NCBI RefSeq assembly: GCF_001940165.2
Contig: NZ_CP135162.1
Location: 1-64,000, forward strand
Length of the DNA: 64,000 nucleotides
Direction of reading: 5' to 3'
Origin: Roseburia sp. 831b
Lineage (GTDB): Bacteria; Bacillota; Clostridia; Lachnospirales; Lachnospiraceae
In this document: positions 1-64,000 of the stretch, piece after piece
Numbering within the stretch: the first letter of the stretch is position 1
Layout of the letters: the number at the start of each line of letters is the position of its first letter
Translations under genes and position numbers: made by a program
Notes under the pieces: model-generated
The model's database searches: none
Told to the model about the DNA's origin: nothing
The model's input: the letters and a program-made list of their open reading frames with translations, nothing else

Positions 1-396
1 ATGACAAATACCATCTATATCCATCAGCCGGAAAAGGCGTTCAGCTTCACCCGGCTCCCGAATTTCCTCTTTGAAGCCCCCACATTCAAGCCCTTGTCCA
101 ACGAGGCAAAGGTTCTGTACGCCTTTATCCTGCGCCGGACAGAGTTATCCCGCAAGAATGGGTGGGCGGATGATTGCGGACGGATTTATCTGTACTATCC
201 CATCTGCGAGGTGGTTGACCTGCTCCACTGTGGGCGGCAGAAAGCGGTAAACACCCTGCGGGAACTGCAATACGCCGGGCTGGTGGAGATCCAGAAGCAG
301 GGCTGTGGAAAACCCAACCGCATTTTCCCAAAATCCTATGAAGCGGTTCCAAACACCGACTTCAAGAAATCCGGTTCTGGTACGCCGGAGGGCTGA
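1..396 (+). CDS. RepA N-terminal domain replication initiator-like protein
   Basis: 131-aa product resembling the N-terminal winged-helix domain of RepA-family replication initiators found on plasmids and integrative elements: a basic N-terminus, a conserved block around residues 30-50 ending in a FILRR motif, then YLYYPICEVVDLL and an HTH-like segment (residues 70-100). The family is usually longer. Here the frame stops after KKSGSGTPEG, although RepA-like motifs (ENRT, EVRKS) continue in another frame just downstream, so the gene may be frameshifted or shortened. The ATG is base 1 of the window, so the RBS is not visible and a longer N-terminus cannot be excluded. Role in element replication or maintenance is inferred. 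Confidence 0.7.
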   Translation: MTNTIYIHQPEKAFSFTRLPNFLFEAPTFKPLSNEAKVLYAFILRRTELSRKNGWADDCGRIYLYYPICEVVDLLHCGRQKAVNTLRELQYAGLVEIQKQGCGKPNRIFPKSYEAVPNTDFKKSGSGTPEG

Positions 397-494
397 AAAC
401 CGTACTTATGAAGTGAGGAAATCACTCCCCGGAAGTACGAAAACCGGACGGTATATAGAAATACAAAGATTAAAAAGATTTATTTATATTCTAT

Positions 495-566
495 CCATTC
501 CAATCCTATCCGAGCTAATTTCTGCGGGATTTTCCCTGTGGAAAACCCCGGATAGGAAAGGAATGG
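495..566 (+). other. Nested inverted repeat before mob, candidate oriT
   Basis: An 18-bp inverted repeat (495-512 against 549-566, 16 of 18 matching) encloses a second one (526-535 against 540-549, one G-T pair). It ends 14 bp before the relaxase start codon and covers its SD region. MobV relaxases nick at hairpin-forming origins just upstream of their own gene, so position and structure fit oriT. It could equally be an autoregulatory operator. No nick site can be assigned from sequence alone. Confidence 0.45.
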
Positions 567-579
567 GGAAAGGAGCAGA

Positions 580-1524
580 ATGGCACAACACGCAATTTTG
601 CGGTTTGAGAAGCACAAGGGCAACCCGGCAAGGCCGCTGGAAGCCCATCACGAAAGACAGAAAGAACAATACGCCAGCAACCCCGACATTGACACAAGCC
701 GGAGCAAGTACAACTTTCATATCGTCAAGCCAGAGGGCAGGTACTATCATTTCATTCAAAACCGCATTGAACAGGCCGGGTGCCGAACCCGCAAGGACAG
801 CACACGGTTTGTCGATACGCTGGTAACTGCCAGCCCGGAGTTTTTCAAGGGGAAATCCCCAAAGGAGATACAGGCGTTTTTCCAGAGGGCGGCGGACTTC
901 CTCATTGGCCGGGTAGGACGGGAAAATATCGTGTCGGCGGTGGTACACATGGACGAGAAAACGCCCCACCTGCATTTGACCTTTGTTCCGCTGACAAAGG
1001 ACAACCGCCTGTGTGCAAAGGAGATTATCGGCAACCGGGCAAACCTGACGAAGTGGCAGGACGATTTTCACGCCTATATGGTGGAGAAATATCCTGACTT
1101 GGAGCGTGGGGAGAGCGCCAGCAGGACAGGCCGGAAGCATATCCCCACCCGGCTTTTCAAACAGGCGGTTTCCCTCTCCCGGCAGGCAAGAGCCATTGAA
1201 GCCACACTGGACGGCATTAACCCGCTGAACGCCGGAAAGAAAAAAGAGGAAGCCCTCTCCATGCTGAAAAAGTGGTTCCCGCAGATGGAGAATTTCTCCG
1301 GGCAGTTGAAAAAGTACAAGGTCACAATCAATGACCTGCTGGCGGAGAATGAGAAGTTGGAAGCAAGGGCAAAGGCCAGCGAAAAAGGAAAGATGAAAGA
1401 TACGATGGAACGGGCAAAGCTGAAAAGCGAACTGGACAATTTACAGCGGCTGGTTGACCGTATCCCGCCGGATATACTGGCGGAACTGAAACGTCAGCAG
1501 CGGCACACGGTAAAGGAAAGGTGA
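580..1524 (+). CDS. mob: MobV (Pre/Mob) family relaxase
   Basis: 314-aa plasmid-mobilization relaxase that would nick its oriT and lead single-strand transfer. The N-terminal motif with AILRFEKHK and H-rich residues 1-50 and the histidine triad HMDEKTPHLHLTFVP (about residues 127-141) are the metal-binding and catalytic signature of MobV proteins. The C-terminal third (about 225-305) is charged and predicted coiled coil. GGAAAGGAG precedes the ATG. It lies between the repA-like gene and the recombinase, as in other mobilizable elements. No type IV secretion genes are visible, so transfer would need a helper element. Confidence 0.9.
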   Translation: MAQHAILRFEKHKGNPARPLEAHHERQKEQYASNPDIDTSRSKYNFHIVKPEGRYYHFIQNRIEQAGCRTRKDSTRFVDTLVTASPEFFKGKSPKEIQAFFQRAADFLIGRVGRENIVSAVVHMDEKTPHLHLTFVPLTKDNRLCAKEIIGNRANLTKWQDDFHAYMVEKYPDLERGESASRTGRKHIPTRLFKQAVSLSRQARAIEATLDGINPLNAGKKKEEALSMLKKWFPQMENFSGQLKKYKVTINDLLAENEKLEARAKASEKGKMKDTMERAKLKSELDNLQRLVDRIPPDILAELKRQQRHTVKER

Positions 1525-1596
1525 TAGATATAAGCAGAAATTTTCGCCGCCTCTGTGCGGCATTGTACCTTGAAAACTGAATATGGAGGACACTGG

Positions 1597-1791
1597 ATGG
1601 CAAAAAGTGAAAGCGATATTTTTACACCCCGAACAGGGCAGGTTATACAAGCAGAGAACGGCACGCAGTATTTTGTATGTGGGAACAACCGTATAAAAAT
1701 CTCCGAACACTTCGCCGCAGGCGGGAAGCCCCTCGGTGATCTGATTGTAGATGTGGTGCGGCATACCGCAGAAAAAGCCGCTTCAACCTGA
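1597..1791 (+). CDS. Small element-encoded protein, TnpW-like
   Basis: 64-aa protein placed between mobilization and recombinase genes, as seen for the small transposon-encoded protein (TnpW-like) of related elements. The start ATG at 1597 follows GGAGGA (1585-1590) at good spacing; an in-frame upstream codon at 1555 lies before this SD and is unlikely to be used. The sequence contains an antirestriction-like or DNA-associated VCGNNRIKISEHF segment, but no function can be assigned. It ends about 100 bp before the recombinase start. Confidence 0.65.
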   Translation: MAKSESDIFTPRTGQVIQAENGTQYFVCGNNRIKISEHFAAGGKPLGDLIVDVVRHTAEKAAST

Positions 1792-1801
1792 TAGCCCATC
1801 A

Positions 1802-1831
1802 TTGATAACACGCCCACGCTTATGATATAAT
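1802..1831 (+). promoter_or_regulatory. Promoter of the serine recombinase
   Basis: TTGATA (1802-1807), an 18-bp spacer and TATAAT (1826-1831). A perfect 10-bp inverted repeat, CCCACGCTTA (1813-1822) with TAAGCGTGGG (1853-1862), spans from the spacer to just before the recombinase SD, so it could act as an operator or as an mRNA hairpin. Confidence 0.6.
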
Positions 1832-1890
1832 TGCCATAGAGCAAAAGTATTGTAAGCGTGGGTTGTTTCTTTAGAAGGAGGATTTTTACG

Positions 1891-3513
1891 GTGAAACAAC
1901 CTTACAATACTACGATTTACAACACGGCGCTTTATATGAGATTGAGCCGGGACGATGAACTGCAAGGAGAAAGCGGGAGTATTCAGACACAACGCATGAT
2001 GCTCCGGCAATATGCCGCCGAGCATGGCCTGAATGTCATAGATGAATATATCGACGATGGATGGTCTGGAACGAACTTTGACAGGCCGGATTTTCAGAGA
2101 ATGATTGATGACATTGAGGACGGGAAAATCAACTGCGTTGTTACGAAGGATTTATCCCGCTTAGGCAGAAACTACATTCTGACCGGCCAGTACACGGAAA
2201 TCTACTTTCCCAGCAAAGGCGTCCGCTATATCGCTGTCAATGACAATGTGGACACCATCAACGGAGAGAATGAGCTTGCCCCATTCCTCAACATTCTGAA
2301 TGAAATGCACGCCCGCCAGACCAGCAAAAAGGTAAAGGCGGCCATGCGGACACGGTTCGCAAATGGCGCACACTATGGAGCCTATGCTCCGCTTGGCTAT
2401 GTCAAAGACCCAGATAAGAAAGGCCATCTTCTGATTGACCCGGAAACAAGGTGGATTATCGAAAAGATTTTTGACCTTGCCGTTCATGGCCGGGGAGCCG
2501 CCAGCATTACACGGATTTTGGTCGAAGAAAAAGTACCTACTCCCGGCTGGCTGAATTTCCAGAGATACGGCACTTTCGCAAATATCTATGCCGGAGCGCC
2601 GGAGGAAAAAGCCTATGCGTGGACGATAGCGCAGGTGAAAAGTATTCTGAAAGAGGAAACCTATATCGGACACAGCGTCCACAATAAGCAGACCAACATT
2701 TCATTCAAAAACAAGAAGAAAGTACGCAAGCCAAAAGAGGAATGGTATCGTGTGGAGAACACCCACGAAGCGATTATTTCCGAAGATGTGTTCCGTCAAG
2801 TACAGGAGCAGATTTGCAACAGGCGCAGACGGCAGAAGAACGGCACAACACAGATATTTTCCGGGCTGGTAAAATGTGCGGACTGCGGCTGGTCGCTGGC
2901 CTATGGTATGAACAGCCAGAACAAAAATCCCTATGCCCACTACCATTGTAGCAAGTACGGGCAAGGATTGCACCAGTGTTCCATGCACTATATCCGCTAT
3001 GATGTGCTTTACGCCTATGTCCTTTCCCGTCTGCAATACTGGTCTGTGCTGGCACAGCAGGATGGGGACAAACTTCTGAAACGGCTACTTAACGCCAGCG
3101 ACAAGGAACGCAATACTGCAAGGAAGCGGCAGACAGCCGAACTGAAAAAGGCGGAAAAGCGCAAAGCAGAAGTAGACACCCTGTTTGCAAAAATGTATGA
3201 GGACTGGTCTGCCGGACGCATTACAGAATACAATTTCAATATGCTGTCCGAAAAGTATCAGGGCGAACAGCGAGAATTGGACGTAAAAATTGAACGGCTT
3301 CACGAAGCGATGGAGACCGCCGCCCAGACAGCGGTTGACGCTGAAAAGTGGATAGGTCTGATGAAACAGTATGTCAATCCCACAGAATTGACGGCTGAAC
3401 TTCTGAATACGCTGATTGAAAAAATCCTTGTCCATGAAGCGGTCAAAAGTGAGGACGGAAGCCGGGAACAGGAAGTGGAAATCTTCTACCGCTTTATCGG
3501 CAAAATCGAATGA
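1891..3513 (+). CDS. Large serine recombinase (site-specific integrase)
   Basis: 540-aa large serine recombinase that excises and integrates the element. The N-terminal resolvase domain has the catalytic YMRLSRDD motif (Ser19 with this start) and the arginine-containing TKDLSRLGRN helix; a recombinase domain follows (about 170-290), then a zinc ribbon (CADCGW and a later C/H pair, about 330-370) and a coiled-coil region (about 400-470), the standard order of the TnpX/TndX group. GTG at 1891 is chosen because AGAAGGAGG (1873-1881) precedes it with 9 nt spacing; the longer frame from 1858 would place the SD inside the gene. It sits next to the right junction, as expected for an integrase. Confidence 0.92.
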   Translation: MKQPYNTTIYNTALYMRLSRDDELQGESGSIQTQRMMLRQYAAEHGLNVIDEYIDDGWSGTNFDRPDFQRMIDDIEDGKINCVVTKDLSRLGRNYILTGQYTEIYFPSKGVRYIAVNDNVDTINGENELAPFLNILNEMHARQTSKKVKAAMRTRFANGAHYGAYAPLGYVKDPDKKGHLLIDPETRWIIEKIFDLAVHGRGAASITRILVEEKVPTPGWLNFQRYGTFANIYAGAPEEKAYAWTIAQVKSILKEETYIGHSVHNKQTNISFKNKKKVRKPKEEWYRVENTHEAIISEDVFRQVQEQICNRRRRQKNGTTQIFSGLVKCADCGWSLAYGMNSQNKNPYAHYHCSKYGQGLHQCSMHYIRYDVLYAYVLSRLQYWSVLAQQDGDKLLKRLLNASDKERNTARKRQTAELKKAEKRKAEVDTLFAKMYEDWSAGRITEYNFNMLSEKYQGEQRELDVKIERLHEAMETAAQTAVDAEKWIGLMKQYVNPTELTAELLNTLIEKILVHEAVKSEDGSREQEVEIFYRFIGKIE

Positions 3514-3544
3514 CACATCTTGAGATACCCAACAATATCTTTAA

Positions 3545-3556
3545 CTAAGGGAAACG
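3545..3556. other. Right attachment junction in XRE gene
   Basis: Just left of the remnant regulator the reading frame encodes ETGRGMPDISSL from 3551; intact XRE regulators have SKWETGRGMPDIS here. The tryptophan codon is replaced by AGG, so the crossover lies at about 3548-3551, near a GG or GA dinucleotide, the kind of 2-bp core serine recombinases use. The matching left junction is outside the window. Confidence 0.65.
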
Positions 3557-4102
3557 GGAAGAGGAATGCCGGACATTTCATCGTTAGATGCATTGTGTAA
3601 TGATCTGGATGTGAGTGTGAATGAATTGCTAAGTGGCGAAGTGTTACCTCCTGAATTTTATGAGAAAAAGGCGGAGGAAAATATGAAAACATTAATAAAA
3701 GAGAATGAGAAAAATACAAAGGGAAACTGGATTCAGATGATTCTTGGAGAGGTGCTGGTAATCGTGGCATTTGTATTTCTTGCAATATGCATTGGGATAA
3801 GGATGCTTGGAAACTATTTTGACCTTCCATCGCTTCTTTATCTGGTGTTAATTTCAGCGGGAGTTGTTTTACTGTCCAGGCCGGCGGGAAAAAGAGAGGT
3901 ATTTGCTGCCTTGCAAAAGGCTGTCATTCCTGCGGGAGCACTTGCGTCCGTGATAAGCTTGATTCAAATTTTCTTGTACGTAGAAGACATGGAGGTTATC
4001 TTTACCAACTTTGCGGTTGCACTGTTACCAATCGCGTACGGAATCTTTGTGTACCTGCTTTTACTTCCGATTACAAGACATTTGAAAAAAGAGACCGAAT
4101 AA
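3551..4102 (+). pseudogene. XRE regulator with membrane domain, 5' end removed by insertion
   Basis: Coding remnant of a helix-turn-helix regulator. It begins inside the HTH at ETGRGMPDISSLDALC and continues with DLDVSVNELLSGE, the usual end of the XRE domain, then four predicted membrane segments (about residues 55-170 of the remnant) and a basic tail. The N-terminal HTH half would be on the far side of the inserted element. An internal ATG (3566) could start a 178-aa protein without a DNA-binding domain, but no clear SD supports this. Called interrupted with good confidence. Confidence 0.75.
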
Positions 4103-4254
4103 AAGAAAGGTCAGGTACCTACATCCGGGAGCAACTCAACCAACAGTAGAACTGACTAAAAAGCACCTCGATTGCAACATATGAAAAGACCATGTATAGT
4201 AAGAAATGTAAAAACAAGTGGCCACTCAAATTCAAAAGAAAGTTGAGAAAAAGT

Positions 4255-5280
4255 ATGTTAGGAAATCAGATTAAATATTACAGACAGGAAAATAAAATCA
4301 AACAGGAAGAACTTGCCGAATTTTTAGGCGTGTCATTCCAGGCAGTATCCAAGTGGGAAAGGGGTGCAAGTGACCCGGACATTGCACTTCTCCCGAAACT
4401 TGCGGTATATTTTGGCGTTACGATTGACGAATTGTTTGAGATGCCTTATGAGGAACAGATGGAGCGAATCGAAAACATGATTTCGACCGAGCGTACCATC
4501 AAGGAAAAAACGTTTGAGAGCGCCGTCACATTTTTGGAAAACCGATTAAAAAATGCACCAAAGGACACAAGAGCGCTCTCGAATCTTGCTTATCTTTACA
4601 ACCACAGAGCGCACAGTGACCATGAACTTGCTTCTTACTATGCTAAAAGAGTGTTAGAGGCAGACCCGGATGAAAAAGCAGGATGGGTTGCTTATCTGGA
4701 AGCAAACGGCGGTGTCTGTGGAGACAAATGGTATGACAATCACTTTGAGGTCATCCGTTATTTTGAAGAATTTTTAGAGAAAAATCCAGGCAATTTCTTA
4801 GGACTTTACGGCGTGATTGAGAATCTCCTTGCAGATGGCAGATACGAGGAGGCAAAGCCTTACATCGAAGAAATAAAAAAGGCAAAAAAGAACCATCAAT
4901 ATCTTTTATATAGCGGGGAGGTTGCGTTTGGAGAAGGAAGGCGTAAAGAAGCTTTGGAATACTGGGAGAAGATGGTAAAAGACTACCCGCAGACCTGGCA
5001 GGCATATTGCTCGTTAGGAGAAGGATACCAGAAGATGGGCATGGAAAAAGAAGCATTGGAAGCCTTTGAAACGTCATTTACGATGCAGGAGGCACCAAGA
5101 ATTTATGATGGACTATGCTCCATGGCGCAGATTCATGAGAAACAGGGAGAACTCAAACTTGCCATACAGGATTATGAGCGCATCATTCGCTGCCTGAAAG
5201 AGGACTATCATGTCACAGAGGGTGAACAGAAGGAACAATACGAGCGTGAAATGAAGAGATTGAGAAGAAAACTCGATTGA
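4255..5280 (+). CDS. XRE-family regulator with TPR repeats
   Basis: 341-aa protein with an N-terminal XRE helix-turn-helix (residues 2-60; SFQAVSKWERGASDPD recognition region) followed by tetratricopeptide-like helical repeats (about 90-320, e.g. ALSNLAYLYNHR, AYCSLGEGYQKMG). This architecture is common in Firmicutes regulators that sense peptides or protein partners through the TPR part. ATG 4255 (MLGNQIKYYRQ) is preferred because it begins the HTH as in relatives; an upstream in-frame ATG at 4192 would add a basic, unlikely extension. Neither start has a strong SD. Target genes are unknown. Confidence 0.75.
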   Translation: MLGNQIKYYRQENKIKQEELAEFLGVSFQAVSKWERGASDPDIALLPKLAVYFGVTIDELFEMPYEEQMERIENMISTERTIKEKTFESAVTFLENRLKNAPKDTRALSNLAYLYNHRAHSDHELASYYAKRVLEADPDEKAGWVAYLEANGGVCGDKWYDNHFEVIRYFEEFLEKNPGNFLGLYGVIENLLADGRYEEAKPYIEEIKKAKKNHQYLLYSGEVAFGEGRRKEALEYWEKMVKDYPQTWQAYCSLGEGYQKMGMEKEALEAFETSFTMQEAPRIYDGLCSMAQIHEKQGELKLAIQDYERIIRCLKEDYHVTEGEQKEQYEREMKRLRRKLD

Positions 5281-5296
5281 AATTGATAGAAAAGAA

Positions 5297-5325
5297 TTGA
5301 AATCCATAACCATTTATTTTAAACT
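5297..5325 (+). promoter_or_regulatory. Putative ddh promoter
   Basis: TTGAAA (5297-5302), 17-bp spacer, TAAACT (5320-5325), about 105 bp before the ddh start codon. Confidence 0.45.
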
Positions 5326-5431
5326 GTATGAGGATAAAAAAGCACAGTTTTTCTGTGAAAAATTTCCATGGTCAGAGAAAAGAAAACAATCTGACTACAA
5401 ATGTATATAAAAACAAAGGAAGGATGAGAAA

Positions 5432-6418
5432 ATGAGTACAAGAATTGGAATAATTGGTTATGGAAATCTTGGACGCGGTGTAGAGTGTGCAGTAAAAGCA
5501 GCAGACGATATGGAACTTGTTGCAGTATTTACAAGACGTGATCCAAAGAGCGTTACAATTCAGACAGAAAATGTACCGGTTTGTAATGTCGCAGATGTGG
5601 AACAGTGGAAGGACAAGATTGATGTGATGATTCTGTGTGGAGGAAGTGCAACAGATCTTCCGGTTCAGACACCACAGTTTGCAAAGATGTTCAATGTCAT
5701 TGATAGTTTTGATACACATGCAAAGATTCCGGAACATTTTGCAGCAGTAGATGCAGCAGCAAAGGCAGCAGGAAACGTTGCATTGATTTCCGTAGGCTGG
5801 GATCCGGGAATGTTCTCTTTAAACAGAGTTTATGCAAATGCAATTCTTCCGGATGGAAAAGATTACACATTCTGGGGAAAAGGTGTCAGCCAGGGACACT
5901 CTGATGCGATTCGCCGTATCAAAGGTGTGAAAGATGCAAAACAGTACACAATTCCGGTTGAAGCAGCACTTGAAGCAGTTCGTTCCGGCGCAAATCCGGA
6001 GCTTTCTACCAGAGAAAAACACACAAGAGAATGTTTTGTTGTGTTAGAAGATGGTGCAGATGCAGCAGCAGTAGAAAAAGAGATTAAGACAATGCCAAAC
6101 TACTTCGCAGATTATGACACAACCGTTCATTTCATCAGCGAAGTAGAATTAAAAAGAGATCACAGCGGAATGGCACACGGTGGTTTCGTCATTCGCTCCG
6201 GCAAGACAGGCATGAACAAAGAGCATAACCATATCATTGAATATAGTTTAAAATTAGACTCCAACCCAGAATTTACAACAAGTGTTCTGGTTGCTTACGC
6301 AAGAGCAGCACATCGTCTCGCCAAAGAAGGACAGTGCGGATGTAAGACTGTTTTGGACATCCCACCAGCATACTTAAGCGAGAAGAGCGGTGAGGAGTTA
6401 AGAGCCTCTCTTTTATAA
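5432..6418 (+). CDS. ddh: meso-Diaminopimelate D-dehydrogenase
   Basis: 328-aa NADP-dependent enzyme that makes meso-diaminopimelate from tetrahydrodipicolinate and ammonia in one step, feeding lysine and peptidoglycan. The N-terminal Rossmann motif GIIGYGNLGRG, the SFDTHAKIPEH block and the SVGWDPGMFSLNR motif near the substrate site are characteristic, as is the C-terminal HNHIIEY segment. Full length for the family. AAGGAAGGA precedes the ATG. It stands alone between a regulator and hppA. Confidence 0.95.
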   Translation: MSTRIGIIGYGNLGRGVECAVKAADDMELVAVFTRRDPKSVTIQTENVPVCNVADVEQWKDKIDVMILCGGSATDLPVQTPQFAKMFNVIDSFDTHAKIPEHFAAVDAAAKAAGNVALISVGWDPGMFSLNRVYANAILPDGKDYTFWGKGVSQGHSDAIRRIKGVKDAKQYTIPVEAALEAVRSGANPELSTREKHTRECFVVLEDGADAAAVEKEIKTMPNYFADYDTTVHFISEVELKRDHSGMAHGGFVIRSGKTGMNKEHNHIIEYSLKLDSNPEFTTSVLVAYARAAHRLAKEGQCGCKTVLDIPPAYLSEKSGEELRASLL

Positions 6419-6456
6419 AACAAAGTTGTTTTTGTGAGAAAGAAACAAAAAACACA

Positions 6457-6509
6457 TCCCTTTTTCAAAAATAAGATAGAAACTCCGGTTTTTCTTTGTG
6501 AAAAAGGGA
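6457..6509 (+). terminator. Inverted repeat after ddh, likely terminator
   Basis: Perfect 11-bp arms TCCCTTTTTCA (6457-6467) and TGAAAAAGGGA (6499-6509) separated by 31 nt, between ddh and the hppA promoter. The long loop and lack of a T-run make it a weak terminator; it could also be a regulatory site for hppA. Confidence 0.4.
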
Positions 6510-6552
6510 GAAAAATCATGTAAAAAAGTGGCGGAAAAAAGAGGTTAAAGTG

Positions 6553-6581
6553 TTGACATTTTAGGCTTGTTTCTTTATACT
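6553..6581 (+). promoter_or_regulatory. Strong hppA promoter
   Basis: TTGACA (6553-6558), 17-bp spacer, TATACT (6576-6581): near-consensus housekeeping promoter about 60 bp before the hppA start. Confidence 0.75.
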
Positions 6582-6640
6582 TTAAACTTGCATGTTAAGA
6601 AAATAACAAGTAAAAGTAACGAAAGAAAGTGAGAGAAATT

Positions 6641-8614
6641 ATGAACTATTTAATTCCTGTAATTGGAATCCTTGCTTTACTTGTTGCTGCAGGTCTTGCA
6701 GTATGGGTAAAAAAACAGGGTGAAGGAACTGACAGAATGAAAGAGATTGCAGCAGCAATCCACGAAGGTGCTCAGGCGTTCTTAATGTCTGAATACAAAA
6801 TTCTTGTCATTTTTATTGTTGTGTTATTCGCAGCAATCGGATTCGGAATCAGCTGGGCAACAGCTATCTGTTTCGTAATCGGTGCAGTATTCTCTACAAT
6901 CGCTGGATACTGTGGTATGCAGGTTGCAACACGTGCAAACGTACGTACAGCAAACGCTGCTAAAGAAGGTGGTATGACAAAAGCATTACCAATCGCTTAC
7001 CGTGGTGGTGCTGTAATGGGTCTTTGCGTAGTTGGTCTTGGACTTTTCGGTGTCTCCATCATTTATTTTGTAACTGGTAATGCAGACATCTTATTCGGAT
7101 TCTCTCTTGGTGCTTCTTCCATCGCATTGTTCGCACGTGTTGGTGGTGGTATCTACACAAAAGCAGCAGACGTTGGAGCTGACCTTGTAGGTAAAGTAGA
7201 AGCTGGTATCCCAGAAGATGATCCTCGTAACCCAGCAGTTATCGCTGATAACGTAGGTGATAACGTAGGTGACGTTGCTGGTATGGGAGCTGACTTATTT
7301 GAATCTTATGTTGGTTCTATCGTATCTGCAATCACATTAGGTATCCTTGCTTATGACGGAATGTCTGGAGCTTTATATCCACTCATCCTTGCAGCAGTAG
7401 GTATCGTTTCTTCTATTCTTGGTGTATTCTGTGTACGTGGAAAAGAAGGCGCAGATCCTCACAAAGCATTAAAGCTTGGAACAAACATTGCAAACGTAAT
7501 TACAATTGTAGCTGCAGTTGTATTAAGTAAAGTAGTTCTTGGTTCTTACAAACCATGTGGTGCTATCATCGCTGGTCTTATTGTTGGAACATTAATCGGT
7601 ACTATCACAGAATGGTACACATCTGACAAATACCGTCATGTACGTAAAATTGCAGATCAGTCTGAGACTGGTGCAGCAACAAACATCATCAGTGGTTTAG
7701 CAGTAGGTATGCATTCTTGTACTATCCCAATCATTTTGATTGCAGTTGGTATCTTCGCAGCTTACGCATTCGCTGGTATTTATGGTATCGCTCTTGCAGC
7801 AGTTGGTATGCTTGCTACAACAGGAAGCACCGTAGCAGTTGATGCTTATGGTCCAATCGCTGATAACGCAGGTGGTATCGCTGAGATGGCAGGATTAGAC
7901 GAAAGCGTTCGTGACATCACAGATACATTAGACTCTGTTGGTAACACAACAGCTGCTGTTGGTAAAGGTTTCGCAATCGGATCTGCAGCATTAACAGCTT
8001 TATCTTTATTCGTATCATATTCCGAAGCAGTTAAGCTTGACAGCATTTCTATTCTTCAGCCTACTGTAATCATCGGATTATTCATTGGTGCTATGTTACC
8101 ATTCTTATTCTCTGCTATTACAATGGAATCCGTTTCCAAAGCAGCTTATAAGATGATTGAAGAAGTACGTCGTCAGTTCCATGCAGACAAAGGTATCTTA
8201 GAGGGAACAAGCAAACCTGACTACAAGTCTTGTGTTGGTATCTCTACAAATGCTGCATTAAAACAGATGTTACTTCCAGGTATCATTGCAATCGTTGCTC
8301 CTATCCTTGTAGGTGTTCTTTTAGGTACAGAAGCATTAGGCGGACTTCTTGCTGGTGCTCTTGTAACTGGTGTTATGATGGCTATCTTCATGGCAAATGC
8401 AGGTGGTGCATGGGATAACGCTAAGAAATACATCGAAGGTGGTGCACACGGTGGAAAAGGTAGTGATCCTCACAAAGCAGCCGTTGTAGGTGATACCGTA
8501 GGTGATCCTTTCAAGGATACATCAGGTCCATCTATCAACATCTTAATCAAATTAATGACAGTTGTTGCTTTAGTATTTGCACCATTATTCTTAAGCATCG
8601 GTGGATTACTCTAG
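6641..8614 (+). CDS. hppA: Ion-pumping membrane pyrophosphatase
   Basis: 657-aa multi-pass membrane protein that hydrolyses pyrophosphate and pumps H+ or Na+ outward. Visible signatures: [21 protein letters not shown] with DNVGDNVGD (about residues 175-215) binding Mg-PPi, and a second acidic site near the C-terminus ([21 protein letters not shown]). The motif [14 protein letters not shown] carries Ala where K+-independent enzymes have Lys, so this is predicted to be K+-dependent, a class that includes Na+ pumps. ATG 6641 is chosen over GTG 6629. Strong promoter and optimal-looking codon use suggest high expression. Confidence 0.95.
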
Positions 8615-8644
8615 GATTTAACTTCATTTGAAGCTGAAATAAGA

Positions 8645-8690
8645 AAAACAGTTGTGTCTTTTACAAAAGTAAGAGATGCAGCTGTTTTTT
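8645..8690 (+). terminator. hppA terminator
   Basis: Long stem AAACAGTTGTGTCTTTTAC (8646-8664) pairing with 8669-8687 through several G-U pairs, ending in a T-run. Lies 30 bp after hppA. The rest of the 308-bp gap to the next gene is A+T-rich with a possible TAGAAT -10 near 8795. Confidence 0.75.
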
Positions 8691-8922
8691 CGTTATAAAG
8701 ATTCGGATGGCAAAAGGCGAGAAGCAATTCTGGGTTCTTATAATTAAAATTTTGGAAAAAATAGGATAGTCACGAAAATAAAATTGTGCTAGAATGGTAA
8801 GGAAATTTTTTGCAGGAATAGAGCATGAAAATATTCAGATAATGAGAATAAAGGTAAATACTTAGAAGTATTTGAAAAAGACGCTGAGATTAAGATGAAA
8901 TTGTGATGGGAGATAAAGAAAC

Positions 8923-9981
8923 ATGAGCAGACAGTCAGAGGCTAGAAAACAGAAAAGGAAAAAGGAGTTGAGAAGGCAGATTTTTTCACTGGCAGGTTTC
9001 CTTTGTGTGATACTTGTAATTGGGATTCTGGTAAAAGTAAATACAGGAAAGTCACCGAAAAATGAGATTGAAGCAGACTTAGGAGATACCGAGTACGTGG
9101 CGCAGGATGAATCAGCCACGGAAGACGAAGCAGCAGCCACGGCATCCGTAGAAGAAAATACGGAGGCGGCAAAGGTATTTTCTGCGCAGGAGACACCGGA
9201 AACTACAAATGTAGGTGATGGGATTGTAAGTGAACATGCTGTCTTAATTGACCTGGATAACGGAAATATTGTGTCACAGAAGGGCGCAAATGAGCGTATT
9301 AATCCGGCCTCGATGACAAAGGTGCTGACGGTTCTTGTGGCGGCAGAACATGTAAAGGATTTGGATGATACCTTCACGTTTACTTTAGATGTGACAGACT
9401 ATGCCTATATCAATGACTGCAGTACGGCAGGTTTCCTGGAGGGTGAGACGGTTACGGTTCGTGATTTGTTCTATGGAACCATTCTGCCATCCGGTGGCGA
9501 CGCTGCGGTAGGACTTGCAACGTATGTTGCAGGCTCCCAGGAAGCGTTTGTGGAGATGATGAATGAAAAGGTAAAAGAATTAGGACTGTCTGATTCTGCC
9601 CATTTTACAAACTGTGTCGGTATCTATGATGATGATCTGTATTGTACCACCTATGATATGGCAATGATTTTAGAAGCTGCGATGAACAATGAGTTATGTA
9701 GGGAGGTTCTGTCTACACATTGTTACAAGACGTCTGCGACAGAGCAGCATCCGGAAGGAATTGTAATCTCCAACTGGTTCCTGCGCAGGATTGAGGATAA
9801 AGAAACACTTGGAACCGTTGTCTGTGGAAAAACAGGTTACGTGGTGCAGGCAGGAAGCTGTGCGGCAAGTTACGGAGAAGCACCGGACGGTCATGGTTAT
9901 GTCTGTGTGACGGCAGGTTCTTCTAGCAGCTGGCAGTGTATTTATGATCAGGTAGCCTTATATGATTCTGTATTTCAATAA
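8923..9981 (+). CDS. D-alanyl-D-alanine carboxypeptidase (peptidase S11)
   Basis: 352-aa low-molecular-weight penicillin-binding protein that trims the terminal D-Ala of peptidoglycan stem peptides outside the membrane. A basic N-terminus (1-19) and one membrane anchor (about 20-37) are followed by an acidic, Ala/Glu-rich linker (50-95) and the serine-peptidase domain with PASMTK (Ser and Lys at about 130-133), SGGD in place of SxN (about 190) and CGKTG (about 302). It lacks the long C-terminal beta domain of DacA. Single-gene unit with terminator-like hairpin behind it. Confidence 0.88.
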   Translation: MSRQSEARKQKRKKELRRQIFSLAGFLCVILVIGILVKVNTGKSPKNEIEADLGDTEYVAQDESATEDEAAATASVEENTEAAKVFSAQETPETTNVGDGIVSEHAVLIDLDNGNIVSQKGANERINPASMTKVLTVLVAAEHVKDLDDTFTFTLDVTDYAYINDCSTAGFLEGETVTVRDLFYGTILPSGGDAAVGLATYVAGSQEAFVEMMNEKVKELGLSDSAHFTNCVGIYDDDLYCTTYDMAMILEAAMNNELCREVLSTHCYKTSATEQHPEGIVISNWFLRRIEDKETLGTVVCGKTGYVVQAGSCAASYGEAPDGHGYVCVTAGSSSSWQCIYDQVALYDSVFQ

Positions 9982-10006
9982 AAGATAAAAATGGCTTAAA
10001 ATAAGG

Positions 10007-10041
10007 GCGGTGCGTGACGTTGTTCATGCATCGCTTTAAAT
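10007..10041 (+). terminator. Carboxypeptidase gene terminator
   Basis: 11-bp stem GCGGTGCGTGA (10007-10017) with TCATGCATCGC (10024-10034), then TTTAAATTT. Confidence 0.6.
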
Positions 10042-10056
10042 TTCTAAAAAAAGTTG

Positions 10057-10084
10057 TTGACAAATGAAAAGAAGTTTGTATAAT
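10057..10084 (+). promoter_or_regulatory. Promoter upstream of peptide-binding protein leader
   Basis: TTGACA (10057-10062), 16-bp spacer, TATAAT (10079-10084), consensus at both boxes. About 220 bp before the gene it serves, leaving a long leader. Confidence 0.75.
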
Positions 10085-10090
10085 AAAAAA

Positions 10091-10164
10091 CAAGTGTTCG
10101 TGATACACAGACACAAAGCGTTGCGACGGTGCAATAGACGAAGACGTCTATCCGCACTTTTTTT
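10091..10164 (+). ncRNA. Terminated leader or small RNA upstream of peptide-binding gene
   Basis: From the predicted start point (about 10091) the transcript would run into a strong terminator: GTGC and TAGACG pairing with CGTCTA and GCAC (10129-10157) followed by seven T. The 5' part can form another small hairpin (GTGTTCGTGATACAC). The open reading frame begins only at 10304, so this is either an attenuated leader controlling the binding-protein gene or an independent small RNA of about 75 nt. It does not match a riboswitch class I recognise. Confidence 0.5.
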
Positions 10165-10303
10165 ATTCTTATTTCACTTTAACGTGATAAAACTACAAAA
10201 CAACAAGGTGTTAATGGGAGAGAGAATTGTCGGACGAATCATGAATTTGACGTAAGCTATCAGGCAGCGTACGTTGAAGATAAATTTTTTAGGAGGAAAA
10301 ATT

Positions 10304-12472
10304 ATGAAGAAAAAAGTGGTAAGTGCAATGCTCATCGTAGCAATGAGTGCTAGCCTTGTAGGCTGTGGCAAAGGTTCCGCAGATGCAAATACAAGCAGCA
10401 ACGCACAGACAGAAGAAGGCACAGAGAGTGCTGGGGCATCAGATGCCAACTATGACGCAACATCCAGTGAAATCTATGATGCACAGTTAGGAGATTTCTA
10501 TGAGGCATATCAGAAAGTGGACGATGCATCATCTGTATCTGAGAAATATGCATTAGAAGCAGTTGCAGAAGCAAAATTATTAGAGTCAGGTGTTATGCTT
10601 CCAACACGAACACGTGGTGGTATGTATGCAATCTCCAGAGTGGCTCCAAGAACTGTTGACTATACATTATGGGGAAATGACTACGAAAGATTCCATCAGG
10701 CTCTTGTTGCTACGGATTATATCAAAGCAGCAGACAGAGCAGAGATGAAAGCAAAATGGGCTGAGTTAAAAGGAACAGGAACCTATGAAGACTGGGCAAA
10801 ATCTTATCTTCAGGAAAAAGGATATACATTAAAAGATACCTACAATTATGTATATCCATCAGATCCTGTAACATGGGATGTACTTGCTACTTCTTTATCA
10901 GCAGATAGTGAAGCAATCATCAATACTTATGATGGTTTGATGGAATATGACTGTGAAGGAACACTTCAGCCAGCATTAGCAGAAAGCTACGAAGTATCGG
11001 ATGACGGATTAACTTATACATTCAAGCTTCGTGAAGGTGTGAAATGGGTTGATTCCCAGGGAAGAGAAGTTGCTGATGTAACAGCAGACGACTTCGTTGC
11101 CGGTATGCAGCATATGATGGATGCACAGGGTGGTCTGGAATACTTAGTAGAAGGTATCATCAAGAATGCATCTGAATATATTGATGGATCTGTAACAGAC
11201 TTCTCCCAGGTTGGTGTAAAGGCTGTTGATGATTACACCGTAGAATATGACTTAGAGGCACCATGTACTTACTTCACAACTATGCTTGGTTATGGTGTAT
11301 TTGCTCCAATGAGCAGAACCTACTATGAATCACAGGGTGGTAAATTCGGTCAGGAATATGATTCCTCCGCATCCGATTATACATACGGTAAAGACCCTAA
11401 CTCCATCGCTTACTGTGGACCATATCTTGTAACAAATGCAACTGCTAAGAATACTATTGTATTCCAGGCAAATGATTCTTACTGGAACAAAGATAACATC
11501 AACATCAAGACTCTTACATGGGTTTACAATGATGGTACTGATGTTACAAAGACATACACAGATTTGAAATCCGGCGTGTTAGACGGAGCTAACTTAAATA
11601 CTTCAACAATTGAGACTGCAAAGACAGACGGTTTATTTGATGATTACGCTTATGTTACAGATACAGAAGCAACTTCTTACATGGCATTCTACAACTTAAA
11701 CCGTGCAGCATTTGCAAATACAAATGATGATACAACAGTTGTATCCAGCGAGACAGATGAACAGAAAGCGCAGACAAATGCAGCTCTTCAGAATGTTCAC
11801 TTCCGTAGAGCAATTTCCTTCGGTGTAGACAGAGCTTCTTACAACGCACAGGTTACAGGTGAGGATTTGAAATATAATTCTCTTAGAAATGGTTACACAC
11901 CTGGTACATTCGTATCCCTTGATGAGGATGTTACAATTGATATCAACGGTGAAGAGACTACATTCCCAGCAGGAACATACTATGGTGAAATCGAGCAGGC
12001 TCAGATTGATGCTGATGGTGTTAAGATTAAAGTTTGGGATTCTACAGCAGATGAAGGAAACGGTTCTTCCGATGGATTCGATGGATGGTATAGCCCAGAG
12101 AACGCTATGGAAGAGTTAAATACAGCAATCGACGAATTAAAGGCTGACGGTGTTACCATTGATGCTGACAACCCAGTTGTTCTTGATTTGCCTTATGCAT
12201 CTAACGATGAAAGATATACAAATATGGCAAACGCTTACAAACAGTCCTTAGAGGCTTCCTTAGAAGGTCTTGTAAAAGTAAACTTAGTAGCAGCAAATAG
12301 CAACGATGAATGGTATTATGCAGGATACTACACAAGCTATGGATATGAAGCTAACTACGATATCTATGACTTATCCGGATGGGGTCCTGACTACGGTGAT
12401 CCTAAGACCTACCTTGATACCTTCTTACCTGATTACGCAGGTTACATGGTTCGTACACTTGGTATTTTCTAA
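10304..12472 (+). CDS. Oligopeptide ABC transporter binding lipoprotein, circularly permuted
   Basis: 722-aa extracellular solute-binding protein of family 5 (OppA-like). A lipobox LVGC puts the lipid anchor on Cys21, followed by a Ser/Asn/Glu linker. The core WDVLATS...NTYDGLMEYD starts near residue 186, the usual N-terminal lobe, and the protein ends shortly after GWGPDYGDPKTYLDT (about 694), a motif that in ordinary OppA is followed by about 100 more residues. Those missing residues seem to be at the front: residues 58-130 (YALEAVAEAKLLESGVMLP, YAISRVAPRTV) resemble the usual C-terminal segment. AGGAGG precedes ATG 10304. No permease or ATPase genes are nearby, so partners are elsewhere. 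High-quality codons suggest strong expression. Confidence 0.88.
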   Translation: MKKKVVSAMLIVAMSASLVGCGKGSADANTSSNAQTEEGTESAGASDANYDATSSEIYDAQLGDFYEAYQKVDDASSVSEKYALEAVAEAKLLESGVMLPTRTRGGMYAISRVAPRTVDYTLWGNDYERFHQALVATDYIKAADRAEMKAKWAELKGTGTYEDWAKSYLQEKGYTLKDTYNYVYPSDPVTWDVLATSLSADSEAIINTYDGLMEYDCEGTLQPALAESYEVSDDGLTYTFKLREGVKWVDSQGREVADVTADDFVAGMQHMMDAQGGLEYLVEGIIKNASEYIDGSVTDFSQVGVKAVDDYTVEYDLEAPCTYFTTMLGYGVFAPMSRTYYESQGGKFGQEYDSSASDYTYGKDPNSIAYCGPYLVTNATAKNTIVFQANDSYWNKDNINIKTLTWVYNDGTDVTKTYTDLKSGVLDGANLNTSTIETAKTDGLFDDYAYVTDTEATSYMAFYNLNRAAFANTNDDTTVVSSETDEQKAQTNAALQNVHFRRAISFGVDRASYNAQVTGEDLKYNSLRNGYTPGTFVSLDEDVTIDINGEETTFPAGTYYGEIEQAQIDADGVKIKVWDSTADEGNGSSDGFDGWYSPENAMEELNTAIDELKADGVTIDADNPVVLDLPYASNDERYTNMANAYKQSLEASLEGLVKVNLVAANSNDEWYYAGYYTSYGYEANYDIYDLSGWGPDYGDPKTYLDTFLPDYAGYMVRTLGIF

Positions 12473-12509
12473 ATTCTGTTAGTTGCCTGAGTAACAGAAT
12501 CAGTTTGAG

Positions 12510-12545
12510 ACAAAGGAGCTGTCACTTCGGTGGCAGTTCCTTTGT
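12510..12545 (+). terminator. Terminator after peptide-binding gene
   Basis: ACAAAGGAGCTGTCAC, loop TTCG, GTGGCAGTTCCTTTGT: nearly perfect 16-bp stem with a stable tetraloop. A second perfect hairpin, ATTCTGTTA (12473-12481) with TAACAGAAT (12492-12500), starts directly after the stop codon. Confidence 0.75.
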
Positions 12546-12627
12546 TAGTTAAAAGATAGATGTAATTTTAAACAGAACACTTGTATTTTGTTGCAGGTAA
12601 AAGAAAAAATCTAGTGGAAGGAATAAG

Positions 12628-12687
12628 TTCCATGAATTGTGAAAAAGATTATCTTATGGTATAATAATTTTATTACAATTCATGGAA
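12628..12687 (+). promoter_or_regulatory. SDR gene promoter bracketed by 13-bp inverted repeat
   Basis: TTGTGA (12637-12642), 17-bp spacer and TATAAT (12660-12665). Perfect arms TTCCATGAATTGT (12628-12640) and ACAATTCATGGAA (12675-12687) flank the promoter: the left arm covers the -35, the right arm the transcription start. This suggests an operator pair for a dimeric regulator; the right arm followed by TTTTTTG could also form a terminator-like hairpin. Confidence 0.6.
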
Positions 12688-12720
12688 TTTTTTGTTATAG
12701 AGGAGGGAAGAAGGGAGAAC

Positions 12721-13497
12721 ATGAAAAAACATTTTGCAGTGGTAACAGGTGCCAGTTCAGGCATTGGAAAAGAGTTTGCAAGACAGCTCGCAAGGGAGGG
12801 ATATCCGTTGGTGCTGGTGGCAAGAAGAAAGGAACGCCTAGAAGAACTCAAAGCAGAATTAGAGAAAAAAGGCACCACATGTCTTTTGATTACGGCAGAC
12901 CTTTCGAAAACAGCAGAATGTATTCGATTGGTGGAAGAATTAGAAGAGATACCGGTTTCTATCTTTATTAACAATGCGGGATTTGGGGACTGTGGATCCT
13001 TTTTGGATACGGATGCCAAGAAGGAACTTGAAATGATAGACGTCAACATCAAAGCCATGCATCTATTAATGAAGAAAATGCTTTATAGCATGGAACAACA
13101 GGGGCACGGTTATCTTTTAAATGTGGCATCTTCGGCGGGACTGCTTCCGGCAGGACCATACATGGCGACCTACTATGCAACCAAAGCTTATGTGGCAAGT
13201 CTGACACGTGCCGTGGCAGCAGAGCTAAAGCAGAAGAACAGCAACGTGTATGTCGGTGCACTTTGTCCGGGACCGGTTGACACAGAGTTTAATGATGTCG
13301 CAAATGTAGAGTTTGCATTGCCGGGAATTACGCCGGAATATTGTGCGTCTTATGCAATCAGTCAGATGAAACGCCGTAAGACGGTGATTGTGCCGACGCT
13401 TACGCTAAAGGCTGCGACAACTTTTGCAAGATTCATCCCACAGAAGCTTTTGATTGATATTGTGGGGCATCAGCAGAAGAAGAAGTTAACAAAATAA
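12721..13497 (+). CDS. Short-chain dehydrogenase/reductase
   Basis: 258-aa NAD(P)-dependent oxidoreductase of the classical SDR family. Visible are the cofactor motif TGASSGIG (residues 9-16), NNAG (about 85-88), the catalytic Ser in VASSAG and YATK (catalytic Tyr and Lys), and PGPV after the cofactor site. A basic C-terminus ends the protein. ATG 12721 follows a strong GGAGGGAAGAAGGGAG region; the longer frame from 12682 would include that SD. Substrate unknown; related proteins are annotated as YqjQ-like or as acyl-ketone reductases. Monocistronic, with a promoter inside a symmetrical operator-like repeat. Confidence 0.85.
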   Translation: MKKHFAVVTGASSGIGKEFARQLAREGYPLVLVARRKERLEELKAELEKKGTTCLLITADLSKTAECIRLVEELEEIPVSIFINNAGFGDCGSFLDTDAKKELEMIDVNIKAMHLLMKKMLYSMEQQGHGYLLNVASSAGLLPAGPYMATYYATKAYVASLTRAVAAELKQKNSNVYVGALCPGPVDTEFNDVANVEFALPGITPEYCASYAISQMKRRKTVIVPTLTLKAATTFARFIPQKLLIDIVGHQQKKKLTK

Positions 13498-13612
13498 CAG
13501 AAGTCAGTTATATATAGAAGAAAAAGATTTCAAAATGGGATTGACTTTTGAAAAAATTGGGTACAAAATCAAGGAAAACAAATGAAATTTGTAAAAATAG
13601 GGGAATGAGAGA

Positions 13613-14668
13613 ATGTTTTCAAAATCAAATGACAAAGAATTACTTGAGGCACTTGCTGGATTAAGACCGGCAGATTACACGAAAAAACCGGAGCTGGCTG
13701 CAATTTATGCAAGACTGGTAAACGGACGGAAAGAGTTTGCGAAAGTTTACGAAAAAGATAAGGAAGTAGTGGAACAGTTAGGTTCCTTAGATCAGGACTT
13801 AGCACAGCACATCAAGACCTTAGAAGCACTTTCTTCACATGTAGCGGCAGCATCGGAAAAGATTTATGATGCAACATCTGAGACCACTTCTGTGGCAGAG
13901 CGTGTATCACAGCAGCATGAAGAGCTGACCAATACCATTATCAGTGCTTCTGAGGAGACGAGTGATGTATACAAGAAGATTGATGAGGGGCAGAATGAGT
14001 TAAATAACATCAGAGAGTTATCCAACCAGACCATCGAGATGTCAAAAGCGATGCAAAAGGATATGGATCAGCTGTCGGATGTGATTTTACATATGAATGA
14101 GGTAATTGAAGGTATCAATTCGATTTCTTCACAGACAAATCTTCTTGCATTAAACGCTTCTATCGAGGCTGCAAGAGCAGGGGAAGCAGGAAAAGGTTTT
14201 GCGGTTGTAGCAGACGAGATCCGAAAACTTGCAGAAGAGACACAGAAACTGACCGGCGATATGGGACAGTTTGTAGAAGGAATCCGCGGAGCATCCGAGA
14301 AGAGCGTGACAAGTGCAAAGGATACCATTACGGCGCTCGGCAGCATGACAGAGAAGATTGAGAATGTCTGGAAATTGAATGAACAGAATCAGCAGAACGT
14401 ATCCCAGATTAACGACTCTATCAGTTCGCTTGCAGCAGTCAGTGAAGAAATCAGCAGTTCCATGACGGAGATGGAAAATGAGGCAGGAAACATCAAAGAA
14501 CAGTGTGAGACATTAAAAGACGATTCTGCGAAGATGTCCGACGTCACAGATGCATTGGCAGATGTTGCAAGACCGGTACCTGTGATTAAAAATACATTAG
14601 AGGATGCAGCACAGATTATGGACGGAATGTCCAAAGATGTGTTCTATGCACAGACAACGGAAAAATAA
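13613..14668 (+). CDS. Soluble methyl-accepting chemotaxis-type protein
   Basis: 351-aa cytoplasmic signal transducer without membrane segments. The conserved hairpin tip that contacts CheA and CheW is clear at about residues 165-200 ([26 protein letters not shown] followed by [13 protein letters not shown] in the same stretch). The N-terminal 90 residues lack a recognised sensor domain and are predicted helical. Two flanking helical arms carry Glu/Gln-rich segments typical of methylation regions. It probably joins receptor arrays or signals through a CheA-like kinase elsewhere in the genome. Confidence 0.88.
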
Positions 14669-14697
14669 GAATAATTTTTGTGATTTTCCACATACTA
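14668..14697 (+). promoter_or_regulatory. Sigma-G-like promoter of spoVT
   Basis: AGAATA (14668-14673), 17-bp spacer and CATACTA (14691-14697). This matches the forespore sigma-G pattern (TGAATA, CATACTA) with one mismatch in the -35. Bacillus spoVT is transcribed by sigma-G, which supports the call. A hairpin AAGAGTG/CACTCTT (about 14724-14752) lies in the leader. Confidence 0.6.
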
Positions 14698-14779
14698 ACT
14701 CCATGACTAATATATAGCAGAAAAGAGTGAAACGTAATCCAAAACACTCTTAGAAAATGTGAAATTGGAGGAAAAAGTA

Positions 14780-15322
14780 GTGAAAGCCACAGGAATTGTA
14801 CGCAGAATAGATGATTTGGGACGTATTGTAGTACCGAAAGAAATTCGAAGAACATTAAGAATCCGGGAGGGAGATCCGCTGGAGATTTTTACGGACCGGG
14901 AAGGCGAGATTATTCTGAAGAAATATTCTCCGATTGGGGAACTCAGCCAGTTCGCAGTGCAGTATGCGGAGAGCTTAGCACAGACGACAGGGCATCTGGT
15001 ATGTATTGCGGATCGTGACCACATTATTGCAGCATCAGGTTCCGGAAAAAAGGATTTTGATGGAAAACCAATCAGCAAACAGTTAGAAACGTTAATTGAA
15101 GAACGTGGAAATGTGGTTGCACAAAAGGATTCCTCGGATTTTATCAAGGTCACATTAGACGATGCCGGAGATTTTGGGCAACAGGCAATCTGTACCATCA
15201 TCTGTGAAGGAGATGCCATCGGGGCAGTCATCCTTGCGGACAAAGAGGAGAAAATGGGTGAGACGGAGCGAAAGCTTGCTGCAGCTGCAGCTGGTTTTCT
15301 CGGTCGCCAGATGGAGCAATAG
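14780..15322 (+). CDS. spoVT: Stage V sporulation regulator SpoVT
   Basis: 180-aa AbrB-type DNA-binding protein that adjusts forespore gene expression. The N-terminal swapped-hairpin domain KATGIVRRIDDLGRIVVPKE, RTLRIREGDPLEI is diagnostic; the C-terminal half is the GAF-like domain of SpoVT. GTG at 14780 is chosen because GGAGGA (14767-14772) precedes it and because known SpoVT proteins begin with MKATGIVRRI; the upstream GTG 14759 would lie before the SD. Monocistronic, sigma-G-like promoter in front and a strong terminator behind. Its presence indicates a sporulating lineage. Confidence 0.93.
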   Translation: MKATGIVRRIDDLGRIVVPKEIRRTLRIREGDPLEIFTDREGEIILKKYSPIGELSQFAVQYAESLAQTTGHLVCIADRDHIIAASGSGKKDFDGKPISKQLETLIEERGNVVAQKDSSDFIKVTLDDAGDFGQQAICTIICEGDAIGAVILADKEEKMGETERKLAAAAAGFLGRQMEQ

Positions 15323-15370
15323 GAACAGGCTCTATTGGCTATCTCACAGGAACGATAAGATGTAAAAAAG

Positions 15371-15409
15371 TGGATGTCAGGCTTTTGAAAAGCTTGGCAT
15401 CCATTTTTT
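15371..15409 (+). terminator. spoVT terminator
   Basis: GGATGTCAGGCTTTT pairs with AAAGCTTGGCATCC, followed by ATTTTTTG. Confidence 0.85.
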
Positions 15410-15542
15410 GTCATATAAGTATTCCAGACCACCCTAATTTTTAGGTAGGGAAAGCTTAGTATTTTACCATATATTTCATTCCAGAAAAGTACAGCTTTTC
15501 GTGGAAAACAGTTGCGCAGTCCAACATTGGGTTGTAAAATAA

Positions 15543-15554
15543 GAACAAATGTAC
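15543..15554 (+). promoter_or_regulatory. Possible LexA box before repair genes
   Basis: GAACAAATGTAC differs by one base from the Firmicutes SOS core GAACnnnnGTTC, about 40 bp before the SbcD-like gene. A similar one-mismatch box precedes rarA (27912-27923). Confidence 0.3.
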
Positions 15555-15594
15555 TGGTATAGCAGACAAATATGGAAAAAGGGAGGGACAACAA

Positions 15595-16653
15595 ATGAGA
15601 TTTATGCATATATCGGATGTGCACCTTGGGGTAAAACCAGATCAGGGAAGGGCATGGAGTGAGCGAAGAACACAGGATATCTGGGATTCTTTTGCCGAGG
15701 TAATTGCAGTGGCAGCAAGAAAAAAGATAGAGTACCTGTTTATTACGGGAGACCTTTTTCATGCACAGCCCCTAAAAAGGGAGCTAAAAGAGGTGGGACG
15801 CCTGTTTGAACAGATTCCACAGACCAAGATTTTTCTGATTGCAGGCAATCATGATTATTTACAGCCAAAATCATATTATTTGTCCTATCCCTGGCCGGAC
15901 AATGTTTACTTTTTCCCAAAAGAAGAGGTGGAAGCAATCGATTTCCCAAAGGACAATATCACCGTGTATGGTTTGAGTTACTGGCACAGGGAAATCAGGG
16001 AGCGTCTTTACGATGAAGTAAGACCGGCGAATGGAAAACGAATCAATCTTTTCCTGGCACACGGGGGAGATGAAAAGCATATCCCATGCAACCCAACTAC
16101 GTTTGTAAACAATGGATTTGATTATACCATGATGGGGCATATTCACAAGGGCGGTCAGTTAATTCCAGGAAAAGTGACGATGGCGGGAGCGCTAGAGCCG
16201 ACCGACTGCAATGATTTTGGACCGCATGGTTATTGGATGGGAGAATTGGAAAAAGGACACTGTGTACTTCAGTTTTTCCCAATCCAAAAATGCCAGTACT
16301 GTGTGGAAACGTTTCCGGTTGAGCAAAAGACAACGGGGCGTGAGGTATTAGAATGGGCAAGAAACTTAATTCAGGAAAGTGAACCGTATCAGCTTTTTCG
16401 GATTCAGCTAAAAGGATATGCAGACCCGGATATGGAGTTTGGATTAGAGCGCATCGAGGCGTTAGAACAGGTGTTAGATGTAACATGTGATATTTTGCCA
16501 AACTACGATTATGAGAAATTAAAGGAAGAACATCAGAATACATTAGTGGAAGCATATATTACTTCCATGCAGGAAATGGAACAGACCAACATCACAAAAA
16601 AGGCATTAGAATATGGCGTAAGCGCCTTGTTAGGACATCAGATATGCAGATAA
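15595..16653 (+). CDS. SbcD/YhaO-like metallophosphoesterase
   Basis: 352-aa calcineurin-like phosphoesterase, probably a DNA repair nuclease subunit. Metal-binding motifs are in order: HISDVHLG (Asp8, His10), FITGDLFH, AGNHDYL (about 83-87), LAHGGD and MMGHIHKGG. The C-terminal 130 residues are the family's capping region. GGGAGGGA precedes the ATG. It overlaps the next gene by 10 bp, as YhaO and YhaN (and SbcD and SbcC) do, so both act in one complex. A possible LexA box lies upstream. Confidence 0.85.
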   Translation: MRFMHISDVHLGVKPDQGRAWSERRTQDIWDSFAEVIAVAARKKIEYLFITGDLFHAQPLKRELKEVGRLFEQIPQTKIFLIAGNHDYLQPKSYYLSYPWPDNVYFFPKEEVEAIDFPKDNITVYGLSYWHREIRERLYDEVRPANGKRINLFLAHGGDEKHIPCNPTTFVNNGFDYTMMGHIHKGGQLIPGKVTMAGALEPTDCNDFGPHGYWMGELEKGHCVLQFFPIQKCQYCVETFPVEQKTTGREVLEWARNLIQESEPYQLFRIQLKGYADPDMEFGLERIEALEQVLDVTCDILPNYDYEKLKEEHQNTLVEAYITSMQEMEQTNITKKALEYGVSALLGHQICR

Positions 16654-18203
16654 ATCAGATTAAAATATACAACTATGGAAAATTACAGAACAAAGAATAC
16701 ACATTTGACCCGGGAATCAATCTGATTTATGGGGAAAATGAAGCCGGAAAATCGACGATGCAGGCATTTTTAAAAAGCATGCTGTTCGGGATGGAAAAGC
16801 CAAAGGGAAGGGCGGCAGCAGGAGAGCTTTATACGAAATATGAGCCGTGGCATGCACCGTCTTATTATAGCGGGGCAATGCATTTTTTCGTGGACGGGAA
16901 GCCTTTTTATCTGGAGCGCAATTTCTATGTGAAGGAGAAAAAGGAAGTTTTATGTAACGAAAGGGATGGGGAAGAACTTTCGGTTGCTTATGGAGATTTA
17001 GCGGTGCTGCTTGGAGGAATCAGCAAGGAGGCATATGAGGCAACCTATGAGATTCCACAGGCAGGAGCTGCGACTGGAACACAGCTTGCCGGACTTTTGG
17101 CAGAATACTTATCCGATGCCACGTTAGGTGGTGCCGGCTCGATTCATGTGACAAGGGCGATGAAGAATCTTTTGACCCAAAAGAGAGAACTTGCGTCCAT
17201 ACTTCGAAAAGAAGAACAGCAGCGAAAGCAGCAGCAAGAGCATGTACTGGTAGAAAAAAAAGTTCTTGAGCGTGACCTTGCAGAGCAGAAACAATTAATC
17301 GAGAAAGCAAAAATGCAAATGGAGTCAGAACAGCAAAAGGAAGCGCAATTTGCTAGAAAGCAGGAAACGGTTAGGAAAGAAAGCGGTATCCTACGCATTT
17401 TACATTCTTTTTCTTCCAGAACACTTCGTGTCGCTGGCGCCATGCTTGCAATTTTGAACTCGTTTGCTTATCAAATCTGGTATCAGGTGGCACCCGTTTT
17501 CTGGCTGTTAGAGATTTTTTTCATTGCAATTTTCTTTTGCGGAATTTTTTCGAATGAGACGACAGGGGAAGATGCGCCAGTTCCAGATGGAATATCACAG
17601 AAGCCTCAGTTGGAAGAGGAGCCTTTTTCGGAGAAAAAGTTACTTCGAAAATTAGAAGAGACAGTGCGCGAAAAAGAAATCAGATTGTCTAATTTGAAGG
17701 AACAATCAGAACAATTGGAACAATTAAGCCGGAAAGAACAGGAATTAAAAGAGGATATCCAGGCGTTGGAATTAGCGCAGATGCAGATTCAAAAATTATC
17801 GGTGGAAGTGAGTGAGGATATCCAGGATCAGCTCGATGCGCAGGTGTCAAAATATGTGTCAGAGCTTACGAACGGCAGGTACGACAGAATCCGGGTGGAC
17901 GAACAGGGAAATTTAAAAGTTTATCTGGAAGGAAGAACCATTCCGCTAGAACAGCTTAGCAAGGGAACGTTAGAACAAATGTATCTGGCGCTGCGCCTTG
18001 CTGTTGGCACTGTTTTTACAAGAGAGGAAAAGCTGCCGCTTTTGCTGGATGAGACATTTGCAATGTATGATGAGACACGTCTGGGAGAGGCACTTCTTTT
18101 ACTGGAAAAGCAGCAGACACAGGTATTTTTGTTCACCTGTCAAAAGCGTGAAGAAGAAATCTTACAAAAAATGGGTATTATGTACCAAAAAGTGGTATTA
18201 TAG
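16644..18203 (+). CDS. YhaN/SbcC-like ATPase with central membrane hairpin
   Basis: 519-aa SMC-type ATPase partner of the upstream nuclease. Walker A GENEAGKST (residues 30-38), two coiled-coil arms (about 175-250 and 320-395), an ABC signature LSKGTLEQ (about 437) and Walker B LPLLLDETF (about 464). Between the arms, where Rad50 has its zinc hook, is a hydrophobic pair of segments (about 259-300, AGAMLAILNSFAYQIW and FWLLEIFFIAIFFCGIF), so the tip would sit in the membrane, as proposed for YhaN-type proteins. Much shorter than SbcC. Likely role: DNA end processing at the membrane (inference). Confidence 0.8.
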   Translation: MQINQIKIYNYGKLQNKEYTFDPGINLIYGENEAGKSTMQAFLKSMLFGMEKPKGRAAAGELYTKYEPWHAPSYYSGAMHFFVDGKPFYLERNFYVKEKKEVLCNERDGEELSVAYGDLAVLLGGISKEAYEATYEIPQAGAATGTQLAGLLAEYLSDATLGGAGSIHVTRAMKNLLTQKRELASILRKEEQQRKQQQEHVLVEKKVLERDLAEQKQLIEKAKMQMESEQQKEAQFARKQETVRKESGILRILHSFSSRTLRVAGAMLAILNSFAYQIWYQVAPVFWLLEIFFIAIFFCGIFSNETTGEDAPVPDGISQKPQLEEEPFSEKKLLRKLEETVREKEIRLSNLKEQSEQLEQLSRKEQELKEDIQALELAQMQIQKLSVEVSEDIQDQLDAQVSKYVSELTNGRYDRIRVDEQGNLKVYLEGRTIPLEQLSKGTLEQMYLALRLAVGTVFTREEKLPLLLDETFAMYDETRLGEALLLLEKQQTQVFLFTCQKREEEILQKMGIMYQKVVL

Positions 18204-18235
18204 TAAGGTAATGTTAGGAAAGGAACCTGATTTTT

Positions 18236-20605
18236 ATGGCAAAAAAAAGAAAGAAAAAGAGAAAGAACCGTTTCTTTTGGTTTTTCGCAAAATTTCAAAT
18301 TGTTCTGATGTTCTTAGTCATTGGTGCATTGGCATATTATTATTATGGTGGCTATGCGCAGCAGATTCAGAAATTGCATTCCGAGGCAGTACAGCTTGTG
18401 AAGGATTCCACCGAGGCTACCTTTAAGTCAGCACAGACAAGTAGTGTCTATGATGCAAATGGGGATCTGATTACCAAGTTAAGAGGATCAAAAGACGTTT
18501 ATTATGTAAATTCTGAGGATATTCCTGCCGATGTAAAGGCGGCGATTATCAGTATTGAAGATAAAAAATTTTACAGACACCACGGTGTTGACTATAAAGC
18601 GATTGTGCGTGCATTTGTCGCAATGGTAAAAAATCGTGAGGTAACGCAGGGTGGAAGTACGATTACAATGCAGCTTGCAAGAAATATTTATCTGTCAACG
18701 GAGCAGACCTGGCAGCGAAAAGTGGAAGAGATTTTTATTGCACTTGAGATGGAACGTGTTTACAGCAAGGATAAAATTTTGGAGTATTACTTAAATAATA
18801 TCTATTTTGGAAATGGATATTATGGAATTCAGGCTGCAAGCCGTGGTTATTTCAATAAGGATGTCCAGGATTTGGATCTTTCGCAGATTGCATATCTGTG
18901 TGGAATTCCGAACAATCCGACCATGTACAACCCACTCACCCATTTGGATAAAGGGGTTGGGCGAAGAAATCGTATTCTGAAAAATATGTTAGAGGACGGA
19001 AAAATTTCGCAGGCCAGATACAATGAGGCTGTTTCCGAGGAGATTGTCTTAGACCAGCCGGAAGAGACGGCAAAGAATGATTATGTGGAAACTTATACCT
19101 ATTCTTGTGCAACCAAGGCGTTGATGTCATTGGAGGGATTTGAATTCCAATATGATTTTGATACGCAGGAGGAGGAAGATGCGTATGATGAGGCTTACAG
19201 TGAACTTTACGATGAGTGCCAGAAGAAACTGTATACAGCCGGTTATCAGATTTATACTTCCATTGACCTTACCATGCAGCAGGAATTACAGGATTCTGTG
19301 AACGATACGTTAAGCGATTTTACGGAGACAACGGATGACGGCGTCTATACGCTTCAATCTTCTGCGGTATGTATTGACAATGACACAGGATTTGTAAAAG
19401 CAATTGTAGGTGGACGAAGCCAGGACTTTTCCGGCTATACCTTAAACCGTGCCTACCAGAGTTTCCGACAGCCTGGTAGTACGATAAAACCTTTGATTGT
19501 ATACACGCCAGCTTTTGAAAATGGTTATACGCCGGATTCCCATGTGGTCGATCAGCCAATTGAGGATGGACCAAAGAATGCGGGAGGTTCCTACCGAGGC
19601 GAGATTACGGTACGGACAGCGGTAGAGAATTCCATCAACACGATTGCATGGCAGTTGTATACAGAGCTGACCCCAAAGGTAGGTCTTTCCTATTTGAAAG
19701 AGATGAATTTCTCCAAAATTGTTGCAGCAGATGAGACACCGGCAACCGCACTGGGTGGTTTTACCAATGGTGTTTCCGCAGTTGAGATGGCATCCGGTTA
19801 TGCTACGATTGAAAATGATGGTGTTTACCGCGAACCGACCTGTGTCACATCTATTTTGGATGCAGATGGAAATGTAGTTTATTCCGCACCACAGACAGAG
19901 ACGATTGTCTATAAGCAGAATGCAGCCCGCATGATGACCGATGTGTTACAGGGTGTTATCAAAGAAGGTACCGCAAGAGGACTTTCCCTTGGTGACATGC
20001 CATGTGCTGGAAAAACAGGTACGACAAACGGTTCAAAGGATGGCTGGTTTGTGGGTTATACCAGATATTACACCACAAGTGTATGGGTTGGATATGATAT
20101 GCCAAAAACTTTGAATAACTTACAGGGTGCAACCTATCCTGGAAAAATCTGGCAGGATTTCATGTTAAAGATTCATGAGGGACTAGATCCGCTTGATTTT
20201 CTCCCATATGCACAGGTTTCCGATAGTGTGAACCAGGGTGAATCGCAGGACGAGACAACCGATGAGTCGCAGGATGCGGTAGAAAATACGGATGCACAAC
20301 CGACAACAACGGATACAGGAGATGCGCAGCAGACTACAACCGATCAGACACAGAACAATCAGACGCAGCAGGGAACGACGGGACAGACAAACAATTCTAC
20401 CGTCACAACCCCAACGGATATCCAGGGTACAACTACAAATGACAATGGAAACTCGCAGAATACCATCAACGGAACAACGGGACAGACAGATTCCGATTCG
20501 TCAAATGGTTCCCAGACCAATCAAAACGGTTCCCAGACCAATCAAAATGGCACCCAGACAGGGCAAAATGGAGGAGAAAATACGCCATCCGATGGACAAA
20601 ACTGA
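18236..20605 (+). CDS. Class A penicillin-binding protein (PBP1A)
   Basis: 789-aa bifunctional peptidoglycan synthase. A very basic cytoplasmic N-terminus and one membrane segment (about 20-43) precede the GT51 glycosyltransferase domain (EDKKFYRHHG with catalytic Glu near 107, GGSTITMQLARN, KILEYYLN) and the transpeptidase domain with GSTIK (Ser near 415), SIN (about 465) and AGKTGTT (about 593). The last 120 residues are a Thr/Gln/Asn/Gly-rich extracellular tail with short repeats. AGGAAAGGAA precedes the ATG, 32 bp after the YhaN-like gene. Confidence 0.95.
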   Translation: MAKKRKKKRKNRFFWFFAKFQIVLMFLVIGALAYYYYGGYAQQIQKLHSEAVQLVKDSTEATFKSAQTSSVYDANGDLITKLRGSKDVYYVNSEDIPADVKAAIISIEDKKFYRHHGVDYKAIVRAFVAMVKNREVTQGGSTITMQLARNIYLSTEQTWQRKVEEIFIALEMERVYSKDKILEYYLNNIYFGNGYYGIQAASRGYFNKDVQDLDLSQIAYLCGIPNNPTMYNPLTHLDKGVGRRNRILKNMLEDGKISQARYNEAVSEEIVLDQPEETAKNDYVETYTYSCATKALMSLEGFEFQYDFDTQEEEDAYDEAYSELYDECQKKLYTAGYQIYTSIDLTMQQELQDSVNDTLSDFTETTDDGVYTLQSSAVCIDNDTGFVKAIVGGRSQDFSGYTLNRAYQSFRQPGSTIKPLIVYTPAFENGYTPDSHVVDQPIEDGPKNAGGSYRGEITVRTAVENSINTIAWQLYTELTPKVGLSYLKEMNFSKIVAADETPATALGGFTNGVSAVEMASGYATIENDGVYREPTCVTSILDADGNVVYSAPQTETIVYKQNAARMMTDVLQGVIKEGTARGLSLGDMPCAGKTGTTNGSKDGWFVGYTRYYTTSVWVGYDMPKTLNNLQGATYPGKIWQDFMLKIHEGLDPLDFLPYAQVSDSVNQGESQDETTDESQDAVENTDAQPTTTDTGDAQQTTTDQTQNNQTQQGTTGQTNNSTVTTPTDIQGTTTNDNGNSQNTINGTTGQTDSDSSNGSQTNQNGSQTNQNGTQTGQNGGENTPSDGQN
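20507..20569 (+). repeat. 21-bp coding tandem repeat in PBP tail
   Basis: Three head-to-tail 21-bp units (20507, 20528, 20549) encoding GSQTNQN, GSQTNQN and GTQTGQN; the first two differ in one base. The unit is a multiple of three, so copy number can change without a frameshift. Confidence 0.85.
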
Positions 20606-20677
20606 ACCGTTGACAATTAGGAAACGAAACCGTAAAATAAGGATAGTATTTGGCGAAAATCAGAAAGGAAATAAATC

Positions 20678-21619
20678 ATGAAAAAATATGCATTTGGTGT
20701 AGATATTGGTGGTACTACCATCAAGATGGGTTTTTTTGAAACAAGTGGAAAAATGTTGGATAAATGGGAAATCAAGACCAATACCGAGAACAACGGAGCT
20801 TCCATTTTAGAGGATGTGGCTCGTGCCGTTGACAACAAACTGGCACAGGAGAGCATCTCCAAAAATGATGTACAGGGAATTGGAATCGGTGTACCAGGAC
20901 CTGTTATGGCAGATGGAACTGTGAATAAATGCGTAAACCTTGGATGGGGTGTATTCAATGTTGCAGAACAGTTACAGAACTTAAGTGGTCTTTCTGTAAA
21001 AGTAGGAAATGATGCAAATGTCGCAGCACTTGGAGAAATGTGGCAAGGCGGCGGTAAAGGATTTACAGATGTAGTTATGGTTACACTTGGAACCGGTGTT
21101 GGCGGTGGAATCATCATCGGTGGTAAGATGGTTTCTGGTGCAACAGGAGCCGGTGGTGAAATCGGACATGTCATGGTGAATGAAGACGAAATCGAACTCT
21201 GTGGATGTGGAAAATGTGGATGTTTAGAGCAGTATGCATCAGCAACCGGAATTGTTCGTATTGCAAAAAGAAAGCTTGCAACTACAACCGCTGAGACATC
21301 TTTACGCAATTTTGATGAACTCACTGCAAAAGATGTTTTCGACGAAGCAAAAGCAGGAGATGCGGTTGCCGTTGGTCTTGTAGACGAAGTAGGTAAGATT
21401 TTAGGAACAGCACTTGCTAATATTGCATGTGTAGTAAACCCACAGGCATTTGTAATCGGCGGTGGAGTTTCAAAAGCTGGTAAGATTTTAACAGATAATA
21501 TTGAAAAATATTATGTAGAAAGAACCTTCCATGCCTGCCGTGGTGCAAAATTCGAACTTGCATCCCTTGGAAATGATGCAGGAATGTATGGATGTGTCCG
21601 TATGTTGTTAGAAGACTAA
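20678..21619 (+). CDS. glcK: ROK-family glucokinase
   Basis: 313-aa ATP-dependent sugar kinase that makes glucose 6-phosphate. N-terminal phosphate-binding DIGGTTIKMG, the substrate motif GNDANVAALGE, GTGVGGGII, the ROK block GAGGEIGH and a zinc site CGCGKCGCLEQYAS are all present, which is the glucokinase rather than repressor arrangement (no HTH). AGAAAGGA precedes the ATG. It is 72 bp after the PBP gene and ends before a strong terminator. Confidence 0.92.
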   Translation: MKKYAFGVDIGGTTIKMGFFETSGKMLDKWEIKTNTENNGASILEDVARAVDNKLAQESISKNDVQGIGIGVPGPVMADGTVNKCVNLGWGVFNVAEQLQNLSGLSVKVGNDANVAALGEMWQGGGKGFTDVVMVTLGTGVGGGIIIGGKMVSGATGAGGEIGHVMVNEDEIELCGCGKCGCLEQYASATGIVRIAKRKLATTTAETSLRNFDELTAKDVFDEAKAGDAVAVGLVDEVGKILGTALANIACVVNPQAFVIGGGVSKAGKILTDNIEKYYVERTFHACRGAKFELASLGNDAGMYGCVRMLLED

Positions 21620-21664
21620 AAAAGATGCAGGGATGTATCTGTGTATTGCCAGAGGTACAGAAAT

Positions 21665-21716
21665 AAAAATCCACAGCTTACGAAGAACTATAAATTTCGT
21701 AAGTTGTGGATTTTTT
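21665..21716. terminator. Bidirectional terminator between glcK and thiT
   Basis: AAAATCCACAGCTTACGAA pairs with TTCGTAAGTTGTGGATTTT; T-run on the plus side and A-run on the other, between convergent genes. Confidence 0.85.
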
Positions 21717-21798
21717 CAAATTGACTGTTTTTGAGCAAGCAAATTTCTGGTTTCAAAAGTTATGTTTGCTTCATATGAGATATTTTTCAAAGTTTGAC

Positions 21799-22485
21799 TT
21801 ACACTTCTGCACGTGCCATTTTTTTCACATAAGCAAGGGCGCTTGCAACCGGTGGAAGTGAAATCAAAATCAAGGTTACAAGTGCCTCCGGTACTAAGTA
21901 GCTTGCCTGATAAGTTACGGAATAGACTAACGCCGGAGTTCCTTCTGGTGCGAAAGAACCGAAGAAAACAACACCGGAAATGGTGGAACAAATGAAACGT
22001 CCGATTACACCGACAACATATCCAATCTGTAAGCCCCATTTTTTCTTATAAAAGAAACCGGAGAGTCCTAAGGCGCCGAATGCAAGCGGGTAATCCAAAA
22101 GCATCTGCGGAATCGTGTAAAAGATTGGTTCCATGACAAACTGAACAAGACCATAGGCAAAACCGGTCATAAGTCCGATAGATGGACCGTACCAATAACC
22201 AATCAAAGCGATAAAGAGCATACTAAACAATGTGACAGAACCACCCATTGGAAGGTTGGCAAATTTAATCATAGAGGTCACAACTGCAAGTGCAATGGCA
22301 ACTGCAGAGAATACAAGCTGCTTGGTTGTAATAGCCTTTTTGGTCTCAGCGCTCTTGTGACGAACGAGAAGTGAACCAATGATTAAGATTGCGATGATGG
22401 CAATGATAATCACAAGACCAATTGTAGTTAAATGTGCAGAGCCGTCATCCCAGGCTCCTTCTGGTGTTGCAAAAAAATTGTTCAT
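21799..22485 (-). CDS. thiT: Thiamine ECF transporter S component
   Basis: 228-aa membrane protein that binds thiamine and works with a shared ECF energizing module. Six or seven hydrophobic segments; the block YWYGPSIGLMTGFAYGLVQF and the QMLLDYPLAFGALGLSG motif are typical of ThiT. The TPP riboswitch directly upstream fixes the vitamin. ATG 22485 (MNNFFATPEG) is chosen because AAGGGAGA (22492-22499) stands 6 bp before it; a longer frame from 22509 includes that SD. The extra N-terminal membrane segment (about 20-45) is longer than in short ThiT proteins. EcfA and EcfT partners could be the module at 30544-33073 or others. Confidence 0.88.
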   Translation of the reverse strand: MNNFFATPEGAWDDGSAHLTTIGLVIIIAIIAILIIGSLLVRHKSAETKKAITTKQLVFSAVAIALAVVTSMIKFANLPMGGSVTLFSMLFIALIGYWYGPSIGLMTGFAYGLVQFVMEPIFYTIPQMLLDYPLAFGALGLSGFFYKKKWGLQIGYVVGVIGRFICSTISGVVFFGSFAPEGTPALVYSVTYQASYLVPEALVTLILISLPPVASALAYVKKMARAEV

Positions 22486-22530
22486 AAAAAATCTCCCTTC
22501 ATATTTCATGCCAGGAGGGAGTGATAAAAA

Positions 22531-22617
22531 CGCTTCCTTACGCCGGTATTATCCGGTTCAAGTAATGAGGGTCGATGAAAATCATCTCTCAGCGTTGCAA
22601 AAAGCAATGCACCCCTA
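22531..22617 (-). promoter_or_regulatory. TPP riboswitch (THI element)
   Basis: On the minus strand the element reads GGGGTGC, then CTGAGA, ACCC, TTGAACCGGATAATACCGG and GTAAGGAAG, the conserved parts of the TPP aptamer. The stretch after it (CACTCCCTCC, about 22513-22525) can pair with the thiT SD AAGGGAG, so control is probably at translation start. Confidence 0.95.
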
Positions 22618-22785
22618 GCAGAAATATTTTATTGTGTGTAACGTGATAGGTTTAGGAAAACCTTCGTCGTTAAATATAGCAACGTTAAGAAATAAAGTCA
22701 AGGAAGATTGTCGAAAAATACAATCCGGTTCGCCAGAGGATGAAGATGGAAGTTGGTTGAAGAAAAATCGAAGCAGGTCAGAGCA

Positions 22786-23253
22786 ATGGAGTAGAAAAAG
22801 CAGAAAACTTTTGAAAACACCTAAAGCCATTTAAGCAATGGAGTAGAAAACTGGGAAAAGTTGAAAAAGCACCTAAAGCCACCGAGCGAATGGAGTAGGA
22901 AACTGGGAAAAGTTGAAAAAACACCTAAAGTCATTTAAGCCATGGAGTAGAAAAAGTGTGAAACCGCTGAAAGCACCTAAAGTCCTCTAAGCAATGGAGT
23001 AGAGAACAAGATAAATGCTCAAAAATACCTAAAGGCGCCAAGGCAATGGAGTAGAAAATAAGATAAATGCTTGAAAACACCTAAAGTCATTTAAGCCATG
23101 GAGTAGAAAACAAGATAACTGCTTAAAAACACCTAAAGGCGCCAAGCCAATGGAGTAGAAAAAGTGTGAAATCGCTGAAAGCACCTAAAGTTCTCTAAGC
23201 AATGGAGTAGAGAATCCGGAAAATTACAAAAACCACCTAAAGTCGCCAGAACA
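22786..23253. repeat. Non-coding 52-bp tandem array, nine units
   Basis: ATGGAGTAG begins at 22786, 22838, 22890, 22942, 22994, 23046, 23098, 23150 and 23202, exactly 52 bp apart without any indel. Each unit also has CACCTAAAG (sometimes TACCTAAAG) at a fixed place about 31 bp in, and an AAGC-like block before the next unit; the rest varies. Units 4 and 8 are near twins, as are 5 and 7, and 2 and 3, showing copying within the array. Two decayed units continue to about 23345. The period is not a multiple of three and the units contain stop codons, so it is not coding. It fills most of the 1-kb gap between thiT and the divergent marR gene. Confidence 0.9.
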
Positions 23254-23419
23254 AGGCGTTGGAGAAAGCAGGACGTATCTAGAATCTCTTAAAGAGCCAA
23301 AGTGAAGGGAGTGGAAAAGTTAGAAAACGTCTAAAACCATTTAAAGCCAAGTGCATACAATAATATAACTACAATAATAGTTATACATTCCTTTTTTATA
23401 ACGAAAATTTGAAAATTTC

Positions 23420-23447
23420 TTGATTCTTAGGCAAGACATGGTATGAT
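23420..23447 (+). promoter_or_regulatory. marR promoter
   Basis: TTGATT (23420-23425), 16-bp spacer, TATGAT (23442-23447), about 85 bp before the marR start. Confidence 0.55.
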
Positions 23448-23533
23448 AAAAGTCGGGGAAAATTGTCATAAAAACTGGAAACTTGACTCGGACAGAAGTT
23501 TTTTGATTTATGACAGCAAAAAGGAGTATAACA

Positions 23534-23989
23534 ATGACAACAGATGAAGCATTTAACGAGTTATTGGTGAAACTTTTCAAGGATATCACGGAGATTGAGG
23601 GAAGAGAACTGGTAACAGAGGAGTTCCATGACATCACGTATAACGATTTCCATATTATAGAAGGAATCGGTACGAAAGAGGCAAAAACCATGACTGGAAT
23701 TGCCAAAAGCATGAATGTCACAACAGGCACCATGACAAAGGCAATTGAAGGTCTGACAGAAAAAGGTTATGTGACAAGGGAGCGAACCAAAGAGGACAAA
23801 CGAATTGTCTTTATTTCATTGACGGAAAAAGGAAAACGGGCTTACGAACATCATGAGGCGTTTCATAATCGTATGATTAGCTCCATGAAAAATTCACTTT
23901 CCAGAGAAGAATTGACGGTTTTAGCTCATTCTATGGAGACGCTTACAAACTTTTTTCATGAAGTTTACGAAGAAAATAAGAAGAAATAG
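23534..23989 (+). CDS. MarR-family transcriptional regulator
   Basis: 151-aa winged-helix regulator. The DNA-binding part has GIAKSMNVTTGTMTKAIEGL (recognition helix) and the wing RERTKEDKRIVFISLTEKG, with dimerisation helices at both ends. It resembles FabT/SlyA-type members, but no fatty-acid genes follow, so the target is unknown. ATG 23534 follows AAGGAG (23521-23526); the in-frame codon at 23510 lies before that SD. It precedes the DUF4321 gene by 9 bp, so both form an operon. A 52-bp repeat array lies upstream. Confidence 0.85.
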   Translation: MTTDEAFNELLVKLFKDITEIEGRELVTEEFHDITYNDFHIIEGIGTKEAKTMTGIAKSMNVTTGTMTKAIEGLTEKGYVTRERTKEDKRIVFISLTEKGKRAYEHHEAFHNRMISSMKNSLSREELTVLAHSMETLTNFFHEVYEENKKK

Positions 23990-23998
23990 GAGAATACA

Positions 23999-24262
23999 AT
24001 GAGTAGAGGGAATGCAGGAAAAAATAATTGGGCACTGTTTTTATTATTGTTAGCAGGAATTGTGCTTGGAGGCTTCCTTGGTTCACTTGCAGAGGGAGTA
24101 CCATTTTTAAGCTGGTTAAATTACGGACAAAACTTCGGATTTGCAGAACCAATCGTGTTGAATCTTGGAATCTTGGTTCTGACATTTGGGCTGACCATTA
24201 AGATTACAATTGCAAGCATTATAGGTGTGTTATTAGCGATTATCATCTACCGACTTATGTAG
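23999..24262 (+). CDS. DUF4321 small membrane protein
   Basis: 87-aa protein with two or three hydrophobic segments (about 10-32 and 50-85). The order LLLLAGIVLGGFLGSLAEG, WLNYGQNFG, LNLGILVLTFGLTIKI and a final IIYRLM fits the DUF4321 family of Clostridia, often found near maf/radC or cell-shape genes. Function unknown. It is co-transcribed with the MarR gene. Confidence 0.8.
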   Translation: MSRGNAGKNNWALFLLLLAGIVLGGFLGSLAEGVPFLSWLNYGQNFGFAEPIVLNLGILVLTFGLTIKITIASIIGVLLAIIIYRLM

Positions 24263-24350
24263 TTGGATTGCATGAGCTTGTAATCAAGATGTGAGATTAA
24301 AAATTGTATAAGGAAGATTCTGCCAGGCAATGTGCTGTGGCAAGAAAAAC

Positions 24351-24391
24351 AGGGTGTCAGGCGCTTGTATGTCTTGATGCCCTATTTTTTT
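24351..24391 (+). terminator. Terminator after DUF4321 gene
   Basis: AGGGTGTCAG pairs with CTTGATGCCCT (G-U pairs), followed by a run of seven T. The remaining part of the 357-bp gap to gdhA is A+T-rich and holds a TATAAT at 24553 without a good -35. Confidence 0.75.
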
Positions 24392-24616
24392 ACTTCATAA
24401 AAATAGGATAAATAAGAAAAATCAAGAATATTGATAAAAAACGTTATAAATGAAATTTTTAATAGATAAACTTGCAAAAATACTGCTTTTTTGCATGAAA
24501 ACTTTAATATTTTAACGAAATAAAGAAAAAACCATTGCATCATAATTCATTTTATAATAAAATAAACGTGTTGATGAACAAACAACGGCATGTTGTGTTA
24601 GAAAAGGAGATTGTGA

Positions 24617-25978
<1,362 letters not shown>

Positions 25979-26015
25979 GCAAAAATTAAAAGCTGATAAA
26001 TAGTTATTCAAAATA

Positions 26016-26053
26016 AGCCCCCACACATTACAGAACTGTAATGTGTGGGGGCT
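26016..26053. terminator. gdhA terminator, perfect 18-bp hairpin
   Basis: AGCCCCCACACATTACAG and CTGTAATGTGTGGGGGCT pair perfectly around a 2-nt AA centre. Only a short T-rich stretch follows. Confidence 0.8.
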
Positions 26054-26121
26054 GTTGCTTTTATGGACAATAAATGAAAATATAGAAAATGACTAGATTA
26101 TTCAAGAATAAGTTGGAAAAC

Positions 26122-26197
26122 GCAACTAAAAATAATTACAGAATTAAAATGCAATCAAATATGGTTGCAAAATAAAAATGCAATCAAAAACAATTGC
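26122..26197. promoter_or_regulatory. Three dyads at 29-bp spacing, candidate operator
   Basis: 18-bp dyads GCAACTAAAAATAATTAC (26122), GCAATCAAATATGGTTGC (26151) and GCAATCAAAAACAATTGC (26180) are spaced exactly 29 bp. The last two are clear inverted repeats (GCAA...TTGC). They end 48 bp before the satD-like start codon, where a regulator would control the two-gene unit. Confidence 0.6.
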
Positions 26198-26245
26198 AAA
26201 AATAAAATATAAGTTTTAAAATATATGAAAAATGGAGGTGCACTT

Positions 26246-27118
26246 ATGAAAAAATATGTTTCATTAATAATGGATATTGAAAAGTCAAAATCATACGATA
26301 TCAACGATCGAAACGAAATGCAGCATTATATAGATAAATGCATCAAAAATCTTAACATTTTATTTGATGAGGGAATGCAATGTGAGGTTACATTTAGTGC
26401 GGGTGATGAACTTCAAGGATTGTTCCATGATGTTGTTACAGCGTTGTTATATTTCAGAATGTTAGAAATGCTTGTGAACCCAGTTAAGATAAGGGCTGGT
26501 ATTGGAATCGGTGATTGGACTGTAAAGATGGAACAAGGATTGTCTACACAACAAGATGGACCAGCTTATCATAAAGCTAGACAAGCAATTGAAGCGGCGC
26601 GCAGCATGCAGTTACAGAATGTTCGAATTTGTTCAGATAATGATGATATATTAGCAAATCATTTAATGAATGCATCTTTACCTTTAAAAAGGCAGCAGGT
26701 ATATATGCAAAATATGGTTCAGGTTTTAATGGAGCTGCTGTTCCCATTCGTTCCGGCAAGTATTAAGTTGGGTAGATATGATGTTGTGAAAGAATTAATT
26801 GCAGTTAAATTTGAATATAGGTTAGGCTCAAAAAACAGGGGAGTATATTCAAGAAGAAATATTGTTATGGAACAAGAAGTTTTGAATCTGAATGAGATAC
26901 CAGCCGTGTTGCCAATTTATATAAATGGAGAGATAGCGGATGCAGAATCGGCTATTATTAAGAAAAATACAGCGTTGATTATTTCAGAGATACTGCGATG
27001 CTCTAGGCAGAATGTGGTATCAATTATGAGAAGAGGTAATTCTAATAAAATAAGAGAATTAGATTATGTGGCATTGCAATATGTGAAAAAACATTATGGA
27101 GGAAGTAGATGGAATTAA
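26246..27118 (+). CDS. SatD-family protein
   Basis: 290-aa protein of the SatD family, named from an acid-tolerance locus in Streptococcus. The first 120 residues look like a nucleotide-cyclase or GGDEF-type fold: IMDIEKS with Asp10, SAGDELQG with Asp54-Glu55 and GIGIGDW (85-91), followed by DGPAYHKAR (104-112). The last 50 residues (about 241-283, SRQNVVSIMRRGNSNKI) look like a helix-turn-helix. These assignments are by eye. GGAGGTG (26234-26240) supports ATG 26246. It overlaps the DUF3307 gene by 10 bp, a pairing seen in many bacteria. Lower G+C than its neighbours hints at transfer. Confidence 0.75.
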   Translation: MKKYVSLIMDIEKSKSYDINDRNEMQHYIDKCIKNLNILFDEGMQCEVTFSAGDELQGLFHDVVTALLYFRMLEMLVNPVKIRAGIGIGDWTVKMEQGLSTQQDGPAYHKARQAIEAARSMQLQNVRICSDNDDILANHLMNASLPLKRQQVYMQNMVQVLMELLFPFVPASIKLGRYDVVKELIAVKFEYRLGSKNRGVYSRRNIVMEQEVLNLNEIPAVLPIYINGEIADAESAIIKKNTALIISEILRCSRQNVVSIMRRGNSNKIRELDYVALQYVKKHYGGSRWN

Positions 27119-27867
27119 TTTTACTGGGACATATTATTGGGGATTTTTATGTTCAGACGGATAAGATGGCTGAAAAAAAGAAGAACTTGATAAAATATAT
27201 GCTAATACATTGTTTGATTTATTCAATTGTGATAGGAATATGCTTTTATATACTGTGTAGAAAAATTGTGGGGACTTTGATAATATCAAGTTTTGTTTTT
27301 CTAAGTCACCTTATGATAGATTTATTTAAGGGCAGATGTGATAAGAAAGTTGCTAAATATGAGTATATATTTTTTCTTGCTGATCAGACAATACATATTA
27401 TAGTAGTACTTTTGAGTGTTTATATTATAAAGCAACAATTTGGTTCTCAGATGGAAAAGGAATGGGTGATAAATGGGATAACAATAAACGTGAAAAATTG
27501 TATTGTAGTTATTGTAGCTGCTTTAGTGTGTTGGAAGCCTGCAGCAATTTTTGTTTCGTTAGTATTCAAAATGATACCTGAGACAATAGAACAGGCGGAT
27601 GAAATAGCGGACGTAAAAGGAAATATAGAAAATGAAGGAGCAAAAATAGGTTCCTGGATTGGAATATTGGAAAGAGAAATAATTTTAATACTTGGATTAA
27701 TGGGACAATTTGGTGCAATAGGATTTGTGTTAACGGCAAAGAGTTTAGCAAGATTCAAGCAATTAGAAAACAAATCGTTTGCTGAAAAGTATCTGGTTGG
27801 AACACTATTGAGTGCATTAATTGCAATAGGAAATATCGTTATATGTAAATTTTATGGTCTTGCCTAG
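27109..27867 (+). CDS. DUF3307 multi-pass membrane protein
   Basis: 252-aa integral membrane protein with about six hydrophobic segments. The N-terminal motif GHIIGDFYVQTDKMAEKK and the later LSHLMIDLFK (His-x3-Asp) define DUF3307; charged His/Asp residues inside membrane segments suggest ion or metal contacts. The start lies within the end of the SatD-like gene, implying translational coupling. Function unknown. As a partner of a cyclase-like protein it could be a membrane effector, but that is inference. Confidence 0.78.
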   Translation: MELILLGHIIGDFYVQTDKMAEKKKNLIKYMLIHCLIYSIVIGICFYILCRKIVGTLIISSFVFLSHLMIDLFKGRCDKKVAKYEYIFFLADQTIHIIVVLLSVYIIKQQFGSQMEKEWVINGITINVKNCIVVIVAALVCWKPAAIFVSLVFKMIPETIEQADEIADVKGNIENEGAKIGSWIGILEREIILILGLMGQFGAIGFVLTAKSLARFKQLENKSFAEKYLVGTLLSALIAIGNIVICKFYGLA

Positions 27868-27903
27868 ATAATTTTTAGAGTTCCTTTTCCTTACAGTATG
27901 TGA

Positions 27904-27924
27904 TATAATACAAACAAATGTTCG
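27904..27924 (+). promoter_or_regulatory. rarA promoter with near-LexA box
   Basis: TATAAT (27904-27909) is followed at once by CAAACAAATGTTCG (27911-27924), one base away from CGAACnnnnGTTCG. The placement over the transcription start would suit repression. An imperfect 18-bp direct repeat (TTCGCAAAATATAAGATA, 27921, and a copy about 53 bp later) overlaps it. Confidence 0.4.
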
Positions 27925-28011
27925 CAAAATATAAGATATGATGTGAAAACTTTTTACAGATGAGATTGATATTTTCGCCAAAACATAAGATACTTGGAAA
28001 TGGAGAGTAAC

Positions 28012-29349
28012 ATGGAGCAGATTTCGTTGTTTGATACAAGTTCACAGGAAGAATTTGATATGAGCGCACCGCTTGCAAGCAGACTGCGTCCACAGTCGAT
28101 TGAGGAATATGTGGGACAGGAACATTTGCTTGGACCGGGAAAGCTGCTTCGTCAGATTCTAGAAAAAGACCAGATATCATCGATGATTTTCTGGGGGCCG
28201 CCCGGAGTGGGAAAGACGACACTTGCACGCATCATCGCAAAGCATACGAAGTCGAAGTTCACCAATTTCAGTGCGGTGAACAACGGAATCAAAGAGATTA
28301 AAGACATCATGAAGCAGGCTGAACAGGACCGTTTCTGTGGAATCCAAACGATTGTGTTTGTGGACGAGATTCATCGCTTCAATAAGGCACAGCAGGATGC
28401 ATTTCTTCCTTATGTGGAAAAAGGGAGCATTGTGCTAATCGGGGCGACAACGGAGAACCCGTCTTTTGAGGTAAATGCAGCGCTTTTGTCCCGGTGTAAG
28501 GTGTTTGTGTTAAAAGTATTGACAAAAGAGAACATCGAGCAGATTTTAAGGAATGCGCTAAAGAACCCCAAAGGGCTTGGAAATCTAAAGGTGCAGATGG
28601 AGGAGGAATCCATTGCATTTATAGCGGCATTTTGTGATGGGGACGCCAGAACAGCCTTGAATACGCTGGAAATGTCTGTTTTAAATGGAAACGTGCAGCC
28701 GGACGGAACGATTGTTGTGGATAAGGATGTGGTGGAGCAGTGCATCGGGAAGAAGGCGCTTCTTTATGATAAGGATGGAGAAGAGCATTATAACCTGATT
28801 TCTGCGCTGCACAAGTCGATGCGAAACAGTGACCCGGATGCGGCCATCTATTGGCTTGCCAGAATGTTAGAGGCGGGAGAAGACCCGCTTTACATTGCAA
28901 GGAGACTGATTCGGTTTGCAAGCGAGGACGTTGGAATTGCAGACAGCAATGCACTTCCACTTACAGTTGCCTGTTATCAGGCATGCCATTTTATTGGAAT
29001 GCCGGAGTGCAATGTCAATTTAACGCAAGCGGTTGTCTATCTTTCCATGGCGCCGAAATCAAATGCGCTCTATCTGGCTTACGGAAAAGCAAGAGAGGAT
29101 GCACAGAAAATGCTCTCCGAGCCGGTGCCGCTTCAGATTCGAAATGCCGTGACGGATTTGATGTCGGATTTGCATTATGGAGAAGGCTATGTGTATGCGC
29201 ATGATACCAAAGAGAAGGTGACGGCAATGCAGTGCCTGCCAGATTCGATTGCAAATCACACATACTATCACCCAACCAATCAGGGAAAAGAAGCAGCGGT
29301 GAAGGAACGCTTAGAGGAAATCAGAGAATTTCGTAAGAAACATTCCTAG
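28012..29349 (+). CDS. rarA: Replication-associated recombination protein A (RarA/MgsA)
   Basis: 445-aa AAA+ ATPase that acts at stalled replication forks. It begins MEQISLFD, a start typical of the family, has PLASRLRPQSIEEYVGQEH, Walker A GPPGVGKTT (62-70), Walker B VFVDEIHRF (about 114-122), sensor 1 GATTENPSF and the C-terminal tetramerisation part ending in YYHPTNQGKE. ATG 28012 with GGAGAG 5 bp upstream is preferred over ATG 28000 and TTG 27994. A near-LexA box sits in the promoter. Confidence 0.93.
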   Translation: MEQISLFDTSSQEEFDMSAPLASRLRPQSIEEYVGQEHLLGPGKLLRQILEKDQISSMIFWGPPGVGKTTLARIIAKHTKSKFTNFSAVNNGIKEIKDIMKQAEQDRFCGIQTIVFVDEIHRFNKAQQDAFLPYVEKGSIVLIGATTENPSFEVNAALLSRCKVFVLKVLTKENIEQILRNALKNPKGLGNLKVQMEEESIAFIAAFCDGDARTALNTLEMSVLNGNVQPDGTIVVDKDVVEQCIGKKALLYDKDGEEHYNLISALHKSMRNSDPDAAIYWLARMLEAGEDPLYIARRLIRFASEDVGIADSNALPLTVACYQACHFIGMPECNVNLTQAVVYLSMAPKSNALYLAYGKAREDAQKMLSEPVPLQIRNAVTDLMSDLHYGEGYVYAHDTKEKVTAMQCLPDSIANHTYYHPTNQGKEAAVKERLEEIREFRKKHS

Positions 29350-29383
29350 AGAATAAAAATAAGAAAAATGGGGTAAACGAACG

Positions 29384-29812
29384 ATGAATATTTTATTTTT
29401 TTTAACACCAAAAGAAGAGGTGGCGTATGTGGAGGAAGATGATTCCCTGCGCCAGGTTGTGGAGCGCCTGGAATATCACGGATATTCTGCAATTCCGCTT
29501 TTAAGCAAAGACGGAAAGTATATTGGAACCATCACAGAGGGTGATATTTTGTGGGAAATGAAGGATAAGGATTACCCGGATGTGCATCGCATGGAGAAAA
29601 TCAGAATTATGGAGGTACCACGTAGAAGAGATAACGAGGCTGTCAATGTACAGGAATCCATGGAAAATCTTTACGATAAGATTACGAATCAGAACTTTGT
29701 TCCGGTGGTGGATGACGACCAGACGTTTATCGGAATTGTAACCAGAAAAGATATCATTGTTTATCTGGCGAAGAAGGTAAAAGAACAGGAAGAGAAAGAG
29801 AAAACAAAATAA
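29384..29812 (+). CDS. CBS-domain protein
   Basis: 142-aa protein made of two CBS domains (about 8-65 and 72-128; GYSAIPLLSKDGKYIGTITEGDIL and FVPVVDDDQTFIGIVTRKDI) with a charged Lys/Glu tail. Such stand-alone pairs bind adenine nucleotides and sense energy or c-di-AMP. It follows rarA by 34 bp and may share its transcript. Function otherwise unknown. Confidence 0.85.
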   Translation: MNILFFLTPKEEVAYVEEDDSLRQVVERLEYHGYSAIPLLSKDGKYIGTITEGDILWEMKDKDYPDVHRMEKIRIMEVPRRRDNEAVNVQESMENLYDKITNQNFVPVVDDDQTFIGIVTRKDIIVYLAKKVKEQEEKEKTK

Positions 29813-29982
29813 ATTTTTCCATGGATTGAAATGGAATTATGCTAAAAAATAGCGTGATATTTTTATTGAAAAAACAGTCTTGATAGCTTATGATGTATGG
29901 GAGAAAGTCGGTTAACAAAACTACAAGTGTAATTAGCTTAAAGAGAAAAGGCTGTATATCATGCAGCAGATAGGAGTACATT

Positions 29983-30537
29983 ATGAAAAACAAATTTGGT
30001 ATCAAAGAAGTTGTCGCAACTGGTATTGGTACAGCACTGTTCATTGTGTTGACAAACGTACAGATTCCGCTTGGATTTATTCCAAACACATCCTTACAGC
30101 CAAGAGCTGCATTATTAGCATTTTTTGCAGCAGTATTTGGTCCGGTAGTAGGTGGAATCATGGGACTTGCAGGTCATGCAATCGGTGATGCATTGTTCTA
30201 CGGCAGCGTATGGTGGAGCTGGGTATTCCCAGATGCAGTATTTGGAATTGCAATGGGTCTTTTTGCAAAACGGTTTGCTGTAAAAGAAGGCGGATTTACC
30301 ACAAAACAGATGGTAAAATTCAATATCGTTCAGGTTGTTGGAAACCTTGTAGCATGGGTAGTCGTAGCACCTGTATTAGATATTTTGATTTATGCAGAAC
30401 CAGCCAACAAAGTATTCGTTCAGGGTGCAGCAGCATTTGTTGCAAACATCATTGCAGTTGGTGTATTAGGAACTATTTTAACAGCAGCATATTCTAAGAT
30501 TGGAGCAAAATCATCCAGTCTTACAAAGGAAGATTAA
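29983..30537 (+). CDS. ECF transporter S component, UPF0397-like
   Basis: 184-aa membrane protein with five or six hydrophobic segments, the substrate-binding part of an ECF vitamin or nutrient transporter. The order VATGIGTALFIVLT, PNTSLQPRAALLAFFAAVFGP and HAIGDALFYGSVWWSW fits UPF0397. AGGAG precedes the ATG. Fused ATPases and EcfT follow directly, so this is a group I ECF system with its own module. No known riboswitch is visible in the 170-bp leader, so the substrate is unknown. Confidence 0.85.
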   Translation: MKNKFGIKEVVATGIGTALFIVLTNVQIPLGFIPNTSLQPRAALLAFFAAVFGPVVGGIMGLAGHAIGDALFYGSVWWSWVFPDAVFGIAMGLFAKRFAVKEGGFTTKQMVKFNIVQVVGNLVAWVVVAPVLDILIYAEPANKVFVQGAAAFVANIIAVGVLGTILTAAYSKIGAKSSSLTKED

Positions 30538-30543
30538 GATTTT

Positions 30544-32253
30544 ATGGAACCAATTATCGAATTTAAAGATTATTCCTTTAAATATCGATCACAGGTAGAA
30601 CCAACTCTCCAGGATATCAATCTGTCGATTTATCCGGGAGAGAAGGTTTTGATTGTGGGACCATCCGGCTCGGGAAAGTCAACACTTGCCCACTGCATCA
30701 ACGGGCTGGTTCCATTTTCATTTACTGGTGAGAGTAAGGGAAGTTTAAAAATTAAGGGGCAGGACCCGGCAAAACTTGGAATTTTCGGAATGTCGAAGTT
30801 AGTGGGAACTGTTTTGCAGGATACGGACGGTCAGTTTATTGGCCTTACGGTAGCGGAGGATATTGCATTTTCCATGGAAAATGACTGTATCGAACAGGAA
30901 GAAATGTTTGACCATGTGAATCGCGTGGCCAAGACGGTTGACATCACAGATTTTTTAGACCATGCACCGAATGCATTGTCAGGCGGACAGAAACAGCGTG
31001 TTTCGATGGCGGGCGTTATTGTCGATGACGTGGATATTCTGCTTTTTGATGAGCCGCTTGCCAATTTAGATCCGGCGACAGGAAAACGTGCCATTGATTT
31101 GATTGACCGGATTCACAAAGAGAAAAACACAACGATTGTCATCATTGAACACCGTTTGGAGGATGTTTTATACCGTGATGTAGATCGTATTATTGTAGTA
31201 GGGGACGGAAGAATCGTCTCAGATTTAAAACCAGATGAACTTCTGGCAGGTCAGATTTTAAAAGAGCAGGGAATTCGTGAGCCACTATACATCACGGCAC
31301 TAAAATATGCCGGCTGTACCATAAAGGGAGCGGATTTACCACAACATATTGAATCGATGAATCTTTTGCCATATAAGGAGCGTGTGCAGAACTGGTATGG
31401 TAAGGTTCAACTAACCAAGAAAACATCAGACAGGGAGCCGGCGCTTGAAGTTCGTAATTTGAGCTTTTCTTATGTGCCAGGGCAGCCTGTTCTTTCGCAT
31501 ATAGATTTTTCCATTGCAAAAGGAGAAATGGTAGCACTCGTTGGAAAAAATGGTGCTGGAAAATCAACCCTTGCAAGCTTAATTTGTGGTTTTATGCAGC
31601 CGGACGAGGGCGGAATCTATTTAAATGGAGAGGACCTTTCGGGATACTCGATTAAGGAGCGCGGAGAGAAAATTGGTCTTGTCATGCAAAGCCCGAATCA
31701 GATGATTTCCAAGCCGATGATTTTTGATGAGGTAGCGCTTGGACTTCGTGTAAGAGGAGTGCCGGAGGAAGAGGTAAAAGAACGGGTATTTGAGACGTTA
31801 AAGATTTGTGGACTGTATCCATTCCGAAACTGGCCGGTATCGGCACTTAGTTTTGGACAAAAGAAACGTGTCACAATCGCATCCATCCTTGTGATGAATC
31901 CTGAGATTTTAATTTTAGACGAGCCGACAGCAGGACAGGATTATCATCATTATACAGAAATCATGGAATTTTTAAGAAAAATTCATAGGGAACTTGGAAT
32001 CACAATTGTAATGATTACACATGATATGCACCTGATGCTGGAATATACAGATCGTGCAATTGTAATTGCCGATGGTCAAATGTTAGCGGACGATACGCCG
32101 GCAAATATTCTGACCAATGAAGAGATTTCGGACAGAGCATATTTGAAAAAAACATCGCTCTACGATCTGGCGGTGCGTTGCGATATCGACGAGCCGTCTG
32201 CCTTTGTAGAATGTTTTATACAGTACGAAAGAGAGGTAGGGCGCGATGTCTAG
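30544..32253 (+). CDS. ECF transporter ATPase, two fused ABC domains
   Basis: 569-aa protein containing both ATPases of an ECF transporter. Domain 1: Walker A GPSGSGKST (about 39), signature LSGGQKQR (about 145), Walker B LLFDEPLANLD. Domain 2: GKNGAGKST (about 332), LSFGQKKR (about 435), LILDEPTAG. A linker of about 60 residues joins them, as in YkoD-like proteins. It starts 6 bp after the S component and overlaps ecfT by 8 bp. Confidence 0.92.
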   Translation: MEPIIEFKDYSFKYRSQVEPTLQDINLSIYPGEKVLIVGPSGSGKSTLAHCINGLVPFSFTGESKGSLKIKGQDPAKLGIFGMSKLVGTVLQDTDGQFIGLTVAEDIAFSMENDCIEQEEMFDHVNRVAKTVDITDFLDHAPNALSGGQKQRVSMAGVIVDDVDILLFDEPLANLDPATGKRAIDLIDRIHKEKNTTIVIIEHRLEDVLYRDVDRIIVVGDGRIVSDLKPDELLAGQILKEQGIREPLYITALKYAGCTIKGADLPQHIESMNLLPYKERVQNWYGKVQLTKKTSDREPALEVRNLSFSYVPGQPVLSHIDFSIAKGEMVALVGKNGAGKSTLASLICGFMQPDEGGIYLNGEDLSGYSIKERGEKIGLVMQSPNQMISKPMIFDEVALGLRVRGVPEEEVKERVFETLKICGLYPFRNWPVSALSFGQKKRVTIASILVMNPEILILDEPTAGQDYHHYTEIMEFLRKIHRELGITIVMITHDMHLMLEYTDRAIVIADGQMLADDTPANILTNEEISDRAYLKKTSLYDLAVRCDIDEPSAFVECFIQYEREVGRDV

Positions 32254-33073
32254 ACTTTTAACTTATGACCCGAAAGATACCTGGATTCACCGGTTGAGTG
32301 GGCTGACCAAACTGATTTTCTTTCTTGCGTGGTCCATTGTCAGCATGATAACGTATGATACAAGAATTCTTTTGTTTATGTTAATCAGCAGTCTGATTAT
32401 TTTTCGGATTTCAAAAATTGAGTGGAAACAGATTTCAACCGTATTTAAGTTCATTCTGTTTTTCCTATGCCTGAATTTACTGGCAGTGTTTCTTTTTTCC
32501 CCGTATGAAGGAGTAAAAATTTATGGAACACAGACAGATTTGCTGCATCTTGCAGGTCATTACACGATTACCAAAGAGCAGCTTTTCTATGAGTTAAACA
32601 TTATGATTAAATATTTCACGGTAATTCCGGCGGTCTTAATGTTTATTTTGACTACCAATCCGAGCGAGTTTGCGGCATCTATGAACAAGATTGGTGTCAG
32701 CTATAAAATCAGTTATTCCATTGCGATTGCATTGCGCTATATCCCGGATGTCCAGGCTGATTTCACGAAGATTAAGCATGCGCAGGAAGCGCGTGGAATT
32801 GAGATGAGTTCCAAAGCAGGTCTTATAGACCGTATCAAAAATGTATCGTCCATTCTGTTCCCACTGATTTTCACCAGTATGGATAGAATTGATGTGGTAA
32901 GTAATGCAATGGAACTGCGTGGTTTTGGAAAAAATAAAAAAAGAACCTGGTATTCCGGTAAGAAACTTTCATCGAAAGATATAACTGTAATTGTAGTTGT
33001 ATTCGTATTTGCGGTGGTAAGCCTGGCAATCACATTTGCGGATGGAAGCCGTTTCTACAATCCGTTCCAATAG
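32246..33073 (+). CDS. ecfT: ECF transporter transmembrane protein EcfT
   Basis: 275-aa membrane coupling protein linking S component and ATPases. Four or five membrane segments; the two Ala/Leu-Arg-Gly coupling motifs appear as EARGIE and LRGFG in the cytoplasmic helices. Last gene of the three-gene unit, followed by a perfect terminator. Confidence 0.92.
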   Translation: MSRLLTYDPKDTWIHRLSGLTKLIFFLAWSIVSMITYDTRILLFMLISSLIIFRISKIEWKQISTVFKFILFFLCLNLLAVFLFSPYEGVKIYGTQTDLLHLAGHYTITKEQLFYELNIMIKYFTVIPAVLMFILTTNPSEFAASMNKIGVSYKISYSIAIALRYIPDVQADFTKIKHAQEARGIEMSSKAGLIDRIKNVSSILFPLIFTSMDRIDVVSNAMELRGFGKNKKRTWYSGKKLSSKDITVIVVVFVFAVVSLAITFADGSRFYNPFQ

Positions 33074-33094
33074 AGGAGGGTGGAAGGAAACCAG

Positions 33095-33136
33095 AAAAAA
33101 GCAACGTGCAATATTTATCATTGCACGTTGCTTTTT
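33095..33136. terminator. Bidirectional terminator after ecfT
   Basis: GCAACGTGCAAT (33101-33112) pairs perfectly with ATTGCACGTTGC (33120-33131), A-run before and T-run after; it overlaps the stop codon of the convergent minus-strand gene. Confidence 0.9.
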
Positions 33137-34208
33137 ATATCTGGTTCCCATGGCTATTGTATAAGATTCCGGTAACGGTATCGTACCATTGGATGTTTAC
33201 GTTCTCATCGGTTTCTACGATGCGAATGTCAATGGTATGTCCCTGGTCGAAGTAGAGGGAGGATACGTTATCCGGTGCCATGTAGCAAGTACCGTTGTAG
33301 TTGCATTTCAGGCGCCAGGTGGTGACATCGTATGTGGAAACGCTATGAGGAGTCTTTTCGTTTTCAGAGGAAGCATCTGGTGCATCAGAGGAGCTATCTG
33401 GTTTTGGGGCAGCGTTCTGACCAGAATCCGTTTCTGAATGGGAGTCTGCTGCGGATGCAACTTCAAGTTCCTGCAGCCTTGCATCATAGCCAGCAATCAA
33501 TCCATGAATCTGTTCTTCATAGGAAGCAAGCTCGTCATCGTTGCAGATGTTATCATCCTTGATATTGTCTAAACAATCTGAAAGTGCTTCTTTTGCTTTG
33601 GATAAAAGATTTGCATCCTCTGTGGAAGCGGCATCTATCGTATTGTTTTTGATTTTCTTATCATAGGAGGCAAGTGTGTCCTCCTTATCTAAAACAGCAA
33701 GCTGATCGGTGTAGGTAGTGATGAGCTTGTTTAATTTTTCTTTATATTCATTGAATTCGTCGTTGGTTAAGACGGTATCTTTTTCAATATGTATCACAGC
33801 AAGCTCATCGGAAAAAGCCTTGATGGATTTGGTGACAGCATCCTTGTCTGAGGACAGCTCCTTTTTGGACAAGGTATTAGACTGGATACAGCTATCGTAA
33901 TCATCCGTAAAGAAATGTTTCATTTTCTTTAACGTTTTCTGATAGGTTGTCGTAACATCGTCCAAAGCAGAATCAGAGTCTTTATAATCCTTGGCTTCCG
34001 CTTTTAAACTTTCATAAAGATTTAATTTTTCAAGGCGGTCATCTTCTTTTTTGAAGGAACGGTACTGCTCCTGGATGGAAGTGTCCATGCTGCTGATTTC
34101 CTGTTGCTCCTGATAGGTGTGATAAACCCAGAAACCAATTGAGCTGGTAGCGCCGGCAATCACAAGAATGGAAAGGACGCCAATCAAGATTTTGGTTCTT
34201 TTTTTCAT
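33135..34208 (-). CDS. Membrane-anchored extracellular protein of unknown function
   Basis: 357-aa protein not recognised as a family. A basic start MKKRTK and one hydrophobic segment (about 7-30) anchor it. Residues 35-275 are highly charged and helical, with DDxLASYxxxI repeats that look like a coiled-coil stalk; a Ser/Asp/Pro linker (about 280-310) leads to a small C-terminal domain with two cysteines (LKCNYNGTCYMAP) and beta pattern. ATG 34208 is chosen since it begins a normal anchor; the frame runs open to 34289 through the palindromic element upstream. Possibly a surface sensor or stalk. Confidence 0.6.
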   Translation of the reverse strand: MKKRTKILIGVLSILVIAGATSSIGFWVYHTYQEQQEISSMDTSIQEQYRSFKKEDDRLEKLNLYESLKAEAKDYKDSDSALDDVTTTYQKTLKKMKHFFTDDYDSCIQSNTLSKKELSSDKDAVTKSIKAFSDELAVIHIEKDTVLTNDEFNEYKEKLNKLITTYTDQLAVLDKEDTLASYDKKIKNNTIDAASTEDANLLSKAKEALSDCLDNIKDDNICNDDELASYEEQIHGLIAGYDARLQELEVASAADSHSETDSGQNAAPKPDSSSDAPDASSENEKTPHSVSTYDVTTWRLKCNYNGTCYMAPDNVSSLYFDQGHTIDIRIVETDENVNIQWYDTVTGILYNSHGNQI

Positions 34209-34234
34209 GCGAGAGTACTCACTTTCTTTGGTGG

Positions 34235-34400
34235 TTGGATTAGAGCGGTAAAAGATGGTGCATAGTCTTTGGAGGGATAAATTGCACAAATCCAGATGTA
34301 TTTTGTTCTAATGTTCTTCCATAGTCGCAAAATAGCTCTGTCTTTGTGTAATTTATCCACTACCAAGTTATAGAACCATCTTTTACCACCTTAATTACAA
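34235..34400. repeat. 166-bp imperfect palindrome, MITE-like
   Basis: Two arms of about 60 bp: GGTAAAAGATGGT (34247-34259) with ACCATCTTTTACC (34375-34387), GGATAAATTGCACAAA (34275-34290) with TTTGTGTAATTTATCC (34343-34358, one mismatch), and TATTTTG pairs near the centre. TTGGATTA and TAATTACAA extend it outward. A third, partial copy of the inner part (GCACAAGGTCAAGTCTATTTTG) lies at about 34504-34535. No target-site duplication is obvious. Confidence 0.7.
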
Positions 34401-34549
34401 TAGGTTCTTATTAGATAAATTATAATACAAAAAAAATTTTTCTGCAAATTTTGAGAAAGATTTGAGTGTCAAAAGGCAGCTTACAAGTTCCTTGTTGACA
34501 AATCGCACAAGGTCAAGTCTATTTTGTTTTGATGAGTGAACATAAGAAA

Positions 34550-34582
34550 GCCCCCAAAACAGAATGCATCTGTTTCGGGGGC
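34550..34582. terminator. sulP terminator
   Basis: GCCCCCAAAACAGA pairs with TCTGTTTCGGGGGC; it lies 15 bp beyond the minus-strand sulP stop codon. On that strand no strong T-run follows, so efficiency is uncertain. Confidence 0.65.
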
Positions 34583-34596
34583 CTGGTTTTGAAAAT

Positions 34597-36243
34597 TTAT
34601 TTTACAAGATTTTCTGCATAGTCGAGAGCTTCTACAATATTTTTGTGGAAATTTTCTGCACCGACATATTCTACGAAATGGTCTTTTTTCATGACAGACA
34701 TTGGCTGATCATTGACGTGAGAGAAGACCAGGGTAATCTTTTTCTTTTTGGCACGGTCTGCTAATTCACGGAGAGATTTCATTGCACTTGCGTCGATGGC
34801 TGGAACGCTTCTCATTCGGATGACAACTACTTTTGTAGATTTGTCGCTGTTGATGGCTAAAATCTGGTCAGCAGCGGCAAAGAATAATGGTCCGCTGATT
34901 TCGAAAACGCGGATGCTGTGCGGGATTTCACGCATTTTTTCTGCCTCACCAGGGGTGACATCCGGCTCGTCTGTGTATTTCCATGCTTTTACATCTGCAG
35001 TTTCAGCCATACGCTTCATAAATAACATAGCCGCCATCACGACACCAACCTCGATTGCGACGACAAGGTCGAAGAATACGGTCAGAAGAAATGTTGCGAC
35101 AAGAACAATGACATCGCTTTTTGGTGCTGTTTTGCAAAGATGGAAAAAGGAAGTCCAGTCAGCCATGTTAGCAGCTACGACAAGAAGCACAGCGGCTAAG
35201 GTTGTCATTGGAATCAATGCGGCGAGAGGCATTAAGACCAACAAAATAATGGTTAACGTAATACAATGCACAATGCCGGCGATTGGAGTACGGCCACCAT
35301 TTCTTACGTTGGCAGCGGTTCTGGCGATAGCGCCGGTTGCCGGAATTCCACCGAAAAGACCGGAAAAAATGTTACCAAGTCCCTGACCAATCAGTTCGGC
35401 GTTGGATTTATGCTGGTCGCCTATCATACCGTCTGAAACGACAGCGGAAAGCAAAGATTCGATACCTGCCAGAATTGCAATCGTAAAAGCAGGGGAAATC
35501 ATCTGCTGAATCAGGTTCATGGAAAGTGCCGGCACATGGAAGGTTGGAAAAGAAGAATTCAATTCTCCGTAAACGCTGCCGATGGTGTTGACCGGTAATT
35601 TTGCAAAATAAACAATGGCAGTTGTGACAATGATAGCCACCAGAGAACCTGGAATTTTATCGGTAACCTTTGGCCAGACTAACATAATGGCAATTGCGAC
35701 AAGTCCAATCACAAGTGCTGTCCAATTTATGGTACTGATATTTTCGGCATAAGCAATGACTTTGTTTAGAAATTCGGACGGAACAGAATCAATGGAGAGT
35801 CCGAAGAAATCTTTTAATTGTCCGACAAAAAGGGTGACTGCGATACCACAGGTAAAACCGGTTGTAATCGTATATGGAATGTATTTGATGAGAGAACCAA
35901 AATGGCAGATTCCCATCAAAATTAAGATGGCACCGGCTAAAATGGTTGCGACAATCAAACCGTCGGTGCCATAATTTGCAACGATTCCGTAAATAATGAC
36001 AACAAAGGCTGCAGTAGGTCCACCAATCTGGACGCGACTGCCGCCAAAAAAGGAAATAAAAAAGCCTGCGATGATTGCGGTATAAAGTCCCTGTTCCGGC
36101 CCCACACCGGATGCAATCGCAAGGGCAATGGATAAAGGCAATGCAATGATTGCGACAATGATACCGGAAATGATATCTTTGATGAGCTGTTCTTTGGTGT
36201 AACCCTTCATTACATCAAAAAGCTTTGGGCGTAATTCGTTCAT
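34597..36243 (-). CDS. SulP-family anion transporter with STAS domain
   Basis: 548-aa transporter of the SLC26/SulP family (sulfate, bicarbonate or dicarboxylate). Ten or more membrane segments in the first 400 residues, including ALPLSIALAIASGVGPEQGLYTAI and GGPTAAFVVI, then a C-terminal STAS domain (about 440-548, IDASAMKSLRELADRAKKK). ATG 36243 has GGAG 8 bp upstream; the longer frame from 36279 reads through a CCGCCGCC-TTCGG hairpin (about 36256-36275) in the leader. Substrate not determined. Confidence 0.88.
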   Translation of the reverse strand: MNELRPKLFDVMKGYTKEQLIKDIISGIIVAIIALPLSIALAIASGVGPEQGLYTAIIAGFFISFFGGSRVQIGGPTAAFVVIIYGIVANYGTDGLIVATILAGAILILMGICHFGSLIKYIPYTITTGFTCGIAVTLFVGQLKDFFGLSIDSVPSEFLNKVIAYAENISTINWTALVIGLVAIAIMLVWPKVTDKIPGSLVAIIVTTAIVYFAKLPVNTIGSVYGELNSSFPTFHVPALSMNLIQQMISPAFTIAILAGIESLLSAVVSDGMIGDQHKSNAELIGQGLGNIFSGLFGGIPATGAIARTAANVRNGGRTPIAGIVHCITLTIILLVLMPLAALIPMTTLAAVLLVVAANMADWTSFFHLCKTAPKSDVIVLVATFLLTVFFDLVVAIEVGVVMAAMLFMKRMAETADVKAWKYTDEPDVTPGEAEKMREIPHSIRVFEISGPLFFAAADQILAINSDKSTKVVVIRMRSVPAIDASAMKSLRELADRAKKKKITLVFSHVNDQPMSVMKKDHFVEYVGAENFHKNIVEALDYAENLVK

Positions 36244-36394
36244 AATAATCTCCATTCCGCCGCCTTCGGCTGGCGGCACAAATAGTAATGAAAGTGTTCC
36301 AACTCTCTACACTGTGCTGTAAAATAGTTTGCAAGAAGCTACACTACAAAGCACGGGAGGAGGAGTTGTAATAACTTTCTTCGTTTTAGACAGC

Positions 36395-36538
36395 ATAATA
36401 ATCAGTGTAAGTTCTGCCTTTTCAAGCACAAATAAGTGGCATCATGAATCCGTACACTAAGAATTGTTTAAGCACCTTAGTTTAATTGTGTGGCAGTTCA
36501 GTCAATGGCTTCTTATCATTCACGAAAGGAGTCTGACT
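36395..36538 (+). ncRNA. Candidate bridge RNA region of the IS110 element
   Basis: IS110-group elements encode a structured bridge RNA in the non-coding end before the transposase gene. This 144-bp region has the right place and size, and can form hairpins such as CACTAAG with CTTAGTG-like sequence (about 36462-36495) and GCC/GGC pairs. The loops that would pair with donor and target cannot be assigned here. Confidence 0.35.
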
Positions 36539-37813
36539 ATGAAAGTTACTTATCAAACCTGTTGTGGTATCGATGTTCACAAATCTTTTCTCGTTGCCAC
36601 AATTGTAAAAACCACTGGTGGCATTGAGCCTTCTTACCAAAAGAAGCGCTTTTCCACCTTTAACAATTCAATTCTTGAATTCAAGCAATGGCTTCTCGAC
36701 AATGATTGCCATGATGTCTGTATGGAATCCACAGGTAAATACTGGGTTCCTGTCTTTAATCTTCTGGAAGATGAGATCAATGTTGTCATTGCCAATCCCA
36801 AGTGGGTAAAGGCTGTGAAAGGCAACAAAGATGATACCAAAGATTCTAAATGGATTGGGGATTTATTCCGTCTCGGACTTGTCAAAGGCAGCTATATCCC
36901 TTGTAAGATAGTCCGTATTCTCAGGGAATACACTCGCTATCGTTACAAGCTTGTTTCCTGCCGTTCAAGTGAAAAGAATCGATATCAGAATGCTCTTACT
37001 GTCTGTAATGTTGCATTAGATTCTGTTGTTTCCGATATCTTTGGGAAGTCATCCATGTCCATTATCGACTATCTGCTTGAACAATCGGGTACATCCATTA
37101 ACCACGAAGAAATCGCATCTAAGCTTCTTCGGAGCCTCAAATCCAAAGAAGATGCTGTTATAGAATCCGTCGAAGGATATCAGATGACTGATGCCCAAAA
37201 ATACCGTGTGCGCCTCGTCCGCACACATATGGATTATATCACAGCAGAAATCAACGATGTTGATAAAATGATAGAAAATATGATTTCTTCTAATCCTGAT
37301 TTTGAAAATGCTGTCCAGTTCCTCTGTACCATTCCGGGTGTCAAACGTGATAGTGCAATCACTATCATCTCCGAAATCGGTACTGATATGTCTCAGTTCT
37401 CAAGTTCCAAACGTTTATGTTGCTGGGCTGGTCTTACACCAGGCAGCAATGAATCTGCTGGTAAGAAGAAATCTGTTCGGATTACACGTGCCGGTGTCTA
37501 CCTCAAACCTGCATTAGTACAGTGTGCTCATGCAGCCGTAAAATCTGACAAATCTCCTTACTACAAAAAGAAATATGAATCACTTGTTAAACGTCGTGGC
37601 AAGAAAAGAGCCATTATCGCTATTGCCCGTATGATTCTTACTGCCATCTACCAGATGCTGTCTACTGGTGAGCAGTGGAATCCGAGCGATCTTTACAAAA
37701 TCGATATGCCTGTAGCTCTTGTTGAAAAACAAAAGGCAAAAGCTATCAAGCAAGCCAAGAAACTATTGCAACGGGAGGGAATACTTCCTCCTGATGAACC
37801 ATTAGCTTCTTAA
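36539..37813 (+). CDS. IS110-family transposase
   Basis: 424-aa transposase. The N-terminal RuvC-like DEDD domain shows GIDVHK (Asp12), MESTGKYW (Glu near 63) and DTKDSKW (Asp pair near 100); the C-terminal Transposase_20 domain has CTIPGVKRDSAITIISEIG and CWAGLTPGSNESAGK with the conserved serine. ATG 36539 follows AAAGGAG; upstream in-frame codons from 36464 would read through the probable RNA region. Intact, so possibly active. Confidence 0.92.
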   Translation: MKVTYQTCCGIDVHKSFLVATIVKTTGGIEPSYQKKRFSTFNNSILEFKQWLLDNDCHDVCMESTGKYWVPVFNLLEDEINVVIANPKWVKAVKGNKDDTKDSKWIGDLFRLGLVKGSYIPCKIVRILREYTRYRYKLVSCRSSEKNRYQNALTVCNVALDSVVSDIFGKSSMSIIDYLLEQSGTSINHEEIASKLLRSLKSKEDAVIESVEGYQMTDAQKYRVRLVRTHMDYITAEINDVDKMIENMISSNPDFENAVQFLCTIPGVKRDSAITIISEIGTDMSQFSSSKRLCCWAGLTPGSNESAGKKKSVRITRAGVYLKPALVQCAHAAVKSDKSPYYKKKYESLVKRRGKKRAIIAIARMILTAIYQMLSTGEQWNPSDLYKIDMPVALVEKQKAKAIKQAKKLLQREGILPPDEPLAS

Positions 37814-38149
37814 TCTAATTCACTATATCTATAACACTCTAAAAAGTTGCCTGATTTAGACAGCTTAGTAAAGTGCGCCCATTTATGGCTGTCCTCTACT
37901 TTCTTTCACACTAACTCCTCGTGTCTTTCTGTTGTGATGGAAAAATTTTCTCACAAACGCTTCTTTGGTTAAATTGTGTATAAAATATAAATTTTATAAA
38001 AAATATATAAAATTTGAGACCACAAGTTAAAAGTTTAGCATGGTAAAACCTTGATTTCAAGGGGAAAAAAGCATTTTTATATGGAAAAATTGGATATTTT
38101 CGAGTACACTAGAGAGTATCAGAATCAGAGGAAAAGGAGTTCTGAAAAT

Positions 38150-38473
38150 ATGGAGCAGGAAAAGAATACATTTGAGAAAATATATGAAGTTGTAAAACAG
38201 ATTCCAAAAGGAAATGTAGCAACGTACGGGCAGGTTGCAGCGCTCGCCGGAAACCGCAGGTGGGCGAGGGTTGTCGGTTATGCGTTACATGCCAACCCAA
38301 GTCCGGATGAGATACCGTGCTACCGTGTGGTAAACCGGGAGGGGCGTCTGTCCGAAGCCTTTGCGTTTGGCGGCAGAAACAGGCAGCAGGATCTGCTGGA
38401 GCAGGACGGAATTGAGGTCGTTGATGGAAAAGTTGATTTGAAAAAGGTGCAATGGAGCAGAATTGCGTTCTGA
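38150..38473 (+). CDS. MGMT-family alkyltransferase-like protein
   Basis: 107-aa protein equal to the DNA-binding and active-site domain of O6-alkylguanine methyltransferase. VKQIPKGNVATYGQVAALAG is the winged helix start and IPCYRVVNREGRLS holds the acceptor cysteine; the usual PCHRV has Tyr in place of His, so methyl-transfer activity may be altered. It lacks the N-terminal domain of Ada/Ogt proteins. AAAGGAG supports ATG 38150. A long tandem array starts 24 bp after its stop codon. Confidence 0.85.
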   Translation: MEQEKNTFEKIYEVVKQIPKGNVATYGQVAALAGNRRWARVVGYALHANPSPDEIPCYRVVNREGRLSEAFAFGGRNRQQDLLEQDGIEVVDGKVDLKKVQWSRIAF

Positions 38474-38497
38474 AATCGACGGCAAGGATGCTGAGGG

Positions 38498-38822
38498 GAT
38501 AGCCGGAAGAGATATATGAAAGAGATAGCTAGAATAAATAGCTGAAATAGATACTCAGAGAAGATAGCTAGAATAGGTATTCGGAGGAGATACGCATAGG
38601 ACATGCTTAGAAAAATTATTTTGAATAGAGATACGGAATAGGTATTTATAGGATATATTTCGAAAAGCTATTAAAAATAGATATTCATAGGACCTGCTCA
38701 GAAAAGATATTTAGGATAGATACTCGGAATAAATATATGAAAGAGAGCCCCAGAATGGATATCCAGAAAATCTATTTAGAATAAATATTCGAATGGATAG
38801 ATAAGACAGATAATTGAAATAG
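38498..38822. repeat. 13-bp degenerate tandem array, 25 units
   Basis: From 38498 to 38822 the sequence divides into 25 consecutive 13-bp units with no insertion or deletion; consensus is about GATATTCAGAATA (GATA at the start and GAATA, GAAAA or AGGA at the end are best kept). Identical units recur, e.g. GATAGCTAGAATA at 38524 and 38563. Thirteen is not a multiple of three, so reading frames rotate and the region is non-coding. It fills the whole gap between the MGMT-like gene and a lipoprotein gene, ending 14 bp before the latter's start codon. Confidence 0.88.
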
Positions 38823-38836
38823 ATGGAGTGAGAAGA

Positions 38837-39427
38837 ATGAATTGGAAGAAATTGATAGCTCTGATAGCAATTGGATGCTGTTTTTTGACAGGTTGCGGAA
38901 TGATGGAATTCCCGGAAGTAGATACGGCACGTGTAGAAAAGCCGATTAATCCAGAACGTGTTCTGGAAAACAAGGATGGTCAGGAGATTTCAAGTGCCAC
39001 GTCAAACGACGAGGAAGAATCGGAGTCCATGAATCAGGGAAAGTCAACAGAGACATCATCAACAGAAGGCAAAGATTCGACAGTTGCATCATCAGTAAAT
39101 AGTGAAAAGTCCCAGGAGAAGCTAAAGTTTGCAATAGGAAACTGGGATTGCCTATATGGTTCCTGGATTGATTTGAATGAGAATCAGTATACTTTTGAGC
39201 AGGATGGAACATACACCTATTTACCATATCAGGCATCCGAAACAGAAACCGGAACCTATACGGTTGAGACGGAAGGTGAGAAAGACTATCTTGTCATGCT
39301 ATCCGATGCCGGTGAGAAAAAGAAGTACGAGCTAAGTATGGTGCGGGCAGGAATCGGATTATATAGCACAGAAGAAGGAAAAGAAACAGAACTGGCAGCT
39401 TATTTGCTTTCAAATAGCGGGGAGTAG
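38837..39427 (+). CDS. Small lipoprotein of unknown function
   Basis: 196-aa secreted lipoprotein: basic MNWKK start, hydrophobic segment and lipobox LTGC (Cys about 20). A Ser/Glu/Thr-rich linker (about 45-100) leads to a C-terminal beta-rich domain (WIDLNENQYTFEQDGTYTYL, GTYTVETEG) like lipocalin- or DUF-type domains that report on surface stress. ATG 38837 is preceded by GGAGTGAGAAG, which is partly formed by the end of the 13-bp array. No promoter is visible outside the array. Confidence 0.7.
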   Translation: MNWKKLIALIAIGCCFLTGCGMMEFPEVDTARVEKPINPERVLENKDGQEISSATSNDEEESESMNQGKSTETSSTEGKDSTVASSVNSEKSQEKLKFAIGNWDCLYGSWIDLNENQYTFEQDGTYTYLPYQASETETGTYTVETEGEKDYLVMLSDAGEKKKYELSMVRAGIGLYSTEEGKETELAAYLLSNSGE

Positions 39428-39445
39428 TTGATACAAGAAATTTAA

Positions 39446-39480
39446 TTCCTATTGACATAGTATGAATACTAGAATATAAT
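39446..39480 (+). promoter_or_regulatory. rrf2 promoter with TTCCTAT operator box
   Basis: TTGACA (39452-39457), 17-bp spacer, TATAAT (39475-39480). TTCCTAT (39446-39452) overlaps the -35, and ATTCCTATTGACATAGTAT ending in GAAT has dyad character. The same AATTCCTAT-TTGACA arrangement stands before iscS, pointing to control by the Rrf2 protein. Confidence 0.7.
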
Positions 39481-39583
39481 ACGTCTTGTGAAAATGGAAA
39501 CCAGCATATAGTGTTTTAGATGCTAGAAATGAATGATAAAGATGTAGTAATGGGATTACGATATAGGAAGGAATGGATTTTAA

Positions 39584-40018
39584 ATGAAAGTATCAACAAA
39601 AGGAAGATATGCATTACGTTTAATGTTAGATCTTGCAATCAATAATTCAGGAGAACCTATCAGCTTAAAGGATATCGCAAGACGTCAGGGTATTTCTGAC
39701 AAATATCTAGAGCAGATAATTTCTGTTTTAAATAAAGCAAATTATGTAAAAAGTATTCGTGGAGCACAAGGCGGTTACATTCTTCGTATGAAACCGGAAG
39801 AATACACAGTTGGCATGATTCTTCGCCTGACAGAAGGAAGTCTTGCGCCGGTTGCTTGTGTGGAGGATGAAGAGAACACCTGCGATCGTGTACACGATTG
39901 CGCCACAATTATGGTATGGCAGAAGATGAATGATGCAATCAATGAAGTTGTAGACAGTATCACGCTTGCAGACCTTGTAGATTTTGAAATGCAAAAAGCA
40001 GGTCAGTATGTGATTTAA
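39584..40018 (+). CDS. Rrf2-family regulator (IscR/CymR-like)
   Basis: 144-aa winged-helix regulator. MKVSTKGRYALRLMLDLA, ISLKDIARRQGISDKYLEQI (recognition helix) and IRGAQGGYIL (wing) are the Rrf2 hallmark. Three cysteines, C92, C100 and C106, are placed as in Fe-S-binding IscR-type members, so it may sense iron-sulfur status; CymR proteins that control cysteine genes lack them. Its promoter box recurs before iscS-iscU-cysK. The gene has its own promoter and a strong terminator. Confidence 0.9.
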   Translation: MKVSTKGRYALRLMLDLAINNSGEPISLKDIARRQGISDKYLEQIISVLNKANYVKSIRGAQGGYILRMKPEEYTVGMILRLTEGSLAPVACVEDEENTCDRVHDCATIMVWQKMNDAINEVVDSITLADLVDFEMQKAGQYVI

Positions 40019-40070
40019 AAGTGTCATGGGGCTTTTTGGAGGTAGTTTCAGTAAAATCGAAAAGTGCATT

Positions 40071-40165
40071 ACAATTGAAAAAGAATGCAGCAATTGAAAA
40101 AAATGTCACAACTGAAAAAGAATGTTACAACCAAAAAAGGGGCGCCACAACTAGAAAAAGTTGTG
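40071..40165. repeat. Short degenerate array, 18-20-bp period, five units
   Basis: CAATTGAAAAAG-like units start at 40072, 40091, 40109, 40128 and 40148 (CAATTG, CAATTG, CAACTG, CAACCA, CAACTA followed by A-rich sequence). The last unit runs into the terminator hairpin of the Rrf2 gene. Confidence 0.6.
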
Positions 40166-40178
40166 TGGCGCCCTTTTT
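40140..40178 (+). terminator. Terminator after Rrf2 gene
   Basis: GGGCGCCACAACT pairs with AGTTGTGTGGCGCCC (2-nt bulge), then TTTTT. Confidence 0.85.
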
Positions 40179-40330
40179 CCCGTATTTTATGCTGGAAAAA
40201 CAGGTGAAATGGGCGTAGAACGCAAGAGGAGCGCTTTGACGCCCCGCCTATGTGGTGATGTCGGGGCGTATAGGAGAAAAAGAGTTCAGCTACAGCCAAA
40301 AGGCAACTTTTTTATTGGAAAATAAATCGA

Positions 40331-40374
40331 AAATGGGCGTAGAAAGTAAAAGACAACTTTCTTCGCCCATTTTG
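40331..40374. terminator. Terminator of the nuclease-like gene
   Basis: AAATGGGCGTAGAAAGT pairs with ACTTTCTTCGCCCATTT; flanking A and T runs allow action on both strands. It lies 30 bp beyond the minus-strand stop codon. Confidence 0.8.
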
Positions 40375-40403
40375 TTTTGAAATCAAAGAAAAGCCAACAA
40401 AAT

Positions 40404-41186
40404 CTATTTTGCCAGAAATTCCTGAACGAGTTTATCAACAGTTTCAATGCTAAGGGGATTGGCTTTGGTTTCGTAGGTGGTAATAAGTTGAATGGAAGGA
40501 ATAATGCCACAGGAGGCGTAGAGGGATAATTTTTGAAATGCATTTTGGGAGTACTCCGTAACGTCCATAAGTCCAAAATGTTCCCAATAGTAAGTGTCTC
40601 CGGTGACAGGATGACGAATTGTGAAATCAGGATATAAAATTACAGATTTTAGGTGTAATGCACATTCATAGCGGAAAGGAATCTGATATTTGGAAAGAAT
40701 AGTAGAGATAAGTGCCTCAGACTTGGAGCGGACATAGTTGCCGGAAATTGTCTTTTGGTTAAGCTGTTCGGGATGAAGTCGATTATGTTCAAAAGGTGAG
40801 GCTGCCCATTCTGCAAGTTCTTTGGATAGTGGCTGCAAATGAGGAAGAAGAAGTTCCCGATATGCGTTATGTTCCAAAAGACTCTGGTCGGTGTGGCGAA
40901 CATGAGACAGATAGTAATTCAAATAAAGTTCAAGTGCTTTTTGTTCCTCTAATAAATCTTCCAGTTGTAAAGACAGGTATTTCTTCTGAGCCAACTCTTC
41001 TGCGAGAGGGCGTTGTGATTTTGGAAGATAGGAAGAAGTGTGACCGTCGCTTTGGTACCATTTGAAACGTGTCCCATTTTTGGTACAGTATAAATTTTTC
41101 TCAGGGAAACGACGAAGCTGATTCTGAAGAGATTGTATTTTCTCCTTCAGGTTGGCAAGTTCTAATCTAGCGTGTTCATAACTCAT
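40404..41186 (-). CDS. PD-(D/E)XK nuclease-like protein
   Basis: 260-aa protein seen mainly in Clostridia. The N-terminal 110 residues are helical and charged; the C-terminal part has VRSKSEALISTIL (Glu), then VILYPDFTIRHP (PD), then YYWEHFG, an order resembling the PD-(D/E)XK nuclease core with WEH(F)G in place of E-x-K. So a metal-dependent nuclease fold is likely, the substrate unknown. ATG 41186 has TGGAGG 6 bp upstream; the open frame to 41381 continues into an A+T-rich repeat array. No mobile-element or restriction genes lie beside it. Confidence 0.65.
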   Translation of the reverse strand: MSYEHARLELANLKEKIQSLQNQLRRFPEKNLYCTKNGTRFKWYQSDGHTSSYLPKSQRPLAEELAQKKYLSLQLEDLLEEQKALELYLNYYLSHVRHTDQSLLEHNAYRELLLPHLQPLSKELAEWAASPFEHNRLHPEQLNQKTISGNYVRSKSEALISTILSKYQIPFRYECALHLKSVILYPDFTIRHPVTGDTYYWEHFGLMDVTEYSQNAFQKLSLYASCGIIPSIQLITTYETKANPLSIETVDKLVQEFLAK

Positions 41187-41237
41187 AAAAGCCTCCATTT
41201 CGAATGTTGTCTTTGCACAACGTAGGGTTGGGTTCAG

Positions 41238-41440
41238 ACAAAAAGTAAAGGATATGTTAGAGAAAAAGGTAAGAAATACAAGATAAAAATAGAAGGTGCA
41301 AGATAAAAAACAGAAAGTACAAGACGAAAAACAAGAAGTGCAAGGTAAAAGTATGGCATACGGGATAAAAGCAAAAAGCACAAGATAAAAGGTAAGAAGT
41401 ACAAAGCAGAAAGCACAGGGAGTATAAATATCAAAAACAA
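41238..41440. repeat. Degenerate 20-21-bp tandem array upstream of nuclease-like gene
   Basis: CAAGATAAAA-like cores at about 41238, 41258, 41279, 41299, 41320, 41341, 41361, 41381, 41402 and 41422, with AGAAGTA-type sequence between. Steps are 20 or 21 bp (average about 20.4), close to two helical turns. The array begins about 50 bp before the gene's start codon on the minus strand. The rest of the gap to 41667 is A+T-rich with a TATAAT at 41619. Confidence 0.7.
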
Positions 41441-41667
41441 CCAGAAAAATTAGAACATTTCAGAAAAAATAGAAATCAGAAATCTATTTTTAATGTAACA
41501 AAAGCAAGTCAAATTGTAAAGCAGGAAAATCGCAGAAACTATAAAAAATGCGCTTGCAAGGGAGATGGCATTCCCCCACATTAAGGAAATATTAAAACAA
41601 ATCCGCCGCCCAGTTTGCTATAATAGAAATAGTTTGATAATCAAAGCAAATGTAGGAGGAGAAAGAA

Positions 41668-42438
41668 ATGTTAATGGTTTCGCACGTGACCAAAAAGTAT
41701 CGCAAGGTAATGGCAAATAAAGATATTAATTTTTCGATACCGGATGGCCAGATTGGAATTTTACTTGGACAAAACGGTGCTGGAAAAAGTACCATCATCA
41801 AATGCATTGTGGGCTTTTTAAAATATGAAGGAATGGTTCAGGTGAATGGACTAAACAACAAATCCATTGAGGCAAAAAGAATTATGGGATACGTTCCAGA
41901 GATTCCGTCACTCTACCCGAACCTGACCGTAGAGGAACACTTAGAGTTTATTGCAAGGGCTTATAAGCTAAAGGATTACAAGAAATACAAAGAAGAATTG
42001 TTAGAGCGGTTTGAACTTGCGGATAAAAGAAAAAAATTCGGAGACGAGCTTTCCAAAGGGATGCAGCAGAAGTTAAGTATTTGTTGTGGACTGCTTCCAA
42101 AACCTTCGCTTGTGCTGTTTGATGAGCCGATGATTGGGTTAGACCCGCATGCGATAAAAGAACTGAAAAAAGTTTTTGTAGAACTAAAGGAACAAGGCGC
42201 AACGGTTCTTGTGAGTACACATATGATTGACAGTGTGGAGGAGTTATGGGATACCACCTACATTATGAAAAAAGGTGAAATTGCCGCTATTGTAAAAAAA
42301 GAAGACATGGCACACACAGAGAAAAAACTGGAAGACATTTTCTTTAGCGTCACCGAAGGTGACGCTGACACTGAAGGTGACGCTGACACTGAAAGTGACG
42401 CTGTCATCGAAGGTAACACTGAAAAGGAAGAGGTGTAA
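41668..42438 (+). CDS. ABC transporter ATP-binding protein
   Basis: 256-aa ATPase of an ABC-2-type exporter. Walker A GQNGAGKST, signature LSKGMQQKLS, Walker B LVLFDEPMIGLD and the switch His in STHMID are all present. GGAGGAG precedes the ATG. The C-terminal 27 residues are an acidic tail built from repeated EGDADT units. It ends 3 bp before the permease gene, so the two form one transporter. Substrate unknown. Confidence 0.9.
   Translation: MLMVSHVTKKYRKVMANKDINFSIPDGQIGILLGQNGAGKSTIIKCIVGFLKYEGMVQVNGLNNKSIEAKRIMGYVPEIPSLYPNLTVEEHLEFIARAYKLKDYKKYKEELLERFELADKRKKFGDELSKGMQQKLSICCGLLPKPSLVLFDEPMIGLDPHAIKELKKVFVELKEQGATVLVSTHMIDSVEELWDTTYIMKKGEIAAIVKKEDMAHTEKKLEDIFFSVTEGDADTEGDADTESDAVIEGNTEKEEV
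42358..42411 (+). repeat. 18-bp coding repeat in ABC ATPase tail
   Basis: GGTGACGCTGACACTGAA occurs at 42358 and 42376 exactly and with changes at 42394, encoding GDADTE units; a fourth partial unit follows. Copy number could vary in frame. Confidence 0.85.
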
Positions 42439-42441
42439 CAA

Positions 42442-44118
42442 ATGAAATTTGTAGGATATTATGCGTTTCACACCTTTGTGAATTCCATCAAAAAAATGTT
42501 CAAAAGCACCTTTTTGATTGTGATAGCAGCCATTTTGGCAATTGGAATCATATTCGGCGTCAGCATGGGACTTTTAACATCCAGTCTGGAAGAGAATGAG
42601 GAGATATCGCAGGAGCTTAGTCAGGAGGACAATCAAGAGGAGCAGCAGGAAAATGCACAAGATCTCCAGCAGACGGAAGGAACCACGATGGATGAGATGT
42701 TTACGCAGGCGTTTTGGAACAAGTGCATTGAGGCGGGAGCAGAAGTCCTTTTCCTGGGATTTTTGCTGTGGGGAATGTATGCCGGAGCGAAAAAAGGTTC
42801 CGACATCTTTTTGATGGCAGACGTGAATCTGTTGTTTACGGCGCCACTAAAGGCGCAGACGGTCTTAATGTTCCGTCTGACCTTTCAGATGGTGGCGGCA
42901 TTGCTCGGCTCTATCTACCTTGTTTTCCAGGTTCCGAATCTGATTGAGAATGCAGGGTTAAGTGCGTATGCCGTGCTTGCAATTTTTCTGGCGTGGATTT
43001 TTTTGGTTCTGTTTCAAAAACTGCTTTCCGTGCTTACTTACACGGTCACTGCAACCTATGAAAAATTAAAACCATATGTGCTGCCATTTATTCTGGCGGT
43101 TGCCGGTATTATTTTATTGGTGACGGGAGCGATTTACCTTTCATCTGGAAGAAGTGTGGAACGGACGCTGGACATTTTGTATACGTCCAAGTGGTCTAGA
43201 ATGATACCAATGATTGGCTGGTATAAGGGAATGATTGTGACCGCCGTGGAAGGAAAAATGACGGCATCCCTTTTGTATCTGCTGCTTTTGCTGGCCGGAA
43301 TGGGAATTATGATTGTTTTGATCTGGAGAATCAAAGCAGATTTTTATGAGGATGCCATGGCGGGAGCACAGACAAGAGAAGACCTGATGAATGCCGCAAA
43401 AGAAGGAAGAAATGCTACTGCGAAAAAGCGCACCAAGGAAAGAAAAACAACGGGAGAGCTGTCGGGTGTTGGTGCAAGCGTATTTTTCACCAAAGAAATG
43501 TATAATCGCAAACGCTTTGCAAAGGGCGGATTTTTGACGAATACCATGTTAACGTATATCGCAATCTGTGTTTTTGTGCCGGTTTTTTGTATAAAAGCGT
43601 TGGAAATCAGAAGTTTCCTGCCGGCAGGCTTTCTCTTGGCAGGTTTTGTGTTCTTTCGTACCTACGGCAATCCAATCGCGATGGAAACAGCAAGAAACTG
43701 GCTTTTCCTGGTGCCGGATAACCCTTATAAAAAGGTGTTTTTTGCGATGGCTGCAGGAAGCTGTTCCTGCGCGCTGGATTTGCTGCCGGCGCTTGTGATT
43801 GGAAATCTCATCAGCAAAGACAGTGTGGCAAACACCGCTCTTTGGATGCTCTGCATTGTCACGATGGACTTTATGCTCTCGGCGGTCGGGGTGCTTTTAG
43901 AGGTGTTGATTCCGACATCTGCGCTTGACACGGTAAAAAGCATGATTCAGATGGTACTAAAGTTCTTCATGATTATGGTGGAAATTGTTTTATTTGTAGT
44001 TGGAGCAACCGGCTTTGGATTCGTGGGTGGACTGTTGGTTGCAACGCTTGGAAACAGCGTGATTGGTGCCATTATCTTCCTGATTTACCCATCTTTTTTA
44101 CATGAAGGTGCCGCTTAA
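42442..44118 (+). CDS. Putative ABC exporter permease
   Basis: 558-aa membrane protein with about ten hydrophobic segments, matching the 'putative ABC exporter' family. Segment 1 (about 22-45) is followed by a Glu/Gln-rich extracellular loop (about 50-85), then membrane groups at 95-260 and 360-550 separated by a basic cytoplasmic region (about 300-345). Partner of the ATPase just upstream. Substrate unknown. Confidence 0.8.
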   Translation: MKFVGYYAFHTFVNSIKKMFKSTFLIVIAAILAIGIIFGVSMGLLTSSLEENEEISQELSQEDNQEEQQENAQDLQQTEGTTMDEMFTQAFWNKCIEAGAEVLFLGFLLWGMYAGAKKGSDIFLMADVNLLFTAPLKAQTVLMFRLTFQMVAALLGSIYLVFQVPNLIENAGLSAYAVLAIFLAWIFLVLFQKLLSVLTYTVTATYEKLKPYVLPFILAVAGIILLVTGAIYLSSGRSVERTLDILYTSKWSRMIPMIGWYKGMIVTAVEGKMTASLLYLLLLLAGMGIMIVLIWRIKADFYEDAMAGAQTREDLMNAAKEGRNATAKKRTKERKTTGELSGVGASVFFTKEMYNRKRFAKGGFLTNTMLTYIAICVFVPVFCIKALEIRSFLPAGFLLAGFVFFRTYGNPIAMETARNWLFLVPDNPYKKVFFAMAAGSCSCALDLLPALVIGNLISKDSVANTALWMLCIVTMDFMLSAVGVLLEVLIPTSALDTVKSMIQMVLKFFMIMVEIVLFVVGATGFGFVGGLLVATLGNSVIGAIIFLIYPSFLHEGAA

Positions 44119-44160
44119 GGCGTAAAACAGAGTCTGCCTGTTTTTTCTTTGGAAAATCAG

Positions 44161-44189
44161 TTGAAAAATTCTTCAAAACCTAGTACAAT
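44161..44189 (+). promoter_or_regulatory. Promoter of membrane chemotaxis receptor
   Basis: TTGAAA (44161-44166), 17-bp spacer, TACAAT (44184-44189). Not a sigma-28-type flagellar promoter. Confidence 0.55.
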
Positions 44190-44288
44190 CAACTTGGTAA
44201 AATTATACAAAAAAATAATTTCTGAAAAAACATTTATTGTCGAAAATTTACGAAAAAATGTACAGGGAAGAAGAAGGGGGATTTACAG

Positions 44289-46457
44289 ATGAAAGGGAAC
44301 AAGGCAGAGACACGACAGAAGAAGGTGGCTTGGGGAAAAGAAAAACAGGCGAAGAAAAAGCGCCAGAGGGTAGCAACAGGTACACCAAAATCCACGAATC
44401 GTACGACCAAAACAGGATTTTTCAGTATCCGTAATAAACTGCTGCTAGCATTTTTAGTGCCGATTATCTTCATGATTATCATCGGATACACTGCATATCA
44501 GAAGGCGGCAGACGGTATGAGCAGTAAATTTAAAGAATCGACGCTGCAGACGATTTGTATGGCAACCGAGTATCTGGATATGAGTGATAACTTTATTGAG
44601 GCAGAAGGTATCAAGTACGCATTTGACAGTAACATCGGTCAGTATGCGATGGGATTGTTTGACAAGGATGCCACGAAGAAGTCCAATATCATCAATACGA
44701 CAAAATCAAGTATTTCGGCGTCACAGACGTCCAATGCATTTATCAGCAATATTCATATTATAACCAAGAGCGGTGCCCACACGATTTCAACCAAGAGTGG
44801 AGCAGGACTGACAGGATTTTATGATGATTACATAGGAGAACTTTCTTCAAACGGAACAACGCTAGACAGCAAATGGACAGATAAACATCAAGTATTAGAT
44901 GAACAGACAGGACTGACAGAGGATGATTATTTTATTGCATTCCAGCTCGTCAACAGCTCTAAGACGGCAGTGGTTGTCATTGATATCAAAGAGGATGCGC
45001 TGAGTGATTTTATCAGTACGCTTGATATGGGAAAAGGCAGTATCGTAGGACTGGTCACACCAAATGGCAAGGAGATTGTCTGCAAACGTACTGCAAAAGG
45101 TGTGGAGACCGTAAAGGAAGAAACACAGATATTCTACGGACAGGATTTCTTCCAAAACGCAGTGTCGGATGAAAATTTAAGTGGCGCGAAACAGGTTACT
45201 TACAATGGAAAACCATACCTGTTTTTCTATAGTAAGAGTGAAGTAGATGGCATGACAGTCTGCTCATTGGTTCCGATGACCACCGTTACAGGACAGGCAA
45301 GCGATATTGGTACAATTGCGGTCGCACTCGTGATTTTAGCATCCGTAATCGTTTCCGTGATTGGAATTAAGATTGCATTACAGATTCAAAAGAATATGAA
45401 CCGCATTTCCAATAAATTAGGTGAGGTGGCACAGGGTAACCTTACCGTAGCGGTAGAAGTAAAAGGAAAAGATGAGTTCCGGGGACTTGCAGATTCCGCA
45501 ACCAACATGATACAGAATAATAAGAATCTCGTACAAAAAGTCAATGCAGCAACAAAACAGCTTGAGGTTTCTGCGGACGAGGTAAAAGAGGTATCATCTG
45601 TTATTCAGGAGTACTCCACAGATATCACCAAGGCAATCAACGAAATTAATGATGGCATGGAAAAACAGTCTGTACATGCACAGGAATGTGTGGAGAGAAC
45701 GGACAGCTTATCGACAGAGATGCAGGAAGTAAGTCGTGTGGTCGATCATGTAGAGCAGCTCGTGCACGAGACAGAAGAAATGATTACACAGGGAATGGAT
45801 ATTGTACATAATCTGGGTGAGCGCGCGAAGGCAACCACCGAGATGACCGGAAAAGTAGGAAGTAGTATTCAGGCACTCCGGGAAGAAACGGAGATTATCA
45901 ATGGATTTGTCGGCATCATTACGGACATTTCCGAGCAGACCAATCTCTTGTCCTTAAATGCATCGATTGAGGCTGCGCGTGCCGGTGAAGCAGGAAAAGG
46001 ATTTGCGGTCGTTGCAGAAGAGATTCGAAAGCTTGCGGATGATTCTGCAAAGGCAGCAGGCGAGATTCGTGCAAATGTGACCAATATCACGTCCCAGACG
46101 GTAAACAGTGTGGAATGTGCGAGCCAGGCAGAATCCATGGTTCAGTTACAGACCAAAGCCGTTGAGGATGTCATCCAGGTATTCCATGAAATGAATCAGC
46201 GCATGGATACGCTGGTAGATGGATTAAAAGAGATTGTACAAAGTGTCGATAAAGCAGACCAGGAGCGTACGGATGCACTTGAGGCAGTGCGTAATATCTC
46301 CGCAATCATCGAGGAGACAGCAAGCAGTGCAGAGGTGGTACACGATACAGCGGTACGTTTGCAGCAGAATGTCGACAACCTGAATCAGACAGCAGATTCT
46401 CTTGGTGAGAACATGGATGGATTAAAGGGAGAAATCTCCGTATTTAAAACAGAATAA
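44289..46457 (+). CDS. Methyl-accepting chemotaxis receptor with Cache-type sensor
   Basis: 722-aa transmembrane receptor. A long basic cytoplasmic start (1-45) precedes membrane segment 1 (about 48-70); an extracellular region of about 275 residues with double-Cache features ([38 protein letters not shown]) follows, then membrane segment 2 (about 345-368), a HAMP domain and the signalling domain with the [20 protein letters not shown] hairpin tip. Ligand unknown. GAAGAAGGGGGA precedes the ATG. With the soluble receptor at 13613 it suggests a motile cell. Confidence 0.9.
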
Positions 46458-46477
46458 GGCGCATAAAAAGTCGAATT

Positions 46478-46516
46478 CAGGCGTAACAGAAAAGAGTGCT
46501 GTTACGCCTGTTTTAT
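46478..46516 (+). terminator. Chemotaxis receptor gene terminator
   Basis: CAGGCGTAACAG pairs perfectly with CTGTTACGCCTG (46499-46510), then TTTTAT. Confidence 0.85.
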
Positions 46517-46545
46517 AGAGTATGTTCTTGATAAAAAACATTTAA

Positions 46546-46581
46546 TTCCTATCTTGACAATAGGAAATAATGCGTTATAAT
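46546..46581 (+). promoter_or_regulatory. isc operon promoter with Rrf2-type operator
   Basis: TTGACA (46554-46559), 16-bp spacer, TATAAT (46576-46581). TTCCTAT (46546-46552) and ATAGGAA (46560-46566) form a perfect dyad around the -35. The same left half precedes the Rrf2 gene. The 140-nt leader carries a perfect hairpin TTCTATGC/GCATAGAA near 46685-46711, next to the SD. Confidence 0.75.
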
Positions 46582-46727
46582 ACTCTTATCCTATCAAGTA
46601 ACTAGGAAATAAAACAAAAGCCAAAGCATTTATCCGGTTTTCTGGGAATCTGGAGAACCTGGAAAGACGAAAATATAAGAAAACTTCTATGCGCAGGCAA
46701 AAGCATAGAAAAAGGAAGGTACAAGAT

Positions 46728-47909
46728 ATGAATAAAGTGATTTACTTTGATAACGCAGCTACAACGCAGGTTTATCCAGAAGTATTTGAGGAGATGAAAC
46801 CATATTTTACAGAATACTACGGAAATCCATCCAGTATTTATTCTTTTGCAGGGGAATCCAAAAAGGCAGTTGACCATGCAAGAAAAAGTGTGGCAGATTT
46901 AATCAATGCGAAAACAGATGATATCTACTTTACCGGCGGCGGAAGTGAGTCTGACAACTGGGCATTGAAAGCAACCGCTGAGGCATATGCTTCCAAGGGA
47001 AAACACATCATCACAAGTACCATTGAGCATCATGCAGTTTTACACACTTGTGCATACTTAGAGAAAAAGGGATTTGAAATCACTTACGTTGGCGTAGATG
47101 AGAACGGTGTAATCAAATTAGACGAATTAAAGGCTGCCATCCGTCCGGATACCATTTTGATTTCCGTCATGGCTGCAAACAATGAAATCGGTACAATTGA
47201 GCCAATCGCAGAAATTGGTAAAATTGCGCATGAACATGGAATTCTTTTCCATACCGATGCGGTACAGGCATTTGGCCATATTCCGATTGATGTAGAGACT
47301 ATGAACATCGATATGCTTAGCGCAAGCGGCCATAAAATCAACGGACCAAAAGGAATTGGTGTGATGTACATCCGTAAAGGTGTCAAGATTCTTTCCTTTA
47401 TCCATGGTGGGGCACAGGAGAGAAAACGTCGTGCAGGAACACACAACGTACCTGGTATCGTAGGAATTGGAAAAGCAGCAGAACTTGCAAAGAATAATAT
47501 GGAACAGAGAAGCGAATATGAGACAAAGCTTCGTGATTACTTTATCAGCAGAATCGAGAACGAGATTCCATACGCAAAATTAAATGGTGACCGTGTGAAA
47601 CGTCTGCCAAACAACATTAACTTTTCCTTTGAATTTATCGAAGGAGAGTCCATGCTCATTCTGTTAGACCAGAAAGGAATCTGTGCATCCAGTGGTTCCG
47701 CTTGTACATCAGGCTCCTTAGACCCATCCCATGTTTTACTTGCGATTGGTCTTCCACATGAGAAAGCACACGGCTCTCTTCGTCTGACAATCTCTGAGAA
47801 GAACACAAAAGAAGAGGTTGACTTTACCGTTGATGAATTAAAGAAAATCATCGAGCGTTTAAGAGGAATGTCTCCGCTCTATGAAGATTTCTTAAAACAT
47901 CAGAAATAA
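46728..47909 (+). CDS. iscS: Cysteine desulfurase (NifS/IscS)
   Basis: 393-aa PLP enzyme that takes sulfur from cysteine for Fe-S cluster assembly. YFDNAATTQ at the N-terminus, HH-rich STIEHHAVL, the PLP lysine in SGHKINGPKG (Lys203) and the catalytic cysteine loop SSGSACTSG (Cys326) are present. The short SACTSG loop is of the group I (NifS/IscS) type. AAAGGAAGG supports ATG 46728. First gene of iscS-iscU-cysK under an Rrf2-type operator. Confidence 0.95.
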   Translation: MNKVIYFDNAATTQVYPEVFEEMKPYFTEYYGNPSSIYSFAGESKKAVDHARKSVADLINAKTDDIYFTGGGSESDNWALKATAEAYASKGKHIITSTIEHHAVLHTCAYLEKKGFEITYVGVDENGVIKLDELKAAIRPDTILISVMAANNEIGTIEPIAEIGKIAHEHGILFHTDAVQAFGHIPIDVETMNIDMLSASGHKINGPKGIGVMYIRKGVKILSFIHGGAQERKRRAGTHNVPGIVGIGKAAELAKNNMEQRSEYETKLRDYFISRIENEIPYAKLNGDRVKRLPNNINFSFEFIEGESMLILLDQKGICASSGSACTSGSLDPSHVLLAIGLPHEKAHGSLRLTISEKNTKEEVDFTVDELKKIIERLRGMSPLYEDFLKHQK

Positions 47910-48004
47910 ACTACAATTGTAATTAGATAACATTTATTTTGAAAAAGGAAAATTTCACTTTATCAGAATAAAGGATGACAATTTCGAAACGAAAGGATAA
48001 AATT

Positions 48005-48442
48005 ATGTATAGCGAAAAAGTAATGGATCATTTTAATAACCCAAGAAACGTAGGCGAGATGGAGAACCCAAGTGGTGTGGGAACTGTCGGAAACGCAAAA
48101 TGCGGAGATATCATGAGAATGTATCTGGATATCGACGACAACGGAATTATCCAGGAAGCAAAATTTAAGACCTTTGGCTGCGGTGCAGCAGTTGCAACCA
48201 GCAGTATGGCGACAGAGCTTGTAAAAGGAAAAACAATCCAGGAAGCACTTGAAGTTACCAACAAAGCGGTTATGGAAGCATTAGACGGACTTCCACCAGT
48301 GAAAGTACACTGTTCCCTTTTGGCAGAGGAAGCAATCCACGCAGCACTTTGGGATTACGCAGAAAGAAACCACATTAAGATTGAAGGATTGGAAAAACCA
48401 GTCAACGATATCAGTGAAAAAGAAGAAGAGGAAGAATATTAA
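48005..48442 (+). CDS. iscU: Fe-S cluster scaffold protein IscU/NifU
   Basis: 145-aa scaffold on which Fe-S clusters are built. Cysteines C33 (GNAKCGD, with Asp35), C59 (FGCGAAVA) and C103 (VHCSLLAEEA) are the three cluster ligands. It has an unusual acidic C-terminal tail (KEEEEEEY-like). ATG 48005 follows AAAGGA. 95 bp after iscS and 41 bp before cysK. Confidence 0.95.
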   Translation: MYSEKVMDHFNNPRNVGEMENPSGVGTVGNAKCGDIMRMYLDIDDNGIIQEAKFKTFGCGAAVATSSMATELVKGKTIQEALEVTNKAVMEALDGLPPVKVHCSLLAEEAIHAALWDYAERNHIKIEGLEKPVNDISEKEEEEEY

Positions 48443-48483
48443 ACCTGATTTGATTGCAGGGGAAAAAGAAGGAGAAGAAAGCG

Positions 48484-49416
48484 ATGTCTAATATTTTTAA
48501 AGGAACACTTGGCTTAATTGGAAATACGCCATTAGTAGAAGTGACTAACATTGAGAGAAAATATCAGTTAGAGGCAACGGTTGTTGCAAAATTAGAGTAT
48601 TTTAACCCGGCGGGAAGCGTCAAAGACCGTGCAGCTTACTACATGATTAAAGATGCAGAGGAAAAAGGTCTTTTAAAACCAGGTTCTGTTATCATCGAGC
48701 CAACATCCGGTAATACCGGAATCGGTCTTGCATCCATTGCAGCAGCAAAAGGATACCGTGTCATTTTGACAATGCCGGAGACCATGAGTGTGGAACGTCG
48801 TAATATTTTAAAAGCTTACGGTGCAGAGATTGTCTTGACAGAGGGAGCAAAAGGAATGAAGGGTGCCATTGCCAAGGCAGAAGAACTTGCAAAAGAGACA
48901 CCAGACAGCTTCATCCCATCCCAGTTCTCCAACCAGGCAAATGCACAGGCACATCGTGAGACAACAGGACCGGAAATCTGGAACGATACCGATGGCAAAG
49001 TAGACATCTTTGTCGCTGGTGTTGGTACCGGCGGAACCGTAACCGGTGTTGGTGAATATTTAAAATCCAAGAATCCGGATATTAAGATTGTTGCAGTAGA
49101 ACCTGAGACATCCCCTGTTTTATCCAAAGGTGTCAGTGGTGGACATAAGATTCAGGGAATCGGTGCAGGATTTGTTCCAGAAGTTTTAAATACCAAGATT
49201 TACGATGAAGTTTTCCCGGTTTCCAATGAAGCTGCATTCCAGATTGGAAAAGAAATTGCAAAGAGCGAAGGAATTCTGGTAGGAATCTCATCCGGTGCTG
49301 CATTATATGCTGCAATCGAGCTTGCAAAACGTCCAACCAACAAAGGAAAGACCATTGTTGCATTATTGCCAGACAGCGGAGATCGTTATTACTCCACAGC
49401 TTTGTTTACCGAATAA
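48484..49416 (+). CDS. cysK: Cysteine synthase A (O-acetylserine sulfhydrylase)
   Basis: 310-aa PLP enzyme making cysteine from O-acetylserine and sulfide. PLP lysine Lys47 in [10 protein letters not shown], the substrate loop TSGNTG (about 78-83), GTGGTVTG phosphate loop and SSGAA are clear. It supplies cysteine to the desulfurase two genes upstream. In Bacillus, CysK also binds the Rrf2 protein CymR; whether that happens here is unknown. GGAG precedes ATG 48484. Confidence 0.95.
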
Positions 49417-49507
49417 GAAAAAGAAACCGAAAAAGTTTACAATCTGTTTGCTTTTTTTCTTCAGGCAAGTGTGGTAAAATGAAAGAACCGTAGAAGGAGA
49501 CTAAAAT

Positions 49508-50062
49508 ATGAGCGAAAAAGAGCAGCAGAACGAGCCGGCATGGAAAGAAGTCCTAAGTTGGATTCTGACCTTCGCAATTGCGATTGTAGCGGCTTTATTG
49601 ATAAAGAATTATGTGATTATTAACGCAAGCGTTCCGACAGGTTCCATGGAGAATACCATTATGACAGGTGACCGTCTGATTGGAAACCGTCTTGCATATC
49701 TGAAAAGTGACCCACAGCGTGGAGATATTATTATTTTTAAATACCCGGATAACGAAGATGAAATCTATGTAAAACGTGTCATCGGGCTTCCGGGAGAGAC
49801 GGTGTCGATTCAGGATGGAAAAGTTTACATCGACGGCTCTGAATATCCATTGATTGAGGATTACCTGAAGGAGGAGTGGGTTGTCGCAACCGGTCCTTAT
49901 ACGTTTGAGGTACCGCAGGGCTGTTATTTTGTGATGGGAGATAACAGGAATGATTCCTGGGATGCAAGATACTGGACAAATAAGTATGTCTCAGAAGACA
50001 AAATTCTTGGAAAGGCAGTACTTCGCTACTGGCCATTCAATAAAATAGGAAAATTAAATTAA
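49508..50062 (+). CDS. lepB: Signal peptidase I
   Basis: 184-aa membrane protease that removes signal peptides. One N-terminal membrane segment (about 15-33), catalytic Ser46 in VPTGSMENTI, general base Lys89 in YVKRVIGLPGE and the GDNRNDSWDAR box. Gram-positive short form. GAAGGAG precedes the ATG. Confidence 0.95.
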   Translation: MSEKEQQNEPAWKEVLSWILTFAIAIVAALLIKNYVIINASVPTGSMENTIMTGDRLIGNRLAYLKSDPQRGDIIIFKYPDNEDEIYVKRVIGLPGETVSIQDGKVYIDGSEYPLIEDYLKEEWVVATGPYTFEVPQGCYFVMGDNRNDSWDARYWTNKYVSEDKILGKAVLRYWPFNKIGKLN

Positions 50063-50068
50063 AATCAG

Positions 50069-50096
50069 AAAGGCAGCCCGAAAAGGCTGCTTTTTG
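50069..50096 (+). terminator. lepB terminator
   Basis: AAGGCAGCC, loop CGAAAA, GGCTGC then TTTTT. Confidence 0.8.
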
Positions 50097-50113
50097 TAAA
50101 GAAGGGTATGGTG

Positions 50114-51286
50114 ATGGAAATGGTTGGGTTATTGGCAAAGATTTTTATTAAGGAGGATACGAAGAAGCCGGCGGAGGTCAGGCAGGCGTATGGAATGCTT
50201 TGCGGCATAGTTGGCATTCTTTTAAATGTGTGCCTGTTCCTGGGGAAATTTTTGGCAGGGACACTCAGCAAATCGATTGCGATTACGGCAGATGCGTTTA
50301 ACAACCTGTCCGATGCAGGTTCTTCCTTTATCACATTATTGGGATTTAAGCTGGCCGGGGCAAAGCCAGACCAGGGGCATCCATTCGGTCATGGAAGAAT
50401 GGAATATATGTCCGGCCTTGCAGTGGCGGCGGCAATCTTAATCATGGCATTTGAGCTGATTAAGGATTCCTTTGGGAAGATTCTTCATCCGCAGGAGACC
50501 GAGTTTTCGGTTTTGATTGTTGTGATTTTACTTGTGGCGATTCTGGTAAAGCTTTATATGGGATTTTACAATAGCAGAATCGGAAAGAAAATTGATTCTG
50601 CGGCGATGAAAGCAACAGCGCTTGACAGTCTGAGCGATACGGCTGCGACAACGGTAGTCCTTGTGGCGACGCTGGTGGGTCATTTTACGAACTTAAAGAT
50701 AGATGGCTACTGTGGTGTAGCTGTTGGATGCTTTATCTTCTATGCGGGCATTAACGCGGCGAGAGACACCATCAATCCACTGCTTGGTCAGCCACCGGAA
50801 CCGGAATTTGTCAAAGAGATTGAAGATATTGTAATGTCACATTCCAAAGTGTGTGGAATTCATGATTTGATTGTGCATGATTATGGTCCAGGAAGACAGA
50901 TGATCAGCCTTCACGCAGAGGTTGGTGCAGAGGGCGATATCTTAGAGACGCATGATGAGATTGATTTGATTGAAATGGAATTAAAGCACAAGCTAGGATG
51001 TGAAGCAACGATACATATGGACCCGATTGTTACCAAGGATGAACACGTAAAAGAATTAAAGAGTCAGGTAACAGCGATTGTCAAAGAGATAGAGGAGCAT
51101 TTAAGCATCCACGATTTTCGAATGGTACAGGGACCAAGCCATACAAACCTCATTTTTGATGTTGTGGTTCCTTATGATGTGAAATTAGAAGATGATGAGC
51201 TGCTTGACAATATCCAGCAAAAGATTCAGGAGAAGATAGGAAAAAATTATTACTCGGTTGTTCAGATTGACCATTACTATTTATAA
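50114..51286 (+). CDS. Cation diffusion facilitator
   Basis: 390-aa metal efflux transporter. Five or six membrane segments; the metal site motifs appear as ITADAFNNLSDAGSS in segment 2 and ATALDSLSDTAATT in segment 5, with DQGHPFGHGRMEY between. The cytoplasmic part contains the usual regulatory domain (about 215-290) and a further 100 residues similar in fold. AspxxxAsp-type sites often handle Mn(II) or Fe(II), but the metal is not certain. ATG 50114 is preferred (AAGGG 7 bp upstream) over ATG 50108. Confidence 0.88.
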   Translation: MEMVGLLAKIFIKEDTKKPAEVRQAYGMLCGIVGILLNVCLFLGKFLAGTLSKSIAITADAFNNLSDAGSSFITLLGFKLAGAKPDQGHPFGHGRMEYMSGLAVAAAILIMAFELIKDSFGKILHPQETEFSVLIVVILLVAILVKLYMGFYNSRIGKKIDSAAMKATALDSLSDTAATTVVLVATLVGHFTNLKIDGYCGVAVGCFIFYAGINAARDTINPLLGQPPEPEFVKEIEDIVMSHSKVCGIHDLIVHDYGPGRQMISLHAEVGAEGDILETHDEIDLIEMELKHKLGCEATIHMDPIVTKDEHVKELKSQVTAIVKEIEEHLSIHDFRMVQGPSHTNLIFDVVVPYDVKLEDDELLDNIQQKIQEKIGKNYYSVVQIDHYYL

Positions 51287-51340
51287 TAGAGGAATCGCAG
51301 AGTGTGATATCAGAAAGTGACAGCGATATCATAAGATAAG

Positions 51341-51411
51341 AAAAAGCCAGGCATAAAATTCTATGTCATTTCGATAAGGATGACATTGAATTTTATGCCT
51401 GGCAATTTTTT
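51341..51411. terminator. Bidirectional terminator between CDF and ltaS-like genes
   Basis: GCCAGGCATAAAATTC pairs with GAATTTTATGCCTGGC, plus an inner ATGTCAT/ATGACAT; A-run before, T-run after. Confidence 0.9.
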
Positions 51412-51414
51412 ATC

Positions 51415-53814
51415 TTATTGTGCAGCGTTTTCATTTGATGAGGTTGTAGAACCTGTTGTTGCACCGGAAAGAGAGGTTTCATCGGAACCGTCTTCCAAAG
51501 TTGTGTTTTCATCTGAAGTACCATCGGTGCTTTCGGAACCGGTAGATGGATTTAAGACATCGTCCGAAGTCTGATTATCCGTTGTACCGTCCGGGTTGGT
51601 TAAAAGCACACCGTTCTGTGCCGGATCTAATTCCGTTTCGCTGTCCTCCGTGTCGTGAATGACTGCCGGATCAACGTAAGTATATTCATTCGAAGAACGG
51701 AAGATGGCACCCTGTGCACCTACAATGTTTACCATGATGGTATCGCCGTCTGTTACCTTGTTCAGATTAACAGTCAGCATACCGGTTGAAATAAAGTTCG
51801 TCGGTACTTTTTCGCCATTTACAAAGACTTTACTGTATTTTGTAAAGTTGTTACCATATACCGTTAAGGTATTGTTGGTAGTGTTCTTATGAAGTGCTTT
51901 AATACTGATATCTTTGATACCCATCTGCAATTCTGTTGCAGGATATAAATCTTTTCCACCGTATGCGTAACGATTTCCATATAACAAATCGTACTGAAGC
52001 ATTTCAAGTCCCCTCTGGTAGGAAACAGGATCGGCAGAGGACTGTGTCTGATGATATTTAAACATGGTTCCTTCGTGGATACCAAGCTGGTCGGTTGTAT
52101 GAGCTAAAAGCTGATAAGCATAAAGGTCAGCGTCCTGTTTTTCAAGACCGAAGTTATTCCAGGTAACATATTTTGTCTTGTAGATGTCACCGGATTTCAT
52201 ATCGGAATCTTCCAATCCCATCGTAGGAAGGTGATCACCGAAGAATACGATGATGGTATCTTCACCACGGTTGTTTACGGCGGTAATCAGCTGATTCATA
52301 AAGTCATCAACATTGTGAATCATGTTAACATAATATTCCCACTGGTTGTTGCTTTCCTCTGTGGCAGCACCTGTGACACGGATAGCCGGGTTTTCCAAAA
52401 TCTTTTCCTTTGGATAATCACCATGACCTTCTACGGTAATGGTGTAAACAAAATCGGACTGGTCAACAGTAGAATCCATCGCATCTACGGTTGCACCAAC
52501 TAAAACGTCATCTGTGGACCAGTTCCCGTTTGGTGTAAGTTCTGTGATGTTTAATAATTCTTTACTGGTAAAAGTATTGAATCCCATCATAGAAAAGGCA
52601 TTGTTTCTGCTATAAAAAGTAGCGGTATTGTTATGTGTTACGTGTGTAGCGTAACCGATTTTGGTTAAGTCAGATGCGATGCTTTCGCAATCGGTCTGTT
52701 TTAAAATTGTTTTATAAGGATATTCACCGGTTCCAAAGTACTGTACGCTCATTCCGGTTAAAACCTCAAACTCGGTATTGGCTGTTCCGGCACCAACGAC
52801 AGGAACGGTTAAGTATCCGGTTGAGAAATTATCTTCCAGGTAATGGAAAGTAGGAATCGGATCTTCGGAAGTCTCTAAGAATTTTACTTCGCTAGGGTCT
52901 ACGAAGGATTCCAGTAAAACAGTGATAATATTTGGCTGGTGGTCGCCAGTTGTAGTTGTTGCAGATTCGGAATTTACGGTGTCCTCAATTTTTGCAACAT
53001 TTTCTTCGGTGTAATTATCCGGTTTATCCATACCACGTCCTACGACACTGCTGGAGAATCCATAGATAAATCCATAATCGGAAAATCCCTGTGCAATGTT
53101 TGAGAAGTAAGATGCCAGGATGTTAGAATTTTGTGCAGCCTGTGTGGTAACAGGAAGACCAATCATCAATAACAGTGCGATACAGATTGGAGACACAATG
53201 TTGTGTTTCTTTCCCTGATATTTTGGTCCACGGAAAAATAAGAAAACACAGAATGCAACAAATGCGCCGACAACTGCAACAACAGCGGTTGCTTCCTCTG
53301 CTGTAAAATAATTGGTGTTCTGCATTGCAAATAAATCAGAAATACATTTTAAATCGGTATAAGTAAATGGTGTAACACGGTTTGATAAAATAACACCATT
53401 TACGGTTCCAAGGAAAATCCAGAACCCACTGATTAAAAGACGAAGCAATGCTCTTCTGCGGACTAAGTAAACAAGTGTCAGTGATGCAAAAATAATAAAT
53501 GCATTATATAAGTAAGCTAATGTGTGTCCGCCAACAAAGGAACATGCCGAGATAAAGCTCCTTCTTGAAATTACCTCAATCATAAAGGTTAAGAAACAGG
53601 ACAGCAGGAAATGAAATACCAAAGAGTATTTATTTAAAAATGCAATCCTTTTATAATATTTTTCTGTATGTGGTTTCTTCTTTGGTAATTTTGCAATTAC
53701 GCGAAGAACGACTTGCTTTGCTTTTTGGAACTTCTCATTGTCTGCAATCTTTCGACCAAGTCCAAAAGCTTTTTGAACAATTTTGCTCTGTTGTAAACGA
53801 TGTTTCAGTTTCAT
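51415..53814 (-). CDS. LtaS-like glycerol phosphate transferase (sulfatase fold)
   Basis: 799-aa membrane enzyme of the lipoteichoic-acid-synthase or phosphoglycerol-transferase family. Basic N-terminus, about five membrane segments (110-290), then an extracellular sulfatase-type domain: NIITVLLESFVDP, GAGTANTEFEVLTGM (nucleophile Thr), EGHGDYP and FFGDHLPTMG. After it come an IPT/TIG-like beta domain (about 640-720) and a Ser/Thr/Asp-rich tail. ATG 53814 has GGAGG 7 bp upstream; the longer frame from 53964 runs through the leader. Confidence 0.9.
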   Translation of the reverse strand: MKLKHRLQQSKIVQKAFGLGRKIADNEKFQKAKQVVLRVIAKLPKKKPHTEKYYKRIAFLNKYSLVFHFLLSCFLTFMIEVISRRSFISACSFVGGHTLAYLYNAFIIFASLTLVYLVRRRALLRLLISGFWIFLGTVNGVILSNRVTPFTYTDLKCISDLFAMQNTNYFTAEEATAVVAVVGAFVAFCVFLFFRGPKYQGKKHNIVSPICIALLLMIGLPVTTQAAQNSNILASYFSNIAQGFSDYGFIYGFSSSVVGRGMDKPDNYTEENVAKIEDTVNSESATTTTGDHQPNIITVLLESFVDPSEVKFLETSEDPIPTFHYLEDNFSTGYLTVPVVGAGTANTEFEVLTGMSVQYFGTGEYPYKTILKQTDCESIASDLTKIGYATHVTHNNTATFYSRNNAFSMMGFNTFTSKELLNITELTPNGNWSTDDVLVGATVDAMDSTVDQSDFVYTITVEGHGDYPKEKILENPAIRVTGAATEESNNQWEYYVNMIHNVDDFMNQLITAVNNRGEDTIIVFFGDHLPTMGLEDSDMKSGDIYKTKYVTWNNFGLEKQDADLYAYQLLAHTTDQLGIHEGTMFKYHQTQSSADPVSYQRGLEMLQYDLLYGNRYAYGGKDLYPATELQMGIKDISIKALHKNTTNNTLTVYGNNFTKYSKVFVNGEKVPTNFISTGMLTVNLNKVTDGDTIMVNIVGAQGAIFRSSNEYTYVDPAVIHDTEDSETELDPAQNGVLLTNPDGTTDNQTSDDVLNPSTGSESTDGTSDENTTLEDGSDETSLSGATTGSTTSSNENAAQ

Positions 53815-53817
53815 GAT

Positions 53818-53884
53818 AATCCTCCTTGTTTTGCGAAGCAAAATGCGACCCTGCGAGAGCAGAGGATTTTCCTCCTTGTTTTTC
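53818..53884 (-). repeat. Duplicated SD segment before ltaS-like gene
   Basis: AAAACAAGGAGG occurs twice exactly 50 bp apart (53821-53832 and 53871-53882 on the minus strand). A hairpin TTTTGCGAAGCAAAA lies between, next to the proximal copy. The rest of the 372-bp gap to 54186 is A+T-rich; no gene is seen. Confidence 0.7.
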
Positions 53885-54186
53885 CTATATCTATCAACAT
53901 ATGTTTCTACCAGTTTTTTGTAAAAAAATAGTAAAAACAAGGTAAAATGTCTATTACGCGACACTAAAAGAATATACCGCTAAGAGCCTAAAAAATCAAC
54001 GGTAAACATACATAAAAAAGTCTTAAGATTTATTTAATTTCTAGCAATTATGAATAAATTATGTACAAAATGTGTACAAACATAAGGGGATAAATGGAAA
54101 GCTATCTGAGTTTCTACCTATTATATAGGTGTATGACATATGTTGTATATCATATGTCATACAAAAAAAGAAGTGCGCTAAGAATT

Positions 54187-54633
54187 TTATTTTATAAATT
54201 TTTTGATGGCCTCGTTCAAATCACGAATCACCTGTTCGTCGCCGGTTTCGATGGCGTCAACGACACAATGATTGATGTGATCTTCCAAAATGACTTTTCC
54301 AATATTGTTGATGGCAGAACGTACGGCTGCAATCTGGATGAGCACTTCGCTGCAGTCTCTTCCCTCCTCCACCATTTTCTTGACGGCCTCCATGTGGCCG
54401 ATGGCACGGTTCATACGGTTTAAGACAGCCTTGGTATTTTCATGGTGGTGTGGATGTCCCGCCTCGTGAGTATGGGAATGCTCCTCATGGGAGTGGTAGT
54501 GTACACCGTCGTGAGTATGCTTACCAGTATGAGAATGTACCTCTTTTTGAGTATGTTCATCAGTATGATGATGTGTTTTATCCTTGGGATGCTCATCAGT
54601 GTGATGATGTGCTTGAATCTTTGTTTCGCTCAT
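54187..54633 (-). CDS. CsoR-family metal regulator with His-rich N-terminus
   Basis: 148-aa repressor of the CsoR/RcnR family. The four-helix domain (about 66-148) has Cys94, His119 and Cys123, spaced as the Cu(I) ligands of CsoR, and starts with VLNRMNRAIGHMEAVKKMVEEG. Unlike normal 90-120-aa members, it has a 65-residue N-terminal extension with 22 histidines (HHHTDEH repeats), probably metal-binding. ATG 54633 is chosen (AGGAAGG about 12 bp upstream). No copper transporter or chaperone gene is adjacent, so the target is unknown. Confidence 0.88.
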   Translation of the reverse strand: MSETKIQAHHHTDEHPKDKTHHHTDEHTQKEVHSHTGKHTHDGVHYHSHEEHSHTHEAGHPHHHENTKAVLNRMNRAIGHMEAVKKMVEEGRDCSEVLIQIAAVRSAINNIGKVILEDHINHCVVDAIETGDEQVIRDLNEAIKKFIK

Positions 54634-54745
54634 ATATGAAATACCTTCCTGAAAAGATTTTATCGTAATGTTAAAGTATTGGAATGAATTATAGTGTAGC
54701 ATATTTGAAAAAAAATAGCTAGTTCATAAGGATAAGGAATCTTTG

Positions 54746-54774
54746 TAGACAGAATGATTTTCGGATGCTATAAT
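54746..54774 (+). promoter_or_regulatory. sdaAB promoter
   Basis: TAGACA (54746-54751), 17-bp spacer, TATAAT (54769-54774), about 128 bp before sdaAB. Confidence 0.5.
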
Positions 54775-54800
54775 GAGCCAAAGAGAATAAAGTTGCACCA

Positions 54801-54833
54801 AAGAGGGTATATTCATAAGGATATACCCTTTTT
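54801..54833 (+). terminator. Terminator-like hairpin in sdaAB leader
   Basis: GGGTATAT (54805-54812) and ATATACCC (54821-54828) followed by TTTTT, inside the leader about 25 nt after the predicted start point. Suggests attenuation of the serine dehydratase operon, or an end for a short transcript. Confidence 0.6.
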
Positions 54834-54901
54834 AACCGTAGCAGTCTAAGTTATCAAGAAATAAGCTATCTTTTGGCAATAAAAAAGAGAAGAGGATACC
54901 A

Positions 54902-55582
54902 ATGAATTTATTAGATATTATCGGCCCAATTATGGTTGGACCGTCAAGTTCACATACAGCGGGAGCCGTAAAAATCGGAAGAGTCTGCGGAAAATTGCTT
55001 GCAGAAGAAATTGCAGAGGCAAAGATTTTTTTTCATGGTTCATTTGAGGCGACAGGAAAAGGACATGGAACGGACAAGGCATTGATTGCCGGACTTCTTG
55101 GAATGCAGGTGGATGACTCGAGAATTCCGAAGAGTTTTGAACTTGCAAAAGAAAAAGGAATGAAGTTTGAGATTGAAGGAATCGACCTTGGGGACGTGCA
55201 TCCGAATTCCGTAAAAGTAATTCTTACCGGAAAAAGTGGCAGAACTTTGGAAATTATCGCAGCGTCCGTCGGTGGAGGACAGATTCAGATTTGCCAGATT
55301 GACGGACTTACGGCAAATTTCAGTGGAGATTATCCGACACTTATCGTACACAATGCAGATCAGCCGGGACATGTGACAGAAGTGACAGCACTTCTGGCAA
55401 AAGAGTCGGTTAATATTGCCACGATGCAGTTATATCGTGCAAGCCGTGGCGGGAATGCGGTTATGGTCATTGAGTGTGATCAGGAAGTGCCTGCGCATGT
55501 AATTTCACATCTGGAACATTCCAAAGGAATTATGAAAGTAACCTATTTAAGCCTTTTAGACGAGAAAAAATCGGAAGAATAA
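54902..55582 (+). CDS. sdaAB: L-serine dehydratase, beta subunit
   Basis: 226-aa subunit of the Fe-S L-serine dehydratase that deaminates serine to pyruvate. IGPIMVGPSSSHTAGAVKIGR is the conserved start; the C-terminal 75 residues (TLIVHNADQPGHVTEVTALLAKE) are an ACT domain. AAGAGAAGAGG precedes the ATG. It lies 19 bp before sdaAA. Confidence 0.95.
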   Translation: MNLLDIIGPIMVGPSSSHTAGAVKIGRVCGKLLAEEIAEAKIFFHGSFEATGKGHGTDKALIAGLLGMQVDDSRIPKSFELAKEKGMKFEIEGIDLGDVHPNSVKVILTGKSGRTLEIIAASVGGGQIQICQIDGLTANFSGDYPTLIVHNADQPGHVTEVTALLAKESVNIATMQLYRASRGGNAVMVIECDQEVPAHVISHLEHSKGIMKVTYLSLLDEKKSEE

Positions 55583-55601
55583 AAGTTGGAGGATAAGATT
55601 C

Positions 55602-56471
55602 ATGTATAAATCGCTGGAAGAAATCTGCCAGGAAGAAGAAAAGACAGGAAAACCATTCTGGAAAATCGTGCAGGAGGATGACTGCAAAGAGCAAGGCATC
55701 ACAGAAGAGGAATCTTTTGCACAGATGACGACGATGTACCGCGCCATGAAGGAAGCGGACGAGTCGTATGATCCAGAACTAAAATCTGCAAGTGGTCTTG
55801 TCGGCACAGAGGGTGCCAAAATGAAAAAAGCCAGGGAAGAAGGCAAGATTCTCTGTGGTGATTTTATTGGAAAAGTGATGGAAAAGGCGCTAAAGACCGG
55901 AGAATCCAACGCTTGTATGAAGCGTATTGTGGCAGCTCCGACAGCAGGTGCCTGTGGTGTGGTTCCGGCAGTGCTTCTTTGTTTACAGGAAGAAAAAGGA
56001 TTTACAGAAGAGCAGATGGTAGAAGCCTTATACGTGTCAGCCGGAGTCGGTGGAGTGATTGCAAGCAGAGCATTTATTGCCGGTGCAGCCGGTGGATGCC
56101 AGGCGGAGATTGGGTCTGCATCATCGATGGCAGCCGGTGCGGTCGCATATCTGATGGGAGGGAATGGTAGAGCAATTTCCAACGCGGCAGCGTTAGCCAT
56201 GAAAAATCTGTTAGGACTTGCCTGCGACCCGGTTGCCGGACTCGTTGAAGTCCCTTGTGTGAAACGAAATGTCATGGGAGCGGTAAATGCACTCACATCA
56301 GCGGATTTGACAAGCGCCGGAATTATCAGTAAGATTCCGCCGGATGAAGTGATTGATGCGATGCGTGCGATTGGACGAAGCATGCACGAAGATATCCGTG
56401 AAACCGGAAAAGGTGGACTTGCCGGAACACCGACCGGAGTAGAAATCCGTGAGAAGATGTCCCATCTTTAA
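55602..56471 (+). CDS. sdaAA: L-serine dehydratase, alpha subunit
   Basis: 289-aa catalytic subunit carrying the [4Fe-4S] cluster. Cluster cysteines lie in APTAGACGVVPA, LACDPVAGLVEVPC and nearby; the GxxGG-rich region SAGVGGVIASRAFIAGAAGGCQAEIG is typical (split here for length). TTGGAGG precedes the ATG. The N-terminal 60 residues are a helical region shared by clostridial alpha subunits. Confidence 0.95.
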   Translation: MYKSLEEICQEEEKTGKPFWKIVQEDDCKEQGITEEESFAQMTTMYRAMKEADESYDPELKSASGLVGTEGAKMKKAREEGKILCGDFIGKVMEKALKTGESNACMKRIVAAPTAGACGVVPAVLLCLQEEKGFTEEQMVEALYVSAGVGGVIASRAFIAGAAGGCQAEIGSASSMAAGAVAYLMGGNGRAISNAAALAMKNLLGLACDPVAGLVEVPCVKRNVMGAVNALTSADLTSAGIISKIPPDEVIDAMRAIGRSMHEDIRETGKGGLAGTPTGVEIREKMSHL

Positions 56472-56509
56472 GAACTAAGAGAAAAATATGGTGTTATGGT
56501 TATAGTATC

Positions 56510-56573
56510 AAAAAAAGAACATTCCCTGTTGCACAGAAAGAAATTTCTTGCCAAACAAGGAGTGTTCTTTTTT
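56510..56573. terminator. Terminator between sdaAA and but
   Basis: AAAAAAGAACA with TGTTCTTTTTT arms, extended by CCCTGTT/AACAAGG; works for both convergent genes. Confidence 0.75.
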
Positions 56574-56615
56574 ATGTGAGAAAGATAAACTCTATCTAAT
56601 GATGTAAACTAAAAA

Positions 56616-57956
56616 TTATTTGTTGCTTCTTCTCCAGATGTGCATCTTGTCAGCTTCTTTGATTAATTCGTCACGGAAATCTGGATGTGCGATAGAAATC
56701 AAAGCTTCTGCCTTCTGCCAGGAAGAAAGTCCTTTTACATTTACCATACCGTATTCAGTTACAACAAAGTGTGTGTTTGCACGGGTATCGGTTACGATAG
56801 AACCTTCTGCTAAGGTTGGACGGATACGGGAGTGCATAACGCCCTGTTTATCTGTAAAAGTAGAAGAACAGCAGATAAAGCTCTTACCACCGTTAGAAAG
56901 GTAAGCACCGAGTACGAAGTCTAACTGTCCGCCTGCACCACTGATCTGTTTGATACCTGAGGATTCCGAACTAATCTGTCCAAAGAGGTCAATGTCGACA
57001 CAGTTGTTGATGGAGATAAAGTTATCCAATGCAGAAATCTGGCGAATGTCGTTTGTGTAGCTGACCGGAGCACTCATAAGCTCTGGGTTCTCATCGAGGT
57101 AATCATACATTTTCTTGGTTCCGGCACCGAAACCATATACCTGACGATAACGGTCGATGTTCTTCTTGGAACCGTTGATTTTTCCTGCTCTTGCAATATC
57201 AACGAAAGCATCTACATACATTTCGGTATGAACACCAAGGTCTTTTAAATCAGATTCTGCAATCAAAGAACCAACGGCATTTGGCATTCCACCGATACCA
57301 AGCTGTAAACAGGCACCGTTTGGAATCTGGTCTACGATAAGTTGTGCAACTTTTTTATCAACATCTGTTGCAGCTCCGCCGCCACCAAGTTCTCCGATTG
57401 GAGGATTGGATCCTTCTACGATATAAGTAACATCTGAGATATGTACGCCAGTCTCAGTACCACCAAGACAACGAGGCATATTTTCATTTACTTCTACGAT
57501 AATGTGTTTTGCAGTCTCGCACATAGCACCAAGATGGGAAGCGTTTGGTCCAAAGTTAAAGTAACCATGTTTGTCCATTGGGGCAACCTGGAACATTGCA
57601 ACGTCATCCGGTGTGCTGGACTCTCTATAATAACGAGGCAGCTCTGAGTAACGGATTGGAGAATAGAACGCACATCCACGGTTGATTAATTTACGCTCGA
57701 TTCCAGACATATGCCAGGAATTCCAGGTAAAGTGTTCACCAGCATCTTCACGTTCAAATACAGCCAATGGTTTTAACAGGATACCACCACGAAGGTTAAT
57801 ATCTTTTAATTCATCGGTACGTTTTGCAAGCGCACGATCCAAGGCATCTGGTGTTCCATTACACCAACCATAATCAACCCAGTCACCGGATTTGATTATT
57901 TTCACTGCTTCGTCTGCAGATACAAGTTTCTGTTTGTATTCAGTTGAAAAATCCAT
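56616..57956 (-). CDS. but: Butyryl-CoA:acetate CoA-transferase
   Basis: 446-aa enzyme for the last step of butyrate formation in gut Lachnospiraceae: it moves CoA from butyryl-CoA to acetate. The sequence is close to Roseburia-type proteins throughout ([41 protein letters not shown] [13 protein letters not shown], ending HIWRRSN). The likely catalytic Glu is Glu245 in [14 protein letters not shown] lies before both GTG 57959 and ATG 57956; ATG is taken. A family member may also use 4-hydroxybutyrate or propionate, but similarity favours butyrate. Confidence 0.9.
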
Positions 57957-58165
57957 CACAAATACCTCCTGATTGTTTGAATTGTGAATTTGTTAAAAAT
58001 TTATCATACTTTATATCCTATCACTTTATTGTCGATTTTACAACCCAATCCATAAAAATTGTCTCGTCTTTGTACAATTTGTCATTTATGTGATAAGCTA
58101 ATTGTATAAGATCATTTATGTGGAGAAATGCTTCTACTGAATTCTACGAAAATCAGGAGGAAAAT

Positions 58166-58681
58166 ATGTTTGAGGTTACATTGATTACAGATGAATATGA
58201 GGAAGGCAAAAAGATTCGCACAAGGACAGCAGTCCGCAGTATCCTTTCTTATCAGGGAAAACTGGTGATGGTTGAGACAAACTGCGGAGATTATAAATTT
58301 CCGGGCGGAGGTGTAGAACCGGGAGAGACCGAGTTAGAGGCACTAAGACGTGAAATCCAGGAAGAAACCGGATATATCGATGTTGAGATTAAAGAATTGG
58401 CGGGAACCGCCTTTGAACAAAATATTGACCCGGATGAACCAGATACCTTTTTTCAGATGAAATCAATTTATTATAACTGCAAGTTATTAAGTGAAAAGAG
58501 AGCACCCGGGGTATTGGATGATTACGAGGAAAAATTAGGCTTTCATCCATGCTTTATTACCGCAGAGGAATGTTATCAAAGAAATCATGCCCTGGTAGAA
58601 AAGGGGTTTGCAAGCCCAAAAGAGATTCCGTGGTTAGAGCGGGAAACAAATGTGTTACATAAAATACGGAAGAACTTTTAA
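58166..58681 (+). CDS. NUDIX hydrolase
   Basis: 171-aa pyrophosphohydrolase. The NUDIX box GGGVEPGETELEALRREIQE followed by ETGY fits Gx5Ex7REUxEExGU. AGGAGG (58155-58160) supports ATG 58166; a longer frame from 58118 exists. Substrate unknown. A hairpin CGGAAGAAC/GTTCTTCCG overlaps the stop codon and may end transcription. Confidence 0.85.
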   Translation: MFEVTLITDEYEEGKKIRTRTAVRSILSYQGKLVMVETNCGDYKFPGGGVEPGETELEALRREIQEETGYIDVEIKELAGTAFEQNIDPDEPDTFFQMKSIYYNCKLLSEKRAPGVLDDYEEKLGFHPCFITAEECYQRNHALVEKGFASPKEIPWLERETNVLHKIRKNF

Positions 58682-58728
58682 CGTTCTTCCGCAAAATGTG
58701 ACACCGTGAGGCACCCTGGAATCTAAAG

Positions 58729-59211
58729 TTAGGATTCATTTACCAGTTTTCCCGTCATCCGGTCGATTGTCATGGCAAAGACATTGACCCGGTCTAAAGA
58801 TTTTGCGATTTCTTCCTCGATGGCTTCTTCGGTTGGAAAAAATTTTCTTGCTAACATCTGGCAGGTTTCTAATATTTTGTCAGAATCTGTAACAGTCTCA
58901 AGCCTTCCAAGGCAGACCACACTTTTTATATTCAGCGCCCAGTCGCCCTCCTTGATAAAACCATCGTCCATCACAGTAAAGCAGACCTTAGGGTTACCAG
59001 CCATCAAATCCAGCTTTAGTCCCTGTTTTGCTCCATGAAAATATAATTTTCCATCTGTTTCATTATAATATTGATTTAACGGAATTGCGTAAGGATACCC
59101 ATTTTCTCCGTGAAATGCCATAATCCCGCGAGGGGCAGTTTTCAGCACCTCAACGCATTCTTCCGGGGTGATTTCCTGCTTGAACCGTCTCATTTTTCTA
59201 AAATCATTCAT
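58729..59211 (-). CDS. Pyridoxamine 5'-phosphate oxidase-fold protein
   Basis: 160-aa flavin-binding split-barrel protein of the NimA/PNPOx-like group. MRRFKQEITPEECVEVLKTAPRG, FHGENGYPYAIPLNQYY and KLYFHGAKQGLKLDL are typical; related proteins act as nitroimidazole reductases or bind heme or flavin. ATG 59211 has AGGAG 8 bp upstream; longer in-frame starts lie up to 59316. It follows the glycosyltransferase gene by 49 bp on the same strand. Confidence 0.82.
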   Translation of the reverse strand: MNDFRKMRRFKQEITPEECVEVLKTAPRGIMAFHGENGYPYAIPLNQYYNETDGKLYFHGAKQGLKLDLMAGNPKVCFTVMDDGFIKEGDWALNIKSVVCLGRLETVTDSDKILETCQMLARKFFPTEEAIEEEIAKSLDRVNVFAMTIDRMTGKLVNES

Positions 59212-59260
59212 GTCTTTTGCTCCTATCATTCGATACATTTGCTCGCAGCCAGAACAATGT

Positions 59261-60337
59261 TTAAAGTTCTTCCGGCATCGTCCAGTTTTTCGCCTGTTCT
59301 TCATACTGGCTGGCAAGCTGTTCGTATTCCTCCACCTGAATCTGCGTCAGCGCGTCATCCGTGGACTGTCTAAGAAAAGCTGCAATCGCAGTGTAACAGT
59401 CATGTAAGCGGTAAAGTGGCGTATCGCCGCCACAGTGGATATTCAAAATGCTTTCCGTCTCAAAAGCAGCATTGTAGAACCACATAATCGCTTCCTCAAA
59501 ATCTTCACAGGAAAAGAAGTATTCGCCCAGTTCACAACAGATTTCCGCACATGGAGTGGTCAGCATATCCTTTAAGCAAAGTTTGAAAAATTCATTGACC
59601 TGTCCTTCGATTCGATAACATCTTGCCAGGACACAGGAAGCTTCTTTTAAAAGGTCATCCTTATTAGAGGTAAAAAGGGTGTGCGCAAAGATTTCTTTTG
59701 CGTCAAGAAAATCCTCATCCGAGCCAGTCAAAAGAAGTTCCTTTGCATACATGCGGTGAACCTTGTCGGACAACATACCATTTTTAGCAAATGCATTTTG
59801 GAAAATCGAAAAATCGCGCTTGTTGTGGAGCGCAAGCGGCATATGGAAAATCTCAATGTCGCTGTCATAAACCACAGGTTCAAGCTGCACCGTCTCGTGG
59901 ATTGGGTCAATCCAGGTGAAGGTGCGCAAACGTTTGAACAGTTTTGGACGGTATTCTTTTTTTGCATTTAACACTGTATTAAAATCCTGCGTTGTAATAT
60001 ATTTCATCTGTACAATATCGATTTCCGGGAGCAGGGACTGCTTCATCTGGAAAAAGCGTTCCCGGTTTACATCATCTAAGACTTCGTCGGCGTCCGGCGC
60101 ATAGATGTAATCCATGGTTGCCTTGGAAAAAGAAAAGTTCCTCGCAGATGCAAAGTCATCATTCCACGGGAAATCGTAAACGTTTTCGGTATATTTTTTC
60201 GCAATCTCTTTGGTCTCGTCGGTAGAGCCGGTGTCAACGATGATAATCTCGTCCATCAAATCGGCGATGGAGTCTAAGCATCTTGCCAGCACCTTAGCCT
60301 CATTTTTTACAATCATACATAAACTAATCCGAATCAT
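59261..60337 (-). CDS. Family 2 glycosyltransferase with TPR-like C-terminus
   Basis: 358-aa glycosyltransferase. SLCMIVKNEAKVLARCLDSI, IIIVDTGSTDETKEIA and the DxD-type motif YAPDADEVLDD show a GT-A fold of the SunS or TPR-glycosyltransferase type; the C-terminal 150 residues are helical (TPR-like). Such enzymes modify peptides, flagellin or surface polymers. ATG 60337 follows GGGGAA; acceptor unknown. Confidence 0.85.
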   Translation of the reverse strand: MIRISLCMIVKNEAKVLARCLDSIADLMDEIIIVDTGSTDETKEIAKKYTENVYDFPWNDDFASARNFSFSKATMDYIYAPDADEVLDDVNRERFFQMKQSLLPEIDIVQMKYITTQDFNTVLNAKKEYRPKLFKRLRTFTWIDPIHETVQLEPVVYDSDIEIFHMPLALHNKRDFSIFQNAFAKNGMLSDKVHRMYAKELLLTGSDEDFLDAKEIFAHTLFTSNKDDLLKEASCVLARCYRIEGQVNEFFKLCLKDMLTTPCAEICCELGEYFFSCEDFEEAIMWFYNAAFETESILNIHCGGDTPLYRLHDCYTAIAAFLRQSTDDALTQIQVEEYEQLASQYEEQAKNWTMPEEL

Positions 60338-60536
60338 AGTATTCCCCAAGCCTTTCTTGTCATTCCCTTTTTATATCGACATTTGTCGTTGAAAAGTCAA
60401 CCGTGCCGTGTGGAAAAGATTCGTGTATTTTCGTAGTCATGTGGAAAAAATTATGCTACAATGTGTTGAAAACTTTTGTTGGTGCAACAGGAATTTTAAA
60501 TTATAATTTTACAGGAAAAAGAAAGACGGAACTAAA

Positions 60537-61472
60537 ATGAAAGAAACAAAAGAAGTATGGATGCAAAAGACCGTTGTGGTCTGGCTTGGCGCATTGTTAT
60601 GCTGCGCGCTTTGGGGAAGTGCGTTCCCTTGTATTAAAATTGGTTACCAGCTTTTTGAGATAGGAGCAAAAGATGTTGCAACGCAGATTTTATTTGCAGG
60701 TGCGAGATTTTTTCTGGCGGGCGTTCTCGCGATTTTGTTTGGAAGTGTGTTAAACAAAAAGCCGCTTCTTCCAAGAAAAGGAGCGATTGGCAGAATCGTG
60801 TGGCTTAGTTTTTTACAGACGGTGCTGCAATATCTGTTTTTTTACATTGGACTTGCCCACACGTCAGGAGTAAAGGCTTCGATTATCGAGGGAGTCAATG
60901 TGTTTATCGCAATTTTAGTGGCAAGCCTGATTTTTCATCAGGAGAAACTGACTGCAAGAAAAATGATTGGCTGTGTGATTGGATTCGCGGGCGTTGTCCT
61001 GGTAAATGTTAACGGAAGCGGGATGGACGCAGGAATTAGCTTTTTCGGGGAAGGATTTATTTTTTTATCCACGGTGGCGTACGCATTTTCCTCCGTATTT
61101 TTGAAACGTTACTCGAAGGAAGATAACCCGGTCATGTTAAGCGGGTATCAGTTTGTGACTGGTGGAATTATCATGATGCTTTGCGGATTTGGCATGGGCG
61201 GAACACTGACACACGTTACTCCGGCGGGAATTGCGATGCTTTTGTATCTTGCGCTGGTGTCGGCGGTGGCTTATTCGCTCTGGGGCGTTCTGCTAAAATA
61301 CAATCCAATCTCAAAAGTGGCAGTGTTTGGCTTTATGAACCCGGTGTTCGGCGTGATTTTATCCGCAATTTTACTAAACGAGGCTGGAACTATTGGCGCA
61401 ATGTGCCTGGTTGCCCTCGTGCTGGTATGTGTTGGAATATATATTGTAAATAAAGGTGAAAGAAGGAAATAG
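60537..61472 (+). CDS. DMT-superfamily (EamA) transporter
   Basis: 311-aa membrane protein with ten hydrophobic segments in two EamA repeats (CCALWGSAFPCIKIGYQLF and the FLSTVAYAFSSVFLKRYSK half). Members export amino acids or metabolites; the substrate is not readable. It ends 1 bp before the methyltransferase gene, so they are co-transcribed. An alternative start at 60561 cannot be excluded. Confidence 0.85.
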   Translation: MKETKEVWMQKTVVVWLGALLCCALWGSAFPCIKIGYQLFEIGAKDVATQILFAGARFFLAGVLAILFGSVLNKKPLLPRKGAIGRIVWLSFLQTVLQYLFFYIGLAHTSGVKASIIEGVNVFIAILVASLIFHQEKLTARKMIGCVIGFAGVVLVNVNGSGMDAGISFFGEGFIFLSTVAYAFSSVFLKRYSKEDNPVMLSGYQFVTGGIIMMLCGFGMGGTLTHVTPAGIAMLLYLALVSAVAYSLWGVLLKYNPISKVAVFGFMNPVFGVILSAILLNEAGTIGAMCLVALVLVCVGIYIVNKGERRK

Positions 61473-61473
61473 A

Positions 61474-62700
61474 ATGAGTGCAGTAGTGACATTGAAAAAA
61501 GGAGAGGGCCGTACCATCAAGGCGGGCGGCGCATGGATTTTTGATAATGAGATTGATACCATCGTAGGAACATTTGAAAATGGAGAGGTTGTGCTGGTTC
61601 ACGATTTTGACGGCTATCCAATGGGGAAAGGATTTATCAACCAGAATTCCAAAATCAGAATCCGTATGCTGACCAGACATGTGGAGCAGGAAATTAATCG
61701 TGAATTTTTTAACATGCGTGTGAAAAATGCGTGGGAATACCGAAAAGTAGTGCTGGGTCAGAATCCAGAGGATTTGATGGCGTGCCGCGTGATTTTTGGT
61801 GAGGCAGATTTCTTGCCAGGGCTCACCATTGATAAATATGCGGATGTTTTAGTTGTGGAATGTCTTGCGCTTGGAATGGAACCGTTTAAGGAACTGATAG
61901 TTGACCTTTTAAAAGAAGAGCTTGCAAAAGATGGCATCCAGATTCGCGGCGTCTATGAGCGAAGCGATGCCAATGAGCGGAAAAAGGAAGGACTTCCAAA
62001 GAAAAAAGGATTTATCGGTGCAGAGTTTGACACAGATGTTGAGATTGTAGAGAATGGTGTTCACTATCTTGTAGACGTTGTAAATGGCCAGAAGACCGGA
62101 TTTTTCTTAGACCAGAAATACAACCGTCTTGCGATGCAGCGTATCTGTAAAGGAAAAAAGGTGTTAGACTGCTTTACCCATATGGGAACGTTTGCATTAA
62201 ATGCCGGAATTGCAGGTGCAAGCGATGTAACAGGACTTGACATTTCGGAATATGCAGTTGAGCAGGCAGCCGAAAATGCCCGTCGAAACGGTCTGGAGGA
62301 TACCGTGCATTTCCGCTGCGCAAACGTATTTGATGAACTCCCAAAACTTGCAGCAGAAGGAGAAAAATTCGACGTTGTCATCCTGGACCCACCGGCTTTC
62401 ACCAAATCCCGCGAGGCAACAAAGAATGCCATCAAAGGTTATCGTGAAATCAACATGAAAGGGTTAAAACTTGTCAAAGATGGCGGCTATTTTGCAACCT
62501 GTTCCTGCTCTCACTTCATGACACAGGAACTTCTTGCAAAGACGGTGAAGGAGGCTGCAAAGGCAACGCACAAGCGCCTCCGCCAGGTAGAATTCCGCAC
62601 CCAGGCACCGGATCATCCGATTCTTTGGGCAAATTCGACGAATGTGCCGGAGAGTTATTATTTGAAGTTTTATATTTTCCAGGTGGTGGACGAACGCTAG
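61474..62700 (+). CDS. RlmI-like 23S rRNA methyltransferase
   Basis: 408-aa class I SAM-dependent methyltransferase of the RlmI/RlmK (YccW) group. N-terminal PUA domain (about 1-75, AGGAWIFDNEIDTI), middle domain, then SAM motif I VLDCFTHMGTFALNAG, LDISEYAVEQA, ILDPPAFTKS and TCSCSHFM. Predicted to make m5C at a conserved 23S site (inference). GAAGGAA precedes ATG 61474. Confidence 0.88.
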   Translation: MSAVVTLKKGEGRTIKAGGAWIFDNEIDTIVGTFENGEVVLVHDFDGYPMGKGFINQNSKIRIRMLTRHVEQEINREFFNMRVKNAWEYRKVVLGQNPEDLMACRVIFGEADFLPGLTIDKYADVLVVECLALGMEPFKELIVDLLKEELAKDGIQIRGVYERSDANERKKEGLPKKKGFIGAEFDTDVEIVENGVHYLVDVVNGQKTGFFLDQKYNRLAMQRICKGKKVLDCFTHMGTFALNAGIAGASDVTGLDISEYAVEQAAENARRNGLEDTVHFRCANVFDELPKLAAEGEKFDVVILDPPAFTKSREATKNAIKGYREINMKGLKLVKDGGYFATCSCSHFMTQELLAKTVKEAAKATHKRLRQVEFRTQAPDHPILWANSTNVPESYYLKFYIFQVVDER

Positions 62701-62776
62701 GCGTCCGTCTGGAAAAATAAGAGCGGGCAAGTGGCGGAAAACCTTGATTTATGATGTTAGAAGGGATTAAGGCAGA

Positions 62777-62982
62777 TTGATAAAAATTGCATTGGAAGCT
62801 GTAGGTTTTATCACAAATGATATTTCCTACAATAAAAATAGAATCATAAAAGCGATAGAGGAATGTGGGGATAGCTCCATTAAGAATGAGTAGGAGCAGC
62901 AGTTTTTTCAAACGGTAAAATTATTGAAGAAGTTCCGGCAGGGGAGGAAAGAGTTTTATTATTTGAGGAGAATGGAGAGTAA
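62777..62982 (+). pseudogene. Carbon-nitrogen hydrolase (nitrilase) remnant
   Basis: Two pieces of one gene survive: TTG 62777-62893 encodes IKIALEAVGFITNDISYNK, like the first strand and helix of nitrilase-family amidases, then stops; 62893-62982, in another frame, encodes VFSNGKIIEEVPAGEE, like the usual C-terminus. About 200 central residues are missing. The intact start was probably ATG. Confidence 0.55.
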
Positions 62983-62985
62983 TTT

Positions 62986-63558
62986 ATGTATTATCATGCT
63001 TCGCAGGTAAAAGGCATACAGGTTTTAGAACCAAGAATATCTAACCATAATATTCCGCTGGTATATTTTTCAACCAAGCGGGAAAATACATTGGTATATC
63101 TTAGCAACGCGGTTGAAAAATATTGTAAGGAAAGTGGCTTTCAATATAGCGGGTCATGGTCTAAATGGGGATCTTACGGTTTTGATAAAGATGGGATTTT
63201 AAAAATTGAAGAATATTATCCGAACGCGTTGGAGGAAACTTATAAAGGAGTAAAGGGGTATATTTATTCCTGTGCGGATGTTGCGACTGATACAGATTTT
63301 AAACTTCAAATACCAGATGCAGTTGTTTCTAGAAACGAAACTCCGGTAACAGATTGCGAATATATCGATAACGCATATACTGAATTGATTAAAGCAGAGC
63401 AACAAGGCCTAATTAGGATTGTTTATTACAAGGATTTTATAGCAAAACGAGAAGATTGGCTAAAAGCAGTCATCAATGAAGAGTATAGGAATGCCACAGA
63501 TCATCCAGAATATCAATATTTTCTTGAGGCGAAATTCTCGAAATATTTGGAAAAATAA
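62986..63558 (+). CDS. Conserved hypothetical protein, possible ADP-ribosyltransferase-like fold
   Basis: 190-aa cytoplasmic protein of a family seen in many gut Firmicutes but without known function. The N-terminus YYHASQVKGIQVLEPRISNH, then PLVYFSTKREN and YLSNAVEKYC, resembles by eye the H-Y-type pattern of small ADP-ribosyltransferase-like proteins (compare YHG...L...YFS). This is only a suggestion. GAGGAGAATGGAGAG precedes the ATG and overlaps the end of the nitrilase remnant. Lower G+C than the upstream genes. Confidence 0.65.
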   Translation: MYYHASQVKGIQVLEPRISNHNIPLVYFSTKRENTLVYLSNAVEKYCKESGFQYSGSWSKWGSYGFDKDGILKIEEYYPNALEETYKGVKGYIYSCADVATDTDFKLQIPDAVVSRNETPVTDCEYIDNAYTELIKAEQQGLIRIVYYKDFIAKREDWLKAVINEEYRNATDHPEYQYFLEAKFSKYLEK

Positions 63559-63655
63559 TAATTTTGCATGGAAATTAAAAGATAGAACATCAATCTGGAG
63601 TGGATATTATGACGATTGCTCAATGGAATGCACTTACAAATTAGAAAGGTAATCT

Positions 63656-63769
63656 ATGAAGAATAAGAGGAAATCTCTATATGACTGCACAGAATTAAAA
63701 AAATATCATTTAAACAGTAAATTTTATTGCAAACTACTTACGAATCATGAAAATTACTGTGTGAAATAA
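63656..63769 (+). CDS. Possible 37-aa small protein
   Basis: Begins MKNKRKSLYDC after AGAAAGGT (63643-63650); basic, three further cysteines. May be a decayed fragment or chance frame. The 373-bp gap around it (63559-63931) is A+T-rich and shows nothing else I can support. Confidence 0.2.
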   Translation: MKNKRKSLYDCTELKKYHLNSKFYCKLLTNHENYCVK

Positions 63770-63931
63770 AAAAAGCTCCATCTAGGCAGTAATATTTTTG
63801 GAAATGACACCAAATGTTAAAAAATTTACTGTACAAAATGGAAAAACTGTCGTTTGAGCAGTTATGTAGCTTGAGTCGGATAAGTGTAGGTCTTAGAAAG
63901 ATATAAATCGAAATTTAGAGGAGGCAATGCA

Positions 63932-64000
63932 ATGGATATTTCCTATAATTGTGAAAATCAAAAATTTAATTATAGAGTATGTGCCATGATAATCTTGGAA
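63932..64000 (+). CDS. NUDIX-like hydrolase, N-terminus only
   Basis: First 23 codons: MDISYNCENQKFNYRVCAMI and so on, resembling the start of NUDIX proteins (FNYRVxAxII). GAGGAGG precedes the ATG by 9 bp. The gene runs past the window end, so the NUDIX box itself is not seen. Confidence 0.5.
   Translation, partial: MDISYNCENQKFNYRVCAMIILE

Follow-up and report, generated by a model that had tools for sequence, protein, structure and literature searches.

Species-restricted arrays of a 52-bp two-box repeat in Roseburia sp. 831b: putative protein-binding sites enlarged by tandem duplication

The array between thiT and marR

In the window, the whole stretch of 64,000 nucleotides of Roseburia sp. 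831b DNA that was analysed, the gap between thiT and a marR gene is filled by an array with a 52-bp unit. The thiT gene (21799..22509, minus strand; PF09515) codes for a thiamine ECF transporter and is preceded by its TPP riboswitch (22518..22626, minus strand; Rfam match), which adjoins the array and lies outside it. The gene for the MarR-family regulator (23534..23989, plus strand; PF01047) flanks the other side, and the domain search of the window neighbours also returned DUF4321. Nine intact units, each with a 41-bp core, occupy 22786..23242 on the plus strand, in the leading-strand direction. They begin with ATGGAGTAG at 22786, 22838, 22890, 22942, 22994, 23046, 23098, 23150 and 23202, bearing out the nine exact 52-bp steps described in an earlier sequence-only reading of this DNA. 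Tandem Repeats Finder placed the array at 22782-23211 with a period of 52, and also of 104 and 156. A decayed unit that keeps the 52-bp register follows at 23254..23294 (plus strand; 3.5 bits with a softened matrix). Next in register is a partly decayed unit at 23306..23346 (plus strand; 33.7 bits), the tenth that was counted. The sequence-only reading included neither of these two, nor the further arrays and head-to-head cores described below.

A second box, CACCTAAAG, begins 32 bases past the unit start and is exact in 8 of the 9 window units; the unit at 22994 has TACCTAAAG in its place, with a single T for C. The sequence-only reading had placed this box at a fixed distance within each unit, and its offset is indeed constant, but 23 bases, not 22, separate the boxes. 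Three pairs of units had been called near-twins. Pairs 2/3 and 4/8 deserve the name, with 2 and 1 differences over the 41-bp core, but units 5 and 7 differ at 4 positions.

A weak scan of the region for promoter-like sites gave 3 where 2.2 were expected. One (22673..22701, minus strand) fits thiT, with the array starting 85 bp behind it, and another (23420..23447, plus strand) fits marR and lies 74 bp downstream of the end of the last decayed unit. Other tandem repeats in the window, with periods of 13-42 bp, are at 26117-26208, 38499-38592, 40069-40139 and 41272-41350.

A family of eleven arrays

When the array was used as a DNA query against the organism's own genome (two contigs, 3.37 Mb in all), the 52-bp repeat turned up at ten more places. 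A matrix scan of the fetched genome stretches counted 59 units of at least 18 bits at 11 loci, and a sequence-only profile run over the whole genome gave 60 matches at E <= 0.01, one of them partial and all on the 3.13-Mb contig. The 11 arrays hold about 60 units in total, with 1-10 counted units per direction, and all lie between predicted genes; at 2956 kb a short minus-strand frame (85 aa) overlaps the array, but we regard it as spurious. Five decayed units, in register or in cores, were left outside the 59 (23254, 2715013, 2934106, 2430758 and 2430810). Six weak genome matches to the unit were also fetched and examined, and no array was found in any of them.

The 41-bp unit core consists of box A (wTGGAGTrGAAA, columns 1-12), a middle AAA (19-22) and box B (rAAAnCACCTAAwG, 28-41). 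The exact box B pattern AAANCACCTAAWG matches the genome 41 times, always inside an array (reversed control, 3). TGGAGTRGAAA likewise has 41 matches, 32 inside arrays and 9 outside, against 6 for its control. A genome-wide search for the two boxes, proposed from the window alone, does lead to a family at 11 loci, but the 22-base gap given for it retrieved no intact unit, only the decayed one near 2934106, which has lost one base between its boxes. With the correct 23-base gap there are 29 matches without mismatch, inside arrays. Only close two-box matches carry signal, because the total at up to three mismatches (122) falls below that of the reversed control (193).

One neighbouring gene at each of 7 of the 10 other arrays was assigned by domain search: an S30AE ribosome hibernation factor, SpoVAC, a member of the uracil-DNA glycosylase superfamily, a phosphate acetyl/butyryl transferase, ATP synthase epsilon, a class II tRNA synthetase and an FGGY kinase. 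At 665, 1903 and 2430 kb the neighbours were taken as reading frames only, without domain search. Since the neighbours at the seven arrays are unrelated to thiT and marR and to one another, control of particular neighbour genes was rejected, and the position between thiT and marR, once offered as a clue to function, looks incidental.

Between loci (1549 unit pairs) the 17 box columns diverge by 4.7% and the 11 spacer columns by 65%, a contrast somewhat inflated by the choice of columns after inspection and by the collection of units through their boxes. Collection bias does not explain it, because nearly every 52-bp slot in the counted runs holds an intact unit. When the pairs are sorted by spacer divergence, the spacers go from 26% to 93%, and box divergence, from 3.7%, climbs no higher than 5.6%. 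All 59 units agree at seven columns. The eight youngest pairs, each within one locus, carry changes at 1 of 136 box sites versus 5 of 88 spacer sites (Fisher p = 0.036, the pairs not being independent). Conserved boxes at unlinked loci, with spacers near random, speak for selective constraint on the boxes; had drift acted alone, it would not have left two boxes nearly unchanged at eleven unlinked loci. The sequence-only reading had named a decayed gene, or boxes alike through recent duplication only, as outcomes that would speak against it. No gene remnant was seen here, and conservation of the boxes extends over the eleven loci, beyond recent duplicates.

The pitch is equally regular. Of the 44 steps from one counted unit to the next, 42 measure exactly 52 bp; the exceptions are one of 104 bp, with a decayed unit between, and one of 63 bp. 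Arrays plainly lengthen by tandem duplication in steps of 52 or 104 bp, as the twin units within arrays attest. Not every unit is maintained: some edge and core units have decayed, and there is the single 63-bp step. That 52 bp makes five turns of 10.4 bp, as had been noted, is correct arithmetic, and all 8 arrays examined show more A/T-step periodicity at 10.4 bp than their shuffles do; in each of the 8, however, the periodicity at 8.67 bp is stronger. Any 52-bp repeat has power at both 10.4 and 8.67 bp, so placement of all boxes on one face of the helix is not specially supported; the argument from curved DNA or helical phase was rejected, 10.4 bp not being the dominant A/T period.

Six of the arrays are bidirectional: at 664, 1903, 2345, 2430, 2714 and 2934 kb a pair of units meets head to head, across core gaps of 13, 12, 13, 13, 12 and 13 bp respectively. 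Partial decay affects both arms of the core at 2430 kb and one arm at 2714 kb. The symmetry of the cores is one of sites and not of a paired stem, because the arms agree at 13-17 of the 17 box columns and at only 2-5 of the 11 spacer columns. With their boxes inverted, the cores can nonetheless form DNA hairpins, and as DNA all six fold far better than shuffles (z -3.4 to -7.2). No convincing inverted partner was found at the five one-way arrays, the best (181 kb) reaching about the 95% level of the background. Core units often start with TTGGAGT or TTAGAGT and not ATGGAGT. So do the units that open the arrays at 128135 and 2955792, which suggests that these two one-way arrays may descend from head-to-head cores. 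In three core-side or minor-arm units (2715013, 2430758 and 2430810) box B is intact and box A decayed.

Short repeats of other kinds lie next to two of the arrays. About four copies of a repeat around AAGGTCACCnGGTATC stand directly upstream of the array at 611186 (stretch L012, C1 about 611100-611185), and a GAAATCTTATAGCAG-type short tandem repeat is directly beside the bidirectional array at 664683 (L009:4490-4680, C1 about 664489-664679).

We also placed the arrays on the chromosome. dnaA is at 2,789,053. GC skew, sampled in 34 of the 41 longer genome stretches, has positive values on the side that runs from about 2.8 Mb past the zero coordinate as far as 1.05 Mb, and negative values between 1.2 and 2.71 Mb. 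With the terminus set by hand at 1.125 Mb and per-strand counts compiled by hand, the units of 10 of the 11 arrays point mostly along the leading strand (p = 0.012). The test has n = 11 arrays, and the bias is inseparable here from that of gene orientation. The array at 665 kb is the exception, with 4 units against 5. Counted by unit, decayed core units included, 50 of 63 are on the leading strand and 13 are not; the one-way arrays alone are all leading-strand (5/5, p = 0.06). No array lies between 665 and 1903 kb, the interval that contains the terminus, and the origin-side bias of the arrays is only suggestive (KS p = 0.07). The leading-strand bias, together with scatter beside unrelated genes, suggests a possible chromosome-scale role for the family, under which the chromosome-structure site named in the sequence-only reading may fall.

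Distribution and comparison with known repeats

To the extent that the searches reach, the 52-bp family is confined to this species. Stricter filters applied to the searches at genus, family and order level, whose three samples overlap. The 61 other genomes of the genus gave no match at E <= 0.01, and among the 30 genus genomes (own included) at least 90% complete and at most 5% contaminated, a class outside which 32 of the 62 fall, only the own genome matched. Of 397 family genomes, three others had a single partial match, with no array in the 320 bp around each, and 392 order genomes gave a single partial match in one other. A strict junction pattern found nothing in viral contigs or in 84,980 species genomes, a set from which the own record may be missing, and a pattern that would pass over a diverged family. 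BLAST of the array against plasmids and phages also returned nothing. A plasmid or phage origin was rejected, there being no array match in plasmids, phages or viral contigs. Loci reached through the MarR protein comprised 11 named ones, from nine MAGs and two Clostridium species (27% identity). Six of the MAGs are labelled Roseburia, two Lachnospiraceae and one Clostridiales; they match at 59-64% identity, with one 78-residue fragment among the MAG matches at 73%. The nearest congener MarR is 65% identical, and no close relative was available to show an empty orthologous site. Among the papers listed, we found no description of the family.

Bacterial interspersed tandem repeats are often regarded as junk, or used as markers for typing. 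The MIRU of mycobacteria have units of tens of bp arranged head to tail at many intergenic loci in one lineage. The 52-bp family resembles them in its unit of tens of bp, head-to-tail order, 11 intergenic loci and confinement to a lineage. It differs in its rigid pitch (42 of 44 steps), its two constrained boxes over random spacers and its head-to-head cores of 12-13 bp. MIRU-type mycobacterial repeats serve for typing (PMC3294723); the 52-bp family may similarly offer copy-number markers for typing strains of this species.

BOX elements of Streptococcus pneumoniae (PMC3049150) have boxA and boxC end modules around a variable number of tandem boxB modules and fold into stem-loops. They too are small interspersed repeats with a tandem module of variable number. 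The 52-bp arrays, in contrast to boxA and boxC, have no common flanks (350-bp flanks of the 11 arrays against 40 genome stretches, E <= 0.01). Their units also lack the stem-loop fold of BOX, and six of the eleven arrays are bidirectional around a near-fixed core.

The defining features of MITEs (PMC3049150) are terminal inverted repeats, target site duplication and ends shared with a resident transposase-bearing element. Inverted ends, a possible hairpin and intergenic dispersal are shared by the 52-bp cores; terminal inverted repeats are present in the six head-to-head cores, and the five one-way arrays have no convincing inverted partner. The family differs from MITEs in forming tandem arrays and not single inserts, with no insertion sequence of matching exact ends. 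A search for a transposase-bearing element with box B ends, in their exact form only, found none in the genome, all 41 matches being in arrays. Target site duplication at the six bidirectional arrays was exact in 0 of 6, and 4 bp of slack gave matches of 2-4 bp that 80-298 of 300 random pairs also reached; the outer ends compared may have moved as the arms grew.

KOPS and Chi, like the scattered sites of nucleoid proteins, are each a lone short motif that occurs at many places in the chromosome. The 52-bp family shares their leading-strand bias and chromosome-wide dispersal but consists mostly of multi-unit arrays, at eleven loci in one species. Its nearest counterparts in kind are the MIRU and BOX repeats, from which it stands apart by its rigid pitch, constrained boxes over random spacers and bidirectional core.

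Candidate explanations and other dispersed sequences

Our best reading is that the arrays are species-restricted, bipartite sites for a putative DNA-binding protein, enlarged by tandem duplication. The 52-bp unit would be a DNA site with box A, the middle AAA and box B at fixed distances, read as double-stranded DNA by a putative trans-acting protein, copies of which probably bind next to one another with a common 52-bp pitch. Selection would act on boxes and pitch and leave the spacers to drift, with array length changing through tandem duplication or loss in steps of 52 or 104 bp. A head-to-head pair around a 12-13 bp core seems to be the basic element, and one of its arms, mostly the leading-strand one, may have been enlarged. 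The role of the family would be in the organisation, segregation or replication of the chromosome rather than in the control of a single neighbour. We favour tentatively, and with slightly less than even confidence, that selection keeps such a bipartite double-stranded site in arrays for a putative trans-acting protein, most likely in the service of the chromosome. Two boxes and a rigid 52-bp pitch that stay near-constant at eleven unlinked places, with drift in between, imply a factor that reads them. Of the possibilities raised by the sequence-only reading, a protein-binding array survives best, given boxes conserved between unlinked loci over near-random spacers; the protein itself is putative.

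That none of the 61 congeners searched has the family counts against this explanation, as one would not expect this of an essential chromosome function; the protein would need to be specific to the lineage or to have switched targets. A more elaborate version seems unlikely to us as a whole: a lineage-specific chromosome-site system in which bidirectional cores with a 12-13 bp gap seed two-box arrays of 52-bp pitch, which grow in the direction of replication and cooperatively bind a putative protein that helps to organise, segregate or replicate the origin-side two thirds of the chromosome. The reading factor, if found, would reveal either a new chromosome-organising protein or a new way for small repeats to spread in a gut commensal lineage.

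The chief rival is a selfish or neutral interspersed repeat of the BOX, MIRU or MITE kind, which we regard as a serious contender, although not a probable one. An ancestral palindromic element of two units would have dispersed long ago, its boxes recognised by a transposase or recombinase. The arms would have grown by slipped mispairing, and the boxes would now be remnants of end recognition with no host function. Such an origin fits the cores, which resemble a 94-95 bp element with inverted ends CWTTAGGTG...CACCTAAWG and fold as DNA better than shuffles in 6 of 6 cases. It also suits a species-restricted family scattered between predicted genes, the survival of box B beyond box A in the units at 2715013, 2430758 and 2430810, and the presence of at least one other family with MITE-like inverted ends in the same genome. 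Against it, outer ends of the bidirectional arrays show no exact target duplication (0/6) and none beyond chance with 4 bp of slack, and since exact box B occurs only in arrays, no resident insertion sequence has these exact ends. Spacers of the arms do not match one another, even the youngest pairs have fewer box than spacer changes, and neutral repeats would not be expected to keep to 52 bp in 42 of 44 steps. In a purely neutral minisatellite, duplication and conversion would keep the units alike and the boxes would simply not have drifted yet. Twin units, 52/104-bp duplication within arrays, and a spacer identity of 0.45 within loci versus 0.35 between them agree with this account, but drift would strike all columns alike, and boxes that differ by less than 5% between loci where spacers are near random make it improbable.

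The sequence-only reading had also considered an RNA of repeated structure, and the array might in principle be transcribed and act as RNA, for example as a sponge for a GGA-reading RNA-binding protein. The purine-rich strand with its repeated ATGGAG is compatible with such a role, and nothing positive was found beyond that. RNAalifold gave 0 conserved pairs over 59 units, and two-unit segments, sampled on both strands, folded no better than shuffles in 8 of 8 cases (z -0.88 to 2.02). Over 21500-24500 the TPP riboswitch was the only Rfam match above threshold; the sole match on the array itself, to a snoRNA family, scored 14 bits against a gathering score of 45, which is chance level. No promoter-like site faces into the array, promoter and terminator counts are at chance, and the exact spacing and head-to-head symmetry are features of DNA. 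A repeated-structure RNA was rejected for want of pairs, of folding beyond shuffles and of a credible Rfam match, and we consider a transcribed array of any such kind quite improbable. Periodic repeats in which conserved and variable parts alternate might also recall a decayed repeat-protein gene or a CRISPR-like array. However, 52 is not a multiple of 3, TAG occurs in box A and TAA in box B, and among frames of at least 60 aa none spans the array, two short ones (66 and 71 aa) running into its first unit; with no frame across the array, a coding or decayed gene was rejected. A CRISPR repeat layout was not found either, the conserved blocks being at most about 14 bp and the spacers duplicated between neighbours. 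We give this pair of explanations hardly any credence.

Further dispersed sequences and mobile elements occur in this genome. A second dispersed repeat with long inverted ends (TGTCAAAAGGTTGCT...), MITE-like and partly in tandem copies of about 79 bp, is at 34317-34540 of the window and in the genome stretches L017:846-1030, L011:3104-3321 and L013:6766-7001. It has 36 matches in the own genome and occurs in 5 others of the 62 genus genomes, with 25 and 15 matches in two of them. A third dispersed sequence, just downstream of a tRNA-Ile gene (L010:2690-2790), has a conserved GC-rich stretch behind its inverted repeat (TAATAGGAAAAT...TTCCTATTA); among 40 stretches compared, similar DNA is in L055, L051, L018, L009 and L061. 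Genes at 36464-37813 of the window and at L017:3665-4924 code for proteins that we take to be look-alikes of IS110-family transposases, and one IS110-like protein gene lies some 400 bp away from the 2345-kb array. Judged by eye, 1-3513 of the window looks like a mobile element, with replication-initiator-like, relaxase-like and serine-recombinase-like proteins.
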